This document shows, piece after piece, positions 1-64,000 of a stretch of DNA of 64,000 bases; the stretch's first letter is position 1, and each line of letters begins with the position of its first letter. The notes beneath the pieces are model-generated. The model searched no databases. It was not told the origin of the DNA and worked only from the letters and a program-made list of their open reading frames with translations. The DNA is from Actinophytocola xanthii (lineage in GTDB: Bacteria > Actinomycetota > Actinomycetes > Mycobacteriales > Pseudonocardiaceae): NCBI RefSeq assembly GCF_001921205.1, contig NZ_MSIE01000006.1, positions 1 to 64,000 of the forward strand, read 5' to 3'. Both the position numbers and the translations under genes were made by a program.

Positions 1-90
1 GACGGCCCGCTCGGCGACGGCGCCGAGCTCTACACCCGGCACTTCCGCGACTACCGCGCCTACCTCGCGGTGGAACCGCTGGCGAGCTAG
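1..90 (+). CDS. C-terminal end of an upstream gene (partial)
   Basis: The first 29 codons of the window form an open frame ending in TAG at 88-90, with a tail reading HFRDYRAYLAVEPLAS. The 5' part lies outside the window. The tail is too short to assign to a family. Its stop codon overlaps the stop of the next, convergent gene in the shared tetranucleotide CTAG (87-90). That arrangement supports this frame as the real one. Confidence 0.55.
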   Translation, partial: DGPLGDGAELYTRHFRDYRAYLAVEPLAS

Positions 91-368
91 GCGCTTGGCG
101 TCAGCGGTACCCGCACCGACCTGGCGCCGCGCAGGTCCAGCCAGACCTCGGTCGGCGTGCGGACCAGGCGGGCCAGTACCGCCTGGCAGCCGGCGCACCT
201 GGCGACGGCGCCCGGGGCGCGGTCGTAGACGTGGCTGTCCGCGAACCGGCCCGCGGCGCCGCATGACGCGCAGGTCACCGTCGCGGTGGTGACGTCGACG
301 CCGAACGCCTCGGCGAACAGCCCGGCCATCGCGTTGCCGTCGATGAAGTCGTCTGTCGTCGTGTCCAC
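87..368 (-). CDS. Small Cys-rich protein, DUF6510-like
   Basis: A 93-residue protein with two CxxC pairs (TCASC near residue 34 and RCAGC near residue 58), which would suit a small zinc ribbon. It resembles the DUF6510 proteins of Actinobacteria, whose function is unknown. The start is GTG at 368. It is the last gene of a three-gene minus-strand operon behind a sulfite-oxidase-like molybdoenzyme and a flavin reductase, with 6 bases separating it from the reductase. A role connected to that redox pair is therefore likely, but this is inferred from position only. Confidence 0.75.
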   Translation of the reverse strand: MDTTTDDFIDGNAMAGLFAEAFGVDVTTATVTCASCGAAGRFADSHVYDRAPGAVARCAGCQAVLARLVRTPTEVWLDLRGARSVRVPLTPSA

Positions 369-374
369 TCGCCA

Positions 375-1124
375 TCACCCTCCACTCGGGCCGAACCGCT
401 CGGTCCTGATGTTCGCCGGGTCGTGACCGGCCGCCAGCAGCAGGTCCGACGCCGCGGTCACGAAGCCGGTCGGCCCGCACACGTAGACCCGGCCGCCGAC
501 CTCCCCGGTGAGGTCGGCCGCGGCCAGCCGTCCGGCGGCGCGGGAGCCGGGCGGAGCGGTTCGGGTGTGGACCATGCGCAGGTCCAGCCACTCGGCATCC
601 GCCAGCCCGCGGAGCTCCTCGCCGTAGAACACCTCGGCCGGGCCGCGTACCGAGTACAGCAGGGTGAACCGCCCCGCGTCCGCTACCCGGGCCCGCTCCC
701 GCACCATCGCCATCAGCGGGACGATCCCGGAGCCGCCGGCGACCAGCAGGACCGGCCCGCCGTCCGCCGGGTGCCAGGCGAACCAGCCGCCGACGGGCCC
801 GAGGACCTCGAACTCGTCGCCGGGCAGCACGTCGTCGACGAGGTAGGGCGAGACCTCGCCGGCCGGTACGCGCTGGACGGTCAGCTCCACCCGGTCCCCG
901 TCGGCCGGCGCCGCGATCGAGTAGCTGCGCTGGGCGGTGTAGCCGTCCGGGGCGGTCAGCCGCACGTCGAGGTGCTGGCCCGCCACGTGCCCCGGCCACC
1001 CCGGCACCTCGAGGACCAGGGTTCTGGCCGTCGACGTCTCCGAGCGCACCGCGACGACCCGCGCTGCCAGCCAGCGGGCCCGCCGCCGGACCGGCGGGCG
1101 AGGACCGGCGGCGGTGTCAGTCAT
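375..1124 (-). CDS. Ferredoxin-NADP reductase-type FAD oxidoreductase
   Basis: A 249-residue flavoprotein of the ferredoxin-NADP(+) reductase fold. The FAD-binding RSYSIA motif lies near residue 64, a GGSGIVPLMAM nucleotide-binding stretch follows mid-protein, and YVCGPTGFV forms the NAD(P)-side C-G-P motif near the C-terminus. There is no 2Fe-2S domain, so electrons probably pass straight to a partner. I place the start at ATG 1124 (MTDTAAG), overlapping the stop of the upstream molybdoenzyme gene by 8 bases; the longer open frame upstream is a shadow of that gene. The tight pairing suggests it is the dedicated reductase of the neighbouring enzyme. Confidence 0.88.
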   Translation of the reverse strand: MTDTAAGPRPPVRRRARWLAARVVAVRSETSTARTLVLEVPGWPGHVAGQHLDVRLTAPDGYTAQRSYSIAAPADGDRVELTVQRVPAGEVSPYLVDDVLPGDEFEVLGPVGGWFAWHPADGGPVLLVAGGSGIVPLMAMVRERARVADAGRFTLLYSVRGPAEVFYGEELRGLADAEWLDLRMVHTRTAPPGSRAAGRLAAADLTGEVGGRVYVCGPTGFVTAASDLLLAAGHDPANIRTERFGPSGG

Positions 1125-1716
1125 CGCTGTACCGCTGCTCCCGCCAGGGGTCGCCGTAGTTGTGGTACCCCAGCGACTCCCAGAAACCCGGCTCGTCCTC
1201 GTGGCCCAGGTCGATCCCGGACACCCACTTCGCGGACTTCCAGAAGTACAGGTGCGGCACGAGCAGCCGGGCCGGGCCACCGTGCTCGGCCGGCAGGTCC
1301 TCCCCCTCGAACCGGTAGGCGATCCAGGCCTTGCCGTCGAGCAGGTCCTCCAGCGGCAGGTTCGTGGTGTAGCCGCCGTGCGAGCGCACGAGCGCGTGGT
1401 CGGCGACGGTCTCCACGTCCTCGAACAGCGTGTCGAGGGAGACGCCCTGCCAGGTCGTGCCGAGCTTGGACCACCGGGTGACGCAGTGGATGTCGACCGT
1501 GGGCCGCTCGCTGGGCAGGTCGAGCAGCTCCCGCCACGTCCAGGAGGTCTCGGCGCCCACCTCGGTGCGGATGGTGAACCGCCACTCCTCGCGCCGGACG
1601 AGCGGGGTCGGCCCGGCCTGCAGCACCGGGAAGTCGCTGGTCAGGTACTGGCCTGGCGGCAGGTCCTCGTCCGACGGCTCCCGCCGACCGCGAAAACCCC
1701 TGCTCACGATGCTCAC
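1117..1716 (-). CDS. Sulfite oxidase-like molybdopterin oxidoreductase
   Basis: A 199-residue protein of the sulfite oxidase/MsrP (YedY) family, cytoplasmic by appearance because no signal peptide is visible. The motif DIHCVTRWSK contains the cysteine that ligates molybdenum in this family, and the conserved HGGYTTNLPL stretch of the cofactor pocket follows. It lacks the C-terminal dimerisation domain of true sulfite oxidases. The start is GTG at 1716. It is the first gene of a minus-strand operon with an FAD reductase and a small Cys-rich protein, suggesting a reductase-driven molybdoenzyme. The substrate cannot be read from the sequence. Confidence 0.87.
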   Translation of the reverse strand: MSIVSRGFRGRREPSDEDLPPGQYLTSDFPVLQAGPTPLVRREEWRFTIRTEVGAETSWTWRELLDLPSERPTVDIHCVTRWSKLGTTWQGVSLDTLFEDVETVADHALVRSHGGYTTNLPLEDLLDGKAWIAYRFEGEDLPAEHGGPARLLVPHLYFWKSAKWVSGIDLGHEDEPGFWESLGYHNYGDPWREQRYSDD

Positions 1717-1725
1717 TCGGCCACG

Positions 1726-2481
1726 CTAGCGACTCTCGAGCGTTTTGCGCAGGGCCGCGTCCGCCTTTCGGGACATGTCCGCGACCGCCGCCCGCCGCAG
1801 GGCGTCGGCCTCGTAGGCGGCCCGCCGGTCGCGCACGACCTTGGCCGGGATCCCGGCGGCCACGGCGAACTCGGGCACGTCGCCCTTCACCACTGCGTGC
1901 GCGCCGACGACGCTGCCGCGCCCGATGCGCGAGCCCTTGGCGACCGTGACCTTCGTACACAGCCAGGTGTCCGGCCCGATCCGCACCGGCGACTTGACGA
2001 TGCCCTGGTCCTTGATCGGCTGGTGGATGTCGGACGTCACATGGTCGAAGTCACAGATGTAGACCCAGTCGGCCACCAACGCGGCCTCACCGAGCTCGAT
2101 GTCGAGGTAACAGTTGATCACGTTCTGCCGCCCGAACACGGCCTTGTCCCCGATGCGCAGCGAGCCCTCGTGGCAGCGGATGGCGTTGCCGTCGCCGATG
2201 TGGACCCAGCGGCCGATCTCCATCCGGCCGTAGCCGGGGCGGCAGTGGACGTCGAGGTTCTTGCCGAGGAAGACCATGCCGCGCAGGACGATGTGCGGGT
2301 TGGCGAGGCGGAACTTCAGCAGGCGCCAGTACCGGACGAGGTACCACGGAGTCCAGGCCCGGTTGCGCACGACCCACCGCAGCGAGTCCACGGTGAGGAA
2401 CCGCGCCTGGTTCGGGTCCCGCCGCGAGCGTCGCCATCCCCGGATCCGGTCGGCCACCGGAGCGCCCCACATCGACGTCAT
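1726..2481 (-). CDS. Hexapeptide-repeat acyltransferase
   Basis: A 251-residue protein dominated by left-handed beta-helix hexapeptide repeats from about residue 64 to 215, for example IGRWVHIGDG, IGDKAVFG, IGPDTWLC and IGRGSVVG, ending in the typical VAAGIPAKVVRDR cap. Such proteins transfer acetyl or other acyl groups to sugars or lipids. The N-terminal 60 residues are basic and the C-terminal 30 look helical. A loop around DFDHVTSDIHQPI contains the catalytic-type histidine. It is transcribed apart from the LtrA gene, which starts 38 bases away in the opposite direction. The acceptor is unknown. Confidence 0.82.
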   Translation of the reverse strand: MTSMWGAPVADRIRGWRRSRRDPNQARFLTVDSLRWVVRNRAWTPWYLVRYWRLLKFRLANPHIVLRGMVFLGKNLDVHCRPGYGRMEIGRWVHIGDGNAIRCHEGSLRIGDKAVFGRQNVINCYLDIELGEAALVADWVYICDFDHVTSDIHQPIKDQGIVKSPVRIGPDTWLCTKVTVAKGSRIGRGSVVGAHAVVKGDVPEFAVAAGIPAKVVRDRRAAYEADALRRAAVADMSRKADAALRKTLESR

Positions 2482-2519
2482 AGCAGCTGACCGTAGCCCA
2501 CCGGGTTACGTTGCAGAAC

Positions 2520-3698
2520 ATGACCGAGCCCGAGCCGTCCGACCGGCACGCCAGCTGGTTGGAGCTGTTCTTCGACCTGGTGGTCGTGGTCGCCGTCAAC
2601 CAGCTCGCCCATCTGCTGCACGGCAGCGCCCACCACGGGCCGGACGGCCTGCACATCGCCACGTTCTTCACCCTGTACCTGGCGATCTGGCTCGTGTGGA
2701 CGACGTACACGCTCTACTCGAACGTGGTCGCCGAGCGGGTGCGGGAACGCTCGATGTTCGTCGGGATGGCCGGGATCGCCACGATGGCGGCCGCCGTCCC
2801 GACCGGCATGGGCGAGCGGGCCGACGTCTTCGCGGCGCTGTATCTGGTGACGAGCGTGCTGGGCGTGAGCAGCTTCACCCGCTCGGGCCGGATCCTGCTG
2901 TCCTGGGGCGCCGCCACGCGCAACGCCGGCCTGCTCCCCTGGATCGCCTCGTTCTGGGTCGAGGAGCCCTGGTGGAAGCTCTCGCTGTGGATCTTCGGGC
3001 TGGGGGTCACGCTGTGGTTCAGCGTGCTGACCTCGCGGGGCGACGGCCAGCGGGTGATCGAGATGATGAACGAGCGGCTGGCCCGCCGGGCCGCGCGGAG
3101 CCGCCGGGAGATGCCGCCCCTGGTGGAGGCCACGGTCAACCCCGGACACCTCGGCGAACGGCTCGGGCTGTTCGTGATCATCGTGCTGGGCGAGGCCATG
3201 CTCCAGCTGGTGGGCGCGGTCGGTGAGGTCGAGGACTGGTCGCCCGGCGGCGGGCGGGGCTGGCTGCTGCTGCTCACCGTGGCGGCCGCGTTCGGACTGC
3301 TGGTCGCGCTCTGGTGGCTCAACGTGCGGTTCGGGTTCGCCGAGGAGACCCGGTTCCCGCCCCGGGTGGTGCTGCCGGCCCACTTCGTGGCGATCGCCGC
3401 GATCACCACGGTCGCCGCCGGGCTCGGCACCGCCGCGGCCGGGGTCGGTGAGCACCTGCCGGCCGCGAGTGCCTGGCTGCTGTGTGCCGGGGTGTCGGCC
3501 TACCTGCTGGTGATCACGCTGCTCAGCCGGCAGCGCCTGTCCTGGCGAACGGCGGCCACCGCCGCCGGCGTGGTCGTTCCGTTGGTCGCGGCGGTGCTCG
3601 CGCCGTGGCTGCCGGCGGCGGTCGTGGTGGTGCTGCTGCTGGCCGGCTGTCTTGTCGGGGCGGCGGGATTGCGCGCCCCACTAACGTCGAACGGGTGA
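2520..3698 (+). CDS. Low-temperature-requirement A (LtrA)-like membrane protein
   Basis: A 392-residue polytopic membrane protein of the LtrA family. The family signature WLELFFDLVVVVAV sits at residues 13-26, and about ten hydrophobic segments follow. The central ERLGLFVIIVLGEA motif is the second hallmark. Function is poorly defined; the name comes from a cold-sensitivity phenotype in Listeria. I chose ATG 2520, though an in-frame TTG lies three codons upstream. Its stop overlaps the GTG of the nucleoside hydrolase gene in GTGA, so the two are probably co-transcribed. No functional link is evident. Confidence 0.87.
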   Translation: MTEPEPSDRHASWLELFFDLVVVVAVNQLAHLLHGSAHHGPDGLHIATFFTLYLAIWLVWTTYTLYSNVVAERVRERSMFVGMAGIATMAAAVPTGMGERADVFAALYLVTSVLGVSSFTRSGRILLSWGAATRNAGLLPWIASFWVEEPWWKLSLWIFGLGVTLWFSVLTSRGDGQRVIEMMNERLARRAARSRREMPPLVEATVNPGHLGERLGLFVIIVLGEAMLQLVGAVGEVEDWSPGGGRGWLLLLTVAAAFGLLVALWWLNVRFGFAEETRFPPRVVLPAHFVAIAAITTVAAGLGTAAAGVGEHLPAASAWLLCAGVSAYLLVITLLSRQRLSWRTAATAAGVVVPLVAAVLAPWLPAAVVVVLLLAGCLVGAAGLRAPLTSNG

Positions 3699-4648
3699 CC
3701 GCACTCATCATCGACACCGACCCGGGTATCGACGACGCCTACGCGCTCGCACTCGCCTGCGCGAGCCCCGAGGTCGACCTGCTCGGCGTGACCACGGTGT
3801 TCGGCAACGTCGGGCTCGCGATGACGACGCGGAACGCCCTGCGGGTGCTCGCCCTGTACGGGCGGGACGACGTGCCGGTGGCGGCCGGAGCGGACCGCCC
3901 GCTGGTGTTCCCCCACCCCCACCGGGCTCGGTACGTGCACGGCGAGGACGGCCTGTCCGGACGCTCGGACAGCCTGCCGGAACGCGCGGTGGGCCTCGCG
4001 GGCACCGACGCCGTGTCGCTGATGGCCTCGCTGCTCGACGCCGCGGACAGCCCGGTCACGATCGTCCCCATCGGGCCGTTGACCAACATCGCGCTGCTGC
4101 TGGCCGTGTACCCCTCGCTCGCCGGGAAGATCGGGCGGCTCGTGGTCATGGGCGGCTCGATCGCGGGCGGGAACGTCACGGCCGCCGCGGAGTTCAACAT
4201 CTGGAGCGACCCCGAGGCCGCCCGCCGCGTCCTCGTCGAGGAGGAGATACCGACCGTCCTGGTCCCCACCGACCTGACGCACCGCTGCGCCGTGGATACC
4301 GAGTGGCTGGACCGGCTGGCCGCGAGCGGATCGCGGGGCCGGGTGCTGGTCGAGCTGACCGCGCGGTACCGGGAGTACTACCGCGAGGCCATCGGTCGGG
4401 ACTGCACCGTCCTGCACGACGCGGTCGCGATGGCCGAGGCGATCAGCCCGGGGATCCTGCGGATGACTCCCCTGCCGCTCGAGGTGGAGTGCGCACCCGG
4501 CCCCGCGCGGGGAATGGTCGTCGCCGACCGGCGCAACCCGATGGCCCGCGAGCTCTCCGGGGAGCCGAGCGGCCGCACGGTGGACGTCGCCCTGGACGCC
4601 GACCTGGACGCGGTTCGCGAGTTCCTGCTGTCCCGGCTGGCCACCTGA
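3695..4648 (+). CDS. Inosine-uridine-preferring nucleoside hydrolase
   Basis: A 317-residue nucleoside N-ribohydrolase. The N-terminal DTDPGIDDAYAL motif is the calcium- and ribose-binding signature of the family; EFNIWSDPEAA (mid-protein) and HDAVA (near the C-terminus) supply further site residues. It would split purine or pyrimidine ribonucleosides into base and ribose for salvage, in the cytoplasm. The start is GTG 3695, overlapping the LtrA stop, and it gives the correct N-terminus for the family; a longer frame beginning inside ltrA is a shadow. Substrate preference cannot be decided from sequence. Confidence 0.92.
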   Translation: MTALIIDTDPGIDDAYALALACASPEVDLLGVTTVFGNVGLAMTTRNALRVLALYGRDDVPVAAGADRPLVFPHPHRARYVHGEDGLSGRSDSLPERAVGLAGTDAVSLMASLLDAADSPVTIVPIGPLTNIALLLAVYPSLAGKIGRLVVMGGSIAGGNVTAAAEFNIWSDPEAARRVLVEEEIPTVLVPTDLTHRCAVDTEWLDRLAASGSRGRVLVELTARYREYYREAIGRDCTVLHDAVAMAEAISPGILRMTPLPLEVECAPGPARGMVVADRRNPMARELSGEPSGRTVDVALDADLDAVREFLLSRLAT

Positions 4649-4657
4649 GCGGCGGGC

Positions 4658-5821
4658 TCAGCGCACCTCGGCAGTGCAGACGAACGCCGTCGGGGTGCGG
4701 CCGATGCGGGTGAGGACCGCCGTGGCCGCGTTGGCTCCGTTGAGCTTGAGCCGGGGTCGCAGCGTGTTGGGGTCGACGTCCAGGCCGCGGACGAGGATCT
4801 CGAGCCGGCCGACCTCCCGCCGCCGCAGGGTCTGGCGCAGCGACTTCTCGCTGTAGTGGCCGAACTCCAGCACGCGGAACGCCCGGACACCCGGCGGTGG
4901 CTCGTCCCCGGTCAGATAGGCGATCCGTTCGTCCAGCTGGGACAGGCCGAACCGGGCCGCGTAGTGGCGGACGAGACCGGCCCGGACGACGGCGCCGTCC
5001 GGGTCCACGAGCCACTCGCACGGCTCGACGACGGCGCAGTCGTCCGAGTCCGCGTCCGTGATGCTCCACTCAGGACCACCTGAGCGGAGTACGGTGGCCC
5101 GGCGGCGAATGCCGGGGGTGGCGAGCTCGCCCGTCCACAGGCAGGCCTCCCGCACCTGGCCGTCCAACGAGACCAGCTCCACCTCACCCGCCCAGGGCAG
5201 GAGGTCGAAGTCGACACCGGGCGCGCACTTGACCGCCAGGTCGCGGCCGGGCCAGGCCGCGGCCAAACCGTCCAGCGGGGGCAGGAAGTCCTCGACGCGC
5301 CAACGCCGCCGGCCGGCCGCGTCCCGGCGCCCCGGATCCGCGAACACCGCCGTACCCCGGGTGACCGGGCGCAGCGCGTCGGCACGGACCAGCGCGGCGC
5401 CGGGCACGTTGTGCGCGGCCATGGCGAGGCGCACCGGGTCGAGGTCGGACCCCACGCAACGGTCGGCCACCGGCAGCAGCGCGGCGAGGTCGACCCCCAC
5501 CGAACAGGTCACGTCGTGGACGGCCCGGCCGGCGAACCGGCGGGCCCGGACCCGGGCAACCGGCGCGGCCGTCGCCTGCTGGAGCGCCGCGTCGGTGAAC
5601 AGCCACCGGTCCGGCTCGTCCACCTTGGCGCTCGCCCGCCGACGAAGCAGCACGGTCTCCAGCACCGGGGCGGCCCGGTCACCGAGCGAGCGCCGCGCGG
5701 CGGCGACATCGGCCAGGTGCGACGCCGGCGTCAGCGGCAGCCGGTCGATCTCGGCGAGCGCCGCGCCCCCCGCCGGGGAGCGCAGGAACGCGACGTCCGC
5801 CGCGTGGAAGGTGTAGGTCAG
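4658..5821 (-). CDS. SAM-dependent methyltransferase with THUMP-like C-terminus, apparent CTG start
   Basis: A 387-residue protein with a Rossmann methyltransferase core (DVTCSVGVDLAAL, then VGSDLDPVRLAMA and ADPGRRD) followed by a C-terminal THUMP-like region (EFGHYSEKSLRQTLRRREVGRLEILVRG in part). This architecture occurs in actinobacterial methyltransferases probably acting on RNA. No ATG, GTG or TTG exists in frame near the expected N-terminus. The codon CTG at 5821-5819 overlaps the upstream methyltransferase stop as CTGA, exactly where an ATGA or GTGA junction would be. Translational coupling would explain use of CTG. The start assignment is inference; the frame is secure. Confidence 0.82.
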   Translation of the reverse strand: MTYTFHAADVAFLRSPAGGAALAEIDRLPLTPASHLADVAAARRSLGDRAAPVLETVLLRRRASAKVDEPDRWLFTDAALQQATAAPVARVRARRFAGRAVHDVTCSVGVDLAALLPVADRCVGSDLDPVRLAMAAHNVPGAALVRADALRPVTRGTAVFADPGRRDAAGRRRWRVEDFLPPLDGLAAAWPGRDLAVKCAPGVDFDLLPWAGEVELVSLDGQVREACLWTGELATPGIRRRATVLRSGGPEWSITDADSDDCAVVEPCEWLVDPDGAVVRAGLVRHYAARFGLSQLDERIAYLTGDEPPPGVRAFRVLEFGHYSEKSLRQTLRRREVGRLEILVRGLDVDPNTLRPRLKLNGANAATAVLTRIGRTPTAFVCTAEVR

Positions 5822-6783
5822 GGCTTGGTCCCGGTCACCAGCACGTTGTAGAACACCTGGCGCGGAGCGATCCTGCTCAGCACCTTCTCGTCCAACCAGG
5901 ACAGGCGCAGCCACGCCTTGTAGGCGAACAGCCTCCAGCCCAGCGTCAGCTTCTCCTGGGGCACGGCGGCCTCGAACGTGCGCACCGGCCAGCCGAACAG
6001 CGCCGCGGCCAGCTCCTCGGTGACCGCGCGGACGTCGGTCGCGCCGGCGTCGCGCACCACGCGCTCCAGCTCGGCCGGGTCGAACGTGTGCAGGTCGACG
6101 ATGGCCTCCAGCGCGGCGGCCCGGGAGGACTCGTCCAGCTCGGACTGCGGCCGGCGCCAGGCGGCCAACGGCGGCAGCTTGGTGACGTTCGTGGTCAGCC
6201 ACCAGGTGAGCTGGCCGAGCTTGCGGGCGTAGCGGTCGCCGATCCTGGTCGGTTCGCCGGCGAACACGAACCGCCCGCCGGGCTTGAGCACCCGCAGCAC
6301 CTCGCGGAACGCGGCCGGAACGTCCGGGATGTGGTGCAGCACGGCGTGCCCGACGACGAGGTCGAAGGTGTCGTCGTCGTAGGGGATGCGTTCGGCGTCG
6401 GCAACGCGGCCGTCCACGTCCAGCCCGAGCTGGGCGGCGTTGCGCAGGGCCACCTGGACCATGCCCGGCGAGAGGTCGGTGACCGAGCCCTGCTTGATCA
6501 CACCGCCCTGCATGAGGTTGAGCAGGAAGAAGCCGGTGCCGCTGCCGAGCTCCATGGCCTTCTGGTACGGCCACTCGGCGTCCCCGGCGACCGCGCGGAA
6601 CCGACCGACGGCGTAGTCGATGCAGCGCTCGTCGTAGGAGATAGACCACTTCTCGTCGTAGGTGTCGGCCTCCCAGTCGTGGTACAGCACGTTGGCCAGC
6701 TTGGGGTCCGACCGGGCCGCCTCGACCTCGGCCTCCGTCGCGTGCGGGTTCGGAACGGGGTCCCCGCTCGGGTCACTTGCCAC
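5818..6783 (-). CDS. Class I SAM-dependent methyltransferase
   Basis: A 321-residue methyltransferase. Motif I ELGSGTGFFLLNL (from about residue 78), the acidic SAM ribose-binding stretch VTDLSPGM, and GHAVLHHIPD with the post-II motif LRVLKPGGRFVFAG define a class I small-molecule or lipid methyltransferase. The C-terminal third carries hydrophobic and basic stretches that may bind a membrane-associated substrate. The start is GTG 6783, overlapping the end of the enoyl-CoA hydratase gene by 11 bases, and its stop overlaps the CTG start of the next gene. Substrate unknown. Confidence 0.85.
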   Translation of the reverse strand: MASDPSGDPVPNPHATEAEVEAARSDPKLANVLYHDWEADTYDEKWSISYDERCIDYAVGRFRAVAGDAEWPYQKAMELGSGTGFFLLNLMQGGVIKQGSVTDLSPGMVQVALRNAAQLGLDVDGRVADAERIPYDDDTFDLVVGHAVLHHIPDVPAAFREVLRVLKPGGRFVFAGEPTRIGDRYARKLGQLTWWLTTNVTKLPPLAAWRRPQSELDESSRAAALEAIVDLHTFDPAELERVVRDAGATDVRAVTEELAAALFGWPVRTFEAAVPQEKLTLGWRLFAYKAWLRLSWLDEKVLSRIAPRQVFYNVLVTGTKP

Positions 6784-7591
6784 TGAACGTCGCCTTTCCC
6801 GGGCCGTTCTCGACGAACGAGCGCATTCCGGTCTTCTGGTCCTCGGTCGCGAACAACGCGGCGAACAGCTGGCTCTCCAGCTGCAGCCCGCTGTTCAGGT
6901 CGCCGTCCAACCCGCAGTCGATGGCGAGCTTCGCGGCGGCGAGCGCGCGGCCCGGGCCGCCGGCGAACTGCTCCGCCCAGCGCCGAGCCGCCGCGTACAC
7001 GTCGTCGGGCGCCACCACCTCGTCGAGCAACCCGATCGCCAGCGCCTCGCCGGCGTCGACAAACCGTCCGGTGTAGACGATGTCCTTGGCGCGGCTCGGT
7101 CCGACGAGGCGGGCGAGCCGCTGCGTGCCGCCGGCACCCGGGATGACGCCGAGCAGGATCTCGGGCTGACCGACCTTGGCGTTGTCGCCGGCCACCCGCC
7201 GGTCGCAGCACAGGGCGAGCTCGAGGCCGCCGCCGAGCGCGTAGCCGGTGATCGCGGCCACCGTGGGCTTGGGGATCTCGGCGACCGCGGTGAACGACGA
7301 GGACAGCGCACCGGCGCGCGCTGCCATGTCCACATAGGACAGGTCGGCCATCTCCTTGATGTCCGCGCCGGCCGCGAACACCTTCTCGCCGCCGTAGACG
7401 ACGACGGCGCGCACGTCGTCGCGCTGGGTGGCCTCCTGCGCGGCGGCGCGGATCTCCTCCTGCACCTGCTTGTTGAGCGCGTTCATCGGTGGGCGGTCCA
7501 ACCGGATGGTGCCGACACCACCGTCCACTTCGAGCCTGACGAACTCACCCACGCCAACGCCTCCTGCCGCCTCGTCTGTCGTTCTCGTCAA
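6773..7591 (-). CDS. Enoyl-CoA hydratase/isomerase (crotonase family)
   Basis: A 272-residue crotonase-fold enzyme that should hydrate trans-2-enoyl-CoA to 3-hydroxyacyl-CoA. Both catalytic glutamates are present: one in GGGLELALCCD and one in GQPEILLGVIPGAGGTQRL. The oxyanion-hole segment FAAGADIKEMA is intact. These motifs match short-chain hydratases closely, so crotonyl-CoA is a plausible substrate. This could supply the hydratase step of the ethylmalonyl-CoA genes further along the window, an inference without positional support. It lies 1 base downstream of the ABC ATPase gene, in an apparent minus-strand operon with the two methyltransferases. Confidence 0.92.
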   Translation of the reverse strand: MTRTTDEAAGGVGVGEFVRLEVDGGVGTIRLDRPPMNALNKQVQEEIRAAAQEATQRDDVRAVVVYGGEKVFAAGADIKEMADLSYVDMAARAGALSSSFTAVAEIPKPTVAAITGYALGGGLELALCCDRRVAGDNAKVGQPEILLGVIPGAGGTQRLARLVGPSRAKDIVYTGRFVDAGEALAIGLLDEVVAPDDVYAAARRWAEQFAGGPGRALAAAKLAIDCGLDGDLNSGLQLESQLFAALFATEDQKTGMRSFVENGPGKATFSGK

Positions 7592-7592
7592 C

Positions 7593-8402
7593 CTAGTCGG
7601 AGGTGGCGCGCCGTGCGAAGTACCTGTCGCCGAGCCGGTCGAGCTCGAGGTCCTGACCGAAGGCCGTGGAGAGGTTCTCGCTGGTCAGCACGTCGTCGAG
7701 CAGTCCCTGGGCGACCACGCCGCCGTCGGAGAGCAGCAGCAGGTGGGTGAAGCCCGGCGGGATCTCCTCGACGTGGTGGGTGACGAGGATGGTCGCGGGG
7801 GCGTCCGGGTCGCGCGCCAGCTCCGAGAGGCGGGACACCAGGTCCTCCCGCCCCCCGAGGTCGAGCCCGGCGGCGGGCTCGTCGAGCAGCAGCAGCTCGG
7901 GGTCGGTCATGAGCGCGCGGGCGATCAGGGCCCGCTTGCGCTCGCCCTCGGAGAGGGTGCCGAACAGCCGGTCGGTGAGGTGGGCGATCCCCAGCGCCTT
8001 GCACAGCTCGGTGGCCCGGCCGGTGTCCAGCGAGTCGTAGTCCTCCCGCCACCGGCCGAGCACGGCGTAACCGGCGCTGACCACGACGTCGAGGACCCGC
8101 TCGGTGCCGGGCACCCGCGCGAGCAGGGCGGCCGAGCAGAACCCGATCCGCGGCCGCAGCTCGAACACGTCCACCCGGCCGAGGCGCTCGCCGAGCACGT
8201 GCACCTCCCCGGTGGAGGGGTGCAGCTCGGCGGCGGCGAGCCGGAGCAGGGTGGTCTTGCCGGCCCCGTTGGCGCCGAGGATCACCCAGCGTTCGTCGAG
8301 CTCGACACTCCAGTTGACCCCCGAGAGCAGGTTCGTGGTGCCGCGGCGGACCCCGACCTCGGACATGTGCACGACCAGGTCGTCCAGTTCGTCTCCCGTC
8401 AC
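7593..8402 (-). CDS. ABC transporter ATP-binding protein, stand-alone
   Basis: A 269-residue ATPase with Walker A GANGAGKTTLL, ABC signature LSEGERKRALIARAL, Walker B ELLLLDEPAAGLD and switch histidine in ILVTHHVEEIPP. The signature and the arrangement resemble the YlmA/ModF-like ATPases often encoded without a permease. No membrane partner is visible within several kilobases on either side, so the partner is unknown or the protein acts outside transport. The start is GTG 8402 (MTGDELDD). It opens the minus-strand run that continues with the enoyl-CoA hydratase gene. Confidence 0.88.
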   Translation of the reverse strand: MTGDELDDLVVHMSEVGVRRGTTNLLSGVNWSVELDERWVILGANGAGKTTLLRLAAAELHPSTGEVHVLGERLGRVDVFELRPRIGFCSAALLARVPGTERVLDVVVSAGYAVLGRWREDYDSLDTGRATELCKALGIAHLTDRLFGTLSEGERKRALIARALMTDPELLLLDEPAAGLDLGGREDLVSRLSELARDPDAPATILVTHHVEEIPPGFTHLLLLSDGGVVAQGLLDDVLTSENLSTAFGQDLELDRLGDRYFARRATSD

Positions 8403-8503
8403 GGTGCCCTATTCAACAGGAGCGTTTGCCGGGCCGTGCCCTCGGTTTGCCCACCTGCGCAGCCGTGGTTCCCGCCCCTGGTCGACGGGCGTTCACTCCC
8501 GGC

Positions 8504-10315
8504 ATGCGGCAGACCTACCCGGACCTGGGCTTCGACCCCGCCCCCGGTCGCAGCGCCGACGTCGAGGCTCTGCTGGCCCGGCTGACCGAGACCGAGGCCG
8601 CGCTGGTGGAGGTGGCGTCCGGCCTTTCGCGGAGCGCGCGTCCCGGCGCCTGGCGGGGAACGGCGGCCGCGGCGTTCCGGGCCGGGGTCGGGACACTGGC
8701 CGACGCCGCACGGGAGGTGGCGGCCGCCGTCGTGGCGACCCGGGAGCCGCTGACGACCTGGTCGGCCCGCCTGTCGGCGAACCAGCGCGAGGCCGACCGC
8801 CTGGACCGGCTGGCGGGGACCGTCCGGGACGAGCCGGAGGCGCTGGCCCGGGTGGTGGCGGAGGCGTGGCGCCTGCGCGGGAGGCACCTGCGCGAGGCCG
8901 CGGCGGCGGTGGAGGCGCTGCGGGGGTCGGGCGGTGAGGGCTGGTGGGGCCCCAGCGGGGCGACGGCGGCGGTGGCTGGGCAGGTCAGCGTCTGGTCGGG
9001 TGGACTGGCGGTGCTGGTGGCACCCCCGCCGCCGACCGGCCTGGCGGCGCTCCCGCTCGACGCCGTCCCGACCCCGCTCCCGTCGGGCTTCCTCCCGGCC
9101 GTCCCGCCGAACGGTGTCGTGACCCCCGCGGTGGCGTTCCCGGCCGCTCCCGTCCCCACCGCCCCGGCGGCGGTCCAGCTGGACTCCGTGCCGGCTCGCT
9201 GGTCCACGCCCGTCGAGCCCTCGACGCGGGTGGTGGACCTCTGGTCCGGCCCGGGAACGACGGCGCGGCGGTCGGCCACACCGGACAGCCGCGTGGAACG
9301 GGACGAGCCGTCCAGGCGCCTCCCGATCGGGCGAACTCCCCCGGTCCCCGCCGCACACCGCTCCCCGAGCGACCATTCCCGCCCGGCGGATCGGCGGGGT
9401 GCCGACCGCCGTCCGGCTACCGGGCCCCTGCCGGGGCACGAGGAGCCCGGCCGAACCAGCCGGCCGGCCGGAGCGCGGGTGGAACCCCCGGCCGCACGGA
9501 TCGCGGCGCCGCCGGACCTCACGCCACACCCCAGCTCAGCCGAACCGCCCCCGCGCCAGCCCCCGGCCGGGCCGCCGCCGGGCCCGGCCGTGCCTGGCCC
9601 GCAACCCCGCCCAGCAGGGCCGATCGCCTCGGACCCCCTGGCCCGCGCACCGAGCCCACCCACCTCCGACCCGGCCCGCACGGCAGGCCCGGCCACCTCC
9701 GCCCCGCCGGCCCGAACCGCAGGGCCGTCCACCTCCGACCCACAGGCGCGAACCGCAGGCCCAGCCACCTCCGACCCGACTCGAACACCAGGCCCGAACA
9801 CCTCGAACCCGCCGGCCCGAACGGCAGGCGCACATACCTCCGACCCCACCCGACCGCCGAGCCCGACCAGCCCGAACCCACTCACCCGGCCCGTCCCGCA
9901 GGCCTGGCCTGCCTCGGCACCGGCCGGCACCGGCACCGCCAGCACCCATGCCCCGGCCCACGGCACCGACCACGACGACCAGGACACCGACCTCGGCCTG
10001 GTCGCCATGCCGGTCGCTCCCGGCGTCCGGACCCACCGACCCGCACCACCCACCCGCCCCCGCGCCCGGCTGATCGCCTTCGTGCTCTCCCCCACCGACA
10101 GCGACACCGACAGTGCCACCGACAGCGACACCGACACCGACACCCTCGTCCTCGCGCTCGTCCTCGTCCGTGCCGACGACCACGGCCGGGTCCGGCACGA
10201 CCACCTCTTCCTTGCCCCGCTGTGCGCCGACTTTGCCTCCCCGCGCACCCCGGCTGGTCCGCCGCCACCCCACCAACGTCTACTGACCACCAACGAAAGG
10301 AACGCCAATGGGTGA
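8504..10315 (+). CDS. WXG-like putative type VII-secreted protein with long Pro-rich tail
   Basis: A 603-residue protein. Residues 1-160 are Ala/Arg-rich and predicted helical, starting YPDLGFDPAPG and carrying a W50-R-G motif in the turn position of a WXG helical hairpin. This part aligns by eye with residues 1-190 of the protein encoded at 10679. After a Val/Pro/Ala linker, residues 260-560 are Pro-, Thr- and Arg-rich and look disordered, with degenerate 11-12-residue repeats and a Ser-Asp/Thr-Asp run. Start ATG 8504 is chosen because it matches the paralogue. Both other plus-strand frames and the minus strand are also open here, so the tail is less certain than the head. Function not known; secretion is inference. 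Confidence 0.68.
   Translation: MRQTYPDLGFDPAPGRSADVEALLARLTETEAALVEVASGLSRSARPGAWRGTAAAAFRAGVGTLADAAREVAAAVVATREPLTTWSARLSANQREADRLDRLAGTVRDEPEALARVVAEAWRLRGRHLREAAAAVEALRGSGGEGWWGPSGATAAVAGQVSVWSGGLAVLVAPPPPTGLAALPLDAVPTPLPSGFLPAVPPNGVVTPAVAFPAAPVPTAPAAVQLDSVPARWSTPVEPSTRVVDLWSGPGTTARRSATPDSRVERDEPSRRLPIGRTPPVPAAHRSPSDHSRPADRRGADRRPATGPLPGHEEPGRTSRPAGARVEPPAARIAAPPDLTPHPSSAEPPPRQPPAGPPPGPAVPGPQPRPAGPIASDPLARAPSPPTSDPARTAGPATSAPPARTAGPSTSDPQARTAGPATSDPTRTPGPNTSNPPARTAGAHTSDPTRPPSPTSPNPLTRPVPQAWPASAPAGTGTASTHAPAHGTDHDDQDTDLGLVAMPVAPGVRTHRPAPPTRPRARLIAFVLSPTDSDTDSATDSDTDTDTLVLALVLVRADDHGRVRHDHLFLAPLCADFASPRTPAGPPPPHQRLLTTNERNANG
9662..9865 (+). repeat. Degenerate in-frame repeats in the Pro-rich tail
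   Basis: Six consecutive coding repeats of 11-12 residues (last one 10), consensus TS(D/A/N)P-x-ART-(A/P)GP, for example TSDPQARTAGPA and TSNPPARTAGAH. At the DNA level the units are 30-36 bases and have drifted apart. They lie inside the gene starting at 8504 and have no spacer structure, so this is a protein repeat and not a CRISPR array. Confidence 0.75.
10094..10144 (+). repeat. Thr-Asp/Ser-Asp dipeptide run
   Basis: A 51-base simple repeat of GAC with ACC, AGC, AGT or GCC codons encodes TDSDTDSATDSDTDTDT near the C-terminus of the protein starting at 8504. An acidic dipeptide run like this could bind calcium or act as a spacer; neither is shown by sequence. Confidence 0.7.
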
Positions 10316-10682
10316 GGGATACGTCGCCGACGAGGCCGGGATCGCGGCCCGGGTCGGGGAGCTGAACGCCTGCGCCGCCGAGGTGGACAGCGTGCTCGGC
10401 GTGCTCGGCGGCACCGCGGGCGACCTCGGGCCGGGTGAGCTGTCGGCGGCCGTGGCCGAGGTCATGGACCAGTGGCGCGGCAACCTCGGCGAGATGCGGG
10501 ACAAGATCGACAAGGCGGCCGAGAACACCCGCTCCGCGCTGTCGAACTACCAGCTCCTCGAGGATGTCAACGAGACCAGGATGCGTGCTTTCGCCAACGA
10601 CAAGGTCGTCGAGGAGCAGCTGAACCTCGTGCGCGGCGCGGCCGTGGCCTCGCTGGCCCAGCAGCAGGGAGGCACCCCGTGA
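10308..10682 (+). CDS. WXG100-like small helical protein
   Basis: A 124-residue protein, predicted entirely helical, with W56-R-G in EVMDQWRGNLGEM, the usual mid-protein position of the WXG turn. Its size and lack of a signal peptide fit ESAT-6/EspC-like substrates or structural partners of type VII secretion. ATG 10308 is preceded by a good ribosome-binding site (GAAAGG at 10294-10299). The start overlaps the end of the upstream gene by 8 bases, and its stop overlaps the next GTG start as GTGA. Co-expression with its two larger neighbours is therefore very likely. Exact family membership could not be tested. Confidence 0.78.
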   Translation: MGEGYVADEAGIAARVGELNACAAEVDSVLGVLGGTAGDLGPGELSAAVAEVMDQWRGNLGEMRDKIDKAAENTRSALSNYQLLEDVNETRMRAFANDKVVEEQLNLVRGAAVASLAQQQGGTP

Positions 10683-11965
10683 CCCGCCGGTCCTTCCCCG
10701 CCCTCGGCTTCGACCCCACGCCGGGTGAGCTCGAGGCGGTCCAGGCCGTCCTCCTCTCCCTGCGCCGTGCCATCGAGGCCGCCGCGAGGACGCTGCCCCG
10801 GCTCCAGGAGGCCTGCTCGATCACCGACGACGCCGAGTGGGGCGGCAGCGCGGCCGAGGAGTTCAGCGACCACGCCGACGACCTGCCGATCGGGCTGACC
10901 AAGGGCATCGAGTCGATGGGCAAGGTCACCACGGCGCTGGGTGAGTGGGCGGGTCAGCTGAACGCCAACCAGGCCAAGGCCGAGGAGCTCGAGGACCGGG
11001 CCAGGAAGCTCAAGGCCCAGATCGCCGCCGCCGAGGACGACCTCATCGCGGCGGCCAGGGCCATCCCGGCGGACACGAGCCACCCGCAGTACGCCCAGCG
11101 ACAGGCCGCCTACCTGGGACAGGTCGACCGCACAGCCGACCTCGACGAGGCGTTGCGCGCGGTCATCGAGCAGGCCCGCCGTCTCGAGGCCAAGCACCTG
11201 CGGGAGGCCAACGCCGCGGCGGACGGGGTGCGCAGCGGGCCCGACGACGCGTTCGAACCCGAGAACGACGCGTGGTACGTGCAGACCCTCGACGGCGTCT
11301 CCAAGGTCTCCGGCATCGTCTCCGCCGCCACGGCGGCCGCGGCCGCCGGGCTCGCCATCACCGGGGTCGGGGCACCGGCCGCGGCGGTACTGGGCACCGT
11401 GGCCGCCGGCACCGCCGGGATCAGCACGCTCGCCGGCATCGGCCAGCGGATCACCGGCTCGCGCAACGCGCCGTCCACCGTGGTGCTCGCGCTGTCGGCC
11501 ATCCCCGGGCGCACCTACACCTCGGCGCTGGTCGGCGCGGGCAGGGGCGCGCTCCGACCGGCGGCCGGCGTGGGACGCACCCGCGGCGGCCTGGCCGGCG
11601 GGAAGGACGGCGCGGCCGAGGGGTTCACCTCCGGCGGCGTGCCGGCGATCGTGAAGGACGTCAACGACGTGCGGCGGCTCGCCAGGCAGCACGGTTCGCT
11701 CACCGACGGGGTCCGGGCGAAGGTGGCCACCAACGGGCTGAACCTGGTCGCCAAGGGCGACGGCAAGCTGGCCGGGGAGGCGTTCAGCAACCTCGTCGAC
11801 GCCACCTCGCGCACCGTCCAGGCCAGCGGCAGCACCCTCACCCTCGAGCAGAAGCGCGAGCTGGAGCTGCTCAAGCTGCTGGCCAACCCGCGCGGTGACG
11901 CCGCCCAGAACGCGGTGGTCAACCTGGCCCGCGACGAGCTGCATCACCGGGAGACCGGCAAGTGA
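10679..11965 (+). CDS. Putative type VII-secreted WXG-like effector-type protein
   Basis: A 428-residue protein. The N-terminus FPALGFDPTPG and the W54-G-G motif in DDAEWGGSAAEEF match a putative type VII secretion-signal domain and the protein encoded at 8504. A helical, charged region follows to about residue 190. Residues 205-255 are very rich in Ala/Gly/Val, a glycine-zipper-like hydrophobic stretch. The C-terminal 170 residues (from about SRNAPSTVV onward) match nothing I recognise and occupy the place where polymorphic toxins carry their activity. The start GTG 10679 overlaps the upstream stop; the stop overlaps the next GTG. Toxin activity is a hypothesis only. Confidence 0.75.
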   Translation: MTRRSFPALGFDPTPGELEAVQAVLLSLRRAIEAAARTLPRLQEACSITDDAEWGGSAAEEFSDHADDLPIGLTKGIESMGKVTTALGEWAGQLNANQAKAEELEDRARKLKAQIAAAEDDLIAAARAIPADTSHPQYAQRQAAYLGQVDRTADLDEALRAVIEQARRLEAKHLREANAAADGVRSGPDDAFEPENDAWYVQTLDGVSKVSGIVSAATAAAAAGLAITGVGAPAAAVLGTVAAGTAGISTLAGIGQRITGSRNAPSTVVLALSAIPGRTYTSALVGAGRGALRPAAGVGRTRGGLAGGKDGAAEGFTSGGVPAIVKDVNDVRRLARQHGSLTDGVRAKVATNGLNLVAKGDGKLAGEAFSNLVDATSRTVQASGSTLTLEQKRELELLKLLANPRGDAAQNAVVNLARDELHHRETGK

Positions 11966-12606
11966 GGCTCGCCTTCCCCGACGAGGTCCACCGGATCCCG
12001 GTCGAACAGCCCGAGCGGGCGGTGCGTGAGCTCACCGCCCTCCTCGGCGAGCTGCGCGAGGGCACCGCGGCCGACCTCGAACCGATAGCCAGCGAGGCCG
12101 TCGAGACCGCGATACGGGAGGGCGCGTTCCTGATGGCCGTGGTCGCTCCGGCCGGTGCGGCCCCGGCCATGCTCACCGGAGTCGTCCTCGCCGTACCGCC
12201 CACCTGGGACGGTGACACCGCGGAGTCGCTGCGGGACGCGGTGGAGGACCGGGGCGGCCCGGACGTACGGGAGACGGCGACCGTCGAGACCGGCCTCGGC
12301 CCCGCCGTGCTCGTGCAACGGGTGCCCGGGGTGGAGCAGGCCAGGGAACGCCGCGCGCTCACCATCCAGCTGCAGGCGTTCGTCCCGGAGCCGGGGTCGG
12401 GCCGGATGCTGCTGCTCACCCTGGCCGCACCCACCGCGCACGGCTGGACCGTCCACCAGGAGCTGTTCGCCTCGCTGGTGGCCTCGGCCCGGCCGGACAA
12501 CGAGGACGAGCGCGAGGACGAGCGCGAGGACCAGCCCCAGGACACGGTCGGGGCCGACGCCCCGGTCGAGGACCAGTCGTTCGAGGCACACACCTACCGC
12601 CTCTGA
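11962..12606 (+). CDS. Unknown partner protein of the WXG-like operon, possible Mog1/PsbP-like fold
   Basis: A 214-residue protein without signal peptide, in GTGA overlap with the putative effector gene. Alternating hydrophobic strands (MLTGVVLAVP, GPAVLVQRVPG, LTIQLQAFVP, GRMLLLTLAAP) followed by a helix ending ELFASLVASAR recall the strand-strand-helix pattern of LpqN/Mog1/PsbP-like domains. That reading is by eye and tentative. The C-terminus is acidic, with a short DEREDERED run at 12507-12530. As last gene of the operon it could be a chaperone, immunity protein or accessory factor for the upstream gene. Nothing in the sequence decides between these. Confidence 0.7.
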   Translation: MRLAFPDEVHRIPVEQPERAVRELTALLGELREGTAADLEPIASEAVETAIREGAFLMAVVAPAGAAPAMLTGVVLAVPPTWDGDTAESLRDAVEDRGGPDVRETATVETGLGPAVLVQRVPGVEQARERRALTIQLQAFVPEPGSGRMLLLTLAAPTAHGWTVHQELFASLVASARPDNEDEREDEREDQPQDTVGADAPVEDQSFEAHTYRL

Positions 12607-12674
12607 ACCGCGGAGAACCTGAATGTGATCGAACAGGGGCGCCGCTCGTCGCGTTCGGCAGGCAAGATGGGCGA

Positions 12675-14783
12675 ATGGCCGCCTCCCACGTGCACCCAGG
12701 ACACCCGTTCCCGCTCGGCGCGCACCCGGAGGCCGGCGGGGTCCGCTTCGCCGTCGCATCGTCCATCGCGGACGCCGTGGACCTGTGCCTCATCTCCGAG
12801 GACGGCGAAGAGCACCGGATAGGCCTGACCGAGCGCACGTTCGGCATCTGGCACGGCCTCGTCCCGGGTGTCACACCGGGACAGCGCTACGGCTACCGCG
12901 TGCACGGCCCGTACGACCCGGCGCGGGGATGGCGATGCAACCCGGCCAAGCTCCTCGTCGACCCCTACGCGACAAGGATCACCGGAACGGTCACCGATCT
13001 GGACGCGACGCTGGGCTACCGCCACGACCCGATGAGCCCCGGGCGTTCCAACACCGACTCGCTCGGCCACGTCCCGCTGTCGGTGGTGACCTCGCCCGGC
13101 GGTCCGGACACGGGTGTCAAGCCGGAGACGCCGTTCGAGGAGACGGTGATCTACGAGCTGCACGTGCGCGGGTTCACCCGACTCCACCCCGACGTTCCCG
13201 AGCACCAGCGCGGGACCTACCTCGGCCTCACCCATCCCTCGGTCCTGGAGTACCTGCTGCGGTTGGGGGTGACCGCGGTCGAGCTGATGCCGGTGCACAC
13301 GTTCGTCGACGAGCCGGCGCTGCTCCGCCGCGGCCGCCACAACTACTGGGGCTACTCCTCGCTCGGGTTCCTCGCCCCGCACGAGGGTTACGCGAGCGAG
13401 CCCGGCCGGGAGACCGCCGAGTTCCGCACGATGGTCGCCGCGCTGCACGCGGCGGGCATCGAGGTGATCATGGACGTGGTGTTCAACCACACCGGCGAGG
13501 GCGGGGTCGCCGGGCCGACCCTGTCCATGCGCGGGCTGGACGCCCCGGCGTACTACGTCCTCGACAGCCGGGGGTCCGACATCGACCTCACCGGCTGCGG
13601 CAACACGCTCGACCCCGCCTCGCCCACCGTCGTCCGGCTGGTCGCCGACTCGCTGCGGTACTTCGCCAGCGAGCTGGGGGTGGACGGGTTCCGGTTGGAC
13701 CTGGCCAGCGCGCTGGGCCGGCCACGAGGCGGCTCGTTCGACCCGAACTCGCCGCTGCTGACGGCGATCATCACCGACCCCGTGCTGTCCCGGTGCAAGC
13801 TGATCGCCGAGCCGTGGGACGCGACCGGCGAGGGGTACCGGGTGGGCGGTTTCGCTCCCCAGTGGACGGAGTGGAACGGCCGGTTCCGCGACGAGGTCAG
13901 GGACTTCTGGCGGGGCCAGGTCGGTGTGCGGGACCTCGCCTACCGCCTGTCCGGCTCGGAGGACCTCTACGCCGCCAGCACCCGCCGGCCCTGGGCGTCG
14001 ATCAACTTCGTCACTGCCCACGACGGGTTCACGCTGCGGGACCTGGTGTCCTACAACGACAAGCACAACGAGGCCAACGGCGAGGACAACCGGGACGGCA
14101 CCAACGACAACCGCTCCTGGAACTGCGGCGTCGAGGGCGAGACGACCGACCCCGAGGTGCTCGGGTTGCGCGACCGGCAGGCCCGCAACATGCTCGCGAC
14201 CCTGCTGCTGTCGACCGGAACGCCGATGCTCTGCGCGGGCGACGAGATCTGGCGCACCCAGGGCGGGAACAACAACCCGTACTGCCTGGACGACGAGACG
14301 TCCTGGGTGGACTGGAACCTCGACGACCGCGCCGAGGACATGCTGGCCTTCGCCAGGAGGCTGATCGCGCTGCGCGCCGACTCGCCGGCCCTGCGCCAGC
14401 CGGAGTTCTTCGACGGGCGCCCTTCCACGACCGGCCGGCCGGACCTGGTCTGGCTGACCGAGCAGGGCGCCCCGATGACCCCCAACGACTGGTTCGACGA
14501 CACCCGCCGGACCATCGGCATGTGGATCGACGGCTCGACCTCGCTCTCCCGCGACCGCGAGGGCGAGCTGGTCGCCGACGACACCTGGCTGCTGCTCCTG
14601 CACGCCGGGGACAGCGACACCACGGTGACACTGCCACCGGTCGAGTACGGCGAGGTCTACCTCCCGGTCCTGGACAGCGGCACCCGTCGCGGGCTCCCGC
14701 TGTCCGACTCCGCCCTCTCCCCCGGCAAGACGATCACGGTGCCCGCCAGGACGCTGCTGGTGTTCCGCACCCCGCGGGCCTGA
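12675..14783 (+). CDS. glgX: Glycogen debranching enzyme GlgX
   Basis: A 702-residue GH13 isoamylase-type enzyme that hydrolyses alpha-1,6 branches of glycogen or limit dextrins in the cytoplasm. An N-terminal CBM48-like domain (residues 10-130, with YGYRVHGPYDPARG) precedes the catalytic barrel. The four conserved regions are seen: DVVFNHT, DGFRLDLASALG (nucleophile Asp), LIAEPWD (acid Glu) and TAHDGFTL (third Asp). The GlgX marker NWGVEG-like segment NCGVEGETTDP is present. The length fits the family. ATG 12675 is taken as start. It stands alone here, with glgP, glgE and the other glucan genes 3-15 kb downstream. Confidence 0.95.
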   Translation: MAASHVHPGHPFPLGAHPEAGGVRFAVASSIADAVDLCLISEDGEEHRIGLTERTFGIWHGLVPGVTPGQRYGYRVHGPYDPARGWRCNPAKLLVDPYATRITGTVTDLDATLGYRHDPMSPGRSNTDSLGHVPLSVVTSPGGPDTGVKPETPFEETVIYELHVRGFTRLHPDVPEHQRGTYLGLTHPSVLEYLLRLGVTAVELMPVHTFVDEPALLRRGRHNYWGYSSLGFLAPHEGYASEPGRETAEFRTMVAALHAAGIEVIMDVVFNHTGEGGVAGPTLSMRGLDAPAYYVLDSRGSDIDLTGCGNTLDPASPTVVRLVADSLRYFASELGVDGFRLDLASALGRPRGGSFDPNSPLLTAIITDPVLSRCKLIAEPWDATGEGYRVGGFAPQWTEWNGRFRDEVRDFWRGQVGVRDLAYRLSGSEDLYAASTRRPWASINFVTAHDGFTLRDLVSYNDKHNEANGEDNRDGTNDNRSWNCGVEGETTDPEVLGLRDRQARNMLATLLLSTGTPMLCAGDEIWRTQGGNNNPYCLDDETSWVDWNLDDRAEDMLAFARRLIALRADSPALRQPEFFDGRPSTTGRPDLVWLTEQGAPMTPNDWFDDTRRTIGMWIDGSTSLSRDREGELVADDTWLLLLHAGDSDTTVTLPPVEYGEVYLPVLDSGTRRGLPLSDSALSPGKTITVPARTLLVFRTPRA

Positions 14784-14895
14784 GAAGGGCGGCAGCTCGC
14801 GGCCCGGCTACCAGGCCGCGCTGGAGGATCGCTTGTCTCGTACCACCCCCTGGGACGGCTGGCCGGGGCAACTCGATCCTGTCACGATCAGCACC

Positions 14896-14991
14896 ATGTT
14901 CCGGTCGCTGATTTGCTGGCGCGACCGCACGGTCGACCTCCTGCTGGTCGCCTCGTGTGGCTGTAGCCCCGCGCGACGCCCGCTGGACTGA
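14896..14991 (+). CDS. Cys-containing leader peptide upstream of cysteine dioxygenase
   Basis: A 31-codon reading frame, ATG 14896 to TGA 14989-14991. It encodes a peptide that contains RTVDLLLVASCGCSPARR. The VDLL core and a late Cys cluster (Cys21, Cys23; also Cys7) resemble the small leader peptides annotated in front of sulfur genes in Actinobacteria. It ends 50 bases before the cysteine dioxygenase start, and a perfect stem-loop begins 5 bases after the second TGT of the Cys-Gly-Cys stretch. No Shine-Dalgarno precedes the ATG, so a leaderless transcript is possible. A regulatory rather than protein role is inferred. Confidence 0.72.
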   Translation: MFRSLICWRDRTVDLLLVASCGCSPARRPLD

Positions 14992-15004
14992 ACGGCGTCG
15001 CGCG
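14970..15004 (+). promoter_or_regulatory. Perfect 11-bp stem-loop, candidate cysteine attenuator
   Basis: CGCGCGACGCC at 14970-14980 pairs perfectly with GGCGTCGCGCG at 14994-15004 across a 13-base loop that contains the leader peptide stop codon. A ribosome paused on the Cys codons at 14956-14964 would cover the first arm. No T-run follows, so termination would have to be Rho-dependent, or the hairpin acts on translation. The Shine-Dalgarno AAGGAG of the next gene lies about 27 bases beyond. Confidence 0.65.
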
Positions 15005-15041
15005 TCCCCGCGCCCCGTAGTTCAGGAACCTCGCAAGGAGC

Positions 15042-15569
15042 ATGGCGTTGTCCACCGCAACCCTTTCGTCCACGCTGCCGCTCGACGACCTGGTGGCCTC
15101 CCGTGGTCCACTCTGGACCGCGACCCAGCTGCGCGACCTGGTCTCCCGGGTCGGCACCGAGCTGTCCGGCCCGCTGCTGGACATGGTCCGCTTCGCCAGC
15201 CCGAACCGCTGGTGGACCCGGCTCGCCCTGACCGACGAGGTCGAGCTGTGGCTGCTCTCGTGGCTACCCGGCCAGCACACCGCCCCGCACGACCACGGAG
15301 GCGCGGCCGGTGCGTTCTCGGTCGTGCTCGGTGAGCTGTCCGAGACCTACCGCTACCCCGGCAACCCCGCCGGCCAACGCACCCACCGGGTCGGCGACGC
15401 GATCGGGTTCGGCGCGGGGCGGGCCCACCAGATCTGGAACACCGGCCTGGCCAAGGCCGCCACCGTGCACGCCTACTCGCCCCCGCTCGTGCCCACCCGG
15501 GAGTACGCGAGCCTGGACGACATCCCCAACGTCATCCCACCCGCCCCAGCCAGGTCGGCCACCCCATGA
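15042..15569 (+). CDS. Cysteine dioxygenase
   Basis: A 175-residue cupin that should oxidise L-cysteine to cysteine sulfinate with a non-haem iron. The iron-binding histidines are His83 and His85 in APHDHGGAAGAF and His129 in GAGRAHQIWN; the glycine-rich cupin turn and ELSETYRY follow the first motif. It begins at ATG 15042 behind the Shine-Dalgarno sequence AAGGAG. Its stop overlaps the rhodanese ATG as ATGA. The upstream leader peptide and stem-loop suggest expression responding to cysteine supply. The arrangement dioxygenase plus rhodanese points to cysteine catabolism with sulfane-sulfur handling. Confidence 0.92.
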   Translation: MALSTATLSSTLPLDDLVASRGPLWTATQLRDLVSRVGTELSGPLLDMVRFASPNRWWTRLALTDEVELWLLSWLPGQHTAPHDHGGAAGAFSVVLGELSETYRYPGNPAGQRTHRVGDAIGFGAGRAHQIWNTGLAKAATVHAYSPPLVPTREYASLDDIPNVIPPAPARSATP

Positions 15570-15955
15570 CCCCTGTTGAGGAAATGCTGGCATTGGCCAG
15601 GGCACAGCTGGACCGGGTGACCGCGCACGAGGTCGCCGAGCTCGAGGACGCCCTGGTGGTCGACATCCGGCCGGTGCACAACCGCGCCACCGAGGGCGAG
15701 ATCCCGGGCTCGGTGCCGATCGAGCGGATCGTGCTCGAGTGGCGGCTGGACCCGCGGGGGGAGCACCGGATCGACGGCTTCACCGAGGACACGGTCGTGG
15801 TCGTGGTCTGCAACGAGGGCTACTCCTCCAGCCTCGCCGCGCGTGACCTCCAGACCCTCGGCCTGACCAGGGCGACCGACCTCGTCGGCGGCTTCCGGGC
15901 CTGGCTGGCGGCCGGCCTCCCGGTCCGCGAGGGCCCGACGCCGGCCATCACCTGA
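15566..15955 (+). CDS. Rhodanese-like sulfurtransferase
   Basis: A 129-residue single-domain rhodanese. The active-site loop VVCNEGYSSSLAA contains the persulfide-forming cysteine, and DIRPVHNRATEGEIPGSVPI is the substrate-side CH2A-type motif. It would move sulfane sulfur to thiols or cyanide in the cytoplasm. Translational coupling to cysteine dioxygenase through an ATGA overlap places it in cysteine breakdown. The start is ATG 15566. The physiological donor and acceptor are unknown. Confidence 0.92.
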   Translation: MTPVEEMLALARAQLDRVTAHEVAELEDALVVDIRPVHNRATEGEIPGSVPIERIVLEWRLDPRGEHRIDGFTEDTVVVVVCNEGYSSSLAARDLQTLGLTRATDLVGGFRAWLAAGLPVREGPTPAIT

Positions 15956-16702
15956 TCAGCCGGCGGCCGGATCGGGCAGCAGGGCCGCGAGCAGCTCGGC
16001 CCGGCGCGGGTCGTCCCCCGGGTGCCAGGTGCAGGCAACGCTGAGCGCGACGACCCGCCCGCTCGCCCGGATCCGGCGGACCGCCTCGACGACCGTCCCG
16101 GCCGACGGTCCGCCCGGGACGGGGAACAGCAGGCCGCTCAGCTCGGCGGCGTCGACCACGTCCAGGTCCACGTGCACGACCACGGGTCCGTCCGGAGCCT
16201 CGACCTCGGCCACGTCCCGGAGCACCACCGCCGAGGCCGCCAGGTACTCGGCCTCGGGCGGGTCCAGGTCGCGCGCCCCGACGAGCGTGGCCCGGTGCTC
16301 GGAAACCGGCCGCAGCCCCAGCGGGTCCGCGACCCGCTCCCGGTGCGCCCCCAGCGCGAGCCGCAGGGAGAGCCCACCGAGGTAGCCGGAGGCCGAGGTC
16401 TCCAGGGTGTGCACGTCCCCGTGCGCGTCGAACCAGACGAGCGACGGGTCGTGGCCGGCCCGCTGCACCCCGGCCAGCACGCCCAGGGCGACCAGGCAGT
16501 CCCCCGACACCACGACAGGATGAGCGGCACCGGCGTCCGACACGGCGTCAGCGACCTCGTCGTAGAGTGCGACAAGCCGCTCCCAGATGTCACCCTCCGG
16601 GAGGGTCGGCGCGACCGTCCGGTGACCGTCTCCCGGGACCGGCAGGCGCTCCGCGGACAACCGTTCGTCCTGGTGGAACGGCACGACGATGATCGAGGTC
16701 AT
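15956..16702 (-). CDS. Arginase/agmatinase-family protein with altered metal site
   Basis: A 248-residue ureohydrolase-fold protein. It keeps DAHGDVHT and HVDLDVVD, which correspond to the DAHxD and DxDxxDP metal-binding motifs. The first motif reads VVSGDCLVALG, where canonical members have GGDHS, so the first metal-ligand histidine is replaced by cysteine. Activity as a true arginase is therefore uncertain. It is convergent with, and directly abuts, the rhodanese gene. ATG 16702 (MTSIIVVPF) is the start; the much longer open frame upstream is a shadow of the gene at 16809. Confidence 0.82.
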   Translation of the reverse strand: MTSIIVVPFHQDERLSAERLPVPGDGHRTVAPTLPEGDIWERLVALYDEVADAVSDAGAAHPVVVSGDCLVALGVLAGVQRAGHDPSLVWFDAHGDVHTLETSASGYLGGLSLRLALGAHRERVADPLGLRPVSEHRATLVGARDLDPPEAEYLAASAVVLRDVAEVEAPDGPVVVHVDLDVVDAAELSGLLFPVPGGPSAGTVVEAVRRIRASGRVVALSVACTWHPGDDPRRAELLAALLPDPAAG

Positions 16703-16808
16703 GCCGCGGACGGTAGCCGCCAGACCGCGGCGCGGGCCAGCGGATTGCCCTTTGGGCTGTCCCACCAGGCGTGGTGGTGACACCGCCACCGCGTAACGTC
16801 TGCTGACT

Positions 16809-17951
16809 GTGAAGGTCGTTCGCCTGCTGCTCACCCCGGGCCGGATCGCGACGCTCGTGGCGATGGTCGCGATCGTCGTCCTGGAGCCGACTCCCGCCGA
16901 CGCCGCCGTCGCGCTCGTCGGCGCACTCGCCGGCCTGCTGGCGATCCTGGCCGCCAGCCAGCTCGGCCTGCTCGCCAGTGTGCCGCTGGTCGGCGTCCGG
17001 GTGCACCGGATCGTCCTCGGCGTCGGTCCCCGGCTCGGCGACTGGAGCACCCCGAACCGGACGCTGACCGTGCGGGCAATCCCGGTCGTCCTGTCGGTCA
17101 TGGTCCGCGCCGGGCGCGCCCCGGTACGCAGGCGGATGTGGGCCTCGGCGCTCTGCTCGGTCCTCGCCGAGGTGGCGGTCCTGGTGCTCGCGGTGAGTGC
17201 GGACAGCGTCTTCATGGACGGGTTCGCCGTGGCCTGCGTCGCCGAGCTGGCCCACTCGCTGCTCCCCCGCCGCTCCCCGGCGGGGACCTCCACTGGCTGG
17301 CTGCTGTTCCGCCTGCCCTGGGTGAGCACCGAACAGGCCCGCCAGATGGAGGCGGCTCCGCTGGTCGGCGAGGCGATCGACCTGGCCCACAACGGCCACC
17401 TGGCCGCCGCCGAACAGGTGGCCGCCCGCCTGCGCGACCAGTACCCCGACCTCCGCTCGGCGCTGACCGCGCGGATGGCCGTGCTCGAGGCCCAGGGCCG
17501 CTACGCCGAGGCGATGATCCTGGCCGTCAAGCTGGCCTCCGACGCCGCCCAGCGGCCCGACGAGGCCGCCGGGTCGTTCGCCGCCCTGGCCGGGCTCGCC
17601 GCGGTCACCGTCGAGGCCGGTCAGCTCGACTCCGAACTCGGCCTGTCCACCGCCAGCCAGGCCCTGGAGAACGCCAGCACGCTGGGCTACCCCAACTACC
17701 GCCTCAACGGCGTCCGCGCGCTGCTCGAGCTGCTCCGCGGCAACACCAAGGAGGCCATCGCCCTGGCCAGGCTGGCCGCCGGCTCGGGCGACGACCTCCT
17801 CGCCCGAGCCGACGACCTCGCCACCCTCGCCCGCGCCCACATGGCCTCCGGCGACAACCAGACCGCCCGCGAGATCATCGGCCAGGCCGAGAAACTCGCC
17901 TCCTGGTGGCCCCGCGTAGCCCGCACCCGCAGCCGCCTGGAGGTCTGTTAG
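16809..17951 (+). CDS. Membrane protein with degenerate M50-like N-terminus and TPR-like C-terminus
   Basis: A 380-residue protein, GTG start. Residues 1-180 hold several hydrophobic segments. The stretch 46-65 (ILAASQLGLLASVPLVGVRV) followed by VLGVGPRL (69-76) and VRAIPV (88-93) has the order seen around the HExxH helix of site-2 (M50) proteases, but SQLGL replaces HELGH, so no zinc site exists. Residues 185-375 form TPR-like helical repeats (AIDLAHNGHLAAAEQVAARL, AVLEAQGRYAEAMILAVKL). A protease-dead scaffold is my inference. No neighbour reveals its role; the arginase-like gene diverges from it 106 bases upstream. Confidence 0.72.
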   Translation: MKVVRLLLTPGRIATLVAMVAIVVLEPTPADAAVALVGALAGLLAILAASQLGLLASVPLVGVRVHRIVLGVGPRLGDWSTPNRTLTVRAIPVVLSVMVRAGRAPVRRRMWASALCSVLAEVAVLVLAVSADSVFMDGFAVACVAELAHSLLPRRSPAGTSTGWLLFRLPWVSTEQARQMEAAPLVGEAIDLAHNGHLAAAEQVAARLRDQYPDLRSALTARMAVLEAQGRYAEAMILAVKLASDAAQRPDEAAGSFAALAGLAAVTVEAGQLDSELGLSTASQALENASTLGYPNYRLNGVRALLELLRGNTKEAIALARLAAGSGDDLLARADDLATLARAHMASGDNQTAREIIGQAEKLASWWPRVARTRSRLEVC

Positions 17952-18020
17952 CCAGGGACGCGCCCGACACGCCTCACGCCAGGCAGTCGCCACACGAAAG
18001 TGAAGGCAGAGGGCCCCGAG

Positions 18021-20579
18021 TCAGCCGGCCACCACCACCCGACCCAGCTCGACAGGGCTGGCGAGCAGCTCGTGGTTGGGCAGGACCCGGGCGGTGGCGC
18101 CGAGGGTGCCGGTGTGCGGAAGCAGGACCTCCGCCACGTACTCGCCCTCCTCGCCGGGTGACATCGGGACGGTCACCACGTCGTAGAGCTCGTCGTTGTC
18201 CGCGACGCGGCCGACCACGACCTCGACCCGGACGTCGGAGGGCGACAGGCCCGCCAGGTCCACCGCGGCCCGGACCCGGACCCGGTCGCCGAGCACCGGC
18301 GTGCGGCCCGACTCGCCGGCCAGGTCGACCTCGCACCTGGTCACCCGGACGTGCGTCCAGGAGGCACCCAGCCGGTCGCGGTAGGCGGCCAGCTCCCGGG
18401 ACGCCCGGTAGTCGTCGGCATGCGCGAGCTCCACGGCCGTCGCCGCCGGCCGGTAGGCGGTCTCCACGTACTCCTGGACCATCCGGGACGCCTGCACCCG
18501 GGGACCGAGCGAGGACAGCGTGTGCCGCACCATCGCCAGCCACTGGGTCGGCACCCCGTCGGGCCGGTCGTAGAACAGCGGCCCCACCTGGGAGCCCAGC
18601 AGCTCGTAGAGCGCCGCCGCCTCCAGGTCGTCGCGGCGCAGCGGGTCGGACACCCCGTCCGCGGTCGGGATGGACCAGCCGTTGCTGCCGTCGTAGAACT
18701 CGTCCCACCATCCGTCGCGGATGGACAGGTTGAGCCCGCCGTTGAGCGCGGCCTTCATGCCGGAGGTGCCGCACGCCTCCAGCGGGCGCGTCGGGTTGTT
18801 CAGCCAGACGTCGCAGCCCCAGTACAGGTACCGGGCCATCGACATGTCGTAGTCGGGCAGGAAGGCGATCCGGTGCCGCACCTCCGGGTCGTCGGCGAAC
18901 TTCACGATCTGCTGGATCAGCGCCTTGCCGCCGTCGTCGGCCGGGTGCGACTTGCCGGCCACCACCAGCTGGACCGGGTGCTCGGGGTGCAGCAGCAGCG
19001 CCCGCAGCCGCTCCTGGTCACGCAGCATCAGCGTGAGGCGCTTGTAGGTCGGCACCCGGCGGGCGAAGCCGACCGTGAGCACGTCCGGGTCGAAGACGGT
19101 GTCCGTCCACGCCAGCTCCAGCTGGGAGGCCCCGCGCTGTAGCCAGGCCTCGCGCACCCGCCGGCGCACCTCGGCGACGAGGCGGCGGCGCAGGACGCAC
19201 CGCAGGTCCCACAGCTGCTGGTCGGACACCCCGTCCAGGCGCGGCGAGGACGGCTCGCCGACCACGTCGGTCAGCTCCCGAGCCGTCCAGGTCGGACCGT
19301 GCACGCCGTTGGTCACCGAGGTGATCGGCACCTCGCGGTTGTCGAAACCGGACCACAGCCCGCCGAACATGTGCCGGCTGACCTCGCCGTGCAGCTTCGA
19401 CACGCCGTTCGCGCGCTGGGCGAGCCGCAGGCCCATGTGGGCCATGTTGAACATGCCCGGGTTGTCCTCCGCACCCAGCGCCAGCACGCGGCGGAAGTCC
19501 ACATCGGGCAGCAGCGAGCCGTCACCGAAGTAGTGCTGGACCAGGTCGACCGGGAAGCGGTCGATACCGGCCGGCACCGGCGTGTGGGTGGTGAACACCG
19601 TGCCGGCGCGCACGGCGGAGAGGGACTCGTCGAACGACAGGTGCTGGCCGGACATCAGCTCGCGCAGGCGCTCGAGGCCGAGGAACCCGGCGTGTCCCTC
19701 GTTCGTGTGAAAAACCTCGGGCTGCGGGTGCCCGGTCAGCTCGCAGTAGGTGCGCACGGCCCGCACCCCGCCGATGCCGGCGAGGATCTCCTGGCGGATG
19801 CGGTGGTTCTGGTCACCGCCGTACAGCCGGTCGGTCACCCCGCGCAGGTCGTCGTCGTTGCCGTCCACATCGGAGTCGAGCAGCAGCAGCGGCACCCGGC
19901 CGACCCGCGCCTGCCACACCCTGGCCCGCAGCACCCGCCCGCCGGGCATGGCGACGTGCACGAGGATCGGCGCGCCGGACGGCTCGACCAGCGGCTCCAG
20001 CGGCAGGCCGTTCGGGTCGACGACCGGGTAGTGCTCGACCTGCCAGCCGTCCAGCGACAGGGACTGGCGGAAGTAGCCCGCCCGGTAGAACAGCCCTACG
20101 CCGATCAGCGGAACCCCGAGGTCCGAGGCCGCCTTGAGGTGGTCGCCGGCGAGCACGCCGAGACCGCCCGAGTAGTTCGGCAGGGCCTCGGTGACCCCGA
20201 ACTCCATCGAGAAGTACGCGATCGAGGACGGCAGCCGGTTGCCCCGGCCGTTGCCCTCGGCGCCGTGCTCGGCGAGCTCGGCCCGGCGGTGCTGGTACCA
20301 GCGGTCCCCGGTCAGGTAGTCGTGCAGGTCGGCCGACAGCGCACTGGTTCTGGCCAGGAACTCGCCGTCGGTGGCGAGCCCTTCCAGCCGGTTCGCCGGA
20401 ACCTCGGCCAGCAGGCGCAGCGGCTCCCCCACCCGGTCCCAGATCTCCTGGTCGATGGCGGCGAACAGCTCCTGCGTCGGCGGATGCCAGGTCCACCGGA
20501 GGTTTGTGGCCAGTGTGCCGAGCTCGGCGAGCGGCTCCGGCAGCCCGGCCCGGACGGTAAAGCGGCGTACAGCTTTCAC
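18021..20579 (-). CDS. glgP: Alpha-glucan phosphorylase GlgP
   Basis: An 852-residue GT35 phosphorylase of the long actinobacterial type with an N-terminal DUF3417-like domain (RRFTVRAGLPEPLAELGTLA). It releases glucose-1-phosphate from the non-reducing ends of glycogen. Core motifs include YFSMEFGVTEALPNYSGGLG, HTNEGHAGF, and EACGTSGMKAALNGG, in which Lys609 would carry pyridoxal phosphate. The start is GTG 20579; an open frame continuing upstream for 2 kb is only a shadow of glgE. It is divergent from glgE, with 138 bases between starts, so degradation and synthesis genes share a regulatory region. Confidence 0.95.
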   Translation of the reverse strand: MKAVRRFTVRAGLPEPLAELGTLATNLRWTWHPPTQELFAAIDQEIWDRVGEPLRLLAEVPANRLEGLATDGEFLARTSALSADLHDYLTGDRWYQHRRAELAEHGAEGNGRGNRLPSSIAYFSMEFGVTEALPNYSGGLGVLAGDHLKAASDLGVPLIGVGLFYRAGYFRQSLSLDGWQVEHYPVVDPNGLPLEPLVEPSGAPILVHVAMPGGRVLRARVWQARVGRVPLLLLDSDVDGNDDDLRGVTDRLYGGDQNHRIRQEILAGIGGVRAVRTYCELTGHPQPEVFHTNEGHAGFLGLERLRELMSGQHLSFDESLSAVRAGTVFTTHTPVPAGIDRFPVDLVQHYFGDGSLLPDVDFRRVLALGAEDNPGMFNMAHMGLRLAQRANGVSKLHGEVSRHMFGGLWSGFDNREVPITSVTNGVHGPTWTARELTDVVGEPSSPRLDGVSDQQLWDLRCVLRRRLVAEVRRRVREAWLQRGASQLELAWTDTVFDPDVLTVGFARRVPTYKRLTLMLRDQERLRALLLHPEHPVQLVVAGKSHPADDGGKALIQQIVKFADDPEVRHRIAFLPDYDMSMARYLYWGCDVWLNNPTRPLEACGTSGMKAALNGGLNLSIRDGWWDEFYDGSNGWSIPTADGVSDPLRRDDLEAAALYELLGSQVGPLFYDRPDGVPTQWLAMVRHTLSSLGPRVQASRMVQEYVETAYRPAATAVELAHADDYRASRELAAYRDRLGASWTHVRVTRCEVDLAGESGRTPVLGDRVRVRAAVDLAGLSPSDVRVEVVVGRVADNDELYDVVTVPMSPGEEGEYVAEVLLPHTGTLGATARVLPNHELLASPVELGRVVVAG

Positions 20580-20717
20580 GTCGACCGACCTTATCGGGCG
20601 ACGATCGGGCAAATTCAAGGCGGCAGGCCGTGTACCCACTGCCGGGACCGGGCAGACTGCCACCACAGGGGGAAGATCTCCGCACTGCAGTAGCACCCGC
20701 ATGGGAGGGTTGGACCG
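20580..20717. promoter_or_regulatory. Divergent glgP-glgE promoter region
   Basis: A 138-base gap between the opposite GTG starts of glgP and glgE must hold promoters for both. It contains a somewhat AT-rich stretch (20590-20625, with GGCAAATTCAAGG) and a GGGAGGG purine run at 20703-20709 that can serve as glgE ribosome-binding site. I could not assign convincing -35/-10 pairs or an operator. Confidence 0.5.
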
Positions 20718-22685
<1,968 letters not shown>

Positions 22686-22686
22686 G

Positions 22687-22816
22687 GGTGTTATTGGTCG
22701 CTCCCGCGACTGCGCTCAGACACCGTCTTCCTCCGACACGTCCTCGGCGCTGACGCGCCTGCGGGCGCTCCTACGTCCAGACGGTGTCCGCTCCGTCGCT
22801 CCCGCTCCTTAACACC
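22687..22816. repeat. Nested inverted repeats downstream of glgE
   Basis: Two nested pairs of inverted repeats frame about 130 non-coding bases: GGTGTTA (22687-22693) with TAACACC (22810-22816), and GACACCGTC (22719-22727) with GACGGTGTC (22780-22788). The 10-mer GTCGCTCCCG also occurs twice as a direct repeat. This could be a folded 3' RNA element or a remnant of a small mobile or intergenic repeat. No reading frame of note is seen. Confidence 0.5.
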
Positions 22817-22826
22817 GCGTAACTCT

Positions 22827-22850
22827 CCCGGCCGGGTTCGCCCGGCCGGG
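22827..22850 (+). terminator. Candidate glgE terminator hairpin
   Basis: CCCGGCCGGG at 22827-22836 and again at 22841-22850, self-complementary, with a TTCG tetraloop between them: a perfect 10-bp stem. No T-run follows, which is usual for actinobacterial hairpins. It lies 142 bases past the glgE stop and before the secreted protease gene. Confidence 0.6.
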
Positions 22851-22917
22851 CGGCCGGCGTCCTCCGGCGGGGTGTCATTGGAGGGCCTCGGCCGGGGTGG
22901 GGACGTACGGTCCGGGC

Positions 22918-23802
22918 ATGTCCAGGTTTTCCCGCGTCGTGGTGGCCGTGCTCGCGATGGCCGTCTGCGTTCCGGTGCCGCCGGCCGTGGCGGCGGCGGG
23001 TGAGGCCGGGTGTGTGCCCGAGTCGGGCTCGGCGCGGGTGCGGCCTGGGCACGGGCACGACCGCAACCACGTTGCCCAGCGGGAGGTCGAGCGGGTCGGG
23101 ACCCGGTTGGGGCCCGCGCTGCCGGGGCGGGTGTCGGTGCCGGTGGTCTTCCACGTCGTGCACGCCTCGGACGGAACGGGGAACGTGTCGAACGCGGCGG
23201 TCAACGCTCAGCTCGCCGAGCTGAACCAGGACTTCTCCGGTCGGGAGGCGCCAGGCGCGGCGGCGGACACCGAGTTCTCGTTCACCCTCCAGGCCGTGCG
23301 CCGGCACCGGAACAACGCGTGGTTCTCCGGGTCGGACAGCGCGGCCGGGGAGACCGCCATGAAGACCGCGACCCGGGTGGGCAGCGCCGGGACGCTCAAC
23401 ATCTGGTCGACCGACACCGAGTACCTCGGGTACGCCACCTTCCCCTGGTGGTACGCCGACGACCCGAAGCTGGACGGGGTCGTGATCCAGTACGGCTCGC
23501 TGCCGGGCGGGCGGATCACCGACTACAACCTGGGGAAGACCGCATCCCATGAGACGGGACACTGGCTGGGGCTCTACCACACGTTCCAGGGCGGGTGCTC
23601 GCGGACCAACGACCAGGTCGCCGACACCCCGGCCCAGCGCACCTCGACCGAGGGCTGTCCCCGGGGCAAGAACACCTGCCCGGCCGCCGGCGCCGACCCC
23701 GTGCACAACTACATGGACTACTCCTTCGATGCCTGTTACAACCAGTTCACCGCCGGCCAGAAGGCCCGCATGCAGAACAGCTGGCTCGCGTACCGGTCCT
23801 GA
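22918..23802 (+). CDS. Secreted zinc metalloprotease, pappalysin-like (M43)
   Basis: A 294-residue secreted metzincin. A Sec signal peptide covers residues 1 to about 26 (RFSRVVVAVLAMAVCVPVPP, then AVAA). The zinc motif is HETGHWLGLYH (His211, Glu212, His215, His221) and the Met-turn is in YMDYSFD. A cysteine pattern in the C-terminal region (CSRTND, CPRGKNTC, ACYNQF) resembles M43 cytophagalysins. It should cleave proteins outside the cell. ATG 22918 is chosen because it opens the signal peptide. It sits between glgE and treS without an obvious link to glucan metabolism. Confidence 0.9.
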   Translation: MSRFSRVVVAVLAMAVCVPVPPAVAAAGEAGCVPESGSARVRPGHGHDRNHVAQREVERVGTRLGPALPGRVSVPVVFHVVHASDGTGNVSNAAVNAQLAELNQDFSGREAPGAAADTEFSFTLQAVRRHRNNAWFSGSDSAAGETAMKTATRVGSAGTLNIWSTDTEYLGYATFPWWYADDPKLDGVVIQYGSLPGGRITDYNLGKTASHETGHWLGLYHTFQGGCSRTNDQVADTPAQRTSTEGCPRGKNTCPAAGADPVHNYMDYSFDACYNQFTAGQKARMQNSWLAYRS

Positions 23803-23996
23803 CGACGCCTGAAGTTCGCCACCACCCCTACCCGACGCACTCCACATGAGACAGTTTCCGTACGCGCGGACCGTCCCTTGTGCAGGAATGCCCCGCAGCG
23901 GTAACCATTGAGGGAGTGCCGGGACCCACCTGGCACCATGATCATGACCACGCGGCGACGAGGCCGGGTGACCGATCTCGAGGTGAGGGTGCGGGA

Positions 23997-25814
23997 ATGA
24001 CGGAATCTCCCGAGACGACACGGCCGGACGCCAACCTTGGCCTCGACGGCGTGCCGCATACCGGGGAGACCATGACCTCGGACGGCCACCTGGTCGAGCC
24101 GCAGTCGGAGGAGTTCGGGCACGCCCGCTCGGCGCCCAAGGCCCCCCAGTGGTACAAGACCGCCGTCTTCTACGAGGTGCTGGTCCGCGCGTTCAACGAC
24201 TTCACCAACGACGGCACCGGCGACCTGCGCGGGCTCGCCGACAAACTCGACTACCTGCAGTGGCTGGGCATCGACTGCCTCTGGCTGCCGCCCTTCTACG
24301 CCTCACCGCTGCGTGACGGCGGGTACGACATCTCCGACTTCCGGGCCGTCCTGCCCGAGTTCGGGACCGTCGAGGACTTCGTGCACCTGCTCGACCAGGC
24401 GCACAAACGCGGCATCCGCGTGATCACCGACCTCGTGCTCAACCACACGAGCGACGCCCATCCGTGGTTCCAGGAGTCCCGCAATCACCCGGACGGCCCG
24501 TACGGCGACTACTACGTCTGGTCGGACACCGACGAGCGCTATGCCGACGCCCGGATCATCTTCGTCGACACCGAGTCCTCCAACTGGACCTACGACCCGG
24601 TGCGCGGCCAGTTCTACTGGCACCGCTTCTTCTCCCACCAGCCCGACCTCAACTACGAGAACCCCGAGGTCGCCGATGCGATGATCGACGTCCTGCGGTT
24701 CTGGCTCGACCTCGGTATCGACGGCTTCCGGCTCGACGCCGTGCCCTACCTGTTCGAGGAGGAGGGCACCAACTGCGAGAACCTGCCGCGCACGCACGAG
24801 TTCCTCAAGCGCTGCCGCAAGGTCGTCGACGACGAGTTCCCCGGTCGGGTGCTGCTCGCCGAGGCCAACCAGTGGCCCGCGGACGTGGTCGCCTACTTCG
24901 GGGACCCGGACACCGGCGGCGACGAGTGCCACATGGCCTTCCACTTCCCGCTCATGCCGCGCATCTTCATGGCCGTGCGGCGGGAGTCGCGGTTCCCGAT
25001 CTCGGAGATCCTGGCGCAGACCCCGCCGATCCCCTCGGCCGCCCAGTGGGGCATCTTCCTGCGCAACCACGACGAGCTGACCCTCGAGATGGTCACCGAC
25101 GACGAGCGCGACTACATGTACGCCGAGTACGCCAAGGATCCCCGGATGAAGGCGAACATCGGCATCCGACGGCGGCTGGCGCCTCTGCTGGACAACGACG
25201 CCAACCAGATGGAGCTGTTCACGGCGATGCTGCTGTCGCTGCCCGGATCGCCCGTTCTGTACTACGGTGACGAGATCGGCATGGGAGACAACATCTGGCT
25301 GGGCGACCGCGACGCGGTGCGGACGCCCATGCAGTGGTCGCCGGACCGCAACGCCGGGTTCTCCCGCTGCGACCCCGGCCGGATCTACCTGCCAGTGATC
25401 GCCGACCCGGTCTACGGGTACCAGGCGGTGAACGTCGAGGCGCAGCTGAACAACAGCTCCTCGCTGCTGCACTGGACCCGGCGGATGCTCCAGGTCCGCC
25501 GGGAGCACCCGGCGTTCGGCCTCGGCGACTTCGTCGAGCTCGGCTCGTCGAACCCGAGCGTGCTCGCCTACCTGCGCCACGTCCCGGCCGACCCCGAGCA
25601 CGGGGTCCACGAGGACCTGGTGATCTGCGTGAACAACCTGTCCCGGTTCCCCCAGCCGGTGGAGCTGAACCTCTCCGAGCACGAAGGCCGGGTCCCGGTC
25701 GAGCTGACCGGCGGCGTACGGTTCCCGCCGATCGGGGAGCTGCCCTACCTGCTGACGCTGCCGGGCCACGGCTTCTACTGGTTCCAGCTGACCACCGACC
25801 TCGACGAGGGGTGA
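23997..25814 (+). CDS. treS: Trehalose synthase TreS
   Basis: A 605-residue GH13_16 enzyme that interconverts trehalose and maltose. Motifs: [15 protein letters not shown] at the barrel start, [19 protein letters not shown] (nucleophile Asp247), VLLAEANQ (acid Glu289) and FLRNHDELT (Asp359). The C-terminal beta domain ends near GHGFYWFQL. An N-terminal extension of about 50 residues precedes the catalytic domain. ATG 23997 is preferred over upstream in-frame codons because a G-rich site (GAGGTGAGGGTGCGGG) precedes it. The stop overlaps the maltokinase GTG as GTGA, giving a treS-mak unit that feeds GlgE. Confidence 0.95.
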
Positions 25815-27145
25815 AGCACGTGATCCGGCCGGAGGACCTGGGCGACGGGCTGCTGAACTGGATGCTGGACCAGCGCTGGTTCCGCGCGAAGGCCCGCGGC
25901 GCCAGCTCCCTGCGGACCCGGCGCGCGGCGGCGCTGGACGGGGAACTGGTGCACACCCTGGTCGAGGTGGACGGCGAGCTGTACCAGCTGCCGCTGGGCG
26001 TGCGCGACCACGTGCCGGACAACCTGGAGCACGCGGTGATCACCCGCCGGGGCGACCAGGCGGTGTACGACGCCACGCAGGACCCGGAGCTGATGTCCAG
26101 ACTGCTGACGCTGATCGCGGACGACGCGACCGTCGAGGGTCTGCGGTTCACCCCCGAGAACGGGGTCAACCTCGAGCGTGGCTTACGCGCCCGCCCGATC
26201 GGCGTGGAGCAGAGCAACACCTCCATCGTCTTCGGGGACAAGTACATCCTCAAGCTCTACCGCCAACCCGAGCCCGGACCCAACCGCGACGTCGACCTGC
26301 ACCGCGCCCTGCGCGCGGCCGGTGCGAAGCACATCGCGGCGCCACTCGGCGTCATCACCGACGGTGACATCGTCCTCGGGTTCCTCCAGGAGTTCCTCTC
26401 CAACGCCGTGGAGGGGTGGGCGACCGCGACAGCGAGCGTGCGCGACCTGCTGGCCGAAGGCGACCTGCACGCCGACGAGGTGGGCGGCGACTTCGCCGGT
26501 GAGGCCCACCGCCTGGGCACCGCCGTCGCGCAGGTCCACACGGCACTCGCGGCGGCGTCCGGCACGGCCTCGGCCACTCCGGAGCAGATCTCCGCCGAGG
26601 TGGACGCCATGCACGGCCGGTTGGACACGGCGCTCGCGGAGGTGCCCCAACTGGCCGAGGACGAGTCACTGCTCCGCTCCGCCTTCGACGCCCTCCGCAC
26701 GCTCGGCGCCCCCCTGACCGTCCAGCAGATCCACGCCGACCTGCACCTGGGTCAGGTCCTGCGCACCAACGACGGCTGGGTCCTGATCGACTTCGAGGGC
26801 GAGCCGGCCGCGACGCCGGACCAGCGCCGGGCCACGCGGTCACCGCTGCGCGACGTCGCCGGCATGCTCCGCTCGTTCGACTACGCCGCCTTCCACCTGC
26901 TGGCCGGGGATGAGGCCGACCGGCAGCAGACCGCCAGGGCGGAGGAGTGGTCGGACCGCAACCGCAACGCGTTCTGCGACGGATACGCCAAGGTAGCCGA
27001 GGATCCGAGGACGCAGGAGACCATCCTGCGCGCGCTCGAGCTGGACAAGGCCGTCTACGAGGTTCGCTACGAGTACCACAACCGCCCGGACTGGTTGCCC
27101 ATCCCGCTGGCCGCGATCCGGCGCTGGCGACCGGAGAACCGGTAG
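25811..27145 (+). CDS. mak: Maltokinase
   Basis: A 444-residue aminoglycoside-phosphotransferase-like kinase that makes maltose-1-phosphate from maltose and ATP. The catalytic loop [10 protein letters not shown] carries the base Asp310, and LIDFEGEP is the metal-binding DFG-equivalent. An N-terminal cap domain with WFRAKARG is typical for Mak. GTG 25811 overlaps the TreS stop; GTG 25820 is a possible alternative. It is directly coupled to treS and provides the substrate of GlgE encoded 5 kb upstream. Confidence 0.94.
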
Positions 27146-27273
27146 AACGGGTGAACCGGGTACTGCGAACGTGCTCGCCCCGCCGCTCGCTCTGGCGGGC
27201 CTGCGGGGCCCGCGGCTAGCCTGGGAACGGAGGCGTCCACGCCGCGGACGCCCGCGGCGAATCGGGGTGTCCT

Positions 27274-27705
27274 GTGCGGATAGCGGATTTGTTGCGTCAC
27301 AAGGGATCGGCGGTAGCCACGGCAATGCCGGACCGCTCGGTGGCGGGTCTGCTGGAGGATCTGGCCAGACACAACATCGGCGCGATGGTCGTCGTCGACG
27401 ACGCGGGGAACGTGACCGGCATCGTGTCCGAGCGGGATGTCGTACGCCAGCTCCACGAGCGCGGCGCGGAGGTCCTGCGGGCACCGGTGTCCGAGATCAT
27501 GACGACCCGGGTCGTCAGCTGCGAGCCCGGCGAGGCCGTCGACACCCTCGCCGCGATCATGACCGATCGCCGCATCCGGCACATGCCGGTCGTCGAGGAC
27601 GGGCAGCTGGTCGGCATCGTCAGCATCGGTGACGTGGTCAAGAGCCGCATCCGGCAGCTGGAGTCCCAGCAGGAACAACTCGAGTCCTACATCGCGCAGG
27701 GCTGA
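27274..27705 (+). CDS. Two-CBS-domain protein
   Basis: A 143-residue protein formed by two CBS domains, about residues 1-70 and 75-135, a pair that normally binds adenine nucleotides or SAM at its cleft. Conserved turns are GIVSERDVVRQL and GIVSIGDVV. It has no catalytic domain. The start is GTG 27274. It is placed between mak and glgB on the same strand, 128 bases after mak and 61 before glgB. An adenylate-sensing role for glucan synthesis is possible but rests only on position. A small hairpin (GGCGTCC/GGACGCC, 27232-27252) lies upstream. Confidence 0.88.
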   Translation: MRIADLLRHKGSAVATAMPDRSVAGLLEDLARHNIGAMVVVDDAGNVTGIVSERDVVRQLHERGAEVLRAPVSEIMTTRVVSCEPGEAVDTLAAIMTDRRIRHMPVVEDGQLVGIVSIGDVVKSRIRQLESQQEQLESYIAQG

Positions 27706-27766
27706 GCCGAGTGATCTTCGGGGCATGTTGAGCAGCCCTGGTCGGGCGACGGCAGAATGAAGCGCG

Positions 27767-29962
27767 ATGAACGACGTAAGGCCTGGAGCCGACCCGAGCG
27801 TGCTGCCGCCCGACGACCTGCGCCGGCTCGTGACCGGTGCGCACCACGCCCCACACTCGGTGCTGGGCGTGCACTCCGACCACGCCGGTACGACCATCGC
27901 CAGGGCCTACCGCCCGGGCGCCAAGGCCGTCACCCTGCTGGCGGGTGAGCAGCGGTACCCCCTCAACGAGACCGCGGACGGTGTGTTCACCACCGTACTG
28001 CCGGAAGCCCCCGGCGGATATCTGTTCGAAGTGGACTACGGCGGAGATCCGGTTCTCGTCGACGACCCCTACCGCTGGCTGCCCACGCTGGGCGAGCTGG
28101 ACCTGCACCTGCTGGGCGAGGGCCGCCATGAGCGGCTCTGGCGGGTGCTCGGCGCGCACGTGCGCTCCTACGACACCCCGACCGGTCCGGTCGAGGGCAC
28201 CTCGTTCGCGGTCTGGGCACCCAACGCCCGCGGCGTGCGCGTGACCGGTGACTTCGACGGCTGGGACGGCCGGGCCAACGCCATGCGCTCGCTCGGTTCC
28301 TCCGGCGTGTGGGAGCTGTTCATCCCCGGGCTGCCCGCCGGCACCTGCTACAAGTTCCGCATCCTCGGCCCCGACGGCACCTGGCACGAGAAGGCCGACC
28401 CGATGGCGTACGCGACCGAGGTCCCGCCGGCCACGGCGTCCAAGGTGGCGGTGTCGCGCTACGAGTGGGCCGACCAGGAGTGGATCGGCCGGCGGGACGC
28501 GACGGCCTGGCACAACGCGCCGATGAGCGTCTACGAAGTGCACCTGGGCTCCTGGAAGCAGGGCCTGAGCTACCGGGAGCTGGCCACCGAACTGGCCGAC
28601 TACGTCTCCGAGCACGGGTTCACCCACGTCGAGCTGCTGCCGGTAGCCGAGCACCCGTTCGGCGGGTCCTGGGGCTACCAGGTCACCTCGTACTACGCCC
28701 CGACCGCGCGGTTCGGCTCCCCGGACGACTTCCGGTACCTGGTCGACACCCTGCACAAGCGCGGCATCGGCGTGATCATGGACTGGGTGCCGGCGCACTT
28801 CCCCAAGGACGCCTGGGCGCTGGCCCGCTTCGACGGCACCACGCTCTACGAGCACGGCGACCCCCGCCGCGGCGAGCAACCCGACTGGGGCACGCTCGTG
28901 TTCGACTTCGGCCGTACCGAGGTGCGCAACTTCCTGGTGGCCAACGCGCTCTACTGGATCGAGGAGTTCCACATCGACGGGCTGCGGGTCGACGCGGTCG
29001 CCTCGATGCTCTACCTCGACTACTCGCGCAAGGAGGGCGAGTGGCTGCCCAACATCCACGGTGGACGTGAGAACCTCGACGCCGTGCGGTTCCTGCAGGA
29101 GCTGAACGCGACCGTCTACAAGCACCACCCCGGCGCGATCATGGTCGCCGAGGAGTCGACGGCCTGGCCCGGGGTCACCCGGCCCACCCACCTCGGCGGC
29201 CTGGGCTTCGGGTTCAAGTGGAACATGGGCTGGATGCACGACACGCTCAGCTACTTCGGCCACGACCCGGTCTACCGTTCCTACCACCACAACGAGATCA
29301 CGTTCTCGCTGATGTACGCCTGGAGCGAGAACTACGTCCTGCCGCTCTCCCACGACGAGGTCGTGCACGGGAAGGGCTCGCTGTGGACCCGCATGCCCGG
29401 CGACGAGTGGAACAAGGCCGCCGGCCTCCGCTCGCTGCTCGCGTTGATGTGGGCCCATCCCGGCAAGCAGCTGCTGTTCATGGGCGGTGAGCTCGGCCAG
29501 GCCCAGGAGTGGTCGGAGAGCCGCTCGCTGGACTGGCACCTGCTCGAGGACCCCCTGCACGCCGGGATCCAGCGGCTGATCGGCGACCTCAACCGCGCCT
29601 ACCGGCAGTACCCGGCGCTCTACGCCACCGACGTCCGCCCCGACGGCTTCTCCTGGATCGACGCCAACGACTCGGCCAACAACGTGGCGAGCTTCCTGCG
29701 CCTCGACCCGACCGCACCGGGCTCGGTGGTGGCCTGCGTGGCCAACTTCGCCGGCCACCCGCAGCGCGACTACCGGGTCGGGCTGCCCCACACCGGCCGC
29801 TGGCGGGAGATCCTCAACACCGACGCGCAGGACTACGGCGGGTCCGGGTGGGGCAACCTCGGCGGGGTCGACGCGACCGAGGACCCGTGGCACGGGCAGC
29901 CGGCCTCCGCCCTGCTGCAGCTCCCGCCGCAGGGTGTGGTCTGGCTGGCACCGGACGCCTGA
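27767..29962 (+). CDS. glgB: 1,4-alpha-glucan branching enzyme GlgB
   Basis: A 731-residue GH13_9 branching enzyme that cuts an alpha-1,4 chain and reattaches it by an alpha-1,6 bond. Two N-terminal carbohydrate-binding domains (about 1-105 and 110-225, with [19 protein letters not shown]) precede the barrel. Catalytic residues: Asp409 in [11 protein letters not shown], Glu462 in IMVAEEST, Asp530 in [12 protein letters not shown]. The start is ATG 27767. It completes the treS-mak-glgE-glgB set on this strand, and the MFS gene follows after 3 bases. Confidence 0.96.
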
Positions 29963-29965
29963 GGC

Positions 29966-31132
29966 TTGCGGGCCTACCGGGAGCTGCTCGGCGTTGCGGG
30001 TGTGCTCCGGCTGACCGGCGCGGTTCTGCTGAGCCGCCTGTCGACGTCGATGTTCACCCTCTCGGTGCTCGTCGCGACGACGGGCACCTACGGATACGCG
30101 CAGGCGGGGCTGCTGATGCTGGCCTTCGCGGCGACCAACGCGGTGCTGGGGCCGGTGCGCGGCCGGCTTGCCGACCGGTGGGGCGCCCGGCGGCTCGTGC
30201 TCTGGCTGCTGGCCGGCCACCTCCTCGCCTACGGCGGCCTGCTGGCCGGGCTCGCGACCGCGGCCCCGGCCTGGGTGGTCGCGGTCGCGGTGGTCGCGCT
30301 CGGGGCGAGCGTGCCGCCGACCGGGCCGGTCGTGCGCGGGCTGTGGCCCCACCTGGTGCCGGCCGACCGGCTGCCCACGGCCTACGCCTTCGACGCCGCG
30401 CTGAACAGCGCCACGTTCGTGTCCGGTCCGGTGCTCGCCGGCGGGCTGCTGTTCGTGCTGCCCGCCTACGGCGCGCTCGCGATCACCGGCTGCGTCAAGC
30501 TCGCGGGCGACACGCTGGTCGCGCTGGCACCGGTGATGCGCCGGCACACCGCCGCCCCGCAGCGGCAGCGAGGGCTGCTGGGACCGCTGGCCGTCGGCCG
30601 GGTCCGGCTGCTGCTCGCCATGATCGTCCTCGACACGGTCGCGTTCGGCAGCCTCGAGGTCACCGCGGTTGCGGCGACCGCCGGGCAGGGATCGGCGGGC
30701 CTGTTCACCGCCGCGCTCGCCCTGGGGGCGGTGGTGAGCGGGATCGGCTACGGGGCACGGACCTGGCCGGGCAGCCAACGCGTCCAGCTGGTGGTACTGC
30801 ACGCCACGGCGGCGGTGCTGCTGGCCGCCGGCTCGCTGGCCGGGCCGCACGGTATCGGCCTGGCCGCCATCGCCGCGGTGTTCGCCGGGTTCGGGCTGCT
30901 CAACGGGCCGGTGGAGACGCTGCAGCAGGTCCTGATCGGCGAGCTCAGCCCGCCGGGCCAGCGGATCGAGGCGTTCGCCTGGGTGTTCAGCGTGATGTGG
31001 GCCGGCTTCGGGATCGGCACCACGGTCGCCGGGCAGCTTGCCGCCCCGGGCACCACCGGGCCCATGCTGCTCGCCGCGGCGGTGGCGCAGGCGGCGGTCG
31101 TGCCGCTCGCCGCGGTCGGGCTGCGCCGGTGA
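29966..31132 (+). CDS. MFS transporter
   Basis: A 388-residue membrane protein with about 11-12 hydrophobic segments and the MFS motif A-like loop GRLADRWGARRL near residue 65. It lacks clear substrate motifs. It is probably an efflux-type major facilitator with a proton antiport mechanism. The only sensible start is TTG 29966, three bases after the glgB stop, which suggests read-through expression from glgB. Whether it exports a sugar is unknown. Confidence 0.87.
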   Translation: MRAYRELLGVAGVLRLTGAVLLSRLSTSMFTLSVLVATTGTYGYAQAGLLMLAFAATNAVLGPVRGRLADRWGARRLVLWLLAGHLLAYGGLLAGLATAAPAWVVAVAVVALGASVPPTGPVVRGLWPHLVPADRLPTAYAFDAALNSATFVSGPVLAGGLLFVLPAYGALAITGCVKLAGDTLVALAPVMRRHTAAPQRQRGLLGPLAVGRVRLLLAMIVLDTVAFGSLEVTAVAATAGQGSAGLFTAALALGAVVSGIGYGARTWPGSQRVQLVVLHATAAVLLAAGSLAGPHGIGLAAIAAVFAGFGLLNGPVETLQQVLIGELSPPGQRIEAFAWVFSVMWAGFGIGTTVAGQLAAPGTTGPMLLAAAVAQAAVVPLAAVGLRR

Positions 31133-31212
31133 CCCCGCTGTCGGGGTCGCCGGACCGGCCGGATCGTGCCGGTCTCCCACGCCCACCCCGCCGGGTTCGG
31201 CACACTGGTGGC

Positions 31213-32625
31213 GTGCGTACCCGACTCCCCGCCGCCGTTCGCCTGGTCGCGCCGGTGCTGCTGCTCGTCGCGAGCCTCGCCGCGTGCACGAACGCCATCG
31301 CCGGGGAACCGGTGAGCACCGGCTCGGTCCTCAGCGAGACCAACCCGGACCAGCCGGGCGGGATCGACCCGTCGTTCGTGAAGAACACCGACGGCGGTCC
31401 CATCGACCAGCTGGCCGCGGCCGTGCTCACCGACGTGCGGTCCTACTGGACAGAGACCTTCCCGGCCACCTTCGACGGCAAGGAGTGGGAGGACCTGTCC
31501 GGCGGCTACTACTCGGTGGACACCTCCTCCGACGACGCCCCGGCGCCGCCCTGCGTGCAGCAGGCCTCCGACGTCGAGGGCAACGCGTTCTACTGCCCGT
31601 CCGAGGACGTGATCGCCTGGGACCGGGCCGCCCTGCTGCCCGTGCTCAAGGAGCGCTTCGGCGAGGCGGCGGTCATGCTCGTGCTCGCCCACGAGATGGG
31701 CCACGCCGTCCAGCGCCGAGCCGGCCTGACCCCCGACGAGCAGCGCGCGAACCCCGAGCGCTACCCGACGATCCTGATCGAAGCACAGGCCGACTGCTAC
31801 GCGGGCGCGTTCGTTCGCTGGGTCGCCGACGGGAAGGCGGCCCACCTGCAGGTCGCCGACGACCGGCTGGACGCCGCACTCGAGTCGCTGATCACCTTCC
31901 GCGACCCGGTCGGCACCGAGCAGACCGACGAGGGCGCGCACGGCGACTCCTTCGACCGCGTCTCCGCGTTCCAGGACGGCTACGGCTCCGGCGCCACCCT
32001 CTGCGCCGACATCAGCATCGACAACCGCACGTTCACCCAACGCGGCTTCCGCAGCGCCGCCGACGCCGAACGCGGCGGCAACCTGCCGTTCGACCAGCTC
32101 GTGACCAGCATCACCGAGGACCTGACCGCGTACTTCGCCACCGTGGTCCGCGAACAGGGCGGCACCTGGACCGACCCCACGCTGACCAGCGGCGAGGCCG
32201 CCGCCGAGTGCGCCGGCTCCGAACAGGGGCCGATCGCGTTCTGCGCCGAGGGCGACGCGATCGAGGTGACCGCCGAGGAGGAGCTGCCCAAGCTGCACAC
32301 CGAGATCGGCGACTACGCCACCGGCATCCTCCTCGCCAGCCGCTACGGCATGGCCACGCTCGACGCGCTCGGCAAGCCGCTGGAAGGCGAGCGGGCGCAA
32401 CGGCAGCTGCTGTGCCTGTCCGGCTCCTACACCGGGACGCTGCTGGCCCGTACCGAGGGCTTCACCCTGTCCCCCGGCGACCTGGACGAGGCCATCCAGG
32501 TGCTGCTGCGCTACGACTACCCCGGCCGGGACACCGCCGGCGAGGCCATCGACACCGGCTACGAGCGGGTCTCGGTGTTCCGCAAGGGCACCCTGGAGGG
32601 TCCGGCCGCCTGCGAGCTGACCTGA
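31213..32625 (+). CDS. Lipoprotein with neutral zinc metallopeptidase motif (paralogue 1)
   Basis: A 470-residue predicted lipoprotein: signal peptide with lipobox LAAC, Cys25 as lipidation site. Residues 50-310 resemble the putative neutral zinc metallopeptidase (YpfJ) family, with VLAHEMGHAVQRR (His160, Glu161, His164) and a downstream EAQADCYAGAF that can give the third ligand. The C-terminal 150 residues repeat helical features without a motif. The start is GTG 31213, which opens the signal peptide. It is followed by a paralogue 73 bases downstream. An extracytoplasmic peptidase role is inferred from the motif. Confidence 0.85.
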   Translation: MRTRLPAAVRLVAPVLLLVASLAACTNAIAGEPVSTGSVLSETNPDQPGGIDPSFVKNTDGGPIDQLAAAVLTDVRSYWTETFPATFDGKEWEDLSGGYYSVDTSSDDAPAPPCVQQASDVEGNAFYCPSEDVIAWDRAALLPVLKERFGEAAVMLVLAHEMGHAVQRRAGLTPDEQRANPERYPTILIEAQADCYAGAFVRWVADGKAAHLQVADDRLDAALESLITFRDPVGTEQTDEGAHGDSFDRVSAFQDGYGSGATLCADISIDNRTFTQRGFRSAADAERGGNLPFDQLVTSITEDLTAYFATVVREQGGTWTDPTLTSGEAAAECAGSEQGPIAFCAEGDAIEVTAEEELPKLHTEIGDYATGILLASRYGMATLDALGKPLEGERAQRQLLCLSGSYTGTLLARTEGFTLSPGDLDEAIQVLLRYDYPGRDTAGEAIDTGYERVSVFRKGTLEGPAACELT

Positions 32626-32698
32626 CCGTTCCCGCCCCGCCCGTCCGTGGCGGCCAGTACTGTGCGCACAGCAAAGCGGGGTATGGAGGGTGGAGTAG

Positions 32699-34177
32699 AT
32701 GCGAGCTGTGCTGCGGGCCGGCCTGACGGTCGCCCTGGTGGTGGCGGCAGCGGCGTCGCTCGGCGCATGCGCCGGGAAGGCCGTCAGCGGGACCCCGCTG
32801 GCCGTGGGCAACCTGGACACGACGAGCGCGGGCGGGCTCGAGGTGACCGACGGGCCGAGCGGGCCGCGGGACGGCGTCGAGGACGCCAGCCTGGAGGTCG
32901 AGGGCGCCGACGGCGGCGAGATGGACCGGCTGGCGATCAACGCCATCGCCGACCTCTACGAGTACTGGGGCGAGCAGCTGCCCAAGCACTTCGACCAGGA
33001 GTTCGAGCCGCTCCAGCGGCTGCTGTCCTACGACTCCGGCGGCGCCGGAGTGCAGATCTGCGGTGCGAGCACGGCCGATCTGGTCAACGCCTTCTACTGC
33101 GGCGGGGGCGGCGAGGACGCGATCGCCTGGGACCGGGGCAAGCTGCTGCCGATGCTCAACGAGATGTTCGGGCCGATGTCGGTGGTCGGCGTGCTGGCGC
33201 ACGAGATGGGCCACGCCGTGCAGTTCCGGCTCGGGGAGAAGAGCAACATCAGCCAGTCCACGCCGACGATCGTGCGCGAGCAGCAGGCCGACTGCTACAT
33301 GGGCAACTTCTTCCGCTACGTGGCCGAGGACCGCTCCGCCCACTTCCAGATCAACACCGGCAAGGGCCTCAACGACATCCTCGCCACGCTGTTCTTCATC
33401 CGCGACCCGGCGGGGCTCGACCACCGCACCCAGGGGGCGCACGGGCTGGCGTTCGACCGGGTGTACGCGTTCCAGGAGGGCTTCACCAACCCGCCGACCC
33501 GCTGTGCGGAGATGGACCCCGAGGAGATCGAGGGCCGCATCGCGGAGCGGGAGCGCAGCGACAACGAGATGCAGTCCAACGCGAACGAGGGCGACATCGA
33601 CCCGACCGCCGAGGAGATCCAGGCCTACCTGCGGGACAGCCTCAACCAGGCGTTCGAGGACAACGAGGCGGAGCAGCCCGAGATCGTCGAGAACGGTTCG
33701 ACCTGCGAGAACGGCGAGGCGACCGCTCCGGTCACCTACTGCCCGGAGGAGAACCTGGTCGGCTACGACGCCGACGCGCTGCGCGAGATCGCCGCGAAGC
33801 CCGACCCCGCCGCGCCGCCGGGTGAGGAGGGCGAGGGCGGCCTCGGCGACTTCGCCGCGTTCGCCGAGATCGCCTCGCGCTACGCCCTGGCCATCCAGAA
33901 GTCGGTCGGCCTCCCGCTCGACGACGAGAACGCGGGCCTGCGCACGGCCTGCCTGACCGGAGCCTGGGCCGGCTACACCGACGAGGAGACCGAGGACCGC
34001 GACCTGCGGCTGGCCATCGGCGACCTCGACGAGGCGGTCGCCGAGCTCCTGCAGGACGACTCCCTGGTCGCCGCGGACGTCAACGGCAAGCAGGTGGCCT
34101 CCGGCTTCGCCCGGGTCGAGGCCTTCCGCCGCGGCTACATGGAGGGCCCAGCCCCCTGCACCACGGACTTCGCCTGA
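32699..34177 (+). CDS. Lipoprotein with neutral zinc metallopeptidase motif (paralogue 2)
   Basis: A 492-residue predicted lipoprotein, lipobox LGAC with Cys24. It shares layout with the preceding gene: VLAHEMGHAVQFR (His168, Glu169, His172) and EQQADCYMGNFFRYVAEDRSAHFQ (in part) with the family's EQQADC pattern. An acidic middle region (DPEEIEGRIAERERSDNE) and an acidic Pro/Gly linker set it apart. ATG 32699 is the start. A 12-base palindrome, CTGTGCGCACAG (32660-32671), lies in its upstream gap. The gene ends just before a strong bidirectional terminator. Confidence 0.86.
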   Translation: MRAVLRAGLTVALVVAAAASLGACAGKAVSGTPLAVGNLDTTSAGGLEVTDGPSGPRDGVEDASLEVEGADGGEMDRLAINAIADLYEYWGEQLPKHFDQEFEPLQRLLSYDSGGAGVQICGASTADLVNAFYCGGGGEDAIAWDRGKLLPMLNEMFGPMSVVGVLAHEMGHAVQFRLGEKSNISQSTPTIVREQQADCYMGNFFRYVAEDRSAHFQINTGKGLNDILATLFFIRDPAGLDHRTQGAHGLAFDRVYAFQEGFTNPPTRCAEMDPEEIEGRIAERERSDNEMQSNANEGDIDPTAEEIQAYLRDSLNQAFEDNEAEQPEIVENGSTCENGEATAPVTYCPEENLVGYDADALREIAAKPDPAAPPGEEGEGGLGDFAAFAEIASRYALAIQKSVGLPLDDENAGLRTACLTGAWAGYTDEETEDRDLRLAIGDLDEAVAELLQDDSLVAADVNGKQVASGFARVEAFRRGYMEGPAPCTTDFA

Positions 34178-34193
34178 GCCCTTGCCCCCACAA

Positions 34194-34228
34194 CGAGGCC
34201 CCCGGTCCACCTCGGACCGGGGGCCTCG
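34194..34228. terminator. Strong hairpin terminator, probably bidirectional
   Basis: CGAGGCCCCCGGTCC (34194-34208) pairs perfectly with GGACCGGGGGCCTCG (34214-34228) across the loop ACCTC, and TGTTT follows on the plus strand. A 15-bp GC-rich stem with a T-rich tail is a good intrinsic terminator. It separates the convergent metallopeptidase lipoprotein and thioredoxin-TPR genes, so it can serve both. Confidence 0.88.
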
Positions 34229-34242
34229 TGTTTCGACGGGGG

Positions 34243-35223
34243 TCAGTAGAGAGCGCTGGCCAGGTCGCGGCGGGCCTTGGCGACGAGCGGGTCCTCGGCC
34301 GGGAACAGGCCGAACAGCTCCACCAGATGAGTACGGGCCCGGTCGCGGTCGCTGCCGGCCGTGCGCCGGATGACGGCGATCAGCCGGGCGAACGCCTGCT
34401 CCACCCGCTGGCTCGCGAGCTCGACGTCGGCCGCGGCGAGCTGGGCGTCGATGTCCTCCGGGGAGGTGTCGGCGCGGACCACCACCGACGGGTCGGCCCC
34501 CTCGGCCCTGGCCAGGAAGCGGACCTGCGCCAAGGCGGCCCTGGCCTGCTCGTTGGCCGGCTCGGCGTCGAGGATCTTCTGGTAGGCGGCCTCCGCGGCG
34601 GCGTAGTCGCCCTGCTCGAACGCGTCCTCGGCGGCGACGAAGCGCGGGTCCTCCGGCTCGGGCAGTGGCTCGTCGCCCTCGACCGGGGCGCCGGACTCGG
34701 CGGCCCGGATGCCCGGCAGCCGGTCGCGCAGCGCGTCGAGCAGCCCGGCGATCCACTGCCTGATCTGGGGCTCCGGCTGGGCGCCCGCGAACGCCTCGAC
34801 CGGCTGGCCGCCGGCGATCGCGACCACGGTCGGGATCGACTGGACGCCGAACAGCTGGGCGATCCGGGGGTTCGCGTCGACGTCGACCTTCGCCAGGATC
34901 CAGGCGCCGTTGCCGGCCTGGGCCAGCCGCTCGAGCACCGGGGAGAGCTGCTTGCACGGGCCGCACCACTCGGCCCACAGGTCGACGATCACCGGAACCT
35001 GCAGCGAGCGCTCGACCACCTCGGTCTGGAAGCTCGCCTCGGTCACCTCGACGACGAAACCGCCGCCGTTCTGGCTCGGCGGGCCGCCGTCCTGGGGTTG
35101 CCGCTCCGAGGGGGGCGGTGCGTTGCGGGCCGCCTCCGCCCGGGCCTTGAGGCCCGACAGATCGACGGCACCGGAGAGCGCGGCCGACATGGCCGCTGTC
35201 TGACGTGGGTCTGGCCTTGTCAC
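34243..35223 (-). CDS. Thioredoxin-TPR protein (CnoX/YbbN-like)
   Basis: A 326-residue protein with a thioredoxin domain (about residues 50-165) that retains WCGPC in [16 protein letters not shown] and the cis-proline in [11 protein letters not shown]-like helices follow from about residue 195 to 326, beginning [21 protein letters not shown]-like ([16 protein letters not shown]). This architecture matches YbbN/CnoX holdases that protect proteins under oxidative stress; the intact CxxC suggests reductase activity as well. GTG 35223 is taken as start over a longer frame, giving a normal cytoplasmic N-terminus. Confidence 0.88.
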
Positions 35224-35379
35224 AGCTCTATCCTGGCACGGGGTCGGGGTGGGCCGTCGGGCCGATGCTGGCAACTCGCCAGAAGCGAACACCCCTCGGG
35301 GCCGGAGCCCGCCCCTCGACCGGGTGAACCGCTACGCGGCGCCAGGGGCCGGGCAGCCGGCACTGCCCGACCGCCGCGC

Positions 35380-35676
35380 CTACTCCGCCAGGTGCCGCTC
35401 GACCCGCTCGACCTTCTCGACCAGCTGGTTCGTGTACCCGGGACGGATGTCCGCCTTGAGGACGAGGCTCACCCGGGGGGCGCCCCGCTGGACGACGTCG
35501 ACGGCCTGCTTGACCACGGCCATCACCTCGTCCCACTCTCCCTCGACCGTGGTGAACATGCTCGTGGTCTCGCACGGCAGACCCGACTCCCGGACCACCC
35601 GCACCGCCTCGGCCACCGCCTTGCTCACACTGTCCGACTCGCCACCCGCCGGGGCGACGCTGAACGCGACAAGCAC
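35380..35676 (-). CDS. MTH1187/YkoF-family thiamine-binding protein
   Basis: A 98-residue protein of the MTH1187 (DUF77) family. The family pattern is clear: LVAFSVAPAGG at the N-terminus, SGLPCETTSMFTTVEGEWDEVM in part mid-protein, and RVSLVLKADIRPG near the end. Members form ferredoxin-like dimers that bind thiamine or related small molecules. The start is GTG 35676. It is divergent from the MarR gene, 73 bases away. Confidence 0.87.
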   Translation of the reverse strand: MLVAFSVAPAGGESDSVSKAVAEAVRVVRESGLPCETTSMFTTVEGEWDEVMAVVKQAVDVVQRGAPRVSLVLKADIRPGYTNQLVEKVERVERHLAE

Positions 35677-35749
35677 GCCTACTCCTCTCCCGCTCACCTG
35701 AACTGTGTCTGGGCACCCTGGCCGGTACCCGGTGGTAACTTCAACCGCC

Positions 35750-36253
35750 ATGAGCCCGCGAGTGCTGCCGTTCGATCCGATCGCCCGCGCGGCGGAGCTG
35801 TGGTCGGAGCGAGTGGGCCCGTCCGGGGCGATGGCGGCGGTGACCAGCATCATGCGCGTCCAGCAGGTGCTGCAGTCCGCTGTGGACGCCGCACTGCGGC
35901 CGCACGGGCTGACCTTCGCCCGGTACGAGGCACTGGTCCTGCTGACCTTCTCCAAGCGGGGCAGCCTGCCGATGCGGGTCATGGGCGAGCGGCTGCAGCT
36001 GCACCCGACCAGCGTGACCAACATCGTCGACCGGCTGGAGGCCGACGGGCTGGTCAAGCGGATCCCGCACCCGACCGACCGGCGAACGACGCTGGCCGAG
36101 ATCACCGAGGCAGGCCGGCAGCGGCGTGAGCAGGCCACCGCTGCCGTGACGGAGATCGACTTCGGGCTGCGCGGGCTGACCGACCGCCAGACGGCCCAGC
36201 TCACCGAGCTGCTGGCCAAGGTGCGCAAGGCCGTCGGGGACTTCGAGGACTGA
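35750..36253 (+). CDS. MarR-family transcriptional regulator
   Basis: A 167-residue winged-helix repressor. The DNA-binding core is MRVMGERLQLHPTSVTNIVDRLEADGLVKR (in part LHPTSVTNIVDRLE) with wing PHPTDRRTTLAEIT. The start is ATG 35750 (MSPRVLPFD). It runs convergent to an ABC-2 type exporter operon that ends 12 bases past its stop, and it diverges from the thiamine-binding protein gene. It may control either neighbour; no operator palindrome was obvious in the 73-base gap. Confidence 0.9.
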   Translation: MSPRVLPFDPIARAAELWSERVGPSGAMAAVTSIMRVQQVLQSAVDAALRPHGLTFARYEALVLLTFSKRGSLPMRVMGERLQLHPTSVTNIVDRLEADGLVKRIPHPTDRRTTLAEITEAGRQRREQATAAVTEIDFGLRGLTDRQTAQLTELLAKVRKAVGDFED

Positions 36254-36264
36254 CCCCCCGCGGC

Positions 36265-37311
36265 TCAGCTGTCCTCCCACTGGAACACCTTGGCCGAGAT
36301 GGCCCCCACCACGACGACGAACGCGGTAAGCACCAGGCACGGGACCAGCAGGGCGCTCGCGTCCCGGCCGCGGACCAGGAAGTCCATGATCCCGTCGTTC
36401 ATGTGACGCAGCGGGAACACGTTCGACACCGCCTGCATCCAGGCCGGGCTCTGGTCGATCGGGAAGAACGTGCCGGACAGGAAGGCCATCGGCAACACCA
36501 CGATGTTGGCCGCGCCGGAGGCGGCCTCCTCGGTGCGGCACAGCGCCCCGACGAGCATGCCGATCGCGAAGAAGGCCAGCACCCCGAGCAGGAACACCGG
36601 GACCGCCAGCACCCAGGTGCCGACCAGCTGCAGGCCGAACACCGGGAGGGCGCCGATCCCGAGGAAGATCAGGGCCTGGACCATGGCCACGCCGATCGTC
36701 ACGACGACCCGTGAGGTGAGCACGGTCGTGGCCCGGACCGGGGCGAGCCGGATCCGCCGCAGGACCTGCTTCTTGCGCCAGTTGACCAGGGTCAACGCGG
36801 CGCCGAACACGGAGGTCACCGCGACCCCCCAGGACATCACGCCCGGGGTGATGTACTGGATCGGCTTGAGCGAGGAGTCCTCCACGTTGGACGTGTCGAC
36901 CGTGTACCGCGGGGCCTGGTTCGTGTCGGCCAGGTTCAGCTGGTTGACCACGCCGTCGACGATGCCGCGGATGGTGCCGGCCTGGGTCTGGTCGCTGGCC
37001 GCGAAGCGGAACGTCAGCGCCTCGCCGCGCTGCTCGATCGCGGCCGGGAGGTCGCCGTCGCGCACCAGCCGGACCGCCTCGTCCATCGAGTCGTGGCGTT
37101 CCAGCTCCAGGACGCCGGTCTCACGCAGCGCGGTGATCACCGGCCCCTCGCCGACCGCGCCGACGGTGATCTTCTCCGCGCCGGCGTCCCGGAACAGCAG
37201 GCCGAACACGACCAGGAACATCAGCGGGAAGACGAAGGTGAAGAACAGGGTCGCCCGGTCCCGGTAGAACCCCTTGAGCATGGCGAGCGCGAGGCTCCTG
37301 AACGCGGTCAC
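36265..37311 (-). CDS. ABC-2 type transporter permease
   Basis: A 348-residue membrane protein: one N-terminal transmembrane segment (LFFTFVFPLMFLVVFGLLF), an extracytoplasmic domain of about 130 residues, then five further segments ending near LVLTAFVVVVGAIS. This is the classic DrrB/YhgE-type ABC-2 layout. It pairs with the ATPase gene upstream, overlapping it by 4 bases. The substrate is likely a drug, lipid or other hydrophobic compound, which is family-level knowledge and not readable from sequence. Confidence 0.9.
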   Translation of the reverse strand: MTAFRSLALAMLKGFYRDRATLFFTFVFPLMFLVVFGLLFRDAGAEKITVGAVGEGPVITALRETGVLELERHDSMDEAVRLVRDGDLPAAIEQRGEALTFRFAASDQTQAGTIRGIVDGVVNQLNLADTNQAPRYTVDTSNVEDSSLKPIQYITPGVMSWGVAVTSVFGAALTLVNWRKKQVLRRIRLAPVRATTVLTSRVVVTIGVAMVQALIFLGIGALPVFGLQLVGTWVLAVPVFLLGVLAFFAIGMLVGALCRTEEAASGAANIVVLPMAFLSGTFFPIDQSPAWMQAVSNVFPLRHMNDGIMDFLVRGRDASALLVPCLVLTAFVVVVGAISAKVFQWEDS

Positions 37312-38237
37312 GCCCGGTACTCCCGTCCGGTCAGGTCGAGGAAGACGTCCTCGAGGGTCGCGGTCCGCACCTGGAGGCCGTCCAGCGCACCGCGGTCGGC
37401 CAGCGCGGACAGTACGTCCGCGGGACGGCGGGTGGAGATGGTCAACGACTGCTCGTCCTCGCTCACCTGGTCCGCGCCGGGCAGCGCCTCGGCGTCCGGA
37501 CGCGGAAACGACCCTCGCTCGAGCCGCACCTGGGTTGGCGCGTCGAGCCCGCGGACCAGGGCCGCCGGCCGGTCCATCGCGAGGATCCGGCCGCGGTCCA
37601 TGATGGCCACCCGGTCGCAGAGGATCTCAGCCTCGTCCAGGTAGTGGGTCGTGTAGAGGATCGTCTTGCCGCGCTCCTGGATCGCCCGCAGCACGTCCCA
37701 GAGGTTGCGCCTCGCCTGCGGGTCGAGCGCGGCCGTCGGCTCGTCGAGGAACAGCACGTCCGGGTCGTGCACGAGCGCACACGCGATCGACAACCGCTGG
37801 CGCTGGCCGCCGGAGAGCTTGTCCTCCCGCGTGTCGGCCTTGTCGGCGAGGCCGACGAGGTCGAGCATCTCGGCCGCCCGCGCCGCCCCGACGCCGTAGA
37901 GCGAGGCGAACGTCTCCAGCTGCTCGCGTGCGGTGAGCTTCTCGAAGAACGACGAGGCCTGCAGCTGTACGCCGATCCGCGGCAGCAACGCGGAGTTGCG
38001 CGGCCAGGGCGACTCACCGAGCAACCGCACCGTGCCCGAGTCGGGCTCGCGCAGCCCTTCGATGATTTCCAGCGTGGTGGTCTTGCCCGCCCCGTTCGGC
38101 CCGAGAATGCCGAAGAACTCCCCCTCGCTCACCGACAGCGACACACCGTCCACCGCGTTGAGGTCGCCGTACGCCTTGCGGATGTCCTCGACGACCACCG
38201 CGGCGCCGTTCCCTGCATTGATCACGTGCGAGAACAT
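37308..38237 (-). CDS. ABC-2 type transporter ATP-binding protein
   Basis: A 309-residue ATPase with Walker A GPNGAGKTTTL, signature LSGGQRQRLSIA, Walker B VLFLDEPTAALDPQ and switch histidine ILYTTHYLDEAE. The C-terminal 80 residues form the extra domain found in DrrA-like exporters. I take ATG 38237 (MFSHVINAG) as start; GTG 38225 is an alternative. It is divergent from prolyl aminopeptidase, whose GTG lies only 6 bases away, so both transcripts may start at or very near their start codons. Confidence 0.91.
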   Translation of the reverse strand: MFSHVINAGNGAAVVVEDIRKAYGDLNAVDGVSLSVSEGEFFGILGPNGAGKTTTLEIIEGLREPDSGTVRLLGESPWPRNSALLPRIGVQLQASSFFEKLTAREQLETFASLYGVGAARAAEMLDLVGLADKADTREDKLSGGQRQRLSIACALVHDPDVLFLDEPTAALDPQARRNLWDVLRAIQERGKTILYTTHYLDEAEILCDRVAIMDRGRILAMDRPAALVRGLDAPTQVRLERGSFPRPDAEALPGADQVSEDEQSLTISTRRPADVLSALADRGALDGLQVRTATLEDVFLDLTGREYRA

Positions 38238-38243
38238 ACCTGG

Positions 38244-39191
38244 GTGTATCCACCCCTCAACCCCTACGATCAGGGCCGCCTGCACGTGGGTGGCGGAGAG
38301 TACGTCTACTGGGAGCAGTGCGGCAACCCGGCCGGCAAACCGGCCCTCGTCCTGCACGGCGGCCCCGGCTCGGGCTGCGGACCGGGGCACCGGCGCTGGT
38401 TCGACCCGCGGCGGTACCGGGTGGTCCTGATGGACCAGCGCAACTGCGGGCGCAGCACACCGCACGCCGGCGACCCGGACACCGACCTCTCGGCGAACAC
38501 CACCCCGAACCTGCTCGCCGACCTGGAGCTGCTCCGCACGACGCTGGGCATCGAGCGCTGGCTGGTCTTCGGCGGTTCGTGGGGGTCGGTGCTCGGCCTC
38601 GCCTACGCGCAGGCGTTCCCCGAGCGGGTGTCCGAGCTGGTCCTGTTCGCTGTCGCGACCGGCCGGCAGGAGGAGGTCGACCTGCTCGTCCGCGGCCTGC
38701 GCCCGCTGTTTCCCGAGGCCTGGGCCGCCTTCCGGGAGGCCGCCGGTGACCCGAGCGAAGGCGTCGACCTGCCCACGGCCTACGCACGCCGGCTGAACAG
38801 CGGCTCGGCCGAGGACCGGGCCGCGGCCGCCAGCGCCTGGTGCGCCTGGGAGGACGCGATCGTGCCCACCACCGGACCGAGCGAGCGGTACCGCGACCCG
38901 CGGTTCCGGCTCGGGTTCGCCCGGATCGTGACCCACTACTGGAGCCGCGGCCACTTCCTCGGCGAGGACGGCGTGCTGCTCGCGGGCGCCGGCCGCCTCG
39001 CCGGCATCCCCGGGGTGATCGTGCAGGGCAGGCTGGACTTCGGGAACCTCGCCGGCTCGCCCTGGCTGCTCGACCACGCCTGGCCGGACGGCCGGCTGGT
39101 GATGGTGGACGAGGGGGCGCACGAGACGGCGACCCCCGGCATGACGGGCGCCCTGCTGGCCGCGCTCGACGGGTTCGCCGAGATCGGGTGA
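38244..39191 (+). CDS. pip: Prolyl aminopeptidase
   Basis: A 315-residue alpha/beta hydrolase of peptidase family S33 that removes N-terminal proline from peptides. The N-terminus YPPLNPYDQGRLHVGGGEYVYW (in part NPYDQGRLHVG) is typical, HGGPGSGCGPGH forms the oxyanion region, GGSWGSVLGLAYA carries Ser112, and VQGRLDFGN and DEGAHE supply Asp and His. The start GTG 38244 gives the canonical N-terminus. It is divergent from the ABC exporter genes, with essentially no intergenic DNA. Confidence 0.93.
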   Translation: MYPPLNPYDQGRLHVGGGEYVYWEQCGNPAGKPALVLHGGPGSGCGPGHRRWFDPRRYRVVLMDQRNCGRSTPHAGDPDTDLSANTTPNLLADLELLRTTLGIERWLVFGGSWGSVLGLAYAQAFPERVSELVLFAVATGRQEEVDLLVRGLRPLFPEAWAAFREAAGDPSEGVDLPTAYARRLNSGSAEDRAAAASAWCAWEDAIVPTTGPSERYRDPRFRLGFARIVTHYWSRGHFLGEDGVLLAGAGRLAGIPGVIVQGRLDFGNLAGSPWLLDHAWPDGRLVMVDEGAHETATPGMTGALLAALDGFAEIG

Positions 39192-39278
39192 ACCGAACCG
39201 GGGTGAGATCCGTGTTCTTCAACGACGAGTTCTCGCGAGCGGGCGCGAGGACCGTCCTCGGAGCATGAAGGGGAAGCC

Positions 39279-40274
39279 GTGTCGGGCACGTCTCGCGTGA
39301 TCTCGGCCATCGCCGCCGTCGCCGTCCTGCTCACGCTCGCCGCCTGCACTCCGGTGAGCACCGCGGGAGAGGCGACGTACGAGGTCGAACCGGTGGCCCG
39401 ACAGGAAATCCGCCCAACCACCGACCCGGTCACCGCCGTCGGCGGAGGCTCGGGTCGGGTGACCGCCCCGGTCTCGCTGAACGCCGCGGAGATCGAGGAC
39501 CTGGGCCGGGTGCTCACCGACCAGGCCGGGATGACCCTCTACCGCTACGACCGGGACAGCGCCGACCCCCCTGTGTCCGCATGCGAGGGTGTCTGCACGA
39601 GGGCGTGGCCCCCGGTGGTCGTCGAGGACGTGTCCGAGGTCGTGGTGAGCGGAATGGCCAGGAGCCTGCTCGGCACGGTGACCCGGTCAGACGACACCCT
39701 GCAGCTGACCGTGGCCGGCTGGCCCGTGTACCGGTTCGCGCAGGACTCCGCGCCCGGCGAGGCGGAGGGCCAGGGCGCCGGCGGTGTCTGGTCCGCCATC
39801 ACCCCCGACGGGGGCAGGGCCGGTGCGCCACCCGGAACCACCCCGGACCCGCCCTCCGCGCCGCTGGTCACCGCCCGGGTCCTGCCCGGCTTCGGCCCGG
39901 CCCTGACCGACGGGAATGGCCTCACGCTCTACCTGTTCACCGCAGACAGCTCGGCGCCACCGAGGTCCACCTGTCTCGACGACTGCGCCCGCCGCTGGCC
40001 CCCGGTCCTGGCCGAGGGTCCCGAGCCGGAGCTGCAGGGGGTGAACCCGGCGATCGTCGGCACCCTCGCCCGCCCCGACGGCAAGCAGCAGGTCACGGTC
40101 AACGGCTGGCCGGTCTACCGGTTCGCCGAGGACACCGAGCCCGGCCAGACGGGCGGCCACGGTGTCGACGGCCGGTGGTTCGTGATCGCGCCGGACGGCC
40201 GCAAGTCCCTCGCGCCGGTCCAGGAGCAGGCACCTGAGGCCGCCGCCGAACCGGAATCCGACGGCGGCTACTGA
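39279..40274 (+). CDS. Lipoprotein with two secreted-repeat (DUF/Lipoprotein_15-like) units
   Basis: A 331-residue predicted lipoprotein with lipobox LAAC (Cys23). Two homologous halves follow. Each has a GMTLYRYDRDS/GLTLYLFTADS strand, a CEGVCTRAWPPV/CLDDCARRWPPV cysteine pair, and a VAGWPVYRFAQD/VNGWPVYRFAED strand ending in a G-x-W-x-I/V-TPDG/APDG turn. These are the repeats of the secreted Lipoprotein_15-like family of unknown function, probably on the cell surface. GTG 39279 opens the signal peptide. A strong hairpin terminator follows. Confidence 0.87.
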   Translation: MSGTSRVISAIAAVAVLLTLAACTPVSTAGEATYEVEPVARQEIRPTTDPVTAVGGGSGRVTAPVSLNAAEIEDLGRVLTDQAGMTLYRYDRDSADPPVSACEGVCTRAWPPVVVEDVSEVVVSGMARSLLGTVTRSDDTLQLTVAGWPVYRFAQDSAPGEAEGQGAGGVWSAITPDGGRAGAPPGTTPDPPSAPLVTARVLPGFGPALTDGNGLTLYLFTADSSAPPRSTCLDDCARRWPPVLAEGPEPELQGVNPAIVGTLARPDGKQQVTVNGWPVYRFAEDTEPGQTGGHGVDGRWFVIAPDGRKSLAPVQEQAPEAAAEPESDGGY

Positions 40275-40288
40275 CCTCCCGCGAGGAC

Positions 40289-40323
40289 GGACCCGGTGCG
40301 CGCAGCCTGCGCGTACCGGGTCC
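40289..40323 (+). terminator. Hairpin terminator after the repeat lipoprotein
   Basis: GGACCCGGT (40289-40297) pairs with ACCGGGTCC (40315-40323); inside it, after one G-T wobble, CGCGCA pairs with TGCGCG across a GCC loop. The stem totals 16 pairs. It lies 15 bases after the lipoprotein stop and 139 bases before the LacI start, fitting a transcription stop. Confidence 0.82.
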
Positions 40324-40462
40324 ACCACTACTTAGTCCTATATGGACAGTCCGGCCGGCAAGTGGGGATCGCTGACGGTATTCTGCGCCTTGCGGAAATA
40401 TTTTCACCACGAGAAGATGGCCGTATCGAACCTCAGCGACTCCCCCAAGCGCCCCGTCGCCC

Positions 40463-41494
40463 ATGACGACCGTGTCCAACCAGCGGGGCCGCAAGGTCCG
40501 CCGGGCCACCATGAGCGACGTGGCCAGACTCGCCGGCGTGAGCATCAAGACCGTGTCCCGCGTGGTCAACGACGAGCCCGGGGTACACGCCGAGACCGCC
40601 GAACGCGTGGTGTCGGCGATCGAGCGGCTGGGCTTCCGGCGCAACATCGGTGCGCTGAACCTGCGTCGCGGCTCCTCGACGGGCACGATCGGGATCGTGG
40701 TGGAGGACCTGGCCAACCCGTTCTACTCCGGCCTGTCCCGGGCGGCCGAGGAGGTCGCCCGGCGACACGGCCGCCAGGTGCTGACCGGTTCGTCCGACGA
40801 GGACACCGGCCGGGAACGGGAGCTGTCGCTGGAGTTCTGCGCGCGCCGCGTGGACGGGCTCATCGTGGTGCCGGCCGGGCGGCGGCACGGGTACCTCGTG
40901 CCGGAGATCGCCTCGGGGATCCCCGTGGTGTTCGTCGACCGACCGCCCGGCGACGTGGTGGTCGACACCGTGTTGGTGGACAACGTGGCCGGCGCCGCCG
41001 GGGCCGTCACCCACCTCGCCGGGCACGGCCACCGCCGGATCGGCTTCCTCGGCGACGCCGCCGCCATCTTCACCGCTGGCGAGCGCCTGCGGGGGTTCCG
41101 CGAGGGGTGCGCGAGGGCGGGCATCCGCTTCGACGAGCGGCTGGTCGCGATGGGACCGCACACGCTCGGCGACGTCCCAGCGACCCTGCGCCGGCTGCTC
41201 GGCGGTACGTCGCCGGCCACCGCGCTGGTCACCGGCAACAACCGCATCACGGTGCTCGTCCTGCGGGCGCTGGCCGGCGCACCCCACCGCCCGGCCCTGG
41301 TCGGCTTCGACGACTTCGAGCTGGCGGACCTGCTCGACCCGCCGGTGAGCGTGGTCGGCTTGGACCCCGCTGTGCTGGGCAAGGCCGCCGCCGAACTACT
41401 GTTCGCACGGTTGGACGGTGATACGTCGCCGCCCCGCCGGATCGTGCTCCCGGTCCGGCTCGTAGCCCGTGGTTCCGGAGAGGTTGGCCCGTGA
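40463..41494 (+). CDS. LacI-family transcriptional regulator
   Basis: A 343-residue repressor. The N-terminal helix-turn-helix with hinge, TMSDVARLAGVSIKTVSRVVN, is canonical LacI and is followed by a periplasmic-binding-like effector domain (GIVVEDLANPFYSGL, VVFVDRPPG, GFDDFELADLL). It should bind a sugar or sugar phosphate. ATG 40463 fits the family N-terminus. It overlaps the mannose-6-phosphate isomerase-like gene as GTGA, so the pair is an operon and that enzyme's substrate or product is the likely effector. Confidence 0.93.
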   Translation: MTTVSNQRGRKVRRATMSDVARLAGVSIKTVSRVVNDEPGVHAETAERVVSAIERLGFRRNIGALNLRRGSSTGTIGIVVEDLANPFYSGLSRAAEEVARRHGRQVLTGSSDEDTGRERELSLEFCARRVDGLIVVPAGRRHGYLVPEIASGIPVVFVDRPPGDVVVDTVLVDNVAGAAGAVTHLAGHGHRRIGFLGDAAAIFTAGERLRGFREGCARAGIRFDERLVAMGPHTLGDVPATLRRLLGGTSPATALVTGNNRITVLVLRALAGAPHRPALVGFDDFELADLLDPPVSVVGLDPAVLGKAAAELLFARLDGDTSPPRRIVLPVRLVARGSGEVGP

Positions 41495-42510
41495 CGGACA
41501 TCGAAGGACGGCGGCCCGTGCGGCTGCCGGCGAACCAGCCGGAGCGCTTCTACCGGGGTGGGGCGGCCATCGCCGCGCTGCGCCGCGACCCCTCACCCCG
41601 CGAGTTCGGCCCGGAGGACTGGGTCGCGTCCTGCACCACGCTGCACGGCCAGGCCAGCGTCGGGCTCTCGGCGCTGCCGTCCGGCACGCTGCTGCGTGAC
41701 GCCGTCGCCGCCCACCCGGAGACCTGGCTGGGCCCGGCCCACCTGGCTCGCCACGGCGCCGACCCGGCGCTGCTGGTGAAGCTGCTCGACGCCGGACAGC
41801 GCCTGCCCGTCCACTGTCACCCCTCCGACGAGTTCGCCGCCGCGCACTTCGACTCCCGCTACGGCAAGACCGAGGCGTGGATCGTGGTCGGCGCGGCGCC
41901 CGACGCGACGGTGTTCGTCGGCTTCACCGACGACGTGCCGGCCGACACCGTCCGCGACTGGGTCGTGCGCCAGGACTCCGCTGCGATGCTCGGCGCCCTG
42001 AACGAGGTTCCGGTCCGCGCCGGCGACACGGTGTTCGTCCCGGCTGGGCTGCCCCACGCGATCGGCGCCGGGGTGTTCATCGTCGAGCTCCAGCAGCCGA
42101 CCGACCTGTCGGTGACGCTGGAGTGGAAGGACTTCCTGGACGACGAGGCCGGCGGGCACCTCGGGATCGGCTTCGAGACCGCACTCGGCTGTGTGGACCG
42201 GCAGGGCTGGAGCGAGGACCGGCTCGCCACGCTGGTCCGGCACCAGGAGGAGGGCGCGACCCCGGTGCACGACCTGTTCGGGGACCCGGCCCGCGGCTTC
42301 TTCCGCGCGGAGCGGGTCCAGGCCGGCGCGGAGCTCGCCCCCTCGTTCGGGGTGCTGGTGGCCCTGTCGGGCACTGGCGTGCTGCAGACCGAGCAGGCGG
42401 GGGAGGTCCCGGTGGCGGCCGGCGACACGTTCGTCCTACCGCATGCGGCCGGTGCGGCCACGGTGGACGGCGACCTGACCGCGATCCGCTGCCTCCCGCC
42501 GGCCGGCTGA
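41491..42510 (+). CDS. Class I mannose-6-phosphate isomerase-like cupin protein
   Basis: A 339-residue protein of the type I phosphomannose isomerase family. The zinc-site motif LPVHCHPSDEFAA and KTEAWIVV with VPAGLPHAIGAGVFIVELQ follow the order of ManA, which interconverts mannose-6-phosphate and fructose-6-phosphate. It starts at GTG 41491 in overlap with the LacI gene. Distance from classical ManA is considerable, so another hexose phosphate or sugar could be the substrate. Confidence 0.8.
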   Translation: MTDIEGRRPVRLPANQPERFYRGGAAIAALRRDPSPREFGPEDWVASCTTLHGQASVGLSALPSGTLLRDAVAAHPETWLGPAHLARHGADPALLVKLLDAGQRLPVHCHPSDEFAAAHFDSRYGKTEAWIVVGAAPDATVFVGFTDDVPADTVRDWVVRQDSAAMLGALNEVPVRAGDTVFVPAGLPHAIGAGVFIVELQQPTDLSVTLEWKDFLDDEAGGHLGIGFETALGCVDRQGWSEDRLATLVRHQEEGATPVHDLFGDPARGFFRAERVQAGAELAPSFGVLVALSGTGVLQTEQAGEVPVAAGDTFVLPHAAGAATVDGDLTAIRCLPPAG

Positions 42511-42513
42511 GGC

Positions 42514-43461
42514 TCAGCCGACCAGCTCGTCGGCCGCCGCGTAGGGGTCCAGCGCACCGGCTGCCACCCGCTCGGCGAGGCGGTCCAACCGCTCGCTCGC
42601 GCGCACCCCGCCCCACCGGGCCCGCAGCTCGCGCAGGGCGACCGCCTCGATCTCGGCGCGGGCCCGCGCGGCGCGCCGCCTGCCCAGCGCGCCGGTGGAG
42701 ACCAGCCAGGCGTGGTGGTCGGCCAGCGCCGTGACCAGGTCCTCGGCACCGCTGCCCGAGGTCGCCACGGTGCGCACGATCGGCTGCCGCCAGGACGGGC
42801 CGAGCTCGCGGCGGCCCAGGGAGATCATGTGCCGCAGGTCGCGCACGGTGGTGTCGGCCCCGTCGCGGTCGGCCTTGTTCACCACGAACACGTCGGCGAC
42901 CTCGAGGATGCCCGCCTTGGCCGCCTGGATCCCGTCACCCATGCCCGGCGCCAGCAGAACGACAGTCGTGTCGGCGAGCGACACTATGTCCACTTCAGAC
43001 TGTCCAACACCGACGGTTTCGACCAGCACGACGTCGAAGCCCGCGGCGTCGAGCACCCGCAACGCCTGCGGCGTCGCCGTGGCCAGCCCGCCCAGTTGGC
43101 CCCGGGTCGCCATCGAGCGGATGAACACGGCGGGGTCGGTCGTGTGGTCGTGCAGACGGATCCGGTCGCCCAGCAGTGCCCCGCCGGAGAAGGGCGAGGA
43201 CGGGTCGACCGCCAGCACGCCGACGCGGAGGTCCCGGGCGCGGAACGCCGATACCAGCATCGAGGTGGAGGTCGACTTGCCCACGCCGGGGGGCCCGGTC
43301 AGGCCGAGCACCCTGGCCCGACCGACGTGGGGCGAGAGCGCCTCGGCCACCGCCCGCAGGTGCGGGCTCTCGTCCTCGACCAGCGAGATCAGCCGCGCGA
43401 CGGCCAGCGGCCGGCCCGCCCGTGCCTCGTCGACGAGCGCGCCGACGTCCACTCTGGACAT
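42514..43461 (-). CDS. meaB: Methylmalonyl-CoA mutase-associated GTPase MeaB
   Basis: A 315-residue G3E-type P-loop GTPase that protects and reloads B12-dependent acyl-CoA mutases. Walker A GLTGPPGVGKSTSTSML, AVDPSSPFSGGALLGDR, the switch-like VETVGVGQSEVDI and NKADRDGADT base-recognition motif are all present. ATG 43461 is the start. It lies 4 bases after the acetyl-CoA acetyltransferase stop. No methylmalonyl-CoA mutase is in the window; the likely client here is the ethylmalonyl-CoA mutase at 59.8 kb or a mutase elsewhere. Confidence 0.94.
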   Translation of the reverse strand: MSRVDVGALVDEARAGRPLAVARLISLVEDESPHLRAVAEALSPHVGRARVLGLTGPPGVGKSTSTSMLVSAFRARDLRVGVLAVDPSSPFSGGALLGDRIRLHDHTTDPAVFIRSMATRGQLGGLATATPQALRVLDAAGFDVVLVETVGVGQSEVDIVSLADTTVVLLAPGMGDGIQAAKAGILEVADVFVVNKADRDGADTTVRDLRHMISLGRRELGPSWRQPIVRTVATSGSGAEDLVTALADHHAWLVSTGALGRRRAARARAEIEAVALRELRARWGGVRASERLDRLAERVAAGALDPYAAADELVG

Positions 43462-43465
43462 CCCA

Positions 43466-44644
43466 CTAGACACGCAGCAGCAGCGCGTCCCCCTGCCCGC
43501 CGCCGCCGCACAACGCGGCCGCGCCGAGCCCGCCGCCGCGCCGGCGCAGCTCGTTGACCAGGTGCACCACCAGCCGGGCACCCGAGGCGCCGATGGGGTG
43601 GCCGAGCGCGATCGCGCCGCCGTTGACGTTGACGATGTCCTCGCTGATCCCCAGCTCCTTGGTCGACACGACACCGACCGCCGCGAAGGCCTCGTTGATC
43701 TCCACGAGATCCAGCTCCGACGCGGACAGCCCGGCCTTGGCCAGCGCGGCCTTGGTCGCGTTGGCGGGCTGCTCGTGCAGGCTCGCGTCCGGACCGGCGA
43801 CCACGCCGTGCGCGCCGATCTCGGCGAGCCACTCGACGCCGAGCTCCTCGGCCTTGGCCTTGCTCATCACCACGACCGCGGCCGCACCGTCGGAGATCTG
43901 GGAGGAGGTGCCGGCCGTGATGGTGCCGTCGACCGCGAACGCCGCGCGCAGCTTCGCGAGCTCCTCGGGCGTGGTGTCCGGACGCACGCCCTCGTCGGTG
44001 TCGACCACGAACGGGTCACCCTTGCGCCGCGGCACGGTGACCGGCGCGATCTCCTCGCCGAACACGCCGTTCTGGATCGCCGCGGCCGCGAGCCGGTGCG
44101 AACGCGCGGCGAACGCGTCCTGCTCCTCGCGCGTGACGCCGTACCGAGAGTTGTACTTCTCGGTGGAGGCGCCCATCGCGACCTGGTCGAACGCGCAGAA
44201 CAACCCGTCGTAGGCCATGTGGTCGACCATCGTCACGTCGCCGTACTTGAACCCGGAGCGGGACTTGGGCAGCAGGTGGGGAGCCTGGCTCATCGACTCC
44301 TGGCCGCCGGCGACGACGATCTCGAACTCGCCGGCACGGATCAGCTGGTCGGCGAGCGCGATCGCGTCCAGGCCGGAGAGGCACACCTTGTTGATCGTCA
44401 GGGCTGGCACGCTCATCGGGATCCCGGCGGCGACCGCGGCCTGGCGGGCGGGGATCTGGCCGGCGCCGGCGGTGAGCACCTGACCCATGATCGTGTACTG
44501 CACCTGTTCTGGCGCGAGGCCAGCCCGCTCGAGCGCCGCCTTGATCGCGATGCCGCCGAGCTGGGCGCCGGTGAAGTCCTTGAGCGAGCCGAGCAGTCGA
44601 CCGATCGGCGTACGCGCCCCGGCGACGATGACGGAACCGGACAC
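43466..44644 (-). CDS. Acetyl-CoA C-acetyltransferase (thiolase)
   Basis: A 392-residue thiolase that condenses two acetyl-CoA to acetoacetyl-CoA or runs in reverse. The nucleophilic cysteine is in [15 protein letters not shown], the catalytic histidine in [11 protein letters not shown], and the second cysteine in [11 protein letters not shown] near the C-terminus. Length fits the biosynthetic AtoB/PhaA group. The start is GTG 44644. It forms an operon with meaB and is divergent from methylmalonyl-CoA epimerase, consistent with entry into the ethylmalonyl-CoA pathway. Confidence 0.94.
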
Positions 44645-44769
44645 TGGGTCCTCCCACTGGTGCTAGCGACCGTTAACCTCGGACGATACTCGGGACCGGG
44701 CGGACCGATCCGCCAAGTTGTGAGTGACCGCACAGACACCTGCTGTCGTGCGGCGTTACCTTGTCATCC

Positions 44770-45213
44770 ATGGACGAGCTGAAGCCCTTTGTCACCGGGA
44801 TCGACCATGTCGGCATCGCCGTACCGGACATGGACGAGGCGATCGCCTTCTACCGGGACGTGCTGGGCCTCGAGCTCTACCACGAGGAGACCAACGAGTC
44901 CCAGGGCGTGCGCGAGGCGATGATGCGTGCCCCCGGGGACACCGGCGGAACGGCGGTGCAGCTGCTCGCCCCGCTCGGCCCGGACACCACGATCGGGAAG
45001 TTCCTGGCCCGCAGGGGCCCGGGCGTCCAGCAGGTCGCCTACCGCGTCACCGACATCGACGCCGCCACCGACGCCCTGCGGGCCAAGGGGTTACGCGTGA
45101 TGTTCGAGGAGTCGGGGATCGGCACCGCGGAGAGCCGGGTGAACTTCCTGCACCCCAAGGACGCCGGCGGGGTGCTCATCGAGCTGGTGGAGCCGGCGGT
45201 TCCCCCCCGGTGA
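44770..45213 (+). CDS. mce: Methylmalonyl-CoA (ethylmalonyl-CoA) epimerase
   Basis: A 147-residue VOC-fold enzyme. IDHVGIAVPDMDEAIAFYRD, VQLLAPLGPDT, GVQQVAYRVTDIDAA and GVLIELVEP provide the His and Glu metal ligands of methylmalonyl-CoA epimerase. The same enzyme epimerises ethylmalonyl-CoA in the ethylmalonyl-CoA pathway. ATG 44770 gives the usual N-terminus. It diverges from the thiolase gene, and its end overlaps the convergent TetR gene by 38 bases. Confidence 0.94.
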   Translation: MDELKPFVTGIDHVGIAVPDMDEAIAFYRDVLGLELYHEETNESQGVREAMMRAPGDTGGTAVQLLAPLGPDTTIGKFLARRGPGVQQVAYRVTDIDAATDALRAKGLRVMFEESGIGTAESRVNFLHPKDAGGVLIELVEPAVPPR

Positions 45214-45790
45214 GCGCGCCGGCGATGAACTCGACCTCGCGGTCGATCGTCTCCGCCGTCGCGACGTCCTCGGACTCGCCGTGCCGGGCCACGGAGTGCC
45301 GGTAGCTGACCGCGAGGGCGAGCAGTCCGGCGGCCGTGTCCACCGCCGCGCCGGGCAGGGTGCCGGTCGAGGCCGCCAGGATCACCGCGCGGACCTGGTC
45401 GACGATCCGGGTGAACCGGCGCTGAAGGGCGTCCCGGACCGCGGTGTGCGTGTCGGCCTCCCGCCACAGCAGGTGGGACAGCAGGTACGACGCCCGCAGC
45501 CGCGCGTCGAGCTCGGCGACCAGCCGACGCAGGCTCGCCGCGACGTCACCGGGCACCACCACCCCCGCCGGCTCGACCCGCTCGTCGGGCAGCCGCTCCA
45601 CGAGTGCGGCCAACAGGTCGGGCTTGCGCTGGAAGTAGTAGTGCACGAGCCCCTTGGGCACCCCGGCCCGTTCGGCGATCCGCGAGGTGGGCGTCGCGTC
45701 GAAGCCGGCCTCGGCGAACAGCTCCTCGGCGGCGGAGAGGATCCGCTCCCGCGCGCTCGGGTCGTCTCCCCGGTTCCTGGTCAGGCGCAT
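45176..45790 (-). CDS. TetR-family transcriptional regulator
   Basis: A 204-residue regulator. The N-terminal helix-turn-helix RERILSAAEELFAEAGFDATPTSRIAERAGVPKGLVHYYF (in part SRIAERAGVPKGLVHYYF) is canonical. The ligand domain is unassigned. ATG 45790 is the start. It lies between the epimerase and an SPW protein, 0.6 kb from ccr, and is the nearest candidate regulator of the acyl-CoA genes. A CCTTTC-TGC-GAAAGG palindrome just upstream (45801-45815) could be its own operator. Confidence 0.92.
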   Translation of the reverse strand: MRLTRNRGDDPSARERILSAAEELFAEAGFDATPTSRIAERAGVPKGLVHYYFQRKPDLLAALVERLPDERVEPAGVVVPGDVAASLRRLVAELDARLRASYLLSHLLWREADTHTAVRDALQRRFTRIVDQVRAVILAASTGTLPGAAVDTAAGLLALAVSYRHSVARHGESEDVATAETIDREVEFIAGALTGGEPPAPPAR

Positions 45791-45800
45791 CGGTGCTGCC

Positions 45801-45815
45801 CCTTTCTGCGAAAGG
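45801..45815. promoter_or_regulatory. Candidate operator or RBS-region palindrome of the TetR gene
   Basis: CCTTTC and GAAAGG separated by TGC form a perfect 6-bp inverted repeat 10 bases upstream of the TetR start codon. On the minus strand it contains the GAAAGGGG that can act as ribosome-binding site. It could be an autoregulatory operator; this rests on position and symmetry only. Confidence 0.4.
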
Positions 45816-45864
45816 CACGCGGTCCACAACGTAACCCGGGAAGGGCGACGTCGTGGACCGCGTG
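45816..45864 (-). terminator. Long hairpin between the SPW and TetR genes
   Basis: CACGCGGTCCACAACG (45816-45831) pairs with CGTCGTGGACCGCGTG (45849-45864) with a single mismatch across a 17-base loop. It starts 24 bases past the SPW protein stop on the minus strand and precedes the TetR gene, so it probably ends or attenuates read-through between them. Confidence 0.65.
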
Positions 45865-45888
45865 CGGTTCTCGGTCGAAGGGGTGCCG

Positions 45889-46275
45889 TCAGTGCTGGCC
45901 GGCCATCCCGCTGCCGGCCCGGTGCGCGGCCTGGGCGACCGGGAAGGCGGCCGCGCCGGCGATGGCGGTCAGCGCGCCGATGATCCACGAGAACCACGAG
46001 ATCGCGCCGAACTCGGTGTAGCTCATCACCCAGGGCGAGATGAACATCAGCACGCCCAGCACGACCTGGATCCCCTCGCTGTAGACCTGGCCGGGCACGG
46101 CCAGCGACGCCAGCCCGTCCAGCGCGACCAGCGCGCCCAGGACGACCATCGTCCACATCGCGGCGTCGTTGGTGTCGGTCCACAGGAAGGACAGCAGCGC
46201 CACGACACCGAGCACGACCTCAGCCCAGTCATGCGGGCGGGTCCAGGGCCGGACGGTGGCGGATGGGTTCGTCAT
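45889..46275 (-). CDS. SPW-repeat membrane protein
   Basis: A 128-residue membrane protein with about four hydrophobic segments. The second half contains the signature FISPWVMSY of the SPW repeat family, and the first half has the matching WAEVVLGVVALLSFLW, so it is a single degenerate pair of the repeat. Function of the family is unknown. The start is ATG 46275. It is divergent from ccr, with 130 bases between starts, and may share regulatory DNA with it. Confidence 0.88.
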   Translation of the reverse strand: MTNPSATVRPWTRPHDWAEVVLGVVALLSFLWTDTNDAAMWTMVVLGALVALDGLASLAVPGQVYSEGIQVVLGVLMFISPWVMSYTEFGAISWFSWIIGALTAIAGAAAFPVAQAAHRAGSGMAGQH

Positions 46276-46325
46276 AGCTCACCTCCGAAGGTTCATGGAG
46301 CTTCTGTCGACCATGATGCGCTTGG

Positions 46326-46341
46326 TTGGCCGGCCGGTCAA
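46326..46341. promoter_or_regulatory. Near-perfect palindrome in the SPW-ccr intergenic region
   Basis: TTGGCCGGCCGGTCAA is palindromic in 14 of 16 positions and lies 51 bases upstream of the SPW start codon, 65 bases from the ccr start. It differs from the TACTGGCCAGTA site nearby. It is a possible operator; no other copy was noticed in the window. Confidence 0.35.
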
Positions 46342-46379
46342 ATGCTGTGACCCACGACGCATCGGACTGGTTCTGTACC

Positions 46380-46397
46380 GTTACTGGCCAGTAGCGT
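46380..46397 (+). promoter_or_regulatory. ccr operator palindrome overlapping a likely -10 box
   Basis: GTTACTGGCCAGTA (46380-46393) contains the perfect 12-bp palindrome TACTGGCCAGTA. Its last TA begins TAGCGT (46392-46397), a TANNNT-type -10 box placed 8 bases before the ccr ATG, so the transcript may be leaderless. An identical 14-mer precedes the ethylmalonyl-CoA mutase gene. A repressor bound here would block RNA polymerase. Confidence 0.62.
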
Positions 46398-46405
46398 CGG
46401 CGGGC

Positions 46406-47737
46406 ATGCAGAAGATCCTCGACGCCGTTCTCGCCGGTGAGACCGCCGCCCTCGGTTCCCTGCCCGTCCCCGAGTTCTACCGCGGGGTCACGGTGCACGC
46501 CGACGAGGTCGAGATGTTCGCCGGGGAGTCCACCCAGGACAAGGACCCCCGCCGCTCCCTGCACGTGGACGAGGTGCCCACCCCCGAGCCCGGCCCGGGT
46601 GAGGCCCTGGTCGCGGTGATGGCGAGCGCGATCAACTACAACACCGTCTGGACGTCGATCTTCGAGCCGCTGTCGACGTTCGAGTTCCTGCGGCGCTACG
46701 GCCGCACCTCCGAGCTGGCCGCCCGGCACGACCAGCCCTACCACGTGGTCGGCTCCGACCTGGCCGGCGTCGTGCTGCGCACCGGTCCGGGCGTGCACGC
46801 CTGGAAGCCGGGCGACCGCGTCGTCGCGCACTGCCTCGACGTCGGGCTGGAGCACCCGGACGGGCACGGCGACACCATGCTCGACCCCGAGCAGCGCATC
46901 TGGGGCTTCGAGACGAACTTCGGCGGGCTGGCCGAGCTGGCCCTGGTCAAGTCCAACCAGCTGATGCCCAAGCCCGCCCACCTGAGCTGGGAGGAGGCCG
47001 CCTGCCCCGGGCTGGTCAACTCCACCGCCTACCGGCAGTTGGTGTCGCGCAACGGCGCGGCCATGAAGCAGGGGGACACCGTGCTGATCTGGGGAGCCTC
47101 GGGCGGGCTCGGGTCGTATGCGACCCAGTTCGCCCTGGGCGGCGGCGCGATCCCGGTCTGCGTCGTGTCCAGCGAGCAGAAGGCGGAGATCTGCCGGCGG
47201 ATGGGGGCCGAGCTGATCATCGACCGCAGCGCGGAGGGCTACCGGTTCTGGAAGGACGAGCAGACCCAGGACCCGAAGGAGTGGAGGCGGTTCGGCGCGC
47301 GGATCCGCGAGCTCACCGGCGGTGACGACCCGGACATCGTGTTCGAGCACCCGGGGCGGGAGACCTTCGGCGCGAGCGTGTTCGTCGCCCGGCGCGGCGG
47401 CACGATCGTCACCTGCGCGTCGACCAGCGGGTTCCTCCACCAGTACGACAACCGGTACCTGTGGATGCACCTCAAGCGGATCATCGGCTCGCACTTCGCG
47501 AACTACCGCGAGGCCTGGGAGGCCAACCGGCTCATCACCCGGGGGCGCATCCACCCCACACTGTCCAGTGTGTACCCACTGGAGCAGACCGGACAGGCGG
47601 CGTTCGACGTACACCGCAACGCGCACCAGGGAAAGGTCGGCGTGCTGTGCCTGGCACCCGAGGAAGGGCTGGGCGTGACCGACCCGGAGCTGCGCGAACG
47701 GCACCTTCCCGAGATCAACCGCTTCCGCGGGGTCTGA
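46406..47737 (+). CDS. ccr: Crotonyl-CoA carboxylase/reductase
   Basis: A 443-residue zinc-less medium-chain reductase that reductively carboxylates crotonyl-CoA to ethylmalonyl-CoA with NADPH and CO2. Typical Ccr features are YHVVGSDLAGVVLRTG, WGFETNFGGLAELALVKSNQLMPKP (in part), the nucleotide-binding WGASGGLGSYATQFAL, and the CoA-side HLKRIIGSHFANYREAWEAN region (in part). The length matches the family. ATG 46406 gives the standard N-terminus (MQKILDAVLAG). A palindromic operator lies immediately upstream. This enzyme defines the ethylmalonyl-CoA pathway and also supplies extender units for polyketides. Confidence 0.95.
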   Translation: MQKILDAVLAGETAALGSLPVPEFYRGVTVHADEVEMFAGESTQDKDPRRSLHVDEVPTPEPGPGEALVAVMASAINYNTVWTSIFEPLSTFEFLRRYGRTSELAARHDQPYHVVGSDLAGVVLRTGPGVHAWKPGDRVVAHCLDVGLEHPDGHGDTMLDPEQRIWGFETNFGGLAELALVKSNQLMPKPAHLSWEEAACPGLVNSTAYRQLVSRNGAAMKQGDTVLIWGASGGLGSYATQFALGGGAIPVCVVSSEQKAEICRRMGAELIIDRSAEGYRFWKDEQTQDPKEWRRFGARIRELTGGDDPDIVFEHPGRETFGASVFVARRGGTIVTCASTSGFLHQYDNRYLWMHLKRIIGSHFANYREAWEANRLITRGRIHPTLSSVYPLEQTGQAAFDVHRNAHQGKVGVLCLAPEEGLGVTDPELRERHLPEINRFRGV

Positions 47738-47792
47738 GCCGGTCGGTACGTGGGGGCCCACCTCGGTCGTGCTCGCAGGGTAGCGTGGGCCC

Positions 47793-48857
47793 ATGGCGTT
47801 AGGTGAGGAGCGCGATCTCGTACCGCTGGGAGCCGGTTTCGACATCACCAAGCGGGGCTACAGCCGCGCACAGGTGGAGGAGCACCTCGAGCAGCTCGAC
47901 GGTCAGCTGAAGCTGCTGGCCGCGGACCGGAACGCGGCCGCGGCGCAGGCGGCCGAGCTCACCGCGCAGCTCGAGGTGGCCCGGACGACGATCGACGACC
48001 TGCGGGGTCAGGTCGAACGGCTGTCGCTGCCACCGACGACGATGGCCGGGCTGAGCGAACGGCTGCAGCGCATGCTGCGCCTCGCCCAGGAGGAGCGCGA
48101 CGAGACCAAGGCGAAGGCCGAGGCCGAGGCCGAGGCGATTCGCGCGAAGGCCGAGGCGGACTCCGCGACGCTGCGTGAGCAGTACGAGAAGCAGCTCGCG
48201 GAGCTGGACGAGCGGCGAGCGGCGATGGAGGCCGAGCACAAGGGCGTGCTGGAGAAGGCCCGTGCCGAGGCCGCCGAGATCACCGGGGCGGCCGAGGCCG
48301 AGCGCACCCGCCTGGACGCCGAGGCCGAGCAGCGCCGCACGGCGGTCGAGGAGGACTTCGAGATCGCCATGGCCTCGCGGCGCACCGAGTCGATGCGGGC
48401 GCTGGCGACCCAGGAGGCGACCAGCAAGTCCGAGGCCGAGCGCCGGGTGCGCGAGGCGACCGAGGAGGCCAACCGCCGCCGCCACGAGGCGAGGACGGAG
48501 GCCACCGCCCGCCTCCAGGAGGCGGCCGACGAGGCCAACCGCCGGGTGCGCGAGGCCACCGAGGAGGCCAACCGCCGGATCGCCCACGCGGCGCAGCGGG
48601 TGAACGCCCTGCGCCAGCTGCGGACCAAGGTCGCCCAGCAGCTGCAGGCCGCCCGCGACCTCGTCACCGACGCGCACGAGAGCCTGGAGCTGGCCGCGCC
48701 GGCGTTCGATCCGCTGCCGGAGGAGACGCCCGACAAGCCAGCCCCCGCCCCGCGCCCGGTGGTCGCGCCGGTCAAGGAGAACTGGGAGCCCGAGACCAAG
48801 GCCGCACCCGCGGAGATCGCCGAGGCGCCGACGAAGCGGATCGCGCGCCAGTCCTAG
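47793..48857 (+). CDS. DivIVA-like coiled-coil protein
   Basis: A 354-residue protein. The N-terminal FDITKRGYSRAQVEEHLEQL resembles the membrane-binding head of DivIVA-like proteins. Residues 30-300 are an almost unbroken coiled coil rich in Ala, Glu and Arg, including the repeated EATEEANRR and EADEANRR-type heptads around residues 215-265. The tail is Pro-rich. Such proteins organise polar growth or the cell envelope cytoskeleton in Actinobacteria. The exact role is unknown. ATG 47793 is the start; it lies 55 bases after ccr on the same strand. Confidence 0.82.
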   Translation: MALGEERDLVPLGAGFDITKRGYSRAQVEEHLEQLDGQLKLLAADRNAAAAQAAELTAQLEVARTTIDDLRGQVERLSLPPTTMAGLSERLQRMLRLAQEERDETKAKAEAEAEAIRAKAEADSATLREQYEKQLAELDERRAAMEAEHKGVLEKARAEAAEITGAAEAERTRLDAEAEQRRTAVEEDFEIAMASRRTESMRALATQEATSKSEAERRVREATEEANRRRHEARTEATARLQEAADEANRRVREATEEANRRIAHAAQRVNALRQLRTKVAQQLQAARDLVTDAHESLELAAPAFDPLPEETPDKPAPAPRPVVAPVKENWEPETKAAPAEIAEAPTKRIARQS

Positions 48858-48859
48858 GT

Positions 48860-49303
48860 CTAGTTCTCACCGATGTCCTCGTACCAGAGGTCGGGGTGTG
48901 CGGCGATGAACTCCGTCATCAGCTCCACGCAGCGGGCGTCGTCGAGGACGGTGACGACCACCCCGTGCTCCGCGAGCCAGTCGTGGCCGCCGTGGAAGGT
49001 GGTGGCCTCGCCGACCACCACCCGCCCGATGCCGAACTGGCGGACCAGGCCACTGCAGTACCAGCACGGCGAGAGCGTGGTCACCATCGTCGTGTCCCGG
49101 TAGTGGCGGCGGCGGCCGGCGGCGCGGAACGCGGCGGTCTCGGCGTGCATCGACGGGTCGCCGTCCTGCACGCGGCGGTTGTGGCCGCGGCCGAGCACCT
49201 CGCCGTCCGGGCCGAGCAGCGCGGCGCCGATCGGGATGCCGCCCTCGGCGAGCCCCCGCCGCGCCTCCTCCACCGCGATCTCGAGCATGTCCATGCCGTC
49301 CAT
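48860..49303 (-). CDS. Nucleoside/nucleobase deaminase
   Basis: A 147-residue cytidine-deaminase-fold enzyme. The zinc site is HAETAAFRA (His, catalytic Glu) and SPCWYCSGL (two Cys). It resembles cytosine deaminase-like or guanine deaminase-like proteins that convert an amino group on a base to a carbonyl group in salvage. Substrate cannot be fixed from the motifs. The start is ATG 49303, with ATG 49294 a possible alternative. It is divergent from the universal stress protein gene. Confidence 0.88.
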   Translation of the reverse strand: MDGMDMLEIAVEEARRGLAEGGIPIGAALLGPDGEVLGRGHNRRVQDGDPSMHAETAAFRAAGRRRHYRDTTMVTTLSPCWYCSGLVRQFGIGRVVVGEATTFHGGHDWLAEHGVVVTVLDDARCVELMTEFIAAHPDLWYEDIGEN

Positions 49304-49379
49304 CCAACCGCTCCGGGCGCGGTGGTTGCGCGTCGCGGTAGGTTAACTCGCGAGTAGATAGCCCTCTCGTGGAGGACAG

Positions 49380-49832
49380 ATGGCGGCTTACCAGACCGTG
49401 GTCGTGGGCACCGACGGCTCCGACTCCTCCTACCGGGCGGTGGACCGCGCCGCGGCGATCGCCGCGGACAGCGGCGCGACGCTGGTCATCGCGTGCGCCT
49501 ACCACCCGGCCAGGCAGGAGGACGTGGCCAGGGCACAGGACGAGCTCGGCAGCGACGTCGCCTACCAGGTGATGGGCTCGACACCGGCCGAGGACACCGT
49601 GCGCACCGCCGCCGAGCGGGCCAGGGCGGCCGGCGCGTCGAAGATCGACACCGTGGTCGTGGACGGCGAGCCCGTGCCGACGCTGGCCGCGGTGGTCGCC
49701 GAGCGGTCGGCGGACCTGCTGGTGGTGGGCAACCGGGGGTTGAACACGCTCGCCGGCCGGATCCTCGGCTCGGTCCCCTCGGAGGCGGCCCGCAAGTCGC
49801 CGGTCGACGTCCTCATCGTGCACACCACATGA
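49380..49832 (+). CDS. Universal stress protein
   Basis: A 150-residue UspA-domain protein. VVVGTDGSDSSYRAVDRA opens the fold, and GNRGLNTLAGRILGSVPSEAARKSPVDVLIV (in part GNRGLNTLAGRILGS) has the G-2x-G-9x-GS pattern of ATP-binding members. The start is ATG 49380 behind GTGGAGGACAG. Its stop overlaps the adenylate cyclase ATG as ATGA, so the two are made together. An ATP-binding stress protein coupled to a cyclase suggests a stress-signalling pair. Confidence 0.93.
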   Translation: MAAYQTVVVGTDGSDSSYRAVDRAAAIAADSGATLVIACAYHPARQEDVARAQDELGSDVAYQVMGSTPAEDTVRTAAERARAAGASKIDTVVVDGEPVPTLAAVVAERSADLLVVGNRGLNTLAGRILGSVPSEAARKSPVDVLIVHTT

Positions 49833-50953
49833 GCGAGCCCGACGACGGCGAACTGGAGGCGCTGCAGAGCCGCGTCGAACGGATCCTGCTCGGCGGTGCC
49901 CGCCAGTACACCCGCGCGGAGGTGGCCGAGCAGGCCGGCGTTCCCCTGGAGCGCGCGACGGCGCTCTGGCGCGCGCTGGGCTTCGCCACGGCCGCCGACG
50001 ACGACGCGGTCTTCACCGACGGCGACGTGACCGCGCTGCGGACGGTGAACCTGCTCATCCACAGCGGCATCATCGAGCCCGCGGTGGCGATCTCGACGGC
50101 CCGGATGATCGGCCAACACATGTCGCGGCTGGCGGAGTCGCAGGTGCTGATGCTGCGGGACGTGCTGACGGCGAACCCGGAGCTGGCCGACGAGCGGGCG
50201 CTCGGGCACCTGGTCGAGCAGCTGGCCCCGCAGATGGAGCAGCTGCAGGACTTCGTCTGGCGCCGGCACCTGGCCGCGCACTCGGTGCGCACGCTGGTCG
50301 CCCCCGACGAGGAGATCGACGAGCGGCGTCAGGTGGTCGGGTTCGCGGACATGGTGGGCTTCACCAGCCTGACCCGCCGCTCCACCGAGGCCGAGCTGGA
50401 GACGGTGGTCGAGCGGTTCGACCACCTGGCCGCCGAGGTGGTGGCCGACAACCACGGTCGCATTGTCAAGATGCTGGGCGACGAGGTGCTGTTCGTCGCC
50501 GACTCCCCCGCCGACGGCGCCGAGATCGCCCTGGCCCTGCTTGAGCGAGCGGAGGCCGAGGAGGGGGTTCCCCCGCTGCGGGCGGGCCTGGCGATGGGGC
50601 GGGTGCTGAGCCGCTTCGGCGACATCTACGGGTCGGTGGTGAACATCGCGAGCCGCCTGACGTCGATCGCCCGCCCGGGCACGGTGCTGGTGGACCGCGT
50701 GCTGGCCGACATCCTGGCCGAGGAGCCGGCGTACGCCGTTCGCGCCAAGCGCCCCACGTCGGTTCGGGGCTACGCCCGCCTGCGCTCCGCGGTCCTCCGC
50801 AGAGCGGGTGAGGACTCCCCCAGCCTCACCGAGTCCGCCCAAAGGCTGGCCGCCGACCTGCTCGGCCTCACCCCCACCGAGGACGAGCACCCCCACCTCC
50901 CCCTCCAGCCGGACGACGACCTCGCCCGCCGCCCCCGTCGACTCCGCCACTGA
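49829..50953 (+). CDS. Class III adenylate cyclase with N-terminal regulatory domain
   Basis: A 374-residue cyclase making cAMP from ATP. Residues 10-160 form a helical regulatory domain (YTRAEVAEQAGVPLERATALWRALGF in part), similar in order to the pH-sensing region of mycobacterial Rv1264. The catalytic domain has the metal aspartates in FADMVGFTSLTRR and KMLGDEVLFVAD (Lys as purine selector) and the Asn/Arg pair in YGSVVNIASRL. No transmembrane segment is seen, so it is cytoplasmic. ATG 49829 overlaps the universal stress protein stop. The C-terminal 50 residues are basic/Pro-rich. Confidence 0.92.
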   Translation: MSEPDDGELEALQSRVERILLGGARQYTRAEVAEQAGVPLERATALWRALGFATAADDDAVFTDGDVTALRTVNLLIHSGIIEPAVAISTARMIGQHMSRLAESQVLMLRDVLTANPELADERALGHLVEQLAPQMEQLQDFVWRRHLAAHSVRTLVAPDEEIDERRQVVGFADMVGFTSLTRRSTEAELETVVERFDHLAAEVVADNHGRIVKMLGDEVLFVADSPADGAEIALALLERAEAEEGVPPLRAGLAMGRVLSRFGDIYGSVVNIASRLTSIARPGTVLVDRVLADILAEEPAYAVRAKRPTSVRGYARLRSAVLRRAGEDSPSLTESAQRLAADLLGLTPTEDEHPHLPLQPDDDLARRPRRLRH

Positions 50954-50965
50954 CCCCGGCGCAGG

Positions 50966-51697
50966 TCAGCTCCGCTCGAGCCACTCGCTCAGCACGGCCG
51001 TCAGCTCCGCCGGGGCCTCCAGCGGGGCAAGGTGGCCGACGCCGGGCAGCTCCACCAGCTCGGCACCCGGCAGGGCCGCCACCATCGCCGACGCCTCCTC
51101 GCCCGGGATCAGCCCGTCCTCCTCGCCGCGCACCACGAGCGCCGGCAACCCCGAACCCCGCAGCACCTCGGCCGAGTCCGGGCGGGCCGCCATCGCCCGC
51201 TGTGCCCACGCCACCGCCGCCGGCGACTGGTCCGCCACCAGCTCCCGCACCCTGGCCACCACCTCCGGTCGCCACTCCAGCGTCGTCGGGCCGAGCAACG
51301 TACCGAGCATCGCGTCGGCGAGCCAGCCGATCCCCTCGGCCTCGGCCCGCTCAACCATCGCGAACCGGTTCCGGCGCGCCGGCTCGGCGTCGGCGCTCGC
51401 CTTGGTGTTGACCAGTACCAGCCCGCTCACCCGCTCGGGTGCGGCACGCAGCACGGCCATCGCCACGTAGCCGCCCATCGAGCAGCCGCCGACCACCGCG
51501 CGGCCGATGCCGGCGCGGTCCAGCGACGCCAGTACGGCGTCGGCCGCCTCGTCGAGCGACGGCGTGGCCGCCGCCGGCGCGGACCCGAAACCCGGTAGGT
51601 CCGGCGTGACCAACCGCGCGCCGAGGACAGGCCGCAGCCCGTCCCACATCCGCGAGTCCAGCGGGAACGCGTGCAGAAGGACGACTGGATCACTCAC
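50966..51697 (-). CDS. Alpha/beta hydrolase
   Basis: A 243-residue hydrolase. LHAFPLDSRMWDG is the oxyanion region, GGCSMGGYVAMAVL carries the nucleophile Ser, RGEEDGLIP the Asp and GVGHLAPLEAP the His. The small size and motif order match esterases or carboxylesterase-like hydrolases of broad specificity. I take GTG 51697 as start, though in-frame GTG 51703 would also serve. It is divergent from the aminotransferase gene, 43 bases away. Confidence 0.85.
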   Translation of the reverse strand: MSDPVVLLHAFPLDSRMWDGLRPVLGARLVTPDLPGFGSAPAAATPSLDEAADAVLASLDRAGIGRAVVGGCSMGGYVAMAVLRAAPERVSGLVLVNTKASADAEPARRNRFAMVERAEAEGIGWLADAMLGTLLGPTTLEWRPEVVARVRELVADQSPAAVAWAQRAMAARPDSAEVLRGSGLPALVVRGEEDGLIPGEEASAMVAALPGAELVELPGVGHLAPLEAPAELTAVLSEWLERS

Positions 51698-51740
51698 GTG
51701 CACGTCCCCATCCAACACCGCCGAATGACATGATGCCGGC

Positions 51741-52793
51741 ATGGCCCTCACCGTCCGAGCCGACCTGGCGAACCTCCCCGACTACATCCCGGGACGCAAG
51801 ATCCCCGGTGCCGTCGTGCTGTCGAGCAACGAAGTCTCCACGCCCGCGCCGGCCGCCGTCCTCGCCGCGATAGCCGACGCCGCGGCCGACGTGAACCGGT
51901 ACCCGCAGATGGCCAACGACGACCTGCTCGTGCGCACCAGCGAGTACGTCGGCGTCCCGCAGGACCGGCTGGCGATCGGCTGCGGGTCGGTCAGCCTCTG
52001 CCAGCAGCTGATCCAGGCGATGTGCGCCGAGGGCCACCAGGTCGTGTTCGCCTGGCGGTCCTTCGAGGCCTACCCGATCGTCACGCAGATCGTCGGCGCC
52101 GAGGCGGTCCGGGTTCCGCTGACCGAGGACTACCGCCACGACCTCGACGGCATGCTGGCCGCGATCACCGACGACACCCGGGTCGTGTTCGTGGCCAACC
52201 CCAACAACCCGACCGGCACCGGGCTGCGTACCGCGGAGCTGGAGCGCTTCCTGGACGCCGTGCCCGACCACGTACTGGTGGTGCTGGACGAGGCCTACCG
52301 GGAGTTCGTCACCGACCCCGACCTGCCCGACGGGCTCGAGCTGGCGGCCGGGCGGGAGAACCTCGCGGTCGTGCGCACGTTCTCCAAGGCCTACGGCCTG
52401 GCCGGGCTGCGGGTCGGCTACGCGGTGGCCCCGCCGGAGGTGACCGCCGCGGTCCGCAAGGTGGCCATCCCGTTCGCCGTCAACCGGCTGGCGCAGGCCG
52501 CGGCGGTGGCCGCGATGGACGCGGCGGAGGAGTTGCTGTCCCGGTGCGCCCCGGTCACGCGGGAGCGGGAGCGGGTGCGGGGCGAGCTGGTGGACATGGG
52601 CTACGAGGTGCCGGAGTCGCAGGCGAACTTCGTCTGGCTCCCGCTGGGCGAGCGGACCGCCGCGTTCAACGACCACCTGTTGGCCCAGAAGGTCGTCATC
52701 CGCGCGTTCCTGGGAGAGGGCGCCCGGGTCACGATCGGCCTGCCGGAGGAGAACGACGCCTTCCTGGCCGCCGCCCGCACGTTCGACCGCTGA
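51741..52793 (+). CDS. pat: Aromatic/histidinol-phosphate aminotransferase (Pat/HisC family)
   Basis: A 350-residue class I/II PLP aminotransferase. GCGSVSLCQQLIQA, FAWRSFEAYPIV and NPNNPTGT precede the PLP-binding lysine in RTFSKAYGLAGLRVGY. The pattern matches actinobacterial stand-alone Pat enzymes, which make phenylalanine or tyrosine from their keto acids and can act on histidinol phosphate. No other histidine genes are near, so the aromatic role is favoured. ATG 51741 is the start. Confidence 0.88.
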   Translation: MALTVRADLANLPDYIPGRKIPGAVVLSSNEVSTPAPAAVLAAIADAAADVNRYPQMANDDLLVRTSEYVGVPQDRLAIGCGSVSLCQQLIQAMCAEGHQVVFAWRSFEAYPIVTQIVGAEAVRVPLTEDYRHDLDGMLAAITDDTRVVFVANPNNPTGTGLRTAELERFLDAVPDHVLVVLDEAYREFVTDPDLPDGLELAAGRENLAVVRTFSKAYGLAGLRVGYAVAPPEVTAAVRKVAIPFAVNRLAQAAAVAAMDAAEELLSRCAPVTRERERVRGELVDMGYEVPESQANFVWLPLGERTAAFNDHLLAQKVVIRAFLGEGARVTIGLPEENDAFLAAARTFDR

Positions 52794-52809
52794 GAGTCCA
52801 TCGAGGACA

Positions 52810-53139
52810 TCAGCGTCCTCTTCCCCTTGCCGTGGGCGGGGATCCGCACACCCCGCCGCCGGGTACGCGGGTCCCCCGCCCCCGTCCGCGGGCTCGCTCG
52901 GCGAACCGCCGACGGGCGTGGACGACACGCCGCCAGTGCTCGGCGCGTCCCTCGTCCACGCCCTCGGACGCGATGACGAGCACCTCGGCGGCCCTGGCCG
53001 CCGAGTCGATCTCCTCGGCCGCGCCGAGGTAGTTGCCGGCGTCGATGAGCGCGTAGGCCCGCCGCATCTCGGCCTGGGCCGTCGCGTAGATCGCGTAGGC
53101 GGTCATGTTGTGGGCCAGCGGCCCGAGCGGGTGCGACAT
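52810..53139 (-). CDS. Hypothetical small helical protein
   Basis: A 109-residue protein without recognised domain. Residues 1-80 are Ala-rich and probably helical, including AYAIYATAQAEMRRAYALID and AEEIDSAARAAEVL, like a small TPR-style hairpin. The last 30 residues are Arg/Gly-rich (RGRGRGTRVPGGGV). ATG 53139 is chosen because GGAGGA stands 5 bases upstream; the longer frame has no such site. It faces an unusually AT-rich intergenic stretch with palindromes. Confidence 0.7.
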   Translation of the reverse strand: MSHPLGPLAHNMTAYAIYATAQAEMRRAYALIDAGNYLGAAEEIDSAARAAEVLVIASEGVDEGRAEHWRRVVHARRRFAERARGRGRGTRVPGGGVCGSPPTARGRGR

Positions 53140-53338
53140 GGCGTCCTCCGATCCGCGTTCCGTTGTAGGTACGTACGAATCGAAAACGAGTGAATCGACG
53201 ACTCGGTCCACCTTTTTCGAAGATTTTTCCGGGCCTCACCCGAACAGACCAACGCACTCGAAGCGAGTGAACACTGACGAACGTCATGGTCGCTCAGTGG
53301 AACTGGTCACTATGGACTGTTTCGAATGGACTGCCCGC
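53140..53338. promoter_or_regulatory. AT-rich intergenic region with palindromes
   Basis: This 199-base gap is clearly lower in GC than the surroundings, with CCTTTTTCGAAGATTTTTCC near 53210-53230. It holds the perfect inverted repeat CACTCG-AAG-CGAGTG at 53255-53269 and a looser CGAGT/ACTCG pair near 53187-53205. It lies upstream of the minus-strand hypothetical gene at 53139, so it probably contains its promoter and an operator. No ORF was credible. Confidence 0.55.
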
Positions 53339-53644
53339 TCACCACCGCCGCGAGGTGGGCCCGCGACGGCCTCGTGCCGTCCAGCAGGCCTCGTGCCAGT
53401 GCCGGCGGTCGGCGATCCCCCCGGTCTCGTCGGCCGGCCAGACCACCACGTGCGCCGTCCCCGGCCGGATCTCCTGGTCGCAGCCGGGGCAGCGGTAGAG
53501 CTTTGTGGTCCCGGTGCCGGTGACCCGCCGGACAAGCCAGTCCCCGTCCGGCGCGCTCTCCAACCGCTGCCACCCACCGGTCAGCGGGGGTGGCGCCGGA
53601 GCCGGGGAGCCCGCCGCCCGACGCACCCGGTTACGCCGAGGCAC
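53339..53644 (-). CDS. Hypothetical protein with one CxxC and conserved WHxxCW
   Basis: A 101-residue basic protein. The centre LYRCPGCDQEIRPGTAHVVVWP and the later RRHWHEACW (in part) give a CxxC plus His/Cys set that could bind one zinc ion. Similar short proteins occur in other Actinobacteria with no known role, sometimes named ATP/GTP-binding proteins without evidence. GTG 53644 (MPRRNRVRR) is chosen to match those. It is divergent from the FmdB gene, whose start lies 36 bases away. Confidence 0.75.
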   Translation of the reverse strand: MPRRNRVRRAAGSPAPAPPPLTGGWQRLESAPDGDWLVRRVTGTGTTKLYRCPGCDQEIRPGTAHVVVWPADETGGIADRRHWHEACWTARGRRGPTSRRW

Positions 53645-53679
53645 GGTCGCCCTCCGCGGCGGCAGGGCACAATGGTGGC

Positions 53680-53883
53680 GTGCCGACATACGAGTTCCGC
53701 TGCCACGAGTGCGCCACGACGTTCGACGTCCGGCGCCCGATGAGTGCTGCCGCCGACCCGGCCCCCTGCCCCGACGGCCACACCGACACGGTCAAGCTCC
53801 TCTCCACGGTCGCCCTCACCGGCGCCGCCGGCGCCCCGGCACAGGGCGGCGGCTGCTGTGGTGGTGCGTGCGGCTGCGGCTAG
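53680..53883 (+). CDS. FmdB-family zinc ribbon protein
   Basis: A 67-residue protein. The N-terminal PTYEFRCHECATTFDV is the FmdB zinc-ribbon start with the first CxxC, and CPDGHTDTVKLLS supplies the second half. The tail ends in a Cys/Gly cluster (GGGCCGGACGCG), a feature of actinobacterial members that may bind additional metal. Family function is unclear, though some members act with formamidase or as regulators. The start is GTG 53680. Confidence 0.85.
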   Translation: MPTYEFRCHECATTFDVRRPMSAAADPAPCPDGHTDTVKLLSTVALTGAAGAPAQGGGCCGGACGCG

Positions 53884-53945
53884 GACTGTGATGGCGCCAC
53901 CGCCCGAGCGTATCCCGCCGGTGCGCGTCTGACCTGCCCGGTCCT

Positions 53946-54608
53946 TCACCCCGGCGCGCGTGCCCGCAGCGCCAGCACGACCGGGGTCGGCGCACCGCCC
54001 TCGGCGAGGCGTTCGAGCACCAGCCCCGCGTCCAGGACGGCGTGCAGCAGGTCCGGCAGCGGCCAGTGGCTCGCCCCGACCTTGTCCCGAAGGCCCCTGT
54101 CGGTCCAGGACTCCGTGGTCCACCCGCGGTCGAGGTAGCCGGGACGGATCACCACGGCGTCCGCGCGACCGCGGTCGGCGAAACCGCCGCAGAAGCACGG
54201 GTGCACGCCGACGTGCACGAACACCCCGCCCGGCCGCAACACCCTGGCCACCTCGCGCAGCACAGCCGGGTACTCCGGCATGTCGGTGTGCGCCATCACT
54301 GCGACAACGGCGGGAACGGCGGCTTTCCCGACCGGAAGCCGGGCGACATCCGCCCGCACCGTGGGCAGGCGCCCCCGGGCGTGCCGCAGCATCCCCGCGG
54401 AGAGGTCGACCCCGAGCGGGGTCCGGCCGAGGTCGCGCACGGTGTCGGCATGGATGCCGGTGCCGCAGCCAAGCTCCAGGCAGCTTCCCTCACCCACACC
54501 GAGGAGATCCCGCAGGGCCCGACCGATGCCGAGGTTGTCCGGCGGTTGCTCGACGAGGAACCGTTCCTCGTACCAGTCCGCGATCTCGTCGTAGGCCGCT
54601 CGCGCCAT
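53946..54608 (-). CDS. Class I SAM-dependent methyltransferase
   Basis: A 220-residue methyltransferase. Motif I LELGCGTGIHADTV, acidic GVDLSAGMLRHAR, and REVARVLRPGGVFVHVG define a small-molecule class I enzyme. The start ATG 54608 (MARAAYDEIADWYEE) gives the usual helix before motif I; GTG 54653 would add 15 residues. Substrate unknown. It follows the 3-hydroxyacyl-CoA dehydrogenase gene on the same strand after 64 bases. Confidence 0.84.
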   Translation of the reverse strand: MARAAYDEIADWYEERFLVEQPPDNLGIGRALRDLLGVGEGSCLELGCGTGIHADTVRDLGRTPLGVDLSAGMLRHARGRLPTVRADVARLPVGKAAVPAVVAVMAHTDMPEYPAVLREVARVLRPGGVFVHVGVHPCFCGGFADRGRADAVVIRPGYLDRGWTTESWTDRGLRDKVGASHWPLPDLLHAVLDAGLVLERLAEGGAPTPVVLALRARAPG

Positions 54609-54672
54609 GAGCCCAGTGCACGCCACCTCGACGAGCGGCGCCAGTGCTTTCACCGACGGCGGACAGGACGTT

Positions 54673-56448
54673 CTAGCGGTAGTCGCGGAAACCCTTGCCG
54701 GTCTTGCGGCCCAGCCGGCCGGCGGTGACCAGGTGCTCCAGCAGGGGCGCCGGTGCGAGGCCGGCGTCGCGGAACTCGTAGTACAGCGTGCGCTCGATGG
54801 CGAGCGAGACGTCCAGCCCCACCACGTCCAGCAGCTCGAACGGGCCCATCGGCAGGCCGCAGCCGACCTTCATCGCGGTGTCGATGTCCTCGGCGTCCGC
54901 GTAGTGCGCCTCGAGCATCTTCACCGCGTCGTTGAGGTACGGGAACAGCAGGGCGTTCACGATGAAACCGGCCCGGTCCGCGCAGTGCACGGGGTGCTTG
55001 CCCACCCGCCGGCACACCTCTCGCGCCGTGGCGACGACGTCCTCGGCCACGGCGATCGTGGACACGACCTCGACCAGCTTCATGACCGGGGCAGGGTTGA
55101 AGAAGTGCAGACCCACCACGTCGGCCGGGCGGGAGGTGGCCGCCGCACACTCGATCACCGGCAACGAGGACGTCGTGGTGGCCAGGACCGCGCCGGGTTT
55201 CACCACCTCGTCCAGGGCCCCGAACACCGCCTGCTTGACCGACAGCTCCTCGGCCACCGCCTCGATCACCAGGTCGCAGTCCGCCAGCTCGTCCAGCTCG
55301 ACGACCGCGCGCAGGCGAGCGAGCACCGAATCACGAGCCTGTTCGGACAGCCGGCCCTTGACGACCTGACGGTCGAGCGACCGGCGCACCGTGTCCACAG
55401 CGGACTCCGCGCGCTCGGCCGACCGGGCACGCAGGACGACGTCGAAACCGTTCCTGGCGAACACTTCGGCGATACCGGTCGCCATCGTCCCGGTGCCGAC
55501 GACACCGACCCGGTTGACCTCCCGTGTGGACGACTGCTCGACATTCGAGGTCGGCGTGAGCGCGTCGGGCACCACCGTGGGCGAGTCGACGTTGTCGTAG
55601 GTGTAGAACCCGCGGCCGGACTTGCGGCCGAGCAACCCGGCGGTGATCATCTGCCGCAGGATCGGCGCCGGTGCGTGCAAACGATTGCGCGACTGCCGGT
55701 ACATCGTCTCGAGGATCTCGTAGGCGGTGTCCAGCCCGATCAGGTCGAGCAGCGCGAGCGGGCCCATCGGGTAGCCGCACCCCAGCCGCATGGCCGCGTC
55801 CAGGTCCTCCCGGCTGGCGTAGCGCGACTCGTACATCGACACCGCGTGGTTGAGGTAGCCGAACAGCAACGCGTTCGCGATGAACCCCGCGCGGTCGCCG
55901 ATCACGACCGGCTCCTTGCCCAGGCGGCGCGCGAACGCCACCACGTCCGTGATCACGTCCGGCTCGGTCACCACCGTGCGCACGATCTCCACGAACCTGA
56001 GCACCGGCGCGGGGTTGAAGAAGTGCAGCCCCACCACCTTGCCGGGCCGCCCGGTGTGCACGCCGATCTCGGTGACCGAGAGCGAGGAGGTGTTCGAGGC
56101 GAGGATGACGTCCGGCCGGCACACCTGCTCCAGCTCGGTGAACACCCGGGCCTTGAGCTCGAGGCTCTCCGGGATCGCCTCGATCACCAGGTCGGCCTCG
56201 GCGAGGTCGGCGAGACTCGTGGTGAACGTGATCCGGTCCAGCAGCGCCGTGCGGGCCTCCGCGTCGAGCTTGCCCCCGGCCACCGCGCGTTCCGTGGAGT
56301 GCTCGACATGGTCGCGGGCCCGAGCCACGCTGTCCGCGTCGAGCTCGACGCCGATCACCCTGATTCCGGTCCGCGCCACGACCTCCGCGATCCCGGCCCC
56401 CATGGTCCCGAGACCGACGACCCCGACACATCCGAACTCGCGCGCCAT
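54673..56448 (-). CDS. Tandem-fused 3-hydroxyacyl-CoA dehydrogenase
   Basis: A 591-residue protein that is two complete 3-hydroxybutyryl-CoA dehydrogenase units in one chain, split near residue 300. Each half has a Rossmann motif (GVVGLGTMGAGIAEV; GVVGTGTMATGIAEV), a NTSSL/TTSSL serine, HFFNPAPV with the catalytic His, and a C-terminal helical domain (CGYPMGPLALLD; CGLPMGPFELLD). It should oxidise (S)-3-hydroxyacyl-CoA with NAD, or reduce acetoacetyl-CoA in synthesis. The start is ATG 56448. It may provide the dehydrogenase step between the thiolase and Ccr encoded here. Confidence 0.93.
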   Translation of the reverse strand: MAREFGCVGVVGLGTMGAGIAEVVARTGIRVIGVELDADSVARARDHVEHSTERAVAGGKLDAEARTALLDRITFTTSLADLAEADLVIEAIPESLELKARVFTELEQVCRPDVILASNTSSLSVTEIGVHTGRPGKVVGLHFFNPAPVLRFVEIVRTVVTEPDVITDVVAFARRLGKEPVVIGDRAGFIANALLFGYLNHAVSMYESRYASREDLDAAMRLGCGYPMGPLALLDLIGLDTAYEILETMYRQSRNRLHAPAPILRQMITAGLLGRKSGRGFYTYDNVDSPTVVPDALTPTSNVEQSSTREVNRVGVVGTGTMATGIAEVFARNGFDVVLRARSAERAESAVDTVRRSLDRQVVKGRLSEQARDSVLARLRAVVELDELADCDLVIEAVAEELSVKQAVFGALDEVVKPGAVLATTTSSLPVIECAAATSRPADVVGLHFFNPAPVMKLVEVVSTIAVAEDVVATAREVCRRVGKHPVHCADRAGFIVNALLFPYLNDAVKMLEAHYADAEDIDTAMKVGCGLPMGPFELLDVVGLDVSLAIERTLYYEFRDAGLAPAPLLEHLVTAGRLGRKTGKGFRDYR

Positions 56449-56540
56449 CGCAACCTCCGGAGACCGAAAACCGGTTGCGCCGGATGCTACCTGCCGGTAA
56501 CAACGTTGTTCGGGCGGTCGTGGCCCAGCTCACGAACGGG

Positions 56541-57533
56541 TCAGGCCGGCGGGAGCTTCGGCCAGAGGGCCGTCGCGACTGCCTTGGCCGACTGGCAGCC
56601 CATGTCGAGCTGCGCGGCCGGCACCCACACCGTCACCGACGCGACCTCCACCACGCCGGGTACCTCCTCCGGCTCGGGGAACGGGATGTGCCCGGTCTCC
56701 ACCAGGCAGATCGCCGGCGAGCTCACGCTCTCGAACCTGTTCATGACCGAGGAGCGCCCGGCGATCGGCTCGGCGTTGCCGTCGTCGTTGTAGGCGGCGG
56801 GGACGAGGCCCGCCTCGAAGGCCACGTGGACCCGCAACTCAACGTCGCCGGCATAGGTCTGCCACAGGCACTGGTGTCCACCCGGACTGTCCAGGCGCTC
56901 CGCGGCGGCGAAACCCGGCAGGGCCCGCACCGCCGCGTCGTCGACCAGTTCGCAGGGATCGAGGCCGACCAGCGAGTCGGGCTCCGGCGACCGGTGCTCG
57001 ACTCCGTCCTGCTCGATCGTGGCGACCACCTGCTCCATCCCCACCTGGGTGATCTCACAGTGGTGGTCGCTCGGGGAGCCGTACATCGTCGAGGTGACCT
57101 CGAGCAGGAGGTCCTCCTCGGCGAAGACCAGCCCCTGCGCGCAGGACGTCGAGTCCTTGCTCGTCTGGACCGTGTAGAGCTCCTCGGAGATGTCCTCGAG
57201 CTTCTGGCCCACCACGTCGGGGCGTTCGCTCAGCCAGCTGAGCTCGCCGACCGCCACCCACACCGACTGGCCCGGGCTCTGGGCGACCGCGACCGTGCAG
57301 TAGTCCAGGGAGCTCGGCGTCTCGAACTCGGCCGTGCCGAAGTCGTCGAACACCGTGAGATCGGTCAGGCTGCACGGGTCGATCGTGGTGAGCTCGCCGA
57401 GGGCGTCCAGGGCGGTAGCCGGTCCTTCGATGGCCACGCCCTTCTCGGCGACCGGCAGCCCACCAACCCGCGCCGAACAGCCTCCGAGCAGTGCCACCAG
57501 GAACACCAGCGCCAGCGGCGCCCACCTCGCCAC
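56541..57533 (-). CDS. DUF3558-like lipoprotein (paralogue 1)
   Basis: A 330-residue predicted lipoprotein with lipobox LGGC (Cys19). DPCSLTDLTVFDDFGTAEF and, in the second half, DPCELVDDAAVRALPGF show the DPC-L pattern of DUF3558 twice, so the protein is two fused domains. The role of the family is unknown; it is common on the surface of Pseudonocardiales and mycobacteria. The start is GTG 57533. It follows a paralogue by 47 bases. Confidence 0.82.
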   Translation of the reverse strand: MARWAPLALVFLVALLGGCSARVGGLPVAEKGVAIEGPATALDALGELTTIDPCSLTDLTVFDDFGTAEFETPSSLDYCTVAVAQSPGQSVWVAVGELSWLSERPDVVGQKLEDISEELYTVQTSKDSTSCAQGLVFAEEDLLLEVTSTMYGSPSDHHCEITQVGMEQVVATIEQDGVEHRSPEPDSLVGLDPCELVDDAAVRALPGFAAAERLDSPGGHQCLWQTYAGDVELRVHVAFEAGLVPAAYNDDGNAEPIAGRSSVMNRFESVSSPAICLVETGHIPFPEPEEVPGVVEVASVTVWVPAAQLDMGCQSAKAVATALWPKLPPA

Positions 57534-57580
57534 GCGACCACGCCCTCACGCTCGTGCGATAAGGGAAAATCATGTCACGT

Positions 57581-58561
57581 TCAGGCTTTGGGCAATGCGG
57601 GAATCAGGGTTTTCGCGATGGCCTGGGCGGGCGCACACGGGTCGGCGCCTGCCTTGAGCTCCCGGATGTCCAGGGTGAGCGTGACGATCTCCACGTCGTC
57701 CCCGGCGAAGGGCCGGTGCTTCCACTCCAGCTGGCAGCTCCCCGCGGTCGAGACGGTCTTCTCCTGGAAGCCCTTGATCCCGCCGCCGAGGTCGACCTGA
57801 TCGCCGTTGCCGCCAAGCTCGGGGTTGAACCCCAGTCGCAACCAGACGCCGAGGGTCGCGGTAGGCCCGGTCCAGTTGCACCAGTGCAGGTTGTACGGGC
57901 TGTTCTCGGTCTCCCCGCCGAGGTTCTCGTTGAGCGCGTCGCCCTCGAACAACGAGCAGGGATCCAGGTCGATCAGGGTCCCCCTGGCGAGGTCGTACTC
58001 CGGGGAGTCGGACCGGATCCGCTCGACGACGTCGGTCATCACCTTTCGCCCGGCGCCGCACAGGTCGTCGGCGCCGCCGTTGGTCTGGATGACGATGCCG
58101 TAGTTCGGCGAGGTGGAGGTCACGACCGTGACGAAGCAGGCGTCGTTGCCGTCGAGCATCTTCTCCATCGCCGGCAGCCCGCCGATGACGTCCTCGGCGG
58201 CATCGGCGTCGACGACCTTGTCACCCAGGGTCAGCGTGATGTTGAGGTCCTTGCCCTCGTCGTCCTCCATGTAGTTCGCGCACTCGCTGTAGCCGCCGCG
58301 GTTGTTCTCCGCTGGGCTGCCGAGCTGGTCGAGCAGCTCCTCGTCGAGCAGCGGGCAGGGGTCCAGCACGCGGAGCTTCTCCGGCGCGAAGGCCGGGTCG
58401 TTCGTGCGCGGGGTCTGGCCGCCGGTGCTGGTCGAGTCGTTGGAGGGCAGGGCTCCGGCGGGCACGGTCGTCCGCGGATAGGTGACCTTCGCCGTGTCCA
58501 CCGGCTCACCACACCCGGCGACCAGCAGCACGGCGGCCAGGGCCAACAGCAAACGCCTCAC
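57581..58561 (-). CDS. DUF3558-like lipoprotein (paralogue 2)
   Basis: A 326-residue predicted lipoprotein with lipobox VAGC (Cys17), a Ser/Thr/Pro-rich spacer, then two DUF3558-like domains marked LDPCPLLDEELLDQLG and LDPCSLFEGDALNENLG. It resembles its downstream neighbour in layout, so the pair arose by duplication. No enzymatic motif is seen. ATG 58561 opens the signal peptide. Confidence 0.82.
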   Translation of the reverse strand: MRRLLLALAAVLLVAGCGEPVDTAKVTYPRTTVPAGALPSNDSTSTGGQTPRTNDPAFAPEKLRVLDPCPLLDEELLDQLGSPAENNRGGYSECANYMEDDEGKDLNITLTLGDKVVDADAAEDVIGGLPAMEKMLDGNDACFVTVVTSTSPNYGIVIQTNGGADDLCGAGRKVMTDVVERIRSDSPEYDLARGTLIDLDPCSLFEGDALNENLGGETENSPYNLHWCNWTGPTATLGVWLRLGFNPELGGNGDQVDLGGGIKGFQEKTVSTAGSCQLEWKHRPFAGDDVEIVTLTLDIRELKAGADPCAPAQAIAKTLIPALPKA

Positions 58562-58651
58562 ACGTGCACCGTAGTCACTGGGTAGGCGGGAGGTGCGGGG
58601 AACCGGGGGTTCGGCGACCGAGGGCGTCGGCCATGCTCTCGGCGACGGTCC

Positions 58652-59311
58652 TCAGAACAGGCGGAACTCGGTGGAGTCCATCCCGCGCAGCGCCTCGTAG
58701 TCGAGGGTGACGCAGCGGATGCCGCGGTCCTCGGCCAGCGTGCGGGCCTGGGGCTTGATCTGCTGCGCGGCGAAGACGCCCTGCACCGGCGCCAGCAGCG
58801 GGTCGCGGTTGAGCAGCTCGAGGTACCTGGTCAGCTGCTCGACGCCGTCGATCTCCCCGCGCCGCTTGATCTCGACCGCGACCGTCGCGCCCCCGGCGTC
58901 ACGGCAGAGGATGTCCACCGGGCCGATGGCTGTCGGATACTCCCGGCGGACGAGGGCGTACCCGTCGCCGAGCGTCGTGATGTGCTCGGCCAGCAGCGCC
59001 TGGAGGTGGGCCTCCACGCCGTCCTTCACCAGCCCGGGCTCCACACCGAGCTCGTGCTTGGAGTCGTGCAGGACCTCCTCCAGGGTGATGATGAGCTTCT
59101 CGCCCGCCTTGTTGGACACCGTCCAGGTGCCCGGCTCCTCGACCAGCCAGCACGGCGGGCTCATCCAGTTGAGCGGCTTGTAGGCACGGTCATCGGAGTG
59201 AACCGACACCGAGCCGTCGGCCTTGACCAGGAGCAAGCGGGTGGCCATGGGCAGGTGGGCCGTGAGCCGGCCGGCGTAGTCGACCTGGCAACGAGCGATC
59301 ACGAGACGCAC
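58652..59311 (-). CDS. nucS: Mismatch-specific endonuclease NucS
   Basis: A 219-residue enzyme of the NucS/EndoMS family, the actinobacterial replacement for MutS-MutL mismatch repair. The C-terminal PD-(D/E)xK nuclease core is visible as [22 protein letters not shown] with catalytic Asp, Glu and Lys in [22 protein letters not shown] (in part). The N-terminal beta-rich domain binds DNA. The last residues (EFRLF) match the clamp-binding tail seen in this family. The start is GTG 59311. Confidence 0.94.
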
Positions 59312-59371
59312 GCCAGGCAGGCTAGCGGACCGAGGCGACGGCCTCCCCCCAGCACGCCGTGGTCGTGTCCG

Positions 59372-59656
59372 CTAGTCACCGAGCAGCGTGCGGGCCGCCA
59401 TGGCCTGGTCGGCGGGGAAGACCAGTACGCGCAGCCGCTCCCCGTCGTCGCTGGGCACGGTTGTCGTCGGGACTCCCACGGCCTGCAGCCGCTCCTCCAC
59501 GAACCGGGCGGCACGGGCCGAGGGGACGGTCGCGACCTCACGCAGCAGGCCGTAGTCCTTGCGGTGGGCCTTGTCGGTGTCCAGGCTGGACGCCCACATC
59601 AGCACGAGCGCCAGCAGGGCCATCACGGCCAGCGGGACGAGCAGGATGTAGGTCAC
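59372..59656 (-). CDS. Small membrane-anchored hypothetical protein
   Basis: A 94-residue protein with one N-terminal transmembrane helix (YILLVPLAVMALLALVLMW) and a soluble C-terminal part holding FVEERLQAVGVPTTTVP and RLRVLVFPADQAMAARTLL. The soluble part resembles a small alpha/beta repeat such as DUF2007-type domains, but I could not settle this. GTG 59656 opens the helix. It is divergent from the mutase gene and may share its promoter region. Confidence 0.7.
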   Translation of the reverse strand: MTYILLVPLAVMALLALVLMWASSLDTDKAHRKDYGLLREVATVPSARAARFVEERLQAVGVPTTTVPSDDGERLRVLVFPADQAMAARTLLGD

Positions 59657-59704
59657 CTGGCCATTGTCCTCCGTGCGGCGTTCGCCACAACAGCTGGCGC
59701 GCAG

Positions 59705-59722
59705 GTTACTGGCCAGTACCCT
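59705..59722 (+). promoter_or_regulatory. Mutase-gene operator palindrome overlapping a likely -10 box
   Basis: GTTACTGGCCAGTA (59705-59718) is identical to the 14-mer upstream of ccr and contains the palindrome TACTGGCCAGTA. Its final TA begins TACCCT (59717-59722), a TANNNT -10 box. A GGGAGG ribosome-binding site lies 7 bases before the mutase ATG. The shared placement argues for common repression. Confidence 0.65.
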
Positions 59723-59752
59723 CAGGAGATCCGGGTCGACGGGAGGCTGGCG

Positions 59753-61777
59753 ATGCCGTATCCGACCGATGACGAGCGGGACCGTCCGTGGGTCATGCGC
59801 ACCTACGCCGGCCACTCCTCCGCCGCCGCGTCGAACCGGCTCTACCGGCGCAACCTCGCGAAGGGGCAGACGGGACTCTCGGTCGCCTTCGACCTGCCCA
59901 CCCAGACCGGCTACGACCCCGACCACGTGCTCTCCCGGGGCGAGGTCGGCAAGGTCGGCGTCCCGGTCAGCCACCTCGGCGACATGCGCCAGCTGTTCGA
60001 GGGCATCCCGTTGGCCGAGGCCAACACGTCGATGACCATCAACGCCACGGCGATGTGGCTGTTCGCCCTCTACGTCTCCCTCGCCCAGGAGCAGGCCGAG
60101 CAGCAGGGCGCCGACTGGCACGAGGTCGTCGGCCGGCTCACCGGCACCACGCAGAACGACATCATCAAGGAGTACCTCTCCCGGGGTACATACGTGTTCC
60201 CGCCGGGGCCTAGCCTCCGGCTGATCACCGACATGGTCGCCTGGACCGTCGCGAACGTGCCCAGGTGGAACCCCACCAACATCTGCAGCTACCACCTGCA
60301 GGAGGCAGGCGCGACGCCGGTCCAGGAGATCGCCTACGCCATGTCCACGGCGATCGCCGTGCTCGACGCGGTGCGCGACTCCGGGCAGGTGCCCCAGGAC
60401 CGGATGGGCACGGTCGTCGCCCGCATCTCGTTCTTCGTCAACGCCGGAGTGCGGTTCGTCGAGGAGATGTGCAAGCTGCGCGCGTTCGCCGCGCTCTGGG
60501 ACGAGATCACGCTCGAGCGCTACGGCGTGCGGGACCCGAAGCACCGCCGCTTCCGCTACGGGGTGCAGGTGAACTCGCTCGGCCTGACCGAGGCCCAGCC
60601 GGAGAACAACGTCCAGCGGATCGTGCTCGAGATGCTCGCGGTGTCCCTGTCCCGCAACGCCCGGGCCCGCGCGATCCAGCTGCCGGCGTGGAACGAGGCT
60701 CTCGGGCTGCCGCGGCCCTGGGACCAGCAGTGGGCCCTGCGGATGCAGCAGGTGCTCGCCTACGAGACCGACCTGCTCGAGTACGAGGACATCTTCGACG
60801 GGTCGCCGGTGGTCCAGTCCAAGGTCGACGAGCTCGTGGCCGGTGCGAAGGCGGAGATCGCGCGGGTGCAGGAGATGGGCGGAGCCGTCGCCGCGGTCGA
60901 GAACGGGTACATGAAGACCCAGCTGGTCGCCTCGCTCGCCGAACGCCGTCGCCGGATCGAGGCGGGCGAGGAGATCGTCGTCGGGGTGAACCGCTTCGCG
61001 ACGACCGAGCCCAGCCCGCTGGAGGGCGAGGGCGTCATCGAGACGATCGACCCCGAGGTCGAGCAGCAGGCGATCGCGGCCATCCAGGCCTGGCGCGACC
61101 AGCGCAACCAGTCCGAGGTGGACAAGGCGCTGGAGCAGCTGACCGCGGCCGCCCGCACCGACGCCAACCTGATGGAGGCCACGCTCGGCTGCGCCAGGGC
61201 CGGCGTGACGACCGGCGAGTGGGCGGGCGCGCTGCGCGTGGTGTTCGGCGAGTACCGGGCGCCGACGGGGGTGTCCGGCGCGTCGGCCGGCGGGGAGGCC
61301 GCGGGCGAGCTCGCCGCCGTGCGCGACCGCGTGCTGGCGACGGGTGAGGAGATCGGCGGCCGGTTGCGCATGCTGGTGGGCAAGCCCGGCCTCGACGGTC
61401 ACTCCAACGGCGCCGAGCAGATCGCGGTGCGTGCCCGTGACGTCGGCTTCGAGGTCGTCTACCAGGGCATCCGGCTCACCCCGGAGGAGATCGTCGCGGC
61501 CGCCGTGCAGGAGGGCGTGCACGTGGTCGGCCTGTCGATCCTGTCCGGGTCGCACCTCGCCGTCGTGCCCGAGGTCGTCGACGGGCTGCGTGCGGCGGGC
61601 GCGTCCGGGGTCCCGGTCGTGGTCGGCGGCATCGTCCCGCCCAACGATGCGCAGGTTCTCCGCCAGCGTGGCGTCGCTAGGGTGTTCACGCCGAAGGACT
61701 ACGAGCTCACCGAGATCATGAACGAGATCGTCGACGTGGTCCGCGAGGCGAACGGAATCACCACGGCAACGGGATGA
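59753..61777 (+). CDS. ecm: B12-dependent acyl-CoA mutase, probable ethylmalonyl-CoA mutase
   Basis: A 674-residue mutase in one chain: a substrate-binding barrel (residues 1-530; VAFDLPTQTGYDPDH, SMTINATAMWLFALY, CSYHLQEAGATPVQE) and a C-terminal cobalamin domain with KPGLDGHSNGAEQI, in which Asp548-x-His550-xx-Gly553 is the B12 signature. Single-chain MeaA-type mutases of this length convert ethylmalonyl-CoA to methylsuccinyl-CoA. Methylmalonyl- or isobutyryl-CoA activity cannot be ruled out. The ATG 59753 is preceded by GGGAGG; a longer frame upstream is a shadow of nucS. It shares its operator with ccr. Confidence 0.9.
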   Translation: MPYPTDDERDRPWVMRTYAGHSSAAASNRLYRRNLAKGQTGLSVAFDLPTQTGYDPDHVLSRGEVGKVGVPVSHLGDMRQLFEGIPLAEANTSMTINATAMWLFALYVSLAQEQAEQQGADWHEVVGRLTGTTQNDIIKEYLSRGTYVFPPGPSLRLITDMVAWTVANVPRWNPTNICSYHLQEAGATPVQEIAYAMSTAIAVLDAVRDSGQVPQDRMGTVVARISFFVNAGVRFVEEMCKLRAFAALWDEITLERYGVRDPKHRRFRYGVQVNSLGLTEAQPENNVQRIVLEMLAVSLSRNARARAIQLPAWNEALGLPRPWDQQWALRMQQVLAYETDLLEYEDIFDGSPVVQSKVDELVAGAKAEIARVQEMGGAVAAVENGYMKTQLVASLAERRRRIEAGEEIVVGVNRFATTEPSPLEGEGVIETIDPEVEQQAIAAIQAWRDQRNQSEVDKALEQLTAAARTDANLMEATLGCARAGVTTGEWAGALRVVFGEYRAPTGVSGASAGGEAAGELAAVRDRVLATGEEIGGRLRMLVGKPGLDGHSNGAEQIAVRARDVGFEVVYQGIRLTPEEIVAAAVQEGVHVVGLSILSGSHLAVVPEVVDGLRAAGASGVPVVVGGIVPPNDAQVLRQRGVARVFTPKDYELTEIMNEIVDVVREANGITTATG

Positions 61778-61780
61778 CCG

Positions 61781-62674
61781 ATGAGCTGGACGCGCCGCGA
61801 GTTCCTCACCCGAACCGCGGCGCTGGGCGTGTTCGGTGCCGGCGCATCGGCCTGCTCGTCGACGGTGGACGGATCGCCGCGGCCCGGCGCCGCCCCGCCG
61901 CCTGCCGAGCAGAGCGTCGCCCCCTCCGGCGTCCCGTCGATCCGGCTCGGCATCGTCCAGTACCAGCCGTACACGGTCGAGCAGAACGGGGAGGCCGCCG
62001 GACCGGTACCCGATGTCGCGAGAGCGGTGCTGGCGAAGCTGGGCCACAGCGACGTCGGCATCGAGCTGTTCCGCGACGAGCCGGCGGTCGTCGCGGGGCT
62101 GAGGGCTGAGCGGTTCGACCTCGTCGGCGGGGTGGCGGTGCGTGCCGAGCTCTGTCGAGAGACCAGGTACTCGCTGCCCGACACGGTCACCGGCACCGCG
62201 CTGATCGTGCCGAGCGACAACCCCAAGGGCCTACGGACCTATGCGGAGGTGGTCGCCGCGAAGGCGAAGGTCGCGGTGATGACCGGGCTGGCCGAGCGGC
62301 AGGACGCGATGCGGGCCGGCGTCCCGGCCGCCGACGTCGTCGAGGTGCCGGTGGCCCACCAGCTCGTCGACGCGGTGCGGGGCGGGCAGGTCGACTGCGC
62401 GGCCTTCGACGACGTCGCCGCTCGGGACATGGCCCGGGTCCTCGGCGACGGAGCCGTGGTCACGACCGAGTCGTTCTTCCCGCCGGGCCGGTCGCCGGTG
62501 ATCGGCGCCTACCTGTTCAGCGCCGCCTCGGCCGCCGACCTGCTGGAGCCGTTCAACGCGACGCTCCGGGAGCTGCACGACAGCGGCGAGTGGCTCGAGC
62601 TCGTCGAGCCCTACGGGTTCACCGCCGCGAACCAGCCCCCGCCAGGGCTCACCACCGAGCAGGCCTGCGGCTGA
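61781..62674 (+). CDS. Tat-exported extracellular solute-binding lipoprotein, EhuB-like
   Basis: A 297-residue solute-binding protein. The signal SWTRREFLTRTAALGVFGAG holds a twin-arginine motif, and a Cys follows (SAC, about residue 25) for lipidation. GIVQYQPYTVEQNG, DLVGGVAVRAELC and the YAEVVAAKAKVAVMTG lobe resemble ectoine/hydroxyectoine-binding EhuB and related polar amino acid receptors. ATG 61781 lies 3 bases after the mutase stop. No permease or ATPase is near, so it is an orphan receptor here. Ligand unknown. Confidence 0.85.
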   Translation: MSWTRREFLTRTAALGVFGAGASACSSTVDGSPRPGAAPPPAEQSVAPSGVPSIRLGIVQYQPYTVEQNGEAAGPVPDVARAVLAKLGHSDVGIELFRDEPAVVAGLRAERFDLVGGVAVRAELCRETRYSLPDTVTGTALIVPSDNPKGLRTYAEVVAAKAKVAVMTGLAERQDAMRAGVPAADVVEVPVAHQLVDAVRGGQVDCAAFDDVAARDMARVLGDGAVVTTESFFPPGRSPVIGAYLFSAASAADLLEPFNATLRELHDSGEWLELVEPYGFTAANQPPPGLTTEQACG

Positions 62675-62720
62675 TCCCGCGCCCCGCCTCCGGTCGGCGA
62701 AGCGCGGTTAGGGTCGTGGC

Positions 62721-63488
62721 ATGGACGAGCACGTGCTGGTCGAACGGGACGGCGAGACGGTCCGGATCACCATGAACCGCCCGAAGCGGCGGAACTCGCT
62801 GTCGTTCGAGCACCTCAGCGAGCTGTTGGCGGCATTCCGCTCGGCCGGGGACTCCCCCGCGACCGGCATCGTCCTCGGCGGCGCCGGGCCGGTGTTCTCC
62901 GCGGGGCACGACTTCGCCGACGTGGCGGCGCGGGACCTGACCGGCGTGCGCGAGCTGCTCCGGCTGTGCACCGAGCTGATGGGCACGATCCAGTCCGTGC
63001 CCCAGGTGGTGGTCGCGCGGGTGCACGGGCTGGCCACGGCGGCCGGCTGCCAGCTGGTGGCGTCCTGCGACCTCGCGGTGGCGGCGGAGTCCGCTGGTTT
63101 CGCGCTGCCCGGCGGCAAGGGCGGGTGGTTCTGCCACACCCCCGCCGTGCCGGTGGCCCGGTCCATCGGCCGCAAGCGGTTGATGGAGCTGGTGCTCACC
63201 GGGGACCCGGTCGACGCGGCGACGGCGCTCGACTGGGGCCTGGTGAACCGAGTCGTGCCGGACGCGTCCCTGGACGAGGCGGTCGACGAGTTGCTCGCGC
63301 GGGCCACCCGCGGCAGCCGGGCCAGCAAGGCCATCGGCAAGCAGACGATCTACGCCCAGCTCGACCGCCCCGAGGCCGATGCCTATGCGATCGCCCTGGA
63401 GGTGATGGCGTCCGCCTCCCAGCTTCCCGGCGCCCGGGAGGGCATGGCCGCGTTCCTGGACAAACGCCGCCCCGAGTGGCCCGACTAG
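62721..63488 (+). CDS. Crotonase-family protein lacking catalytic glutamates
   Basis: A 255-residue enoyl-CoA hydratase-fold protein. The oxyanion segment FSAGHDFADVA is present. The position of the first catalytic Glu reads GLATAAGCQLVASCD, and the second reads LPGGKGGWFCHTPAVP, so neither glutamate is conserved. It therefore belongs with ECHDC3-like or other divergent crotonases and may not hydrate enoyl-CoA. ATG 62721 is the start. It lies 46 bases after the solute-binding protein gene. Confidence 0.87.
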   Translation: MDEHVLVERDGETVRITMNRPKRRNSLSFEHLSELLAAFRSAGDSPATGIVLGGAGPVFSAGHDFADVAARDLTGVRELLRLCTELMGTIQSVPQVVVARVHGLATAAGCQLVASCDLAVAAESAGFALPGGKGGWFCHTPAVPVARSIGRKRLMELVLTGDPVDAATALDWGLVNRVVPDASLDEAVDELLARATRGSRASKAIGKQTIYAQLDRPEADAYAIALEVMASASQLPGAREGMAAFLDKRRPEWPD

Positions 63489-64000
63489 GCGAGTCCGCCC
63501 AAGGGGACAGACGCTCTGATGTCGGCCCGGAGCTCCGCCACGTCCGGAACCGAGGCATGCGCCTCGGCTGCGGTGACCAGCGCACGCAGCCGCCCGTGAA
63601 CCCGCACGGTGGATATCGACTCGGTCAGCGCCACGGCCTGTCGACCAGCCCCCACCGCCAACTCGATGTCCCCGGCCCGCAACGCGGCGACGGCGAGCAC
63701 GGGAAGCACCATCAGGCGAGTCCGCTCGTACTCGGCCCCGAACCCGTCGACGGCCGCCGTGAGCCGCGGGAGCGCGGCGACCGCGTGACGAGGGTCTTTT
63801 CGGGCCAACAGGGTCAACACGAGTCCCCGGGTGCCGGACATCTCCGAGTGGCTCACGTGCTGCGACCACGGCGGAGGCGGTGACCGGTCGGCGCGTTCGA
63901 AGCGTTCCTCGCCTTCGTCCAGGGCGGACAGGGATGGCTCGTCGTCGCCCACCACTGCGTGACACCAGCCGAGCATCGCCATCAGGTAACTCTCGGTGGC
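63485..64000 (-). CDS. C-terminal part of a TPR-type regulator (partial)
   Basis: An open frame that runs off the window edge; 171 residues are visible. ATESYLMAMLGWCHAVVGD, VLTLLARKDPRHAVAALPRL and AALRAGDIELAVGAGRQAVAL look like TPR helices. This resembles the C-terminal half of actinobacterial helix-turn-helix (XRE-type) regulators with TPR sensors, but the DNA-binding part is outside the window, so the class is inferred. It overlaps the convergent crotonase gene by 4 bases. Confidence 0.65.
   Translation of the reverse strand, partial: ATESYLMAMLGWCHAVVGDDEPSLSALDEGEERFERADRSPPPPWSQHVSHSEMSGTRGLVLTLLARKDPRHAVAALPRLTAAVDGFGAEYERTRLMVLPVLAVAALRAGDIELAVGAGRQAVALTESISTVRVHGRLRALVTAAEAHASVPDVAELRADIRASVPLGGLA

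Follow-up and report, generated by a model that had tools for sequence, protein, structure and literature searches.

Do ccr, the gene for crotonyl-CoA carboxylase/reductase, and an acyl-CoA mutase gene of Actinophytocola xanthii answer to one regulator, and if so, to which? The question arises from the 64,000-nt stretch of DNA analyzed here (GCF_001921205.1, contig NZ_MSIE01000006.1, positions 1 to 64,000, forward strand; hereafter "the window"), which comes from a genome assembly of 8.34 Mb in 204 contigs. The original prediction for this stretch had placed an identical palindromic operator at both promoters and had proposed a shared repressor, with the nearest TetR-family gene as the candidate for its source. 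The ethylmalonyl-CoA pathway decides the growth of actinomycetes on acetate and fats, and ethylmalonyl-CoA, the product of Ccr, goes into many polyketide antibiotics as a building block; a defined operator together with a testable regulator would open control of ethylmalonyl-CoA supply.

Operator sites in the window and in the genome

Profile searches assign ccr, the mutase, and a 3-hydroxybutyryl-CoA dehydrogenase (Table 1) to families that all act on acyl-CoA thioesters. The mutase exceeds the cut-offs of two models of the methylmalonyl/ethylmalonyl-CoA mutase family and reaches 534.3 bits against the methylmalonyl-CoA mutase model NF006944, below the cut-off of 876; from its context, we infer that its substrate is ethylmalonyl-CoA. 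Thiolase, epimerase, and MeaB-type genes found near ccr and the mutase gene fit the ethylmalonyl-CoA pathway, in which the order of the enzymes is general knowledge. The dehydrogenase consists of two tandem enzyme copies in one protein, with 3HCDH_N present in two stretches.

Table 1. Genes and operator sites discussed in the text, with their positions in the window
Feature	Position	Strand	Basis or detail
TetR-family gene, candidate reader in the original prediction	45176..45790	-	TetR_N
Operator at ccr, TTACTGGCCAGTAGCGT	46381..46397	+	core 46382-46393; TANNNT box TAGCGT 46392-46397
ccr, crotonyl-CoA carboxylase/reductase	46406..47737	+	TIGR01751, 612.9 bits (cut-off 378.55)
Fused tandem 3-hydroxybutyryl-CoA dehydrogenase, 591 aa	54673..56448	-	NF005875, 673.1 bits (cut-off 319), two stretches
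Degenerate operator before the dehydrogenase gene, TTACCGGCAGGTAGCAT	56484..56500	-	pattern scan
Operator at the mutase gene, TTACTGGCCAGTACCCT	59706..59722	+	core 59707-59718; TANNNT box TACCCT 59717-59722
Acyl-CoA mutase, methylmalonyl/ethylmalonyl-CoA mutase family	59753..61777	+	TIGR00641, 450.3 bits; TIGR00640, 131.7 bits; both above cut-off

The predicted sequence GTTACTGGCCAGTA is indeed found on the + strand at 46380 to 46393, upstream of ccr, and at 59705 to 59718, upstream of the mutase gene. At both promoters its 12-bp core, TACTGGCCAGTA, is a perfect palindrome whose last TA starts a TANNNT box, as had been claimed. It had also been stated that the window holds no further exact copy, and this agrees with our scan, in which only two of four matches with up to two mismatches are exact; shuffled windows contain a mean of 0.41 such matches (100 shuffles). 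The pattern TTAC-N6-GTA-NNNT occurs in exactly three places in the window: at ccr, at the mutase gene, and at a third site overlooked in the original prediction, GTTACCGGCAGGTAGCAT (TTAC...T at 56500 to 56484, minus strand), which lies 35 bp upstream of the ATG of the dehydrogenase gene. By eye, no clear -35 box is seen upstream of the window's sites. At ccr, 8 bp separate the end of the -10-like box from the ATG (window region 46392 to 46406), which makes a leaderless ccr transcript possible in this genus; the same -24 position is seen at L024 to L027.

Across the whole genome, where a scan had been proposed as a check, the exact motif has three copies compared with one for the reversed-pattern control. 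Two are those at ccr and the mutase gene, and the third lies at C12:9928, where neither a promoter nor the start of a gene is convincingly apparent. A more general form of the motif, TTACYSNNSRGTANNNT, gives 12 matches at 11 places versus 0 for the reversed control; it is still stricter than the pattern used for the window, and the dehydrogenase site falls outside it. The sites of this genome include the fasR promoter and an enoyl-CoA hydratase-like gene. Elsewhere in the genome, three operators lie within approximately 4 kb (C46:114996 to 119019; L281 to L283 and L172), one of them between phosphopantetheinyl-transferase-like and membrane protein genes and the others at glycosyltransferase-like and methyltransferase-like genes (all named by eye).

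Conservation and the wider set of site-bearing genes

Conservation in related genomes, a further check that had been suggested, is high. From a sample of 100 genomes of the family, we took high-identity matches as 70 ccr loci (69 at at least 80% identity and one, G103, at 78%) and 70 mutase loci, leaving further ccr paralogs and mutases of 39% identity out of the counts. TAC-N6-GTA is present upstream of 66 of the 70 ccr genes and 66 of the 70 mutase genes, and together with the T of TANNNT it is present upstream of 64 and 66, respectively. The shuffle controls (200 dinucleotide shuffles) cover the first 50 loci of each gene, and in these shuffles TAC-N6-GTA appears at 1 or 2 at most. The strict form TTAC-N6-GTA-NNNT is found at 40 of these ccr and all 50 of these mutase loci versus a maximum of 1 in the shuffles, and on the antisense strand of the same loci at 2 (ccr) and 0 (mutase). 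In the same sets the T of TANNNT follows nearly all TTAC-type sites (40/41 for ccr and 50/50 for the mutase), which ties the operator to the -10 box; the consensus of these sites, taken from column counts by eye, is GTTACYSGYCRGTAMCNT. This conservation at the promoters of both genes lends strong support to a putative shared operator that overlaps the -10 box.

Eight promoters lack the site, five of which stem from the loci added last to the sample. The ccr promoters concerned are those of G007, G076, and G107, all of one genus (g3), and of G103, whose ccr is perhaps a paralog; the mutase promoters are those of G107 and of G070, G102, and G124, the latter three again from one genus (g64). We also observe that the site has been lost at some ccr or mutase genes of g3 and g64 (L504, L506 to L508; L035, L042, L045) and that FasR, the regulator considered below, is among the family's most divergent in these two genera (62 to 64% identity).

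Among 39 non-Streptomyces ccr loci from named records, which overlap the family sample in part and are not independent of it, 36 have TAC-N6-GTA ahead of the gene, and 31 of the 36 have the -10 T in addition; they come from Amycolatopsis, Lentzea, Saccharothrix, Pseudonocardia, Actinokineospora, Kribbella, Planosporangium, Dactylosporangium, and other genera. Within 300 bp upstream of Streptomyces ccr, TAC-N6-GTA is found in none of 41 loci. Class-wide, among the nearest 29 of 127 genomes with a ccr match, nine of the best 29 loci have the site, and one of the nine (L321) belongs to the family of A. xanthii and has already been counted. For the dehydrogenase gene, 12 other genomes were examined: all 12 have TAC-N6-GTA upstream of it, and 6 also have the -10 T (a partial copy truncated at the edge of its region, L380, is not among the 12).

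The same site also precedes acyl-CoA dehydrogenase, EtfB-like, EtfD-like, thiolase, and enoyl-CoA hydratase genes. The pattern TTACYSGYCRGTANNNT has 208 matches in 85 of the 100 family genomes versus 7 for the reversed control. Among the matches listed, 89 loci were chosen, of which 87 were kept after excluding two with an off-center site. For 74 of the 87 sites a gene was called (13 had none), and setting aside four that are ccr or mutase genes leaves 70 other genes. Pfam searches of the 70 (best 25 of 62 families) find luciferase-like monooxygenase (8 genes), the acyl-CoA dehydrogenase middle domain (7), enoyl-CoA hydratase (5), 4Fe-4S domains (5; EtfD-like by eye), DUF4442 and DegV (4 each), serine hydroxymethyltransferase (3), thiolase and MlaE permease (2 each), and GlpX (1). 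These numbers are plain tallies and not enrichment figures, and several of the genes come from sister species and are not independent. EtfB-like proteins begin beside three sites (L181, L195, and L214; by eye). The site-bearing enzymes probably support life on fatty acids and acetate.

Three further features of these promoters deserve mention. In the eight luciferase-like monooxygenase genes (L162, L163, L165, L196, L217, L225, L228, and L246), the start codon lies 23 to 25 bp after the first base of the operator. Paired operators, 24 to 25 bp apart, are seen by eye beside a FadE-type acyl-CoA dehydrogenase gene at L193, L194, L213, and L223. A GTG-N8-CAC box, presumably CRP/GlxR-like, directly precedes the palindrome at 25 of 47 ccr promoters and at 30 of 50 mutase promoters (L024 to L083 and L092 to L131), with shuffle maxima of 3 and 4, respectively; its exact form is absent, by eye, from the window's own two promoters. 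This box suggests that a second, activating regulator of the cAMP type may act at ccr and mutase promoters.

Candidate readers of the operator

We consider it probable that TAC-N6-GTA is an operator joined to the -10 box at genes of acyl-CoA catabolism and of the ethylmalonyl-CoA pathway and that its most likely reader is the ortholog of mycobacterial FasR, a TetR-family protein that senses long-chain acyl-CoA. In A. xanthii, the fasR ortholog lies on contig C127 (41202 to 41825). Its product scores 289.9 bits against the NCBIfam FasR model and 56.3 against the next family; since the equivalog cut-off of 330 is not reached, we term it a FasR ortholog rather than an equivalog member. The helix-turn-helix is almost identical in its best solved relatives, 6o6p and 6o6n, which, judging from the sequence, we take to be entries of Mycobacterium tuberculosis FasR.

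A reader of the site should be present wherever the site is, and this holds for the FasR ortholog in 99 of the 100 family genomes, with one copy in each; the exception, G016 (74% complete), has the ccr site and no FasR match. FasR orthologs are also found in 264 of 296 genomes of the class. It counts against FasR that all eight promoters that lack the site are in genomes that do have it. The operator recurs at fasR itself: TAC-N6-GTA followed by a TANNNT box is present at 30 of 30 fasR promoters examined in the family. Outside the family, fasR has the site upstream in 5 of the 20 genomes examined, with 0 of 4 for family f8, so any autoregulation would not be general. In genomes of group f33/g87, which are Streptomyces-like in look, FasR is present among the matches listed, and it speaks against FasR as the reader that all 41 named Streptomyces ccr loci are nevertheless without the site; the fasR promoters of f33, by contrast, carry a site, GGTTACCGAAAAGTA, in 3 of 3 examined (L354, L355, and L361).

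The site also fits a DNA known to bind FasR. The 25-bp DNA cocrystallized with M. tuberculosis FasR contains AACTCGCCAGTA and TACCCGTACGTA (available text of PMC7382501). When a matrix derived from the ccr and mutase sites is applied to it, this DNA gives a best match of 11.6 bits (P = 0.00035, letter shuffles), and both of its matches together were seen in 0 of 20,000 shuffles; the comparison concerns a single experimental DNA, the better site of which has A for the first T. The two sequences are spaced 13 bp apart, by calculation approximately 86 degrees of helix, in agreement with the neighboring FasR dimers that the same source places on one DNA at roughly 90 degrees.

Among the alternatives to FasR, the one that fares best is another widespread acyl-CoA-responsive regulator, of the TetR family or not, that reads the site and also controls fasR. 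The site-bearing genes belong largely to acyl-CoA metabolism, a first look gave up to 272 TetR candidates per genome, and the site before fasR fits control by another protein equally well, so that another universal TetR could share the motif. We nevertheless regard this as rather unlikely, as the specific candidates fall short: a 400-aa double TetR, encoded beside a site at a thiolase gene (L210), has a match in just 58 of 100 genomes, a TetR at L197 was seen beside a single site, and neither accounts for the fit of the published FasR DNA. In the genus of A. xanthii, a second TetR gene directly follows fasR, and the site before fasR could there serve that protein; this gene was set aside as a general reader, direct adjacency being found in only 4 of 30 fasR loci. 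MadR and AcrT of Saccharopolyspora were also considered and rejected, as their motifs in the published text available (TCTGTGxxxxxxxGT and nttGaTc, respectively) differ from the operator.

The TetR encoded next to ccr in the window, named in the original prediction as the nearest candidate for the repressor of both genes, is improbable as the reader. In its favor, the palindrome is of the TetR type, and 42 genomes of the sample have the gene no more than 5 kb from ccr. Genomes with this TetR keep the site at all 46 ccr and all 47 mutase promoters, and the eight promoters lacking it are all in genomes without the TetR. These losses are, however, mostly in the two genera g3 and g64, and such clustering points to few events. 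An ortholog (E value up to 1e-15, with at most 31 candidates scored per genome) was detected in 63 of 100 family genomes and not in 37, and genomes without it keep the site at 20 of their 24 ccr promoters and 19 of their 23 mutase promoters (39 of 47 together). In named records, 25 non-Streptomyces ccr loci have no such TetR in their flanks, and 23 of these carry the site upstream of the gene. This TetR is thus not detected wherever the site is, and its own upstream DNA has the site in 0 of 34 stretches (150 bp or 300 bp). Both its distribution and its own upstream DNA disfavor it, and of the original claim of a shared repressor, the shared operator stands on its conservation, while the nearest TetR is not favored as its reader. 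Given that its gene is so often found near ccr, the neighboring TetR may act locally, at another site.

That the conserved sequence is a promoter element only, the extended -10 of a special sigma factor, and serves no repressor of its own is very improbable. Almost every ccr and mutase site is joined to TANNNT, which would agree with it, but the inverted repeat preserves its TAC and GTA half sites in 132 of the 140 ccr and mutase promoters, with variable bases in the middle, a symmetry expected of a protein dimer, and the dehydrogenase gene retains TAC-N6-GTA in the 6 of 12 genomes in which the T is missing. Chance similarity of the two sites, in favor of which nothing was found, is contradicted by the conservation and by the pattern counts in window and genome and has next to no probability.

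Proposed regulation and comparison with known systems

Returning to FasR as the preferred reader, we infer that it binds the operator, that it acts here as a repressor, and that long-chain acyl-CoA is the signal. When acyl-CoA is scarce, a FasR dimer would occupy the site and block RNA polymerase at the -10 box, as should be expected of a bound dimer given that site and box share the first two bases of the latter. When fatty acids are present, acyl-CoA would release FasR, and with FasR off the DNA, the ccr, mutase, and dehydrogenase genes and fasR itself would be transcribed.

More tentatively, FasR might be the master switch for life on fatty acids in nonmycobacterial actinobacteria, with one sensor and one operator serving beta-oxidation, the electron-transfer flavoprotein, the ethylmalonyl-CoA pathway (which replaces the glyoxylate shunt), and FasR itself; this broader picture is possible rather than probable. 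FasR would then be a counterpart, from another protein family, of Escherichia coli FadR, a GntR-family protein in which one acyl-CoA sensor represses fatty acid breakdown and activates synthesis. The logic proposed for FasR would resemble that of FadR; the two proteins are unrelated.

In the titles and abstract openings of the open-access literature, we found no paper on a regulator of actinomycete ccr and came across no comparable operator with its regulon in these bacteria; the operator sequence, in variant spellings, had no match in open-access literature. What is already known is TetR control of the pathway in Methylobacterium, by CcrR, and FasR itself.

The closest known system is FasR of M. 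tuberculosis (Rv3208, TetR family), an acyl-CoA sensor with an ortholog in A. xanthii and a near-identical DNA-reading region, whose published binding DNA holds TAC-N6-GTA-like sites. In the available text on the mycobacterial protein, acyl-CoA releases FasR from DNA. The systems differ in target and direction: M. tuberculosis FasR is described, in the available text of PMC7382501, as an activator and not a repressor, with the fas-acpS operon as its known target, whereas the sites found here are at ccr, mutase, dehydrogenase, and beta-oxidation genes and lie over the -10 box, which suggests repression. FasR of Streptomyces coelicolor shares the name and the topic, control of fatty acid genes, but it is an ortholog of MabR and not the TetR protein meant here.

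Among regulators of the ethylmalonyl-CoA pathway, CcrR of Methylobacterium extorquens AM1 likewise represents TetR-family control of a pathway gene; it is reported to be an activator in an alphaproteobacterium, and the likeness is one of regulator family. PccR and RamB, which belong to the ScfR family and are also from alphaproteobacteria, regulate genes for propionyl-CoA and acetate assimilation that are tied to this pathway and differ from the regulator proposed here in both protein family and organism.
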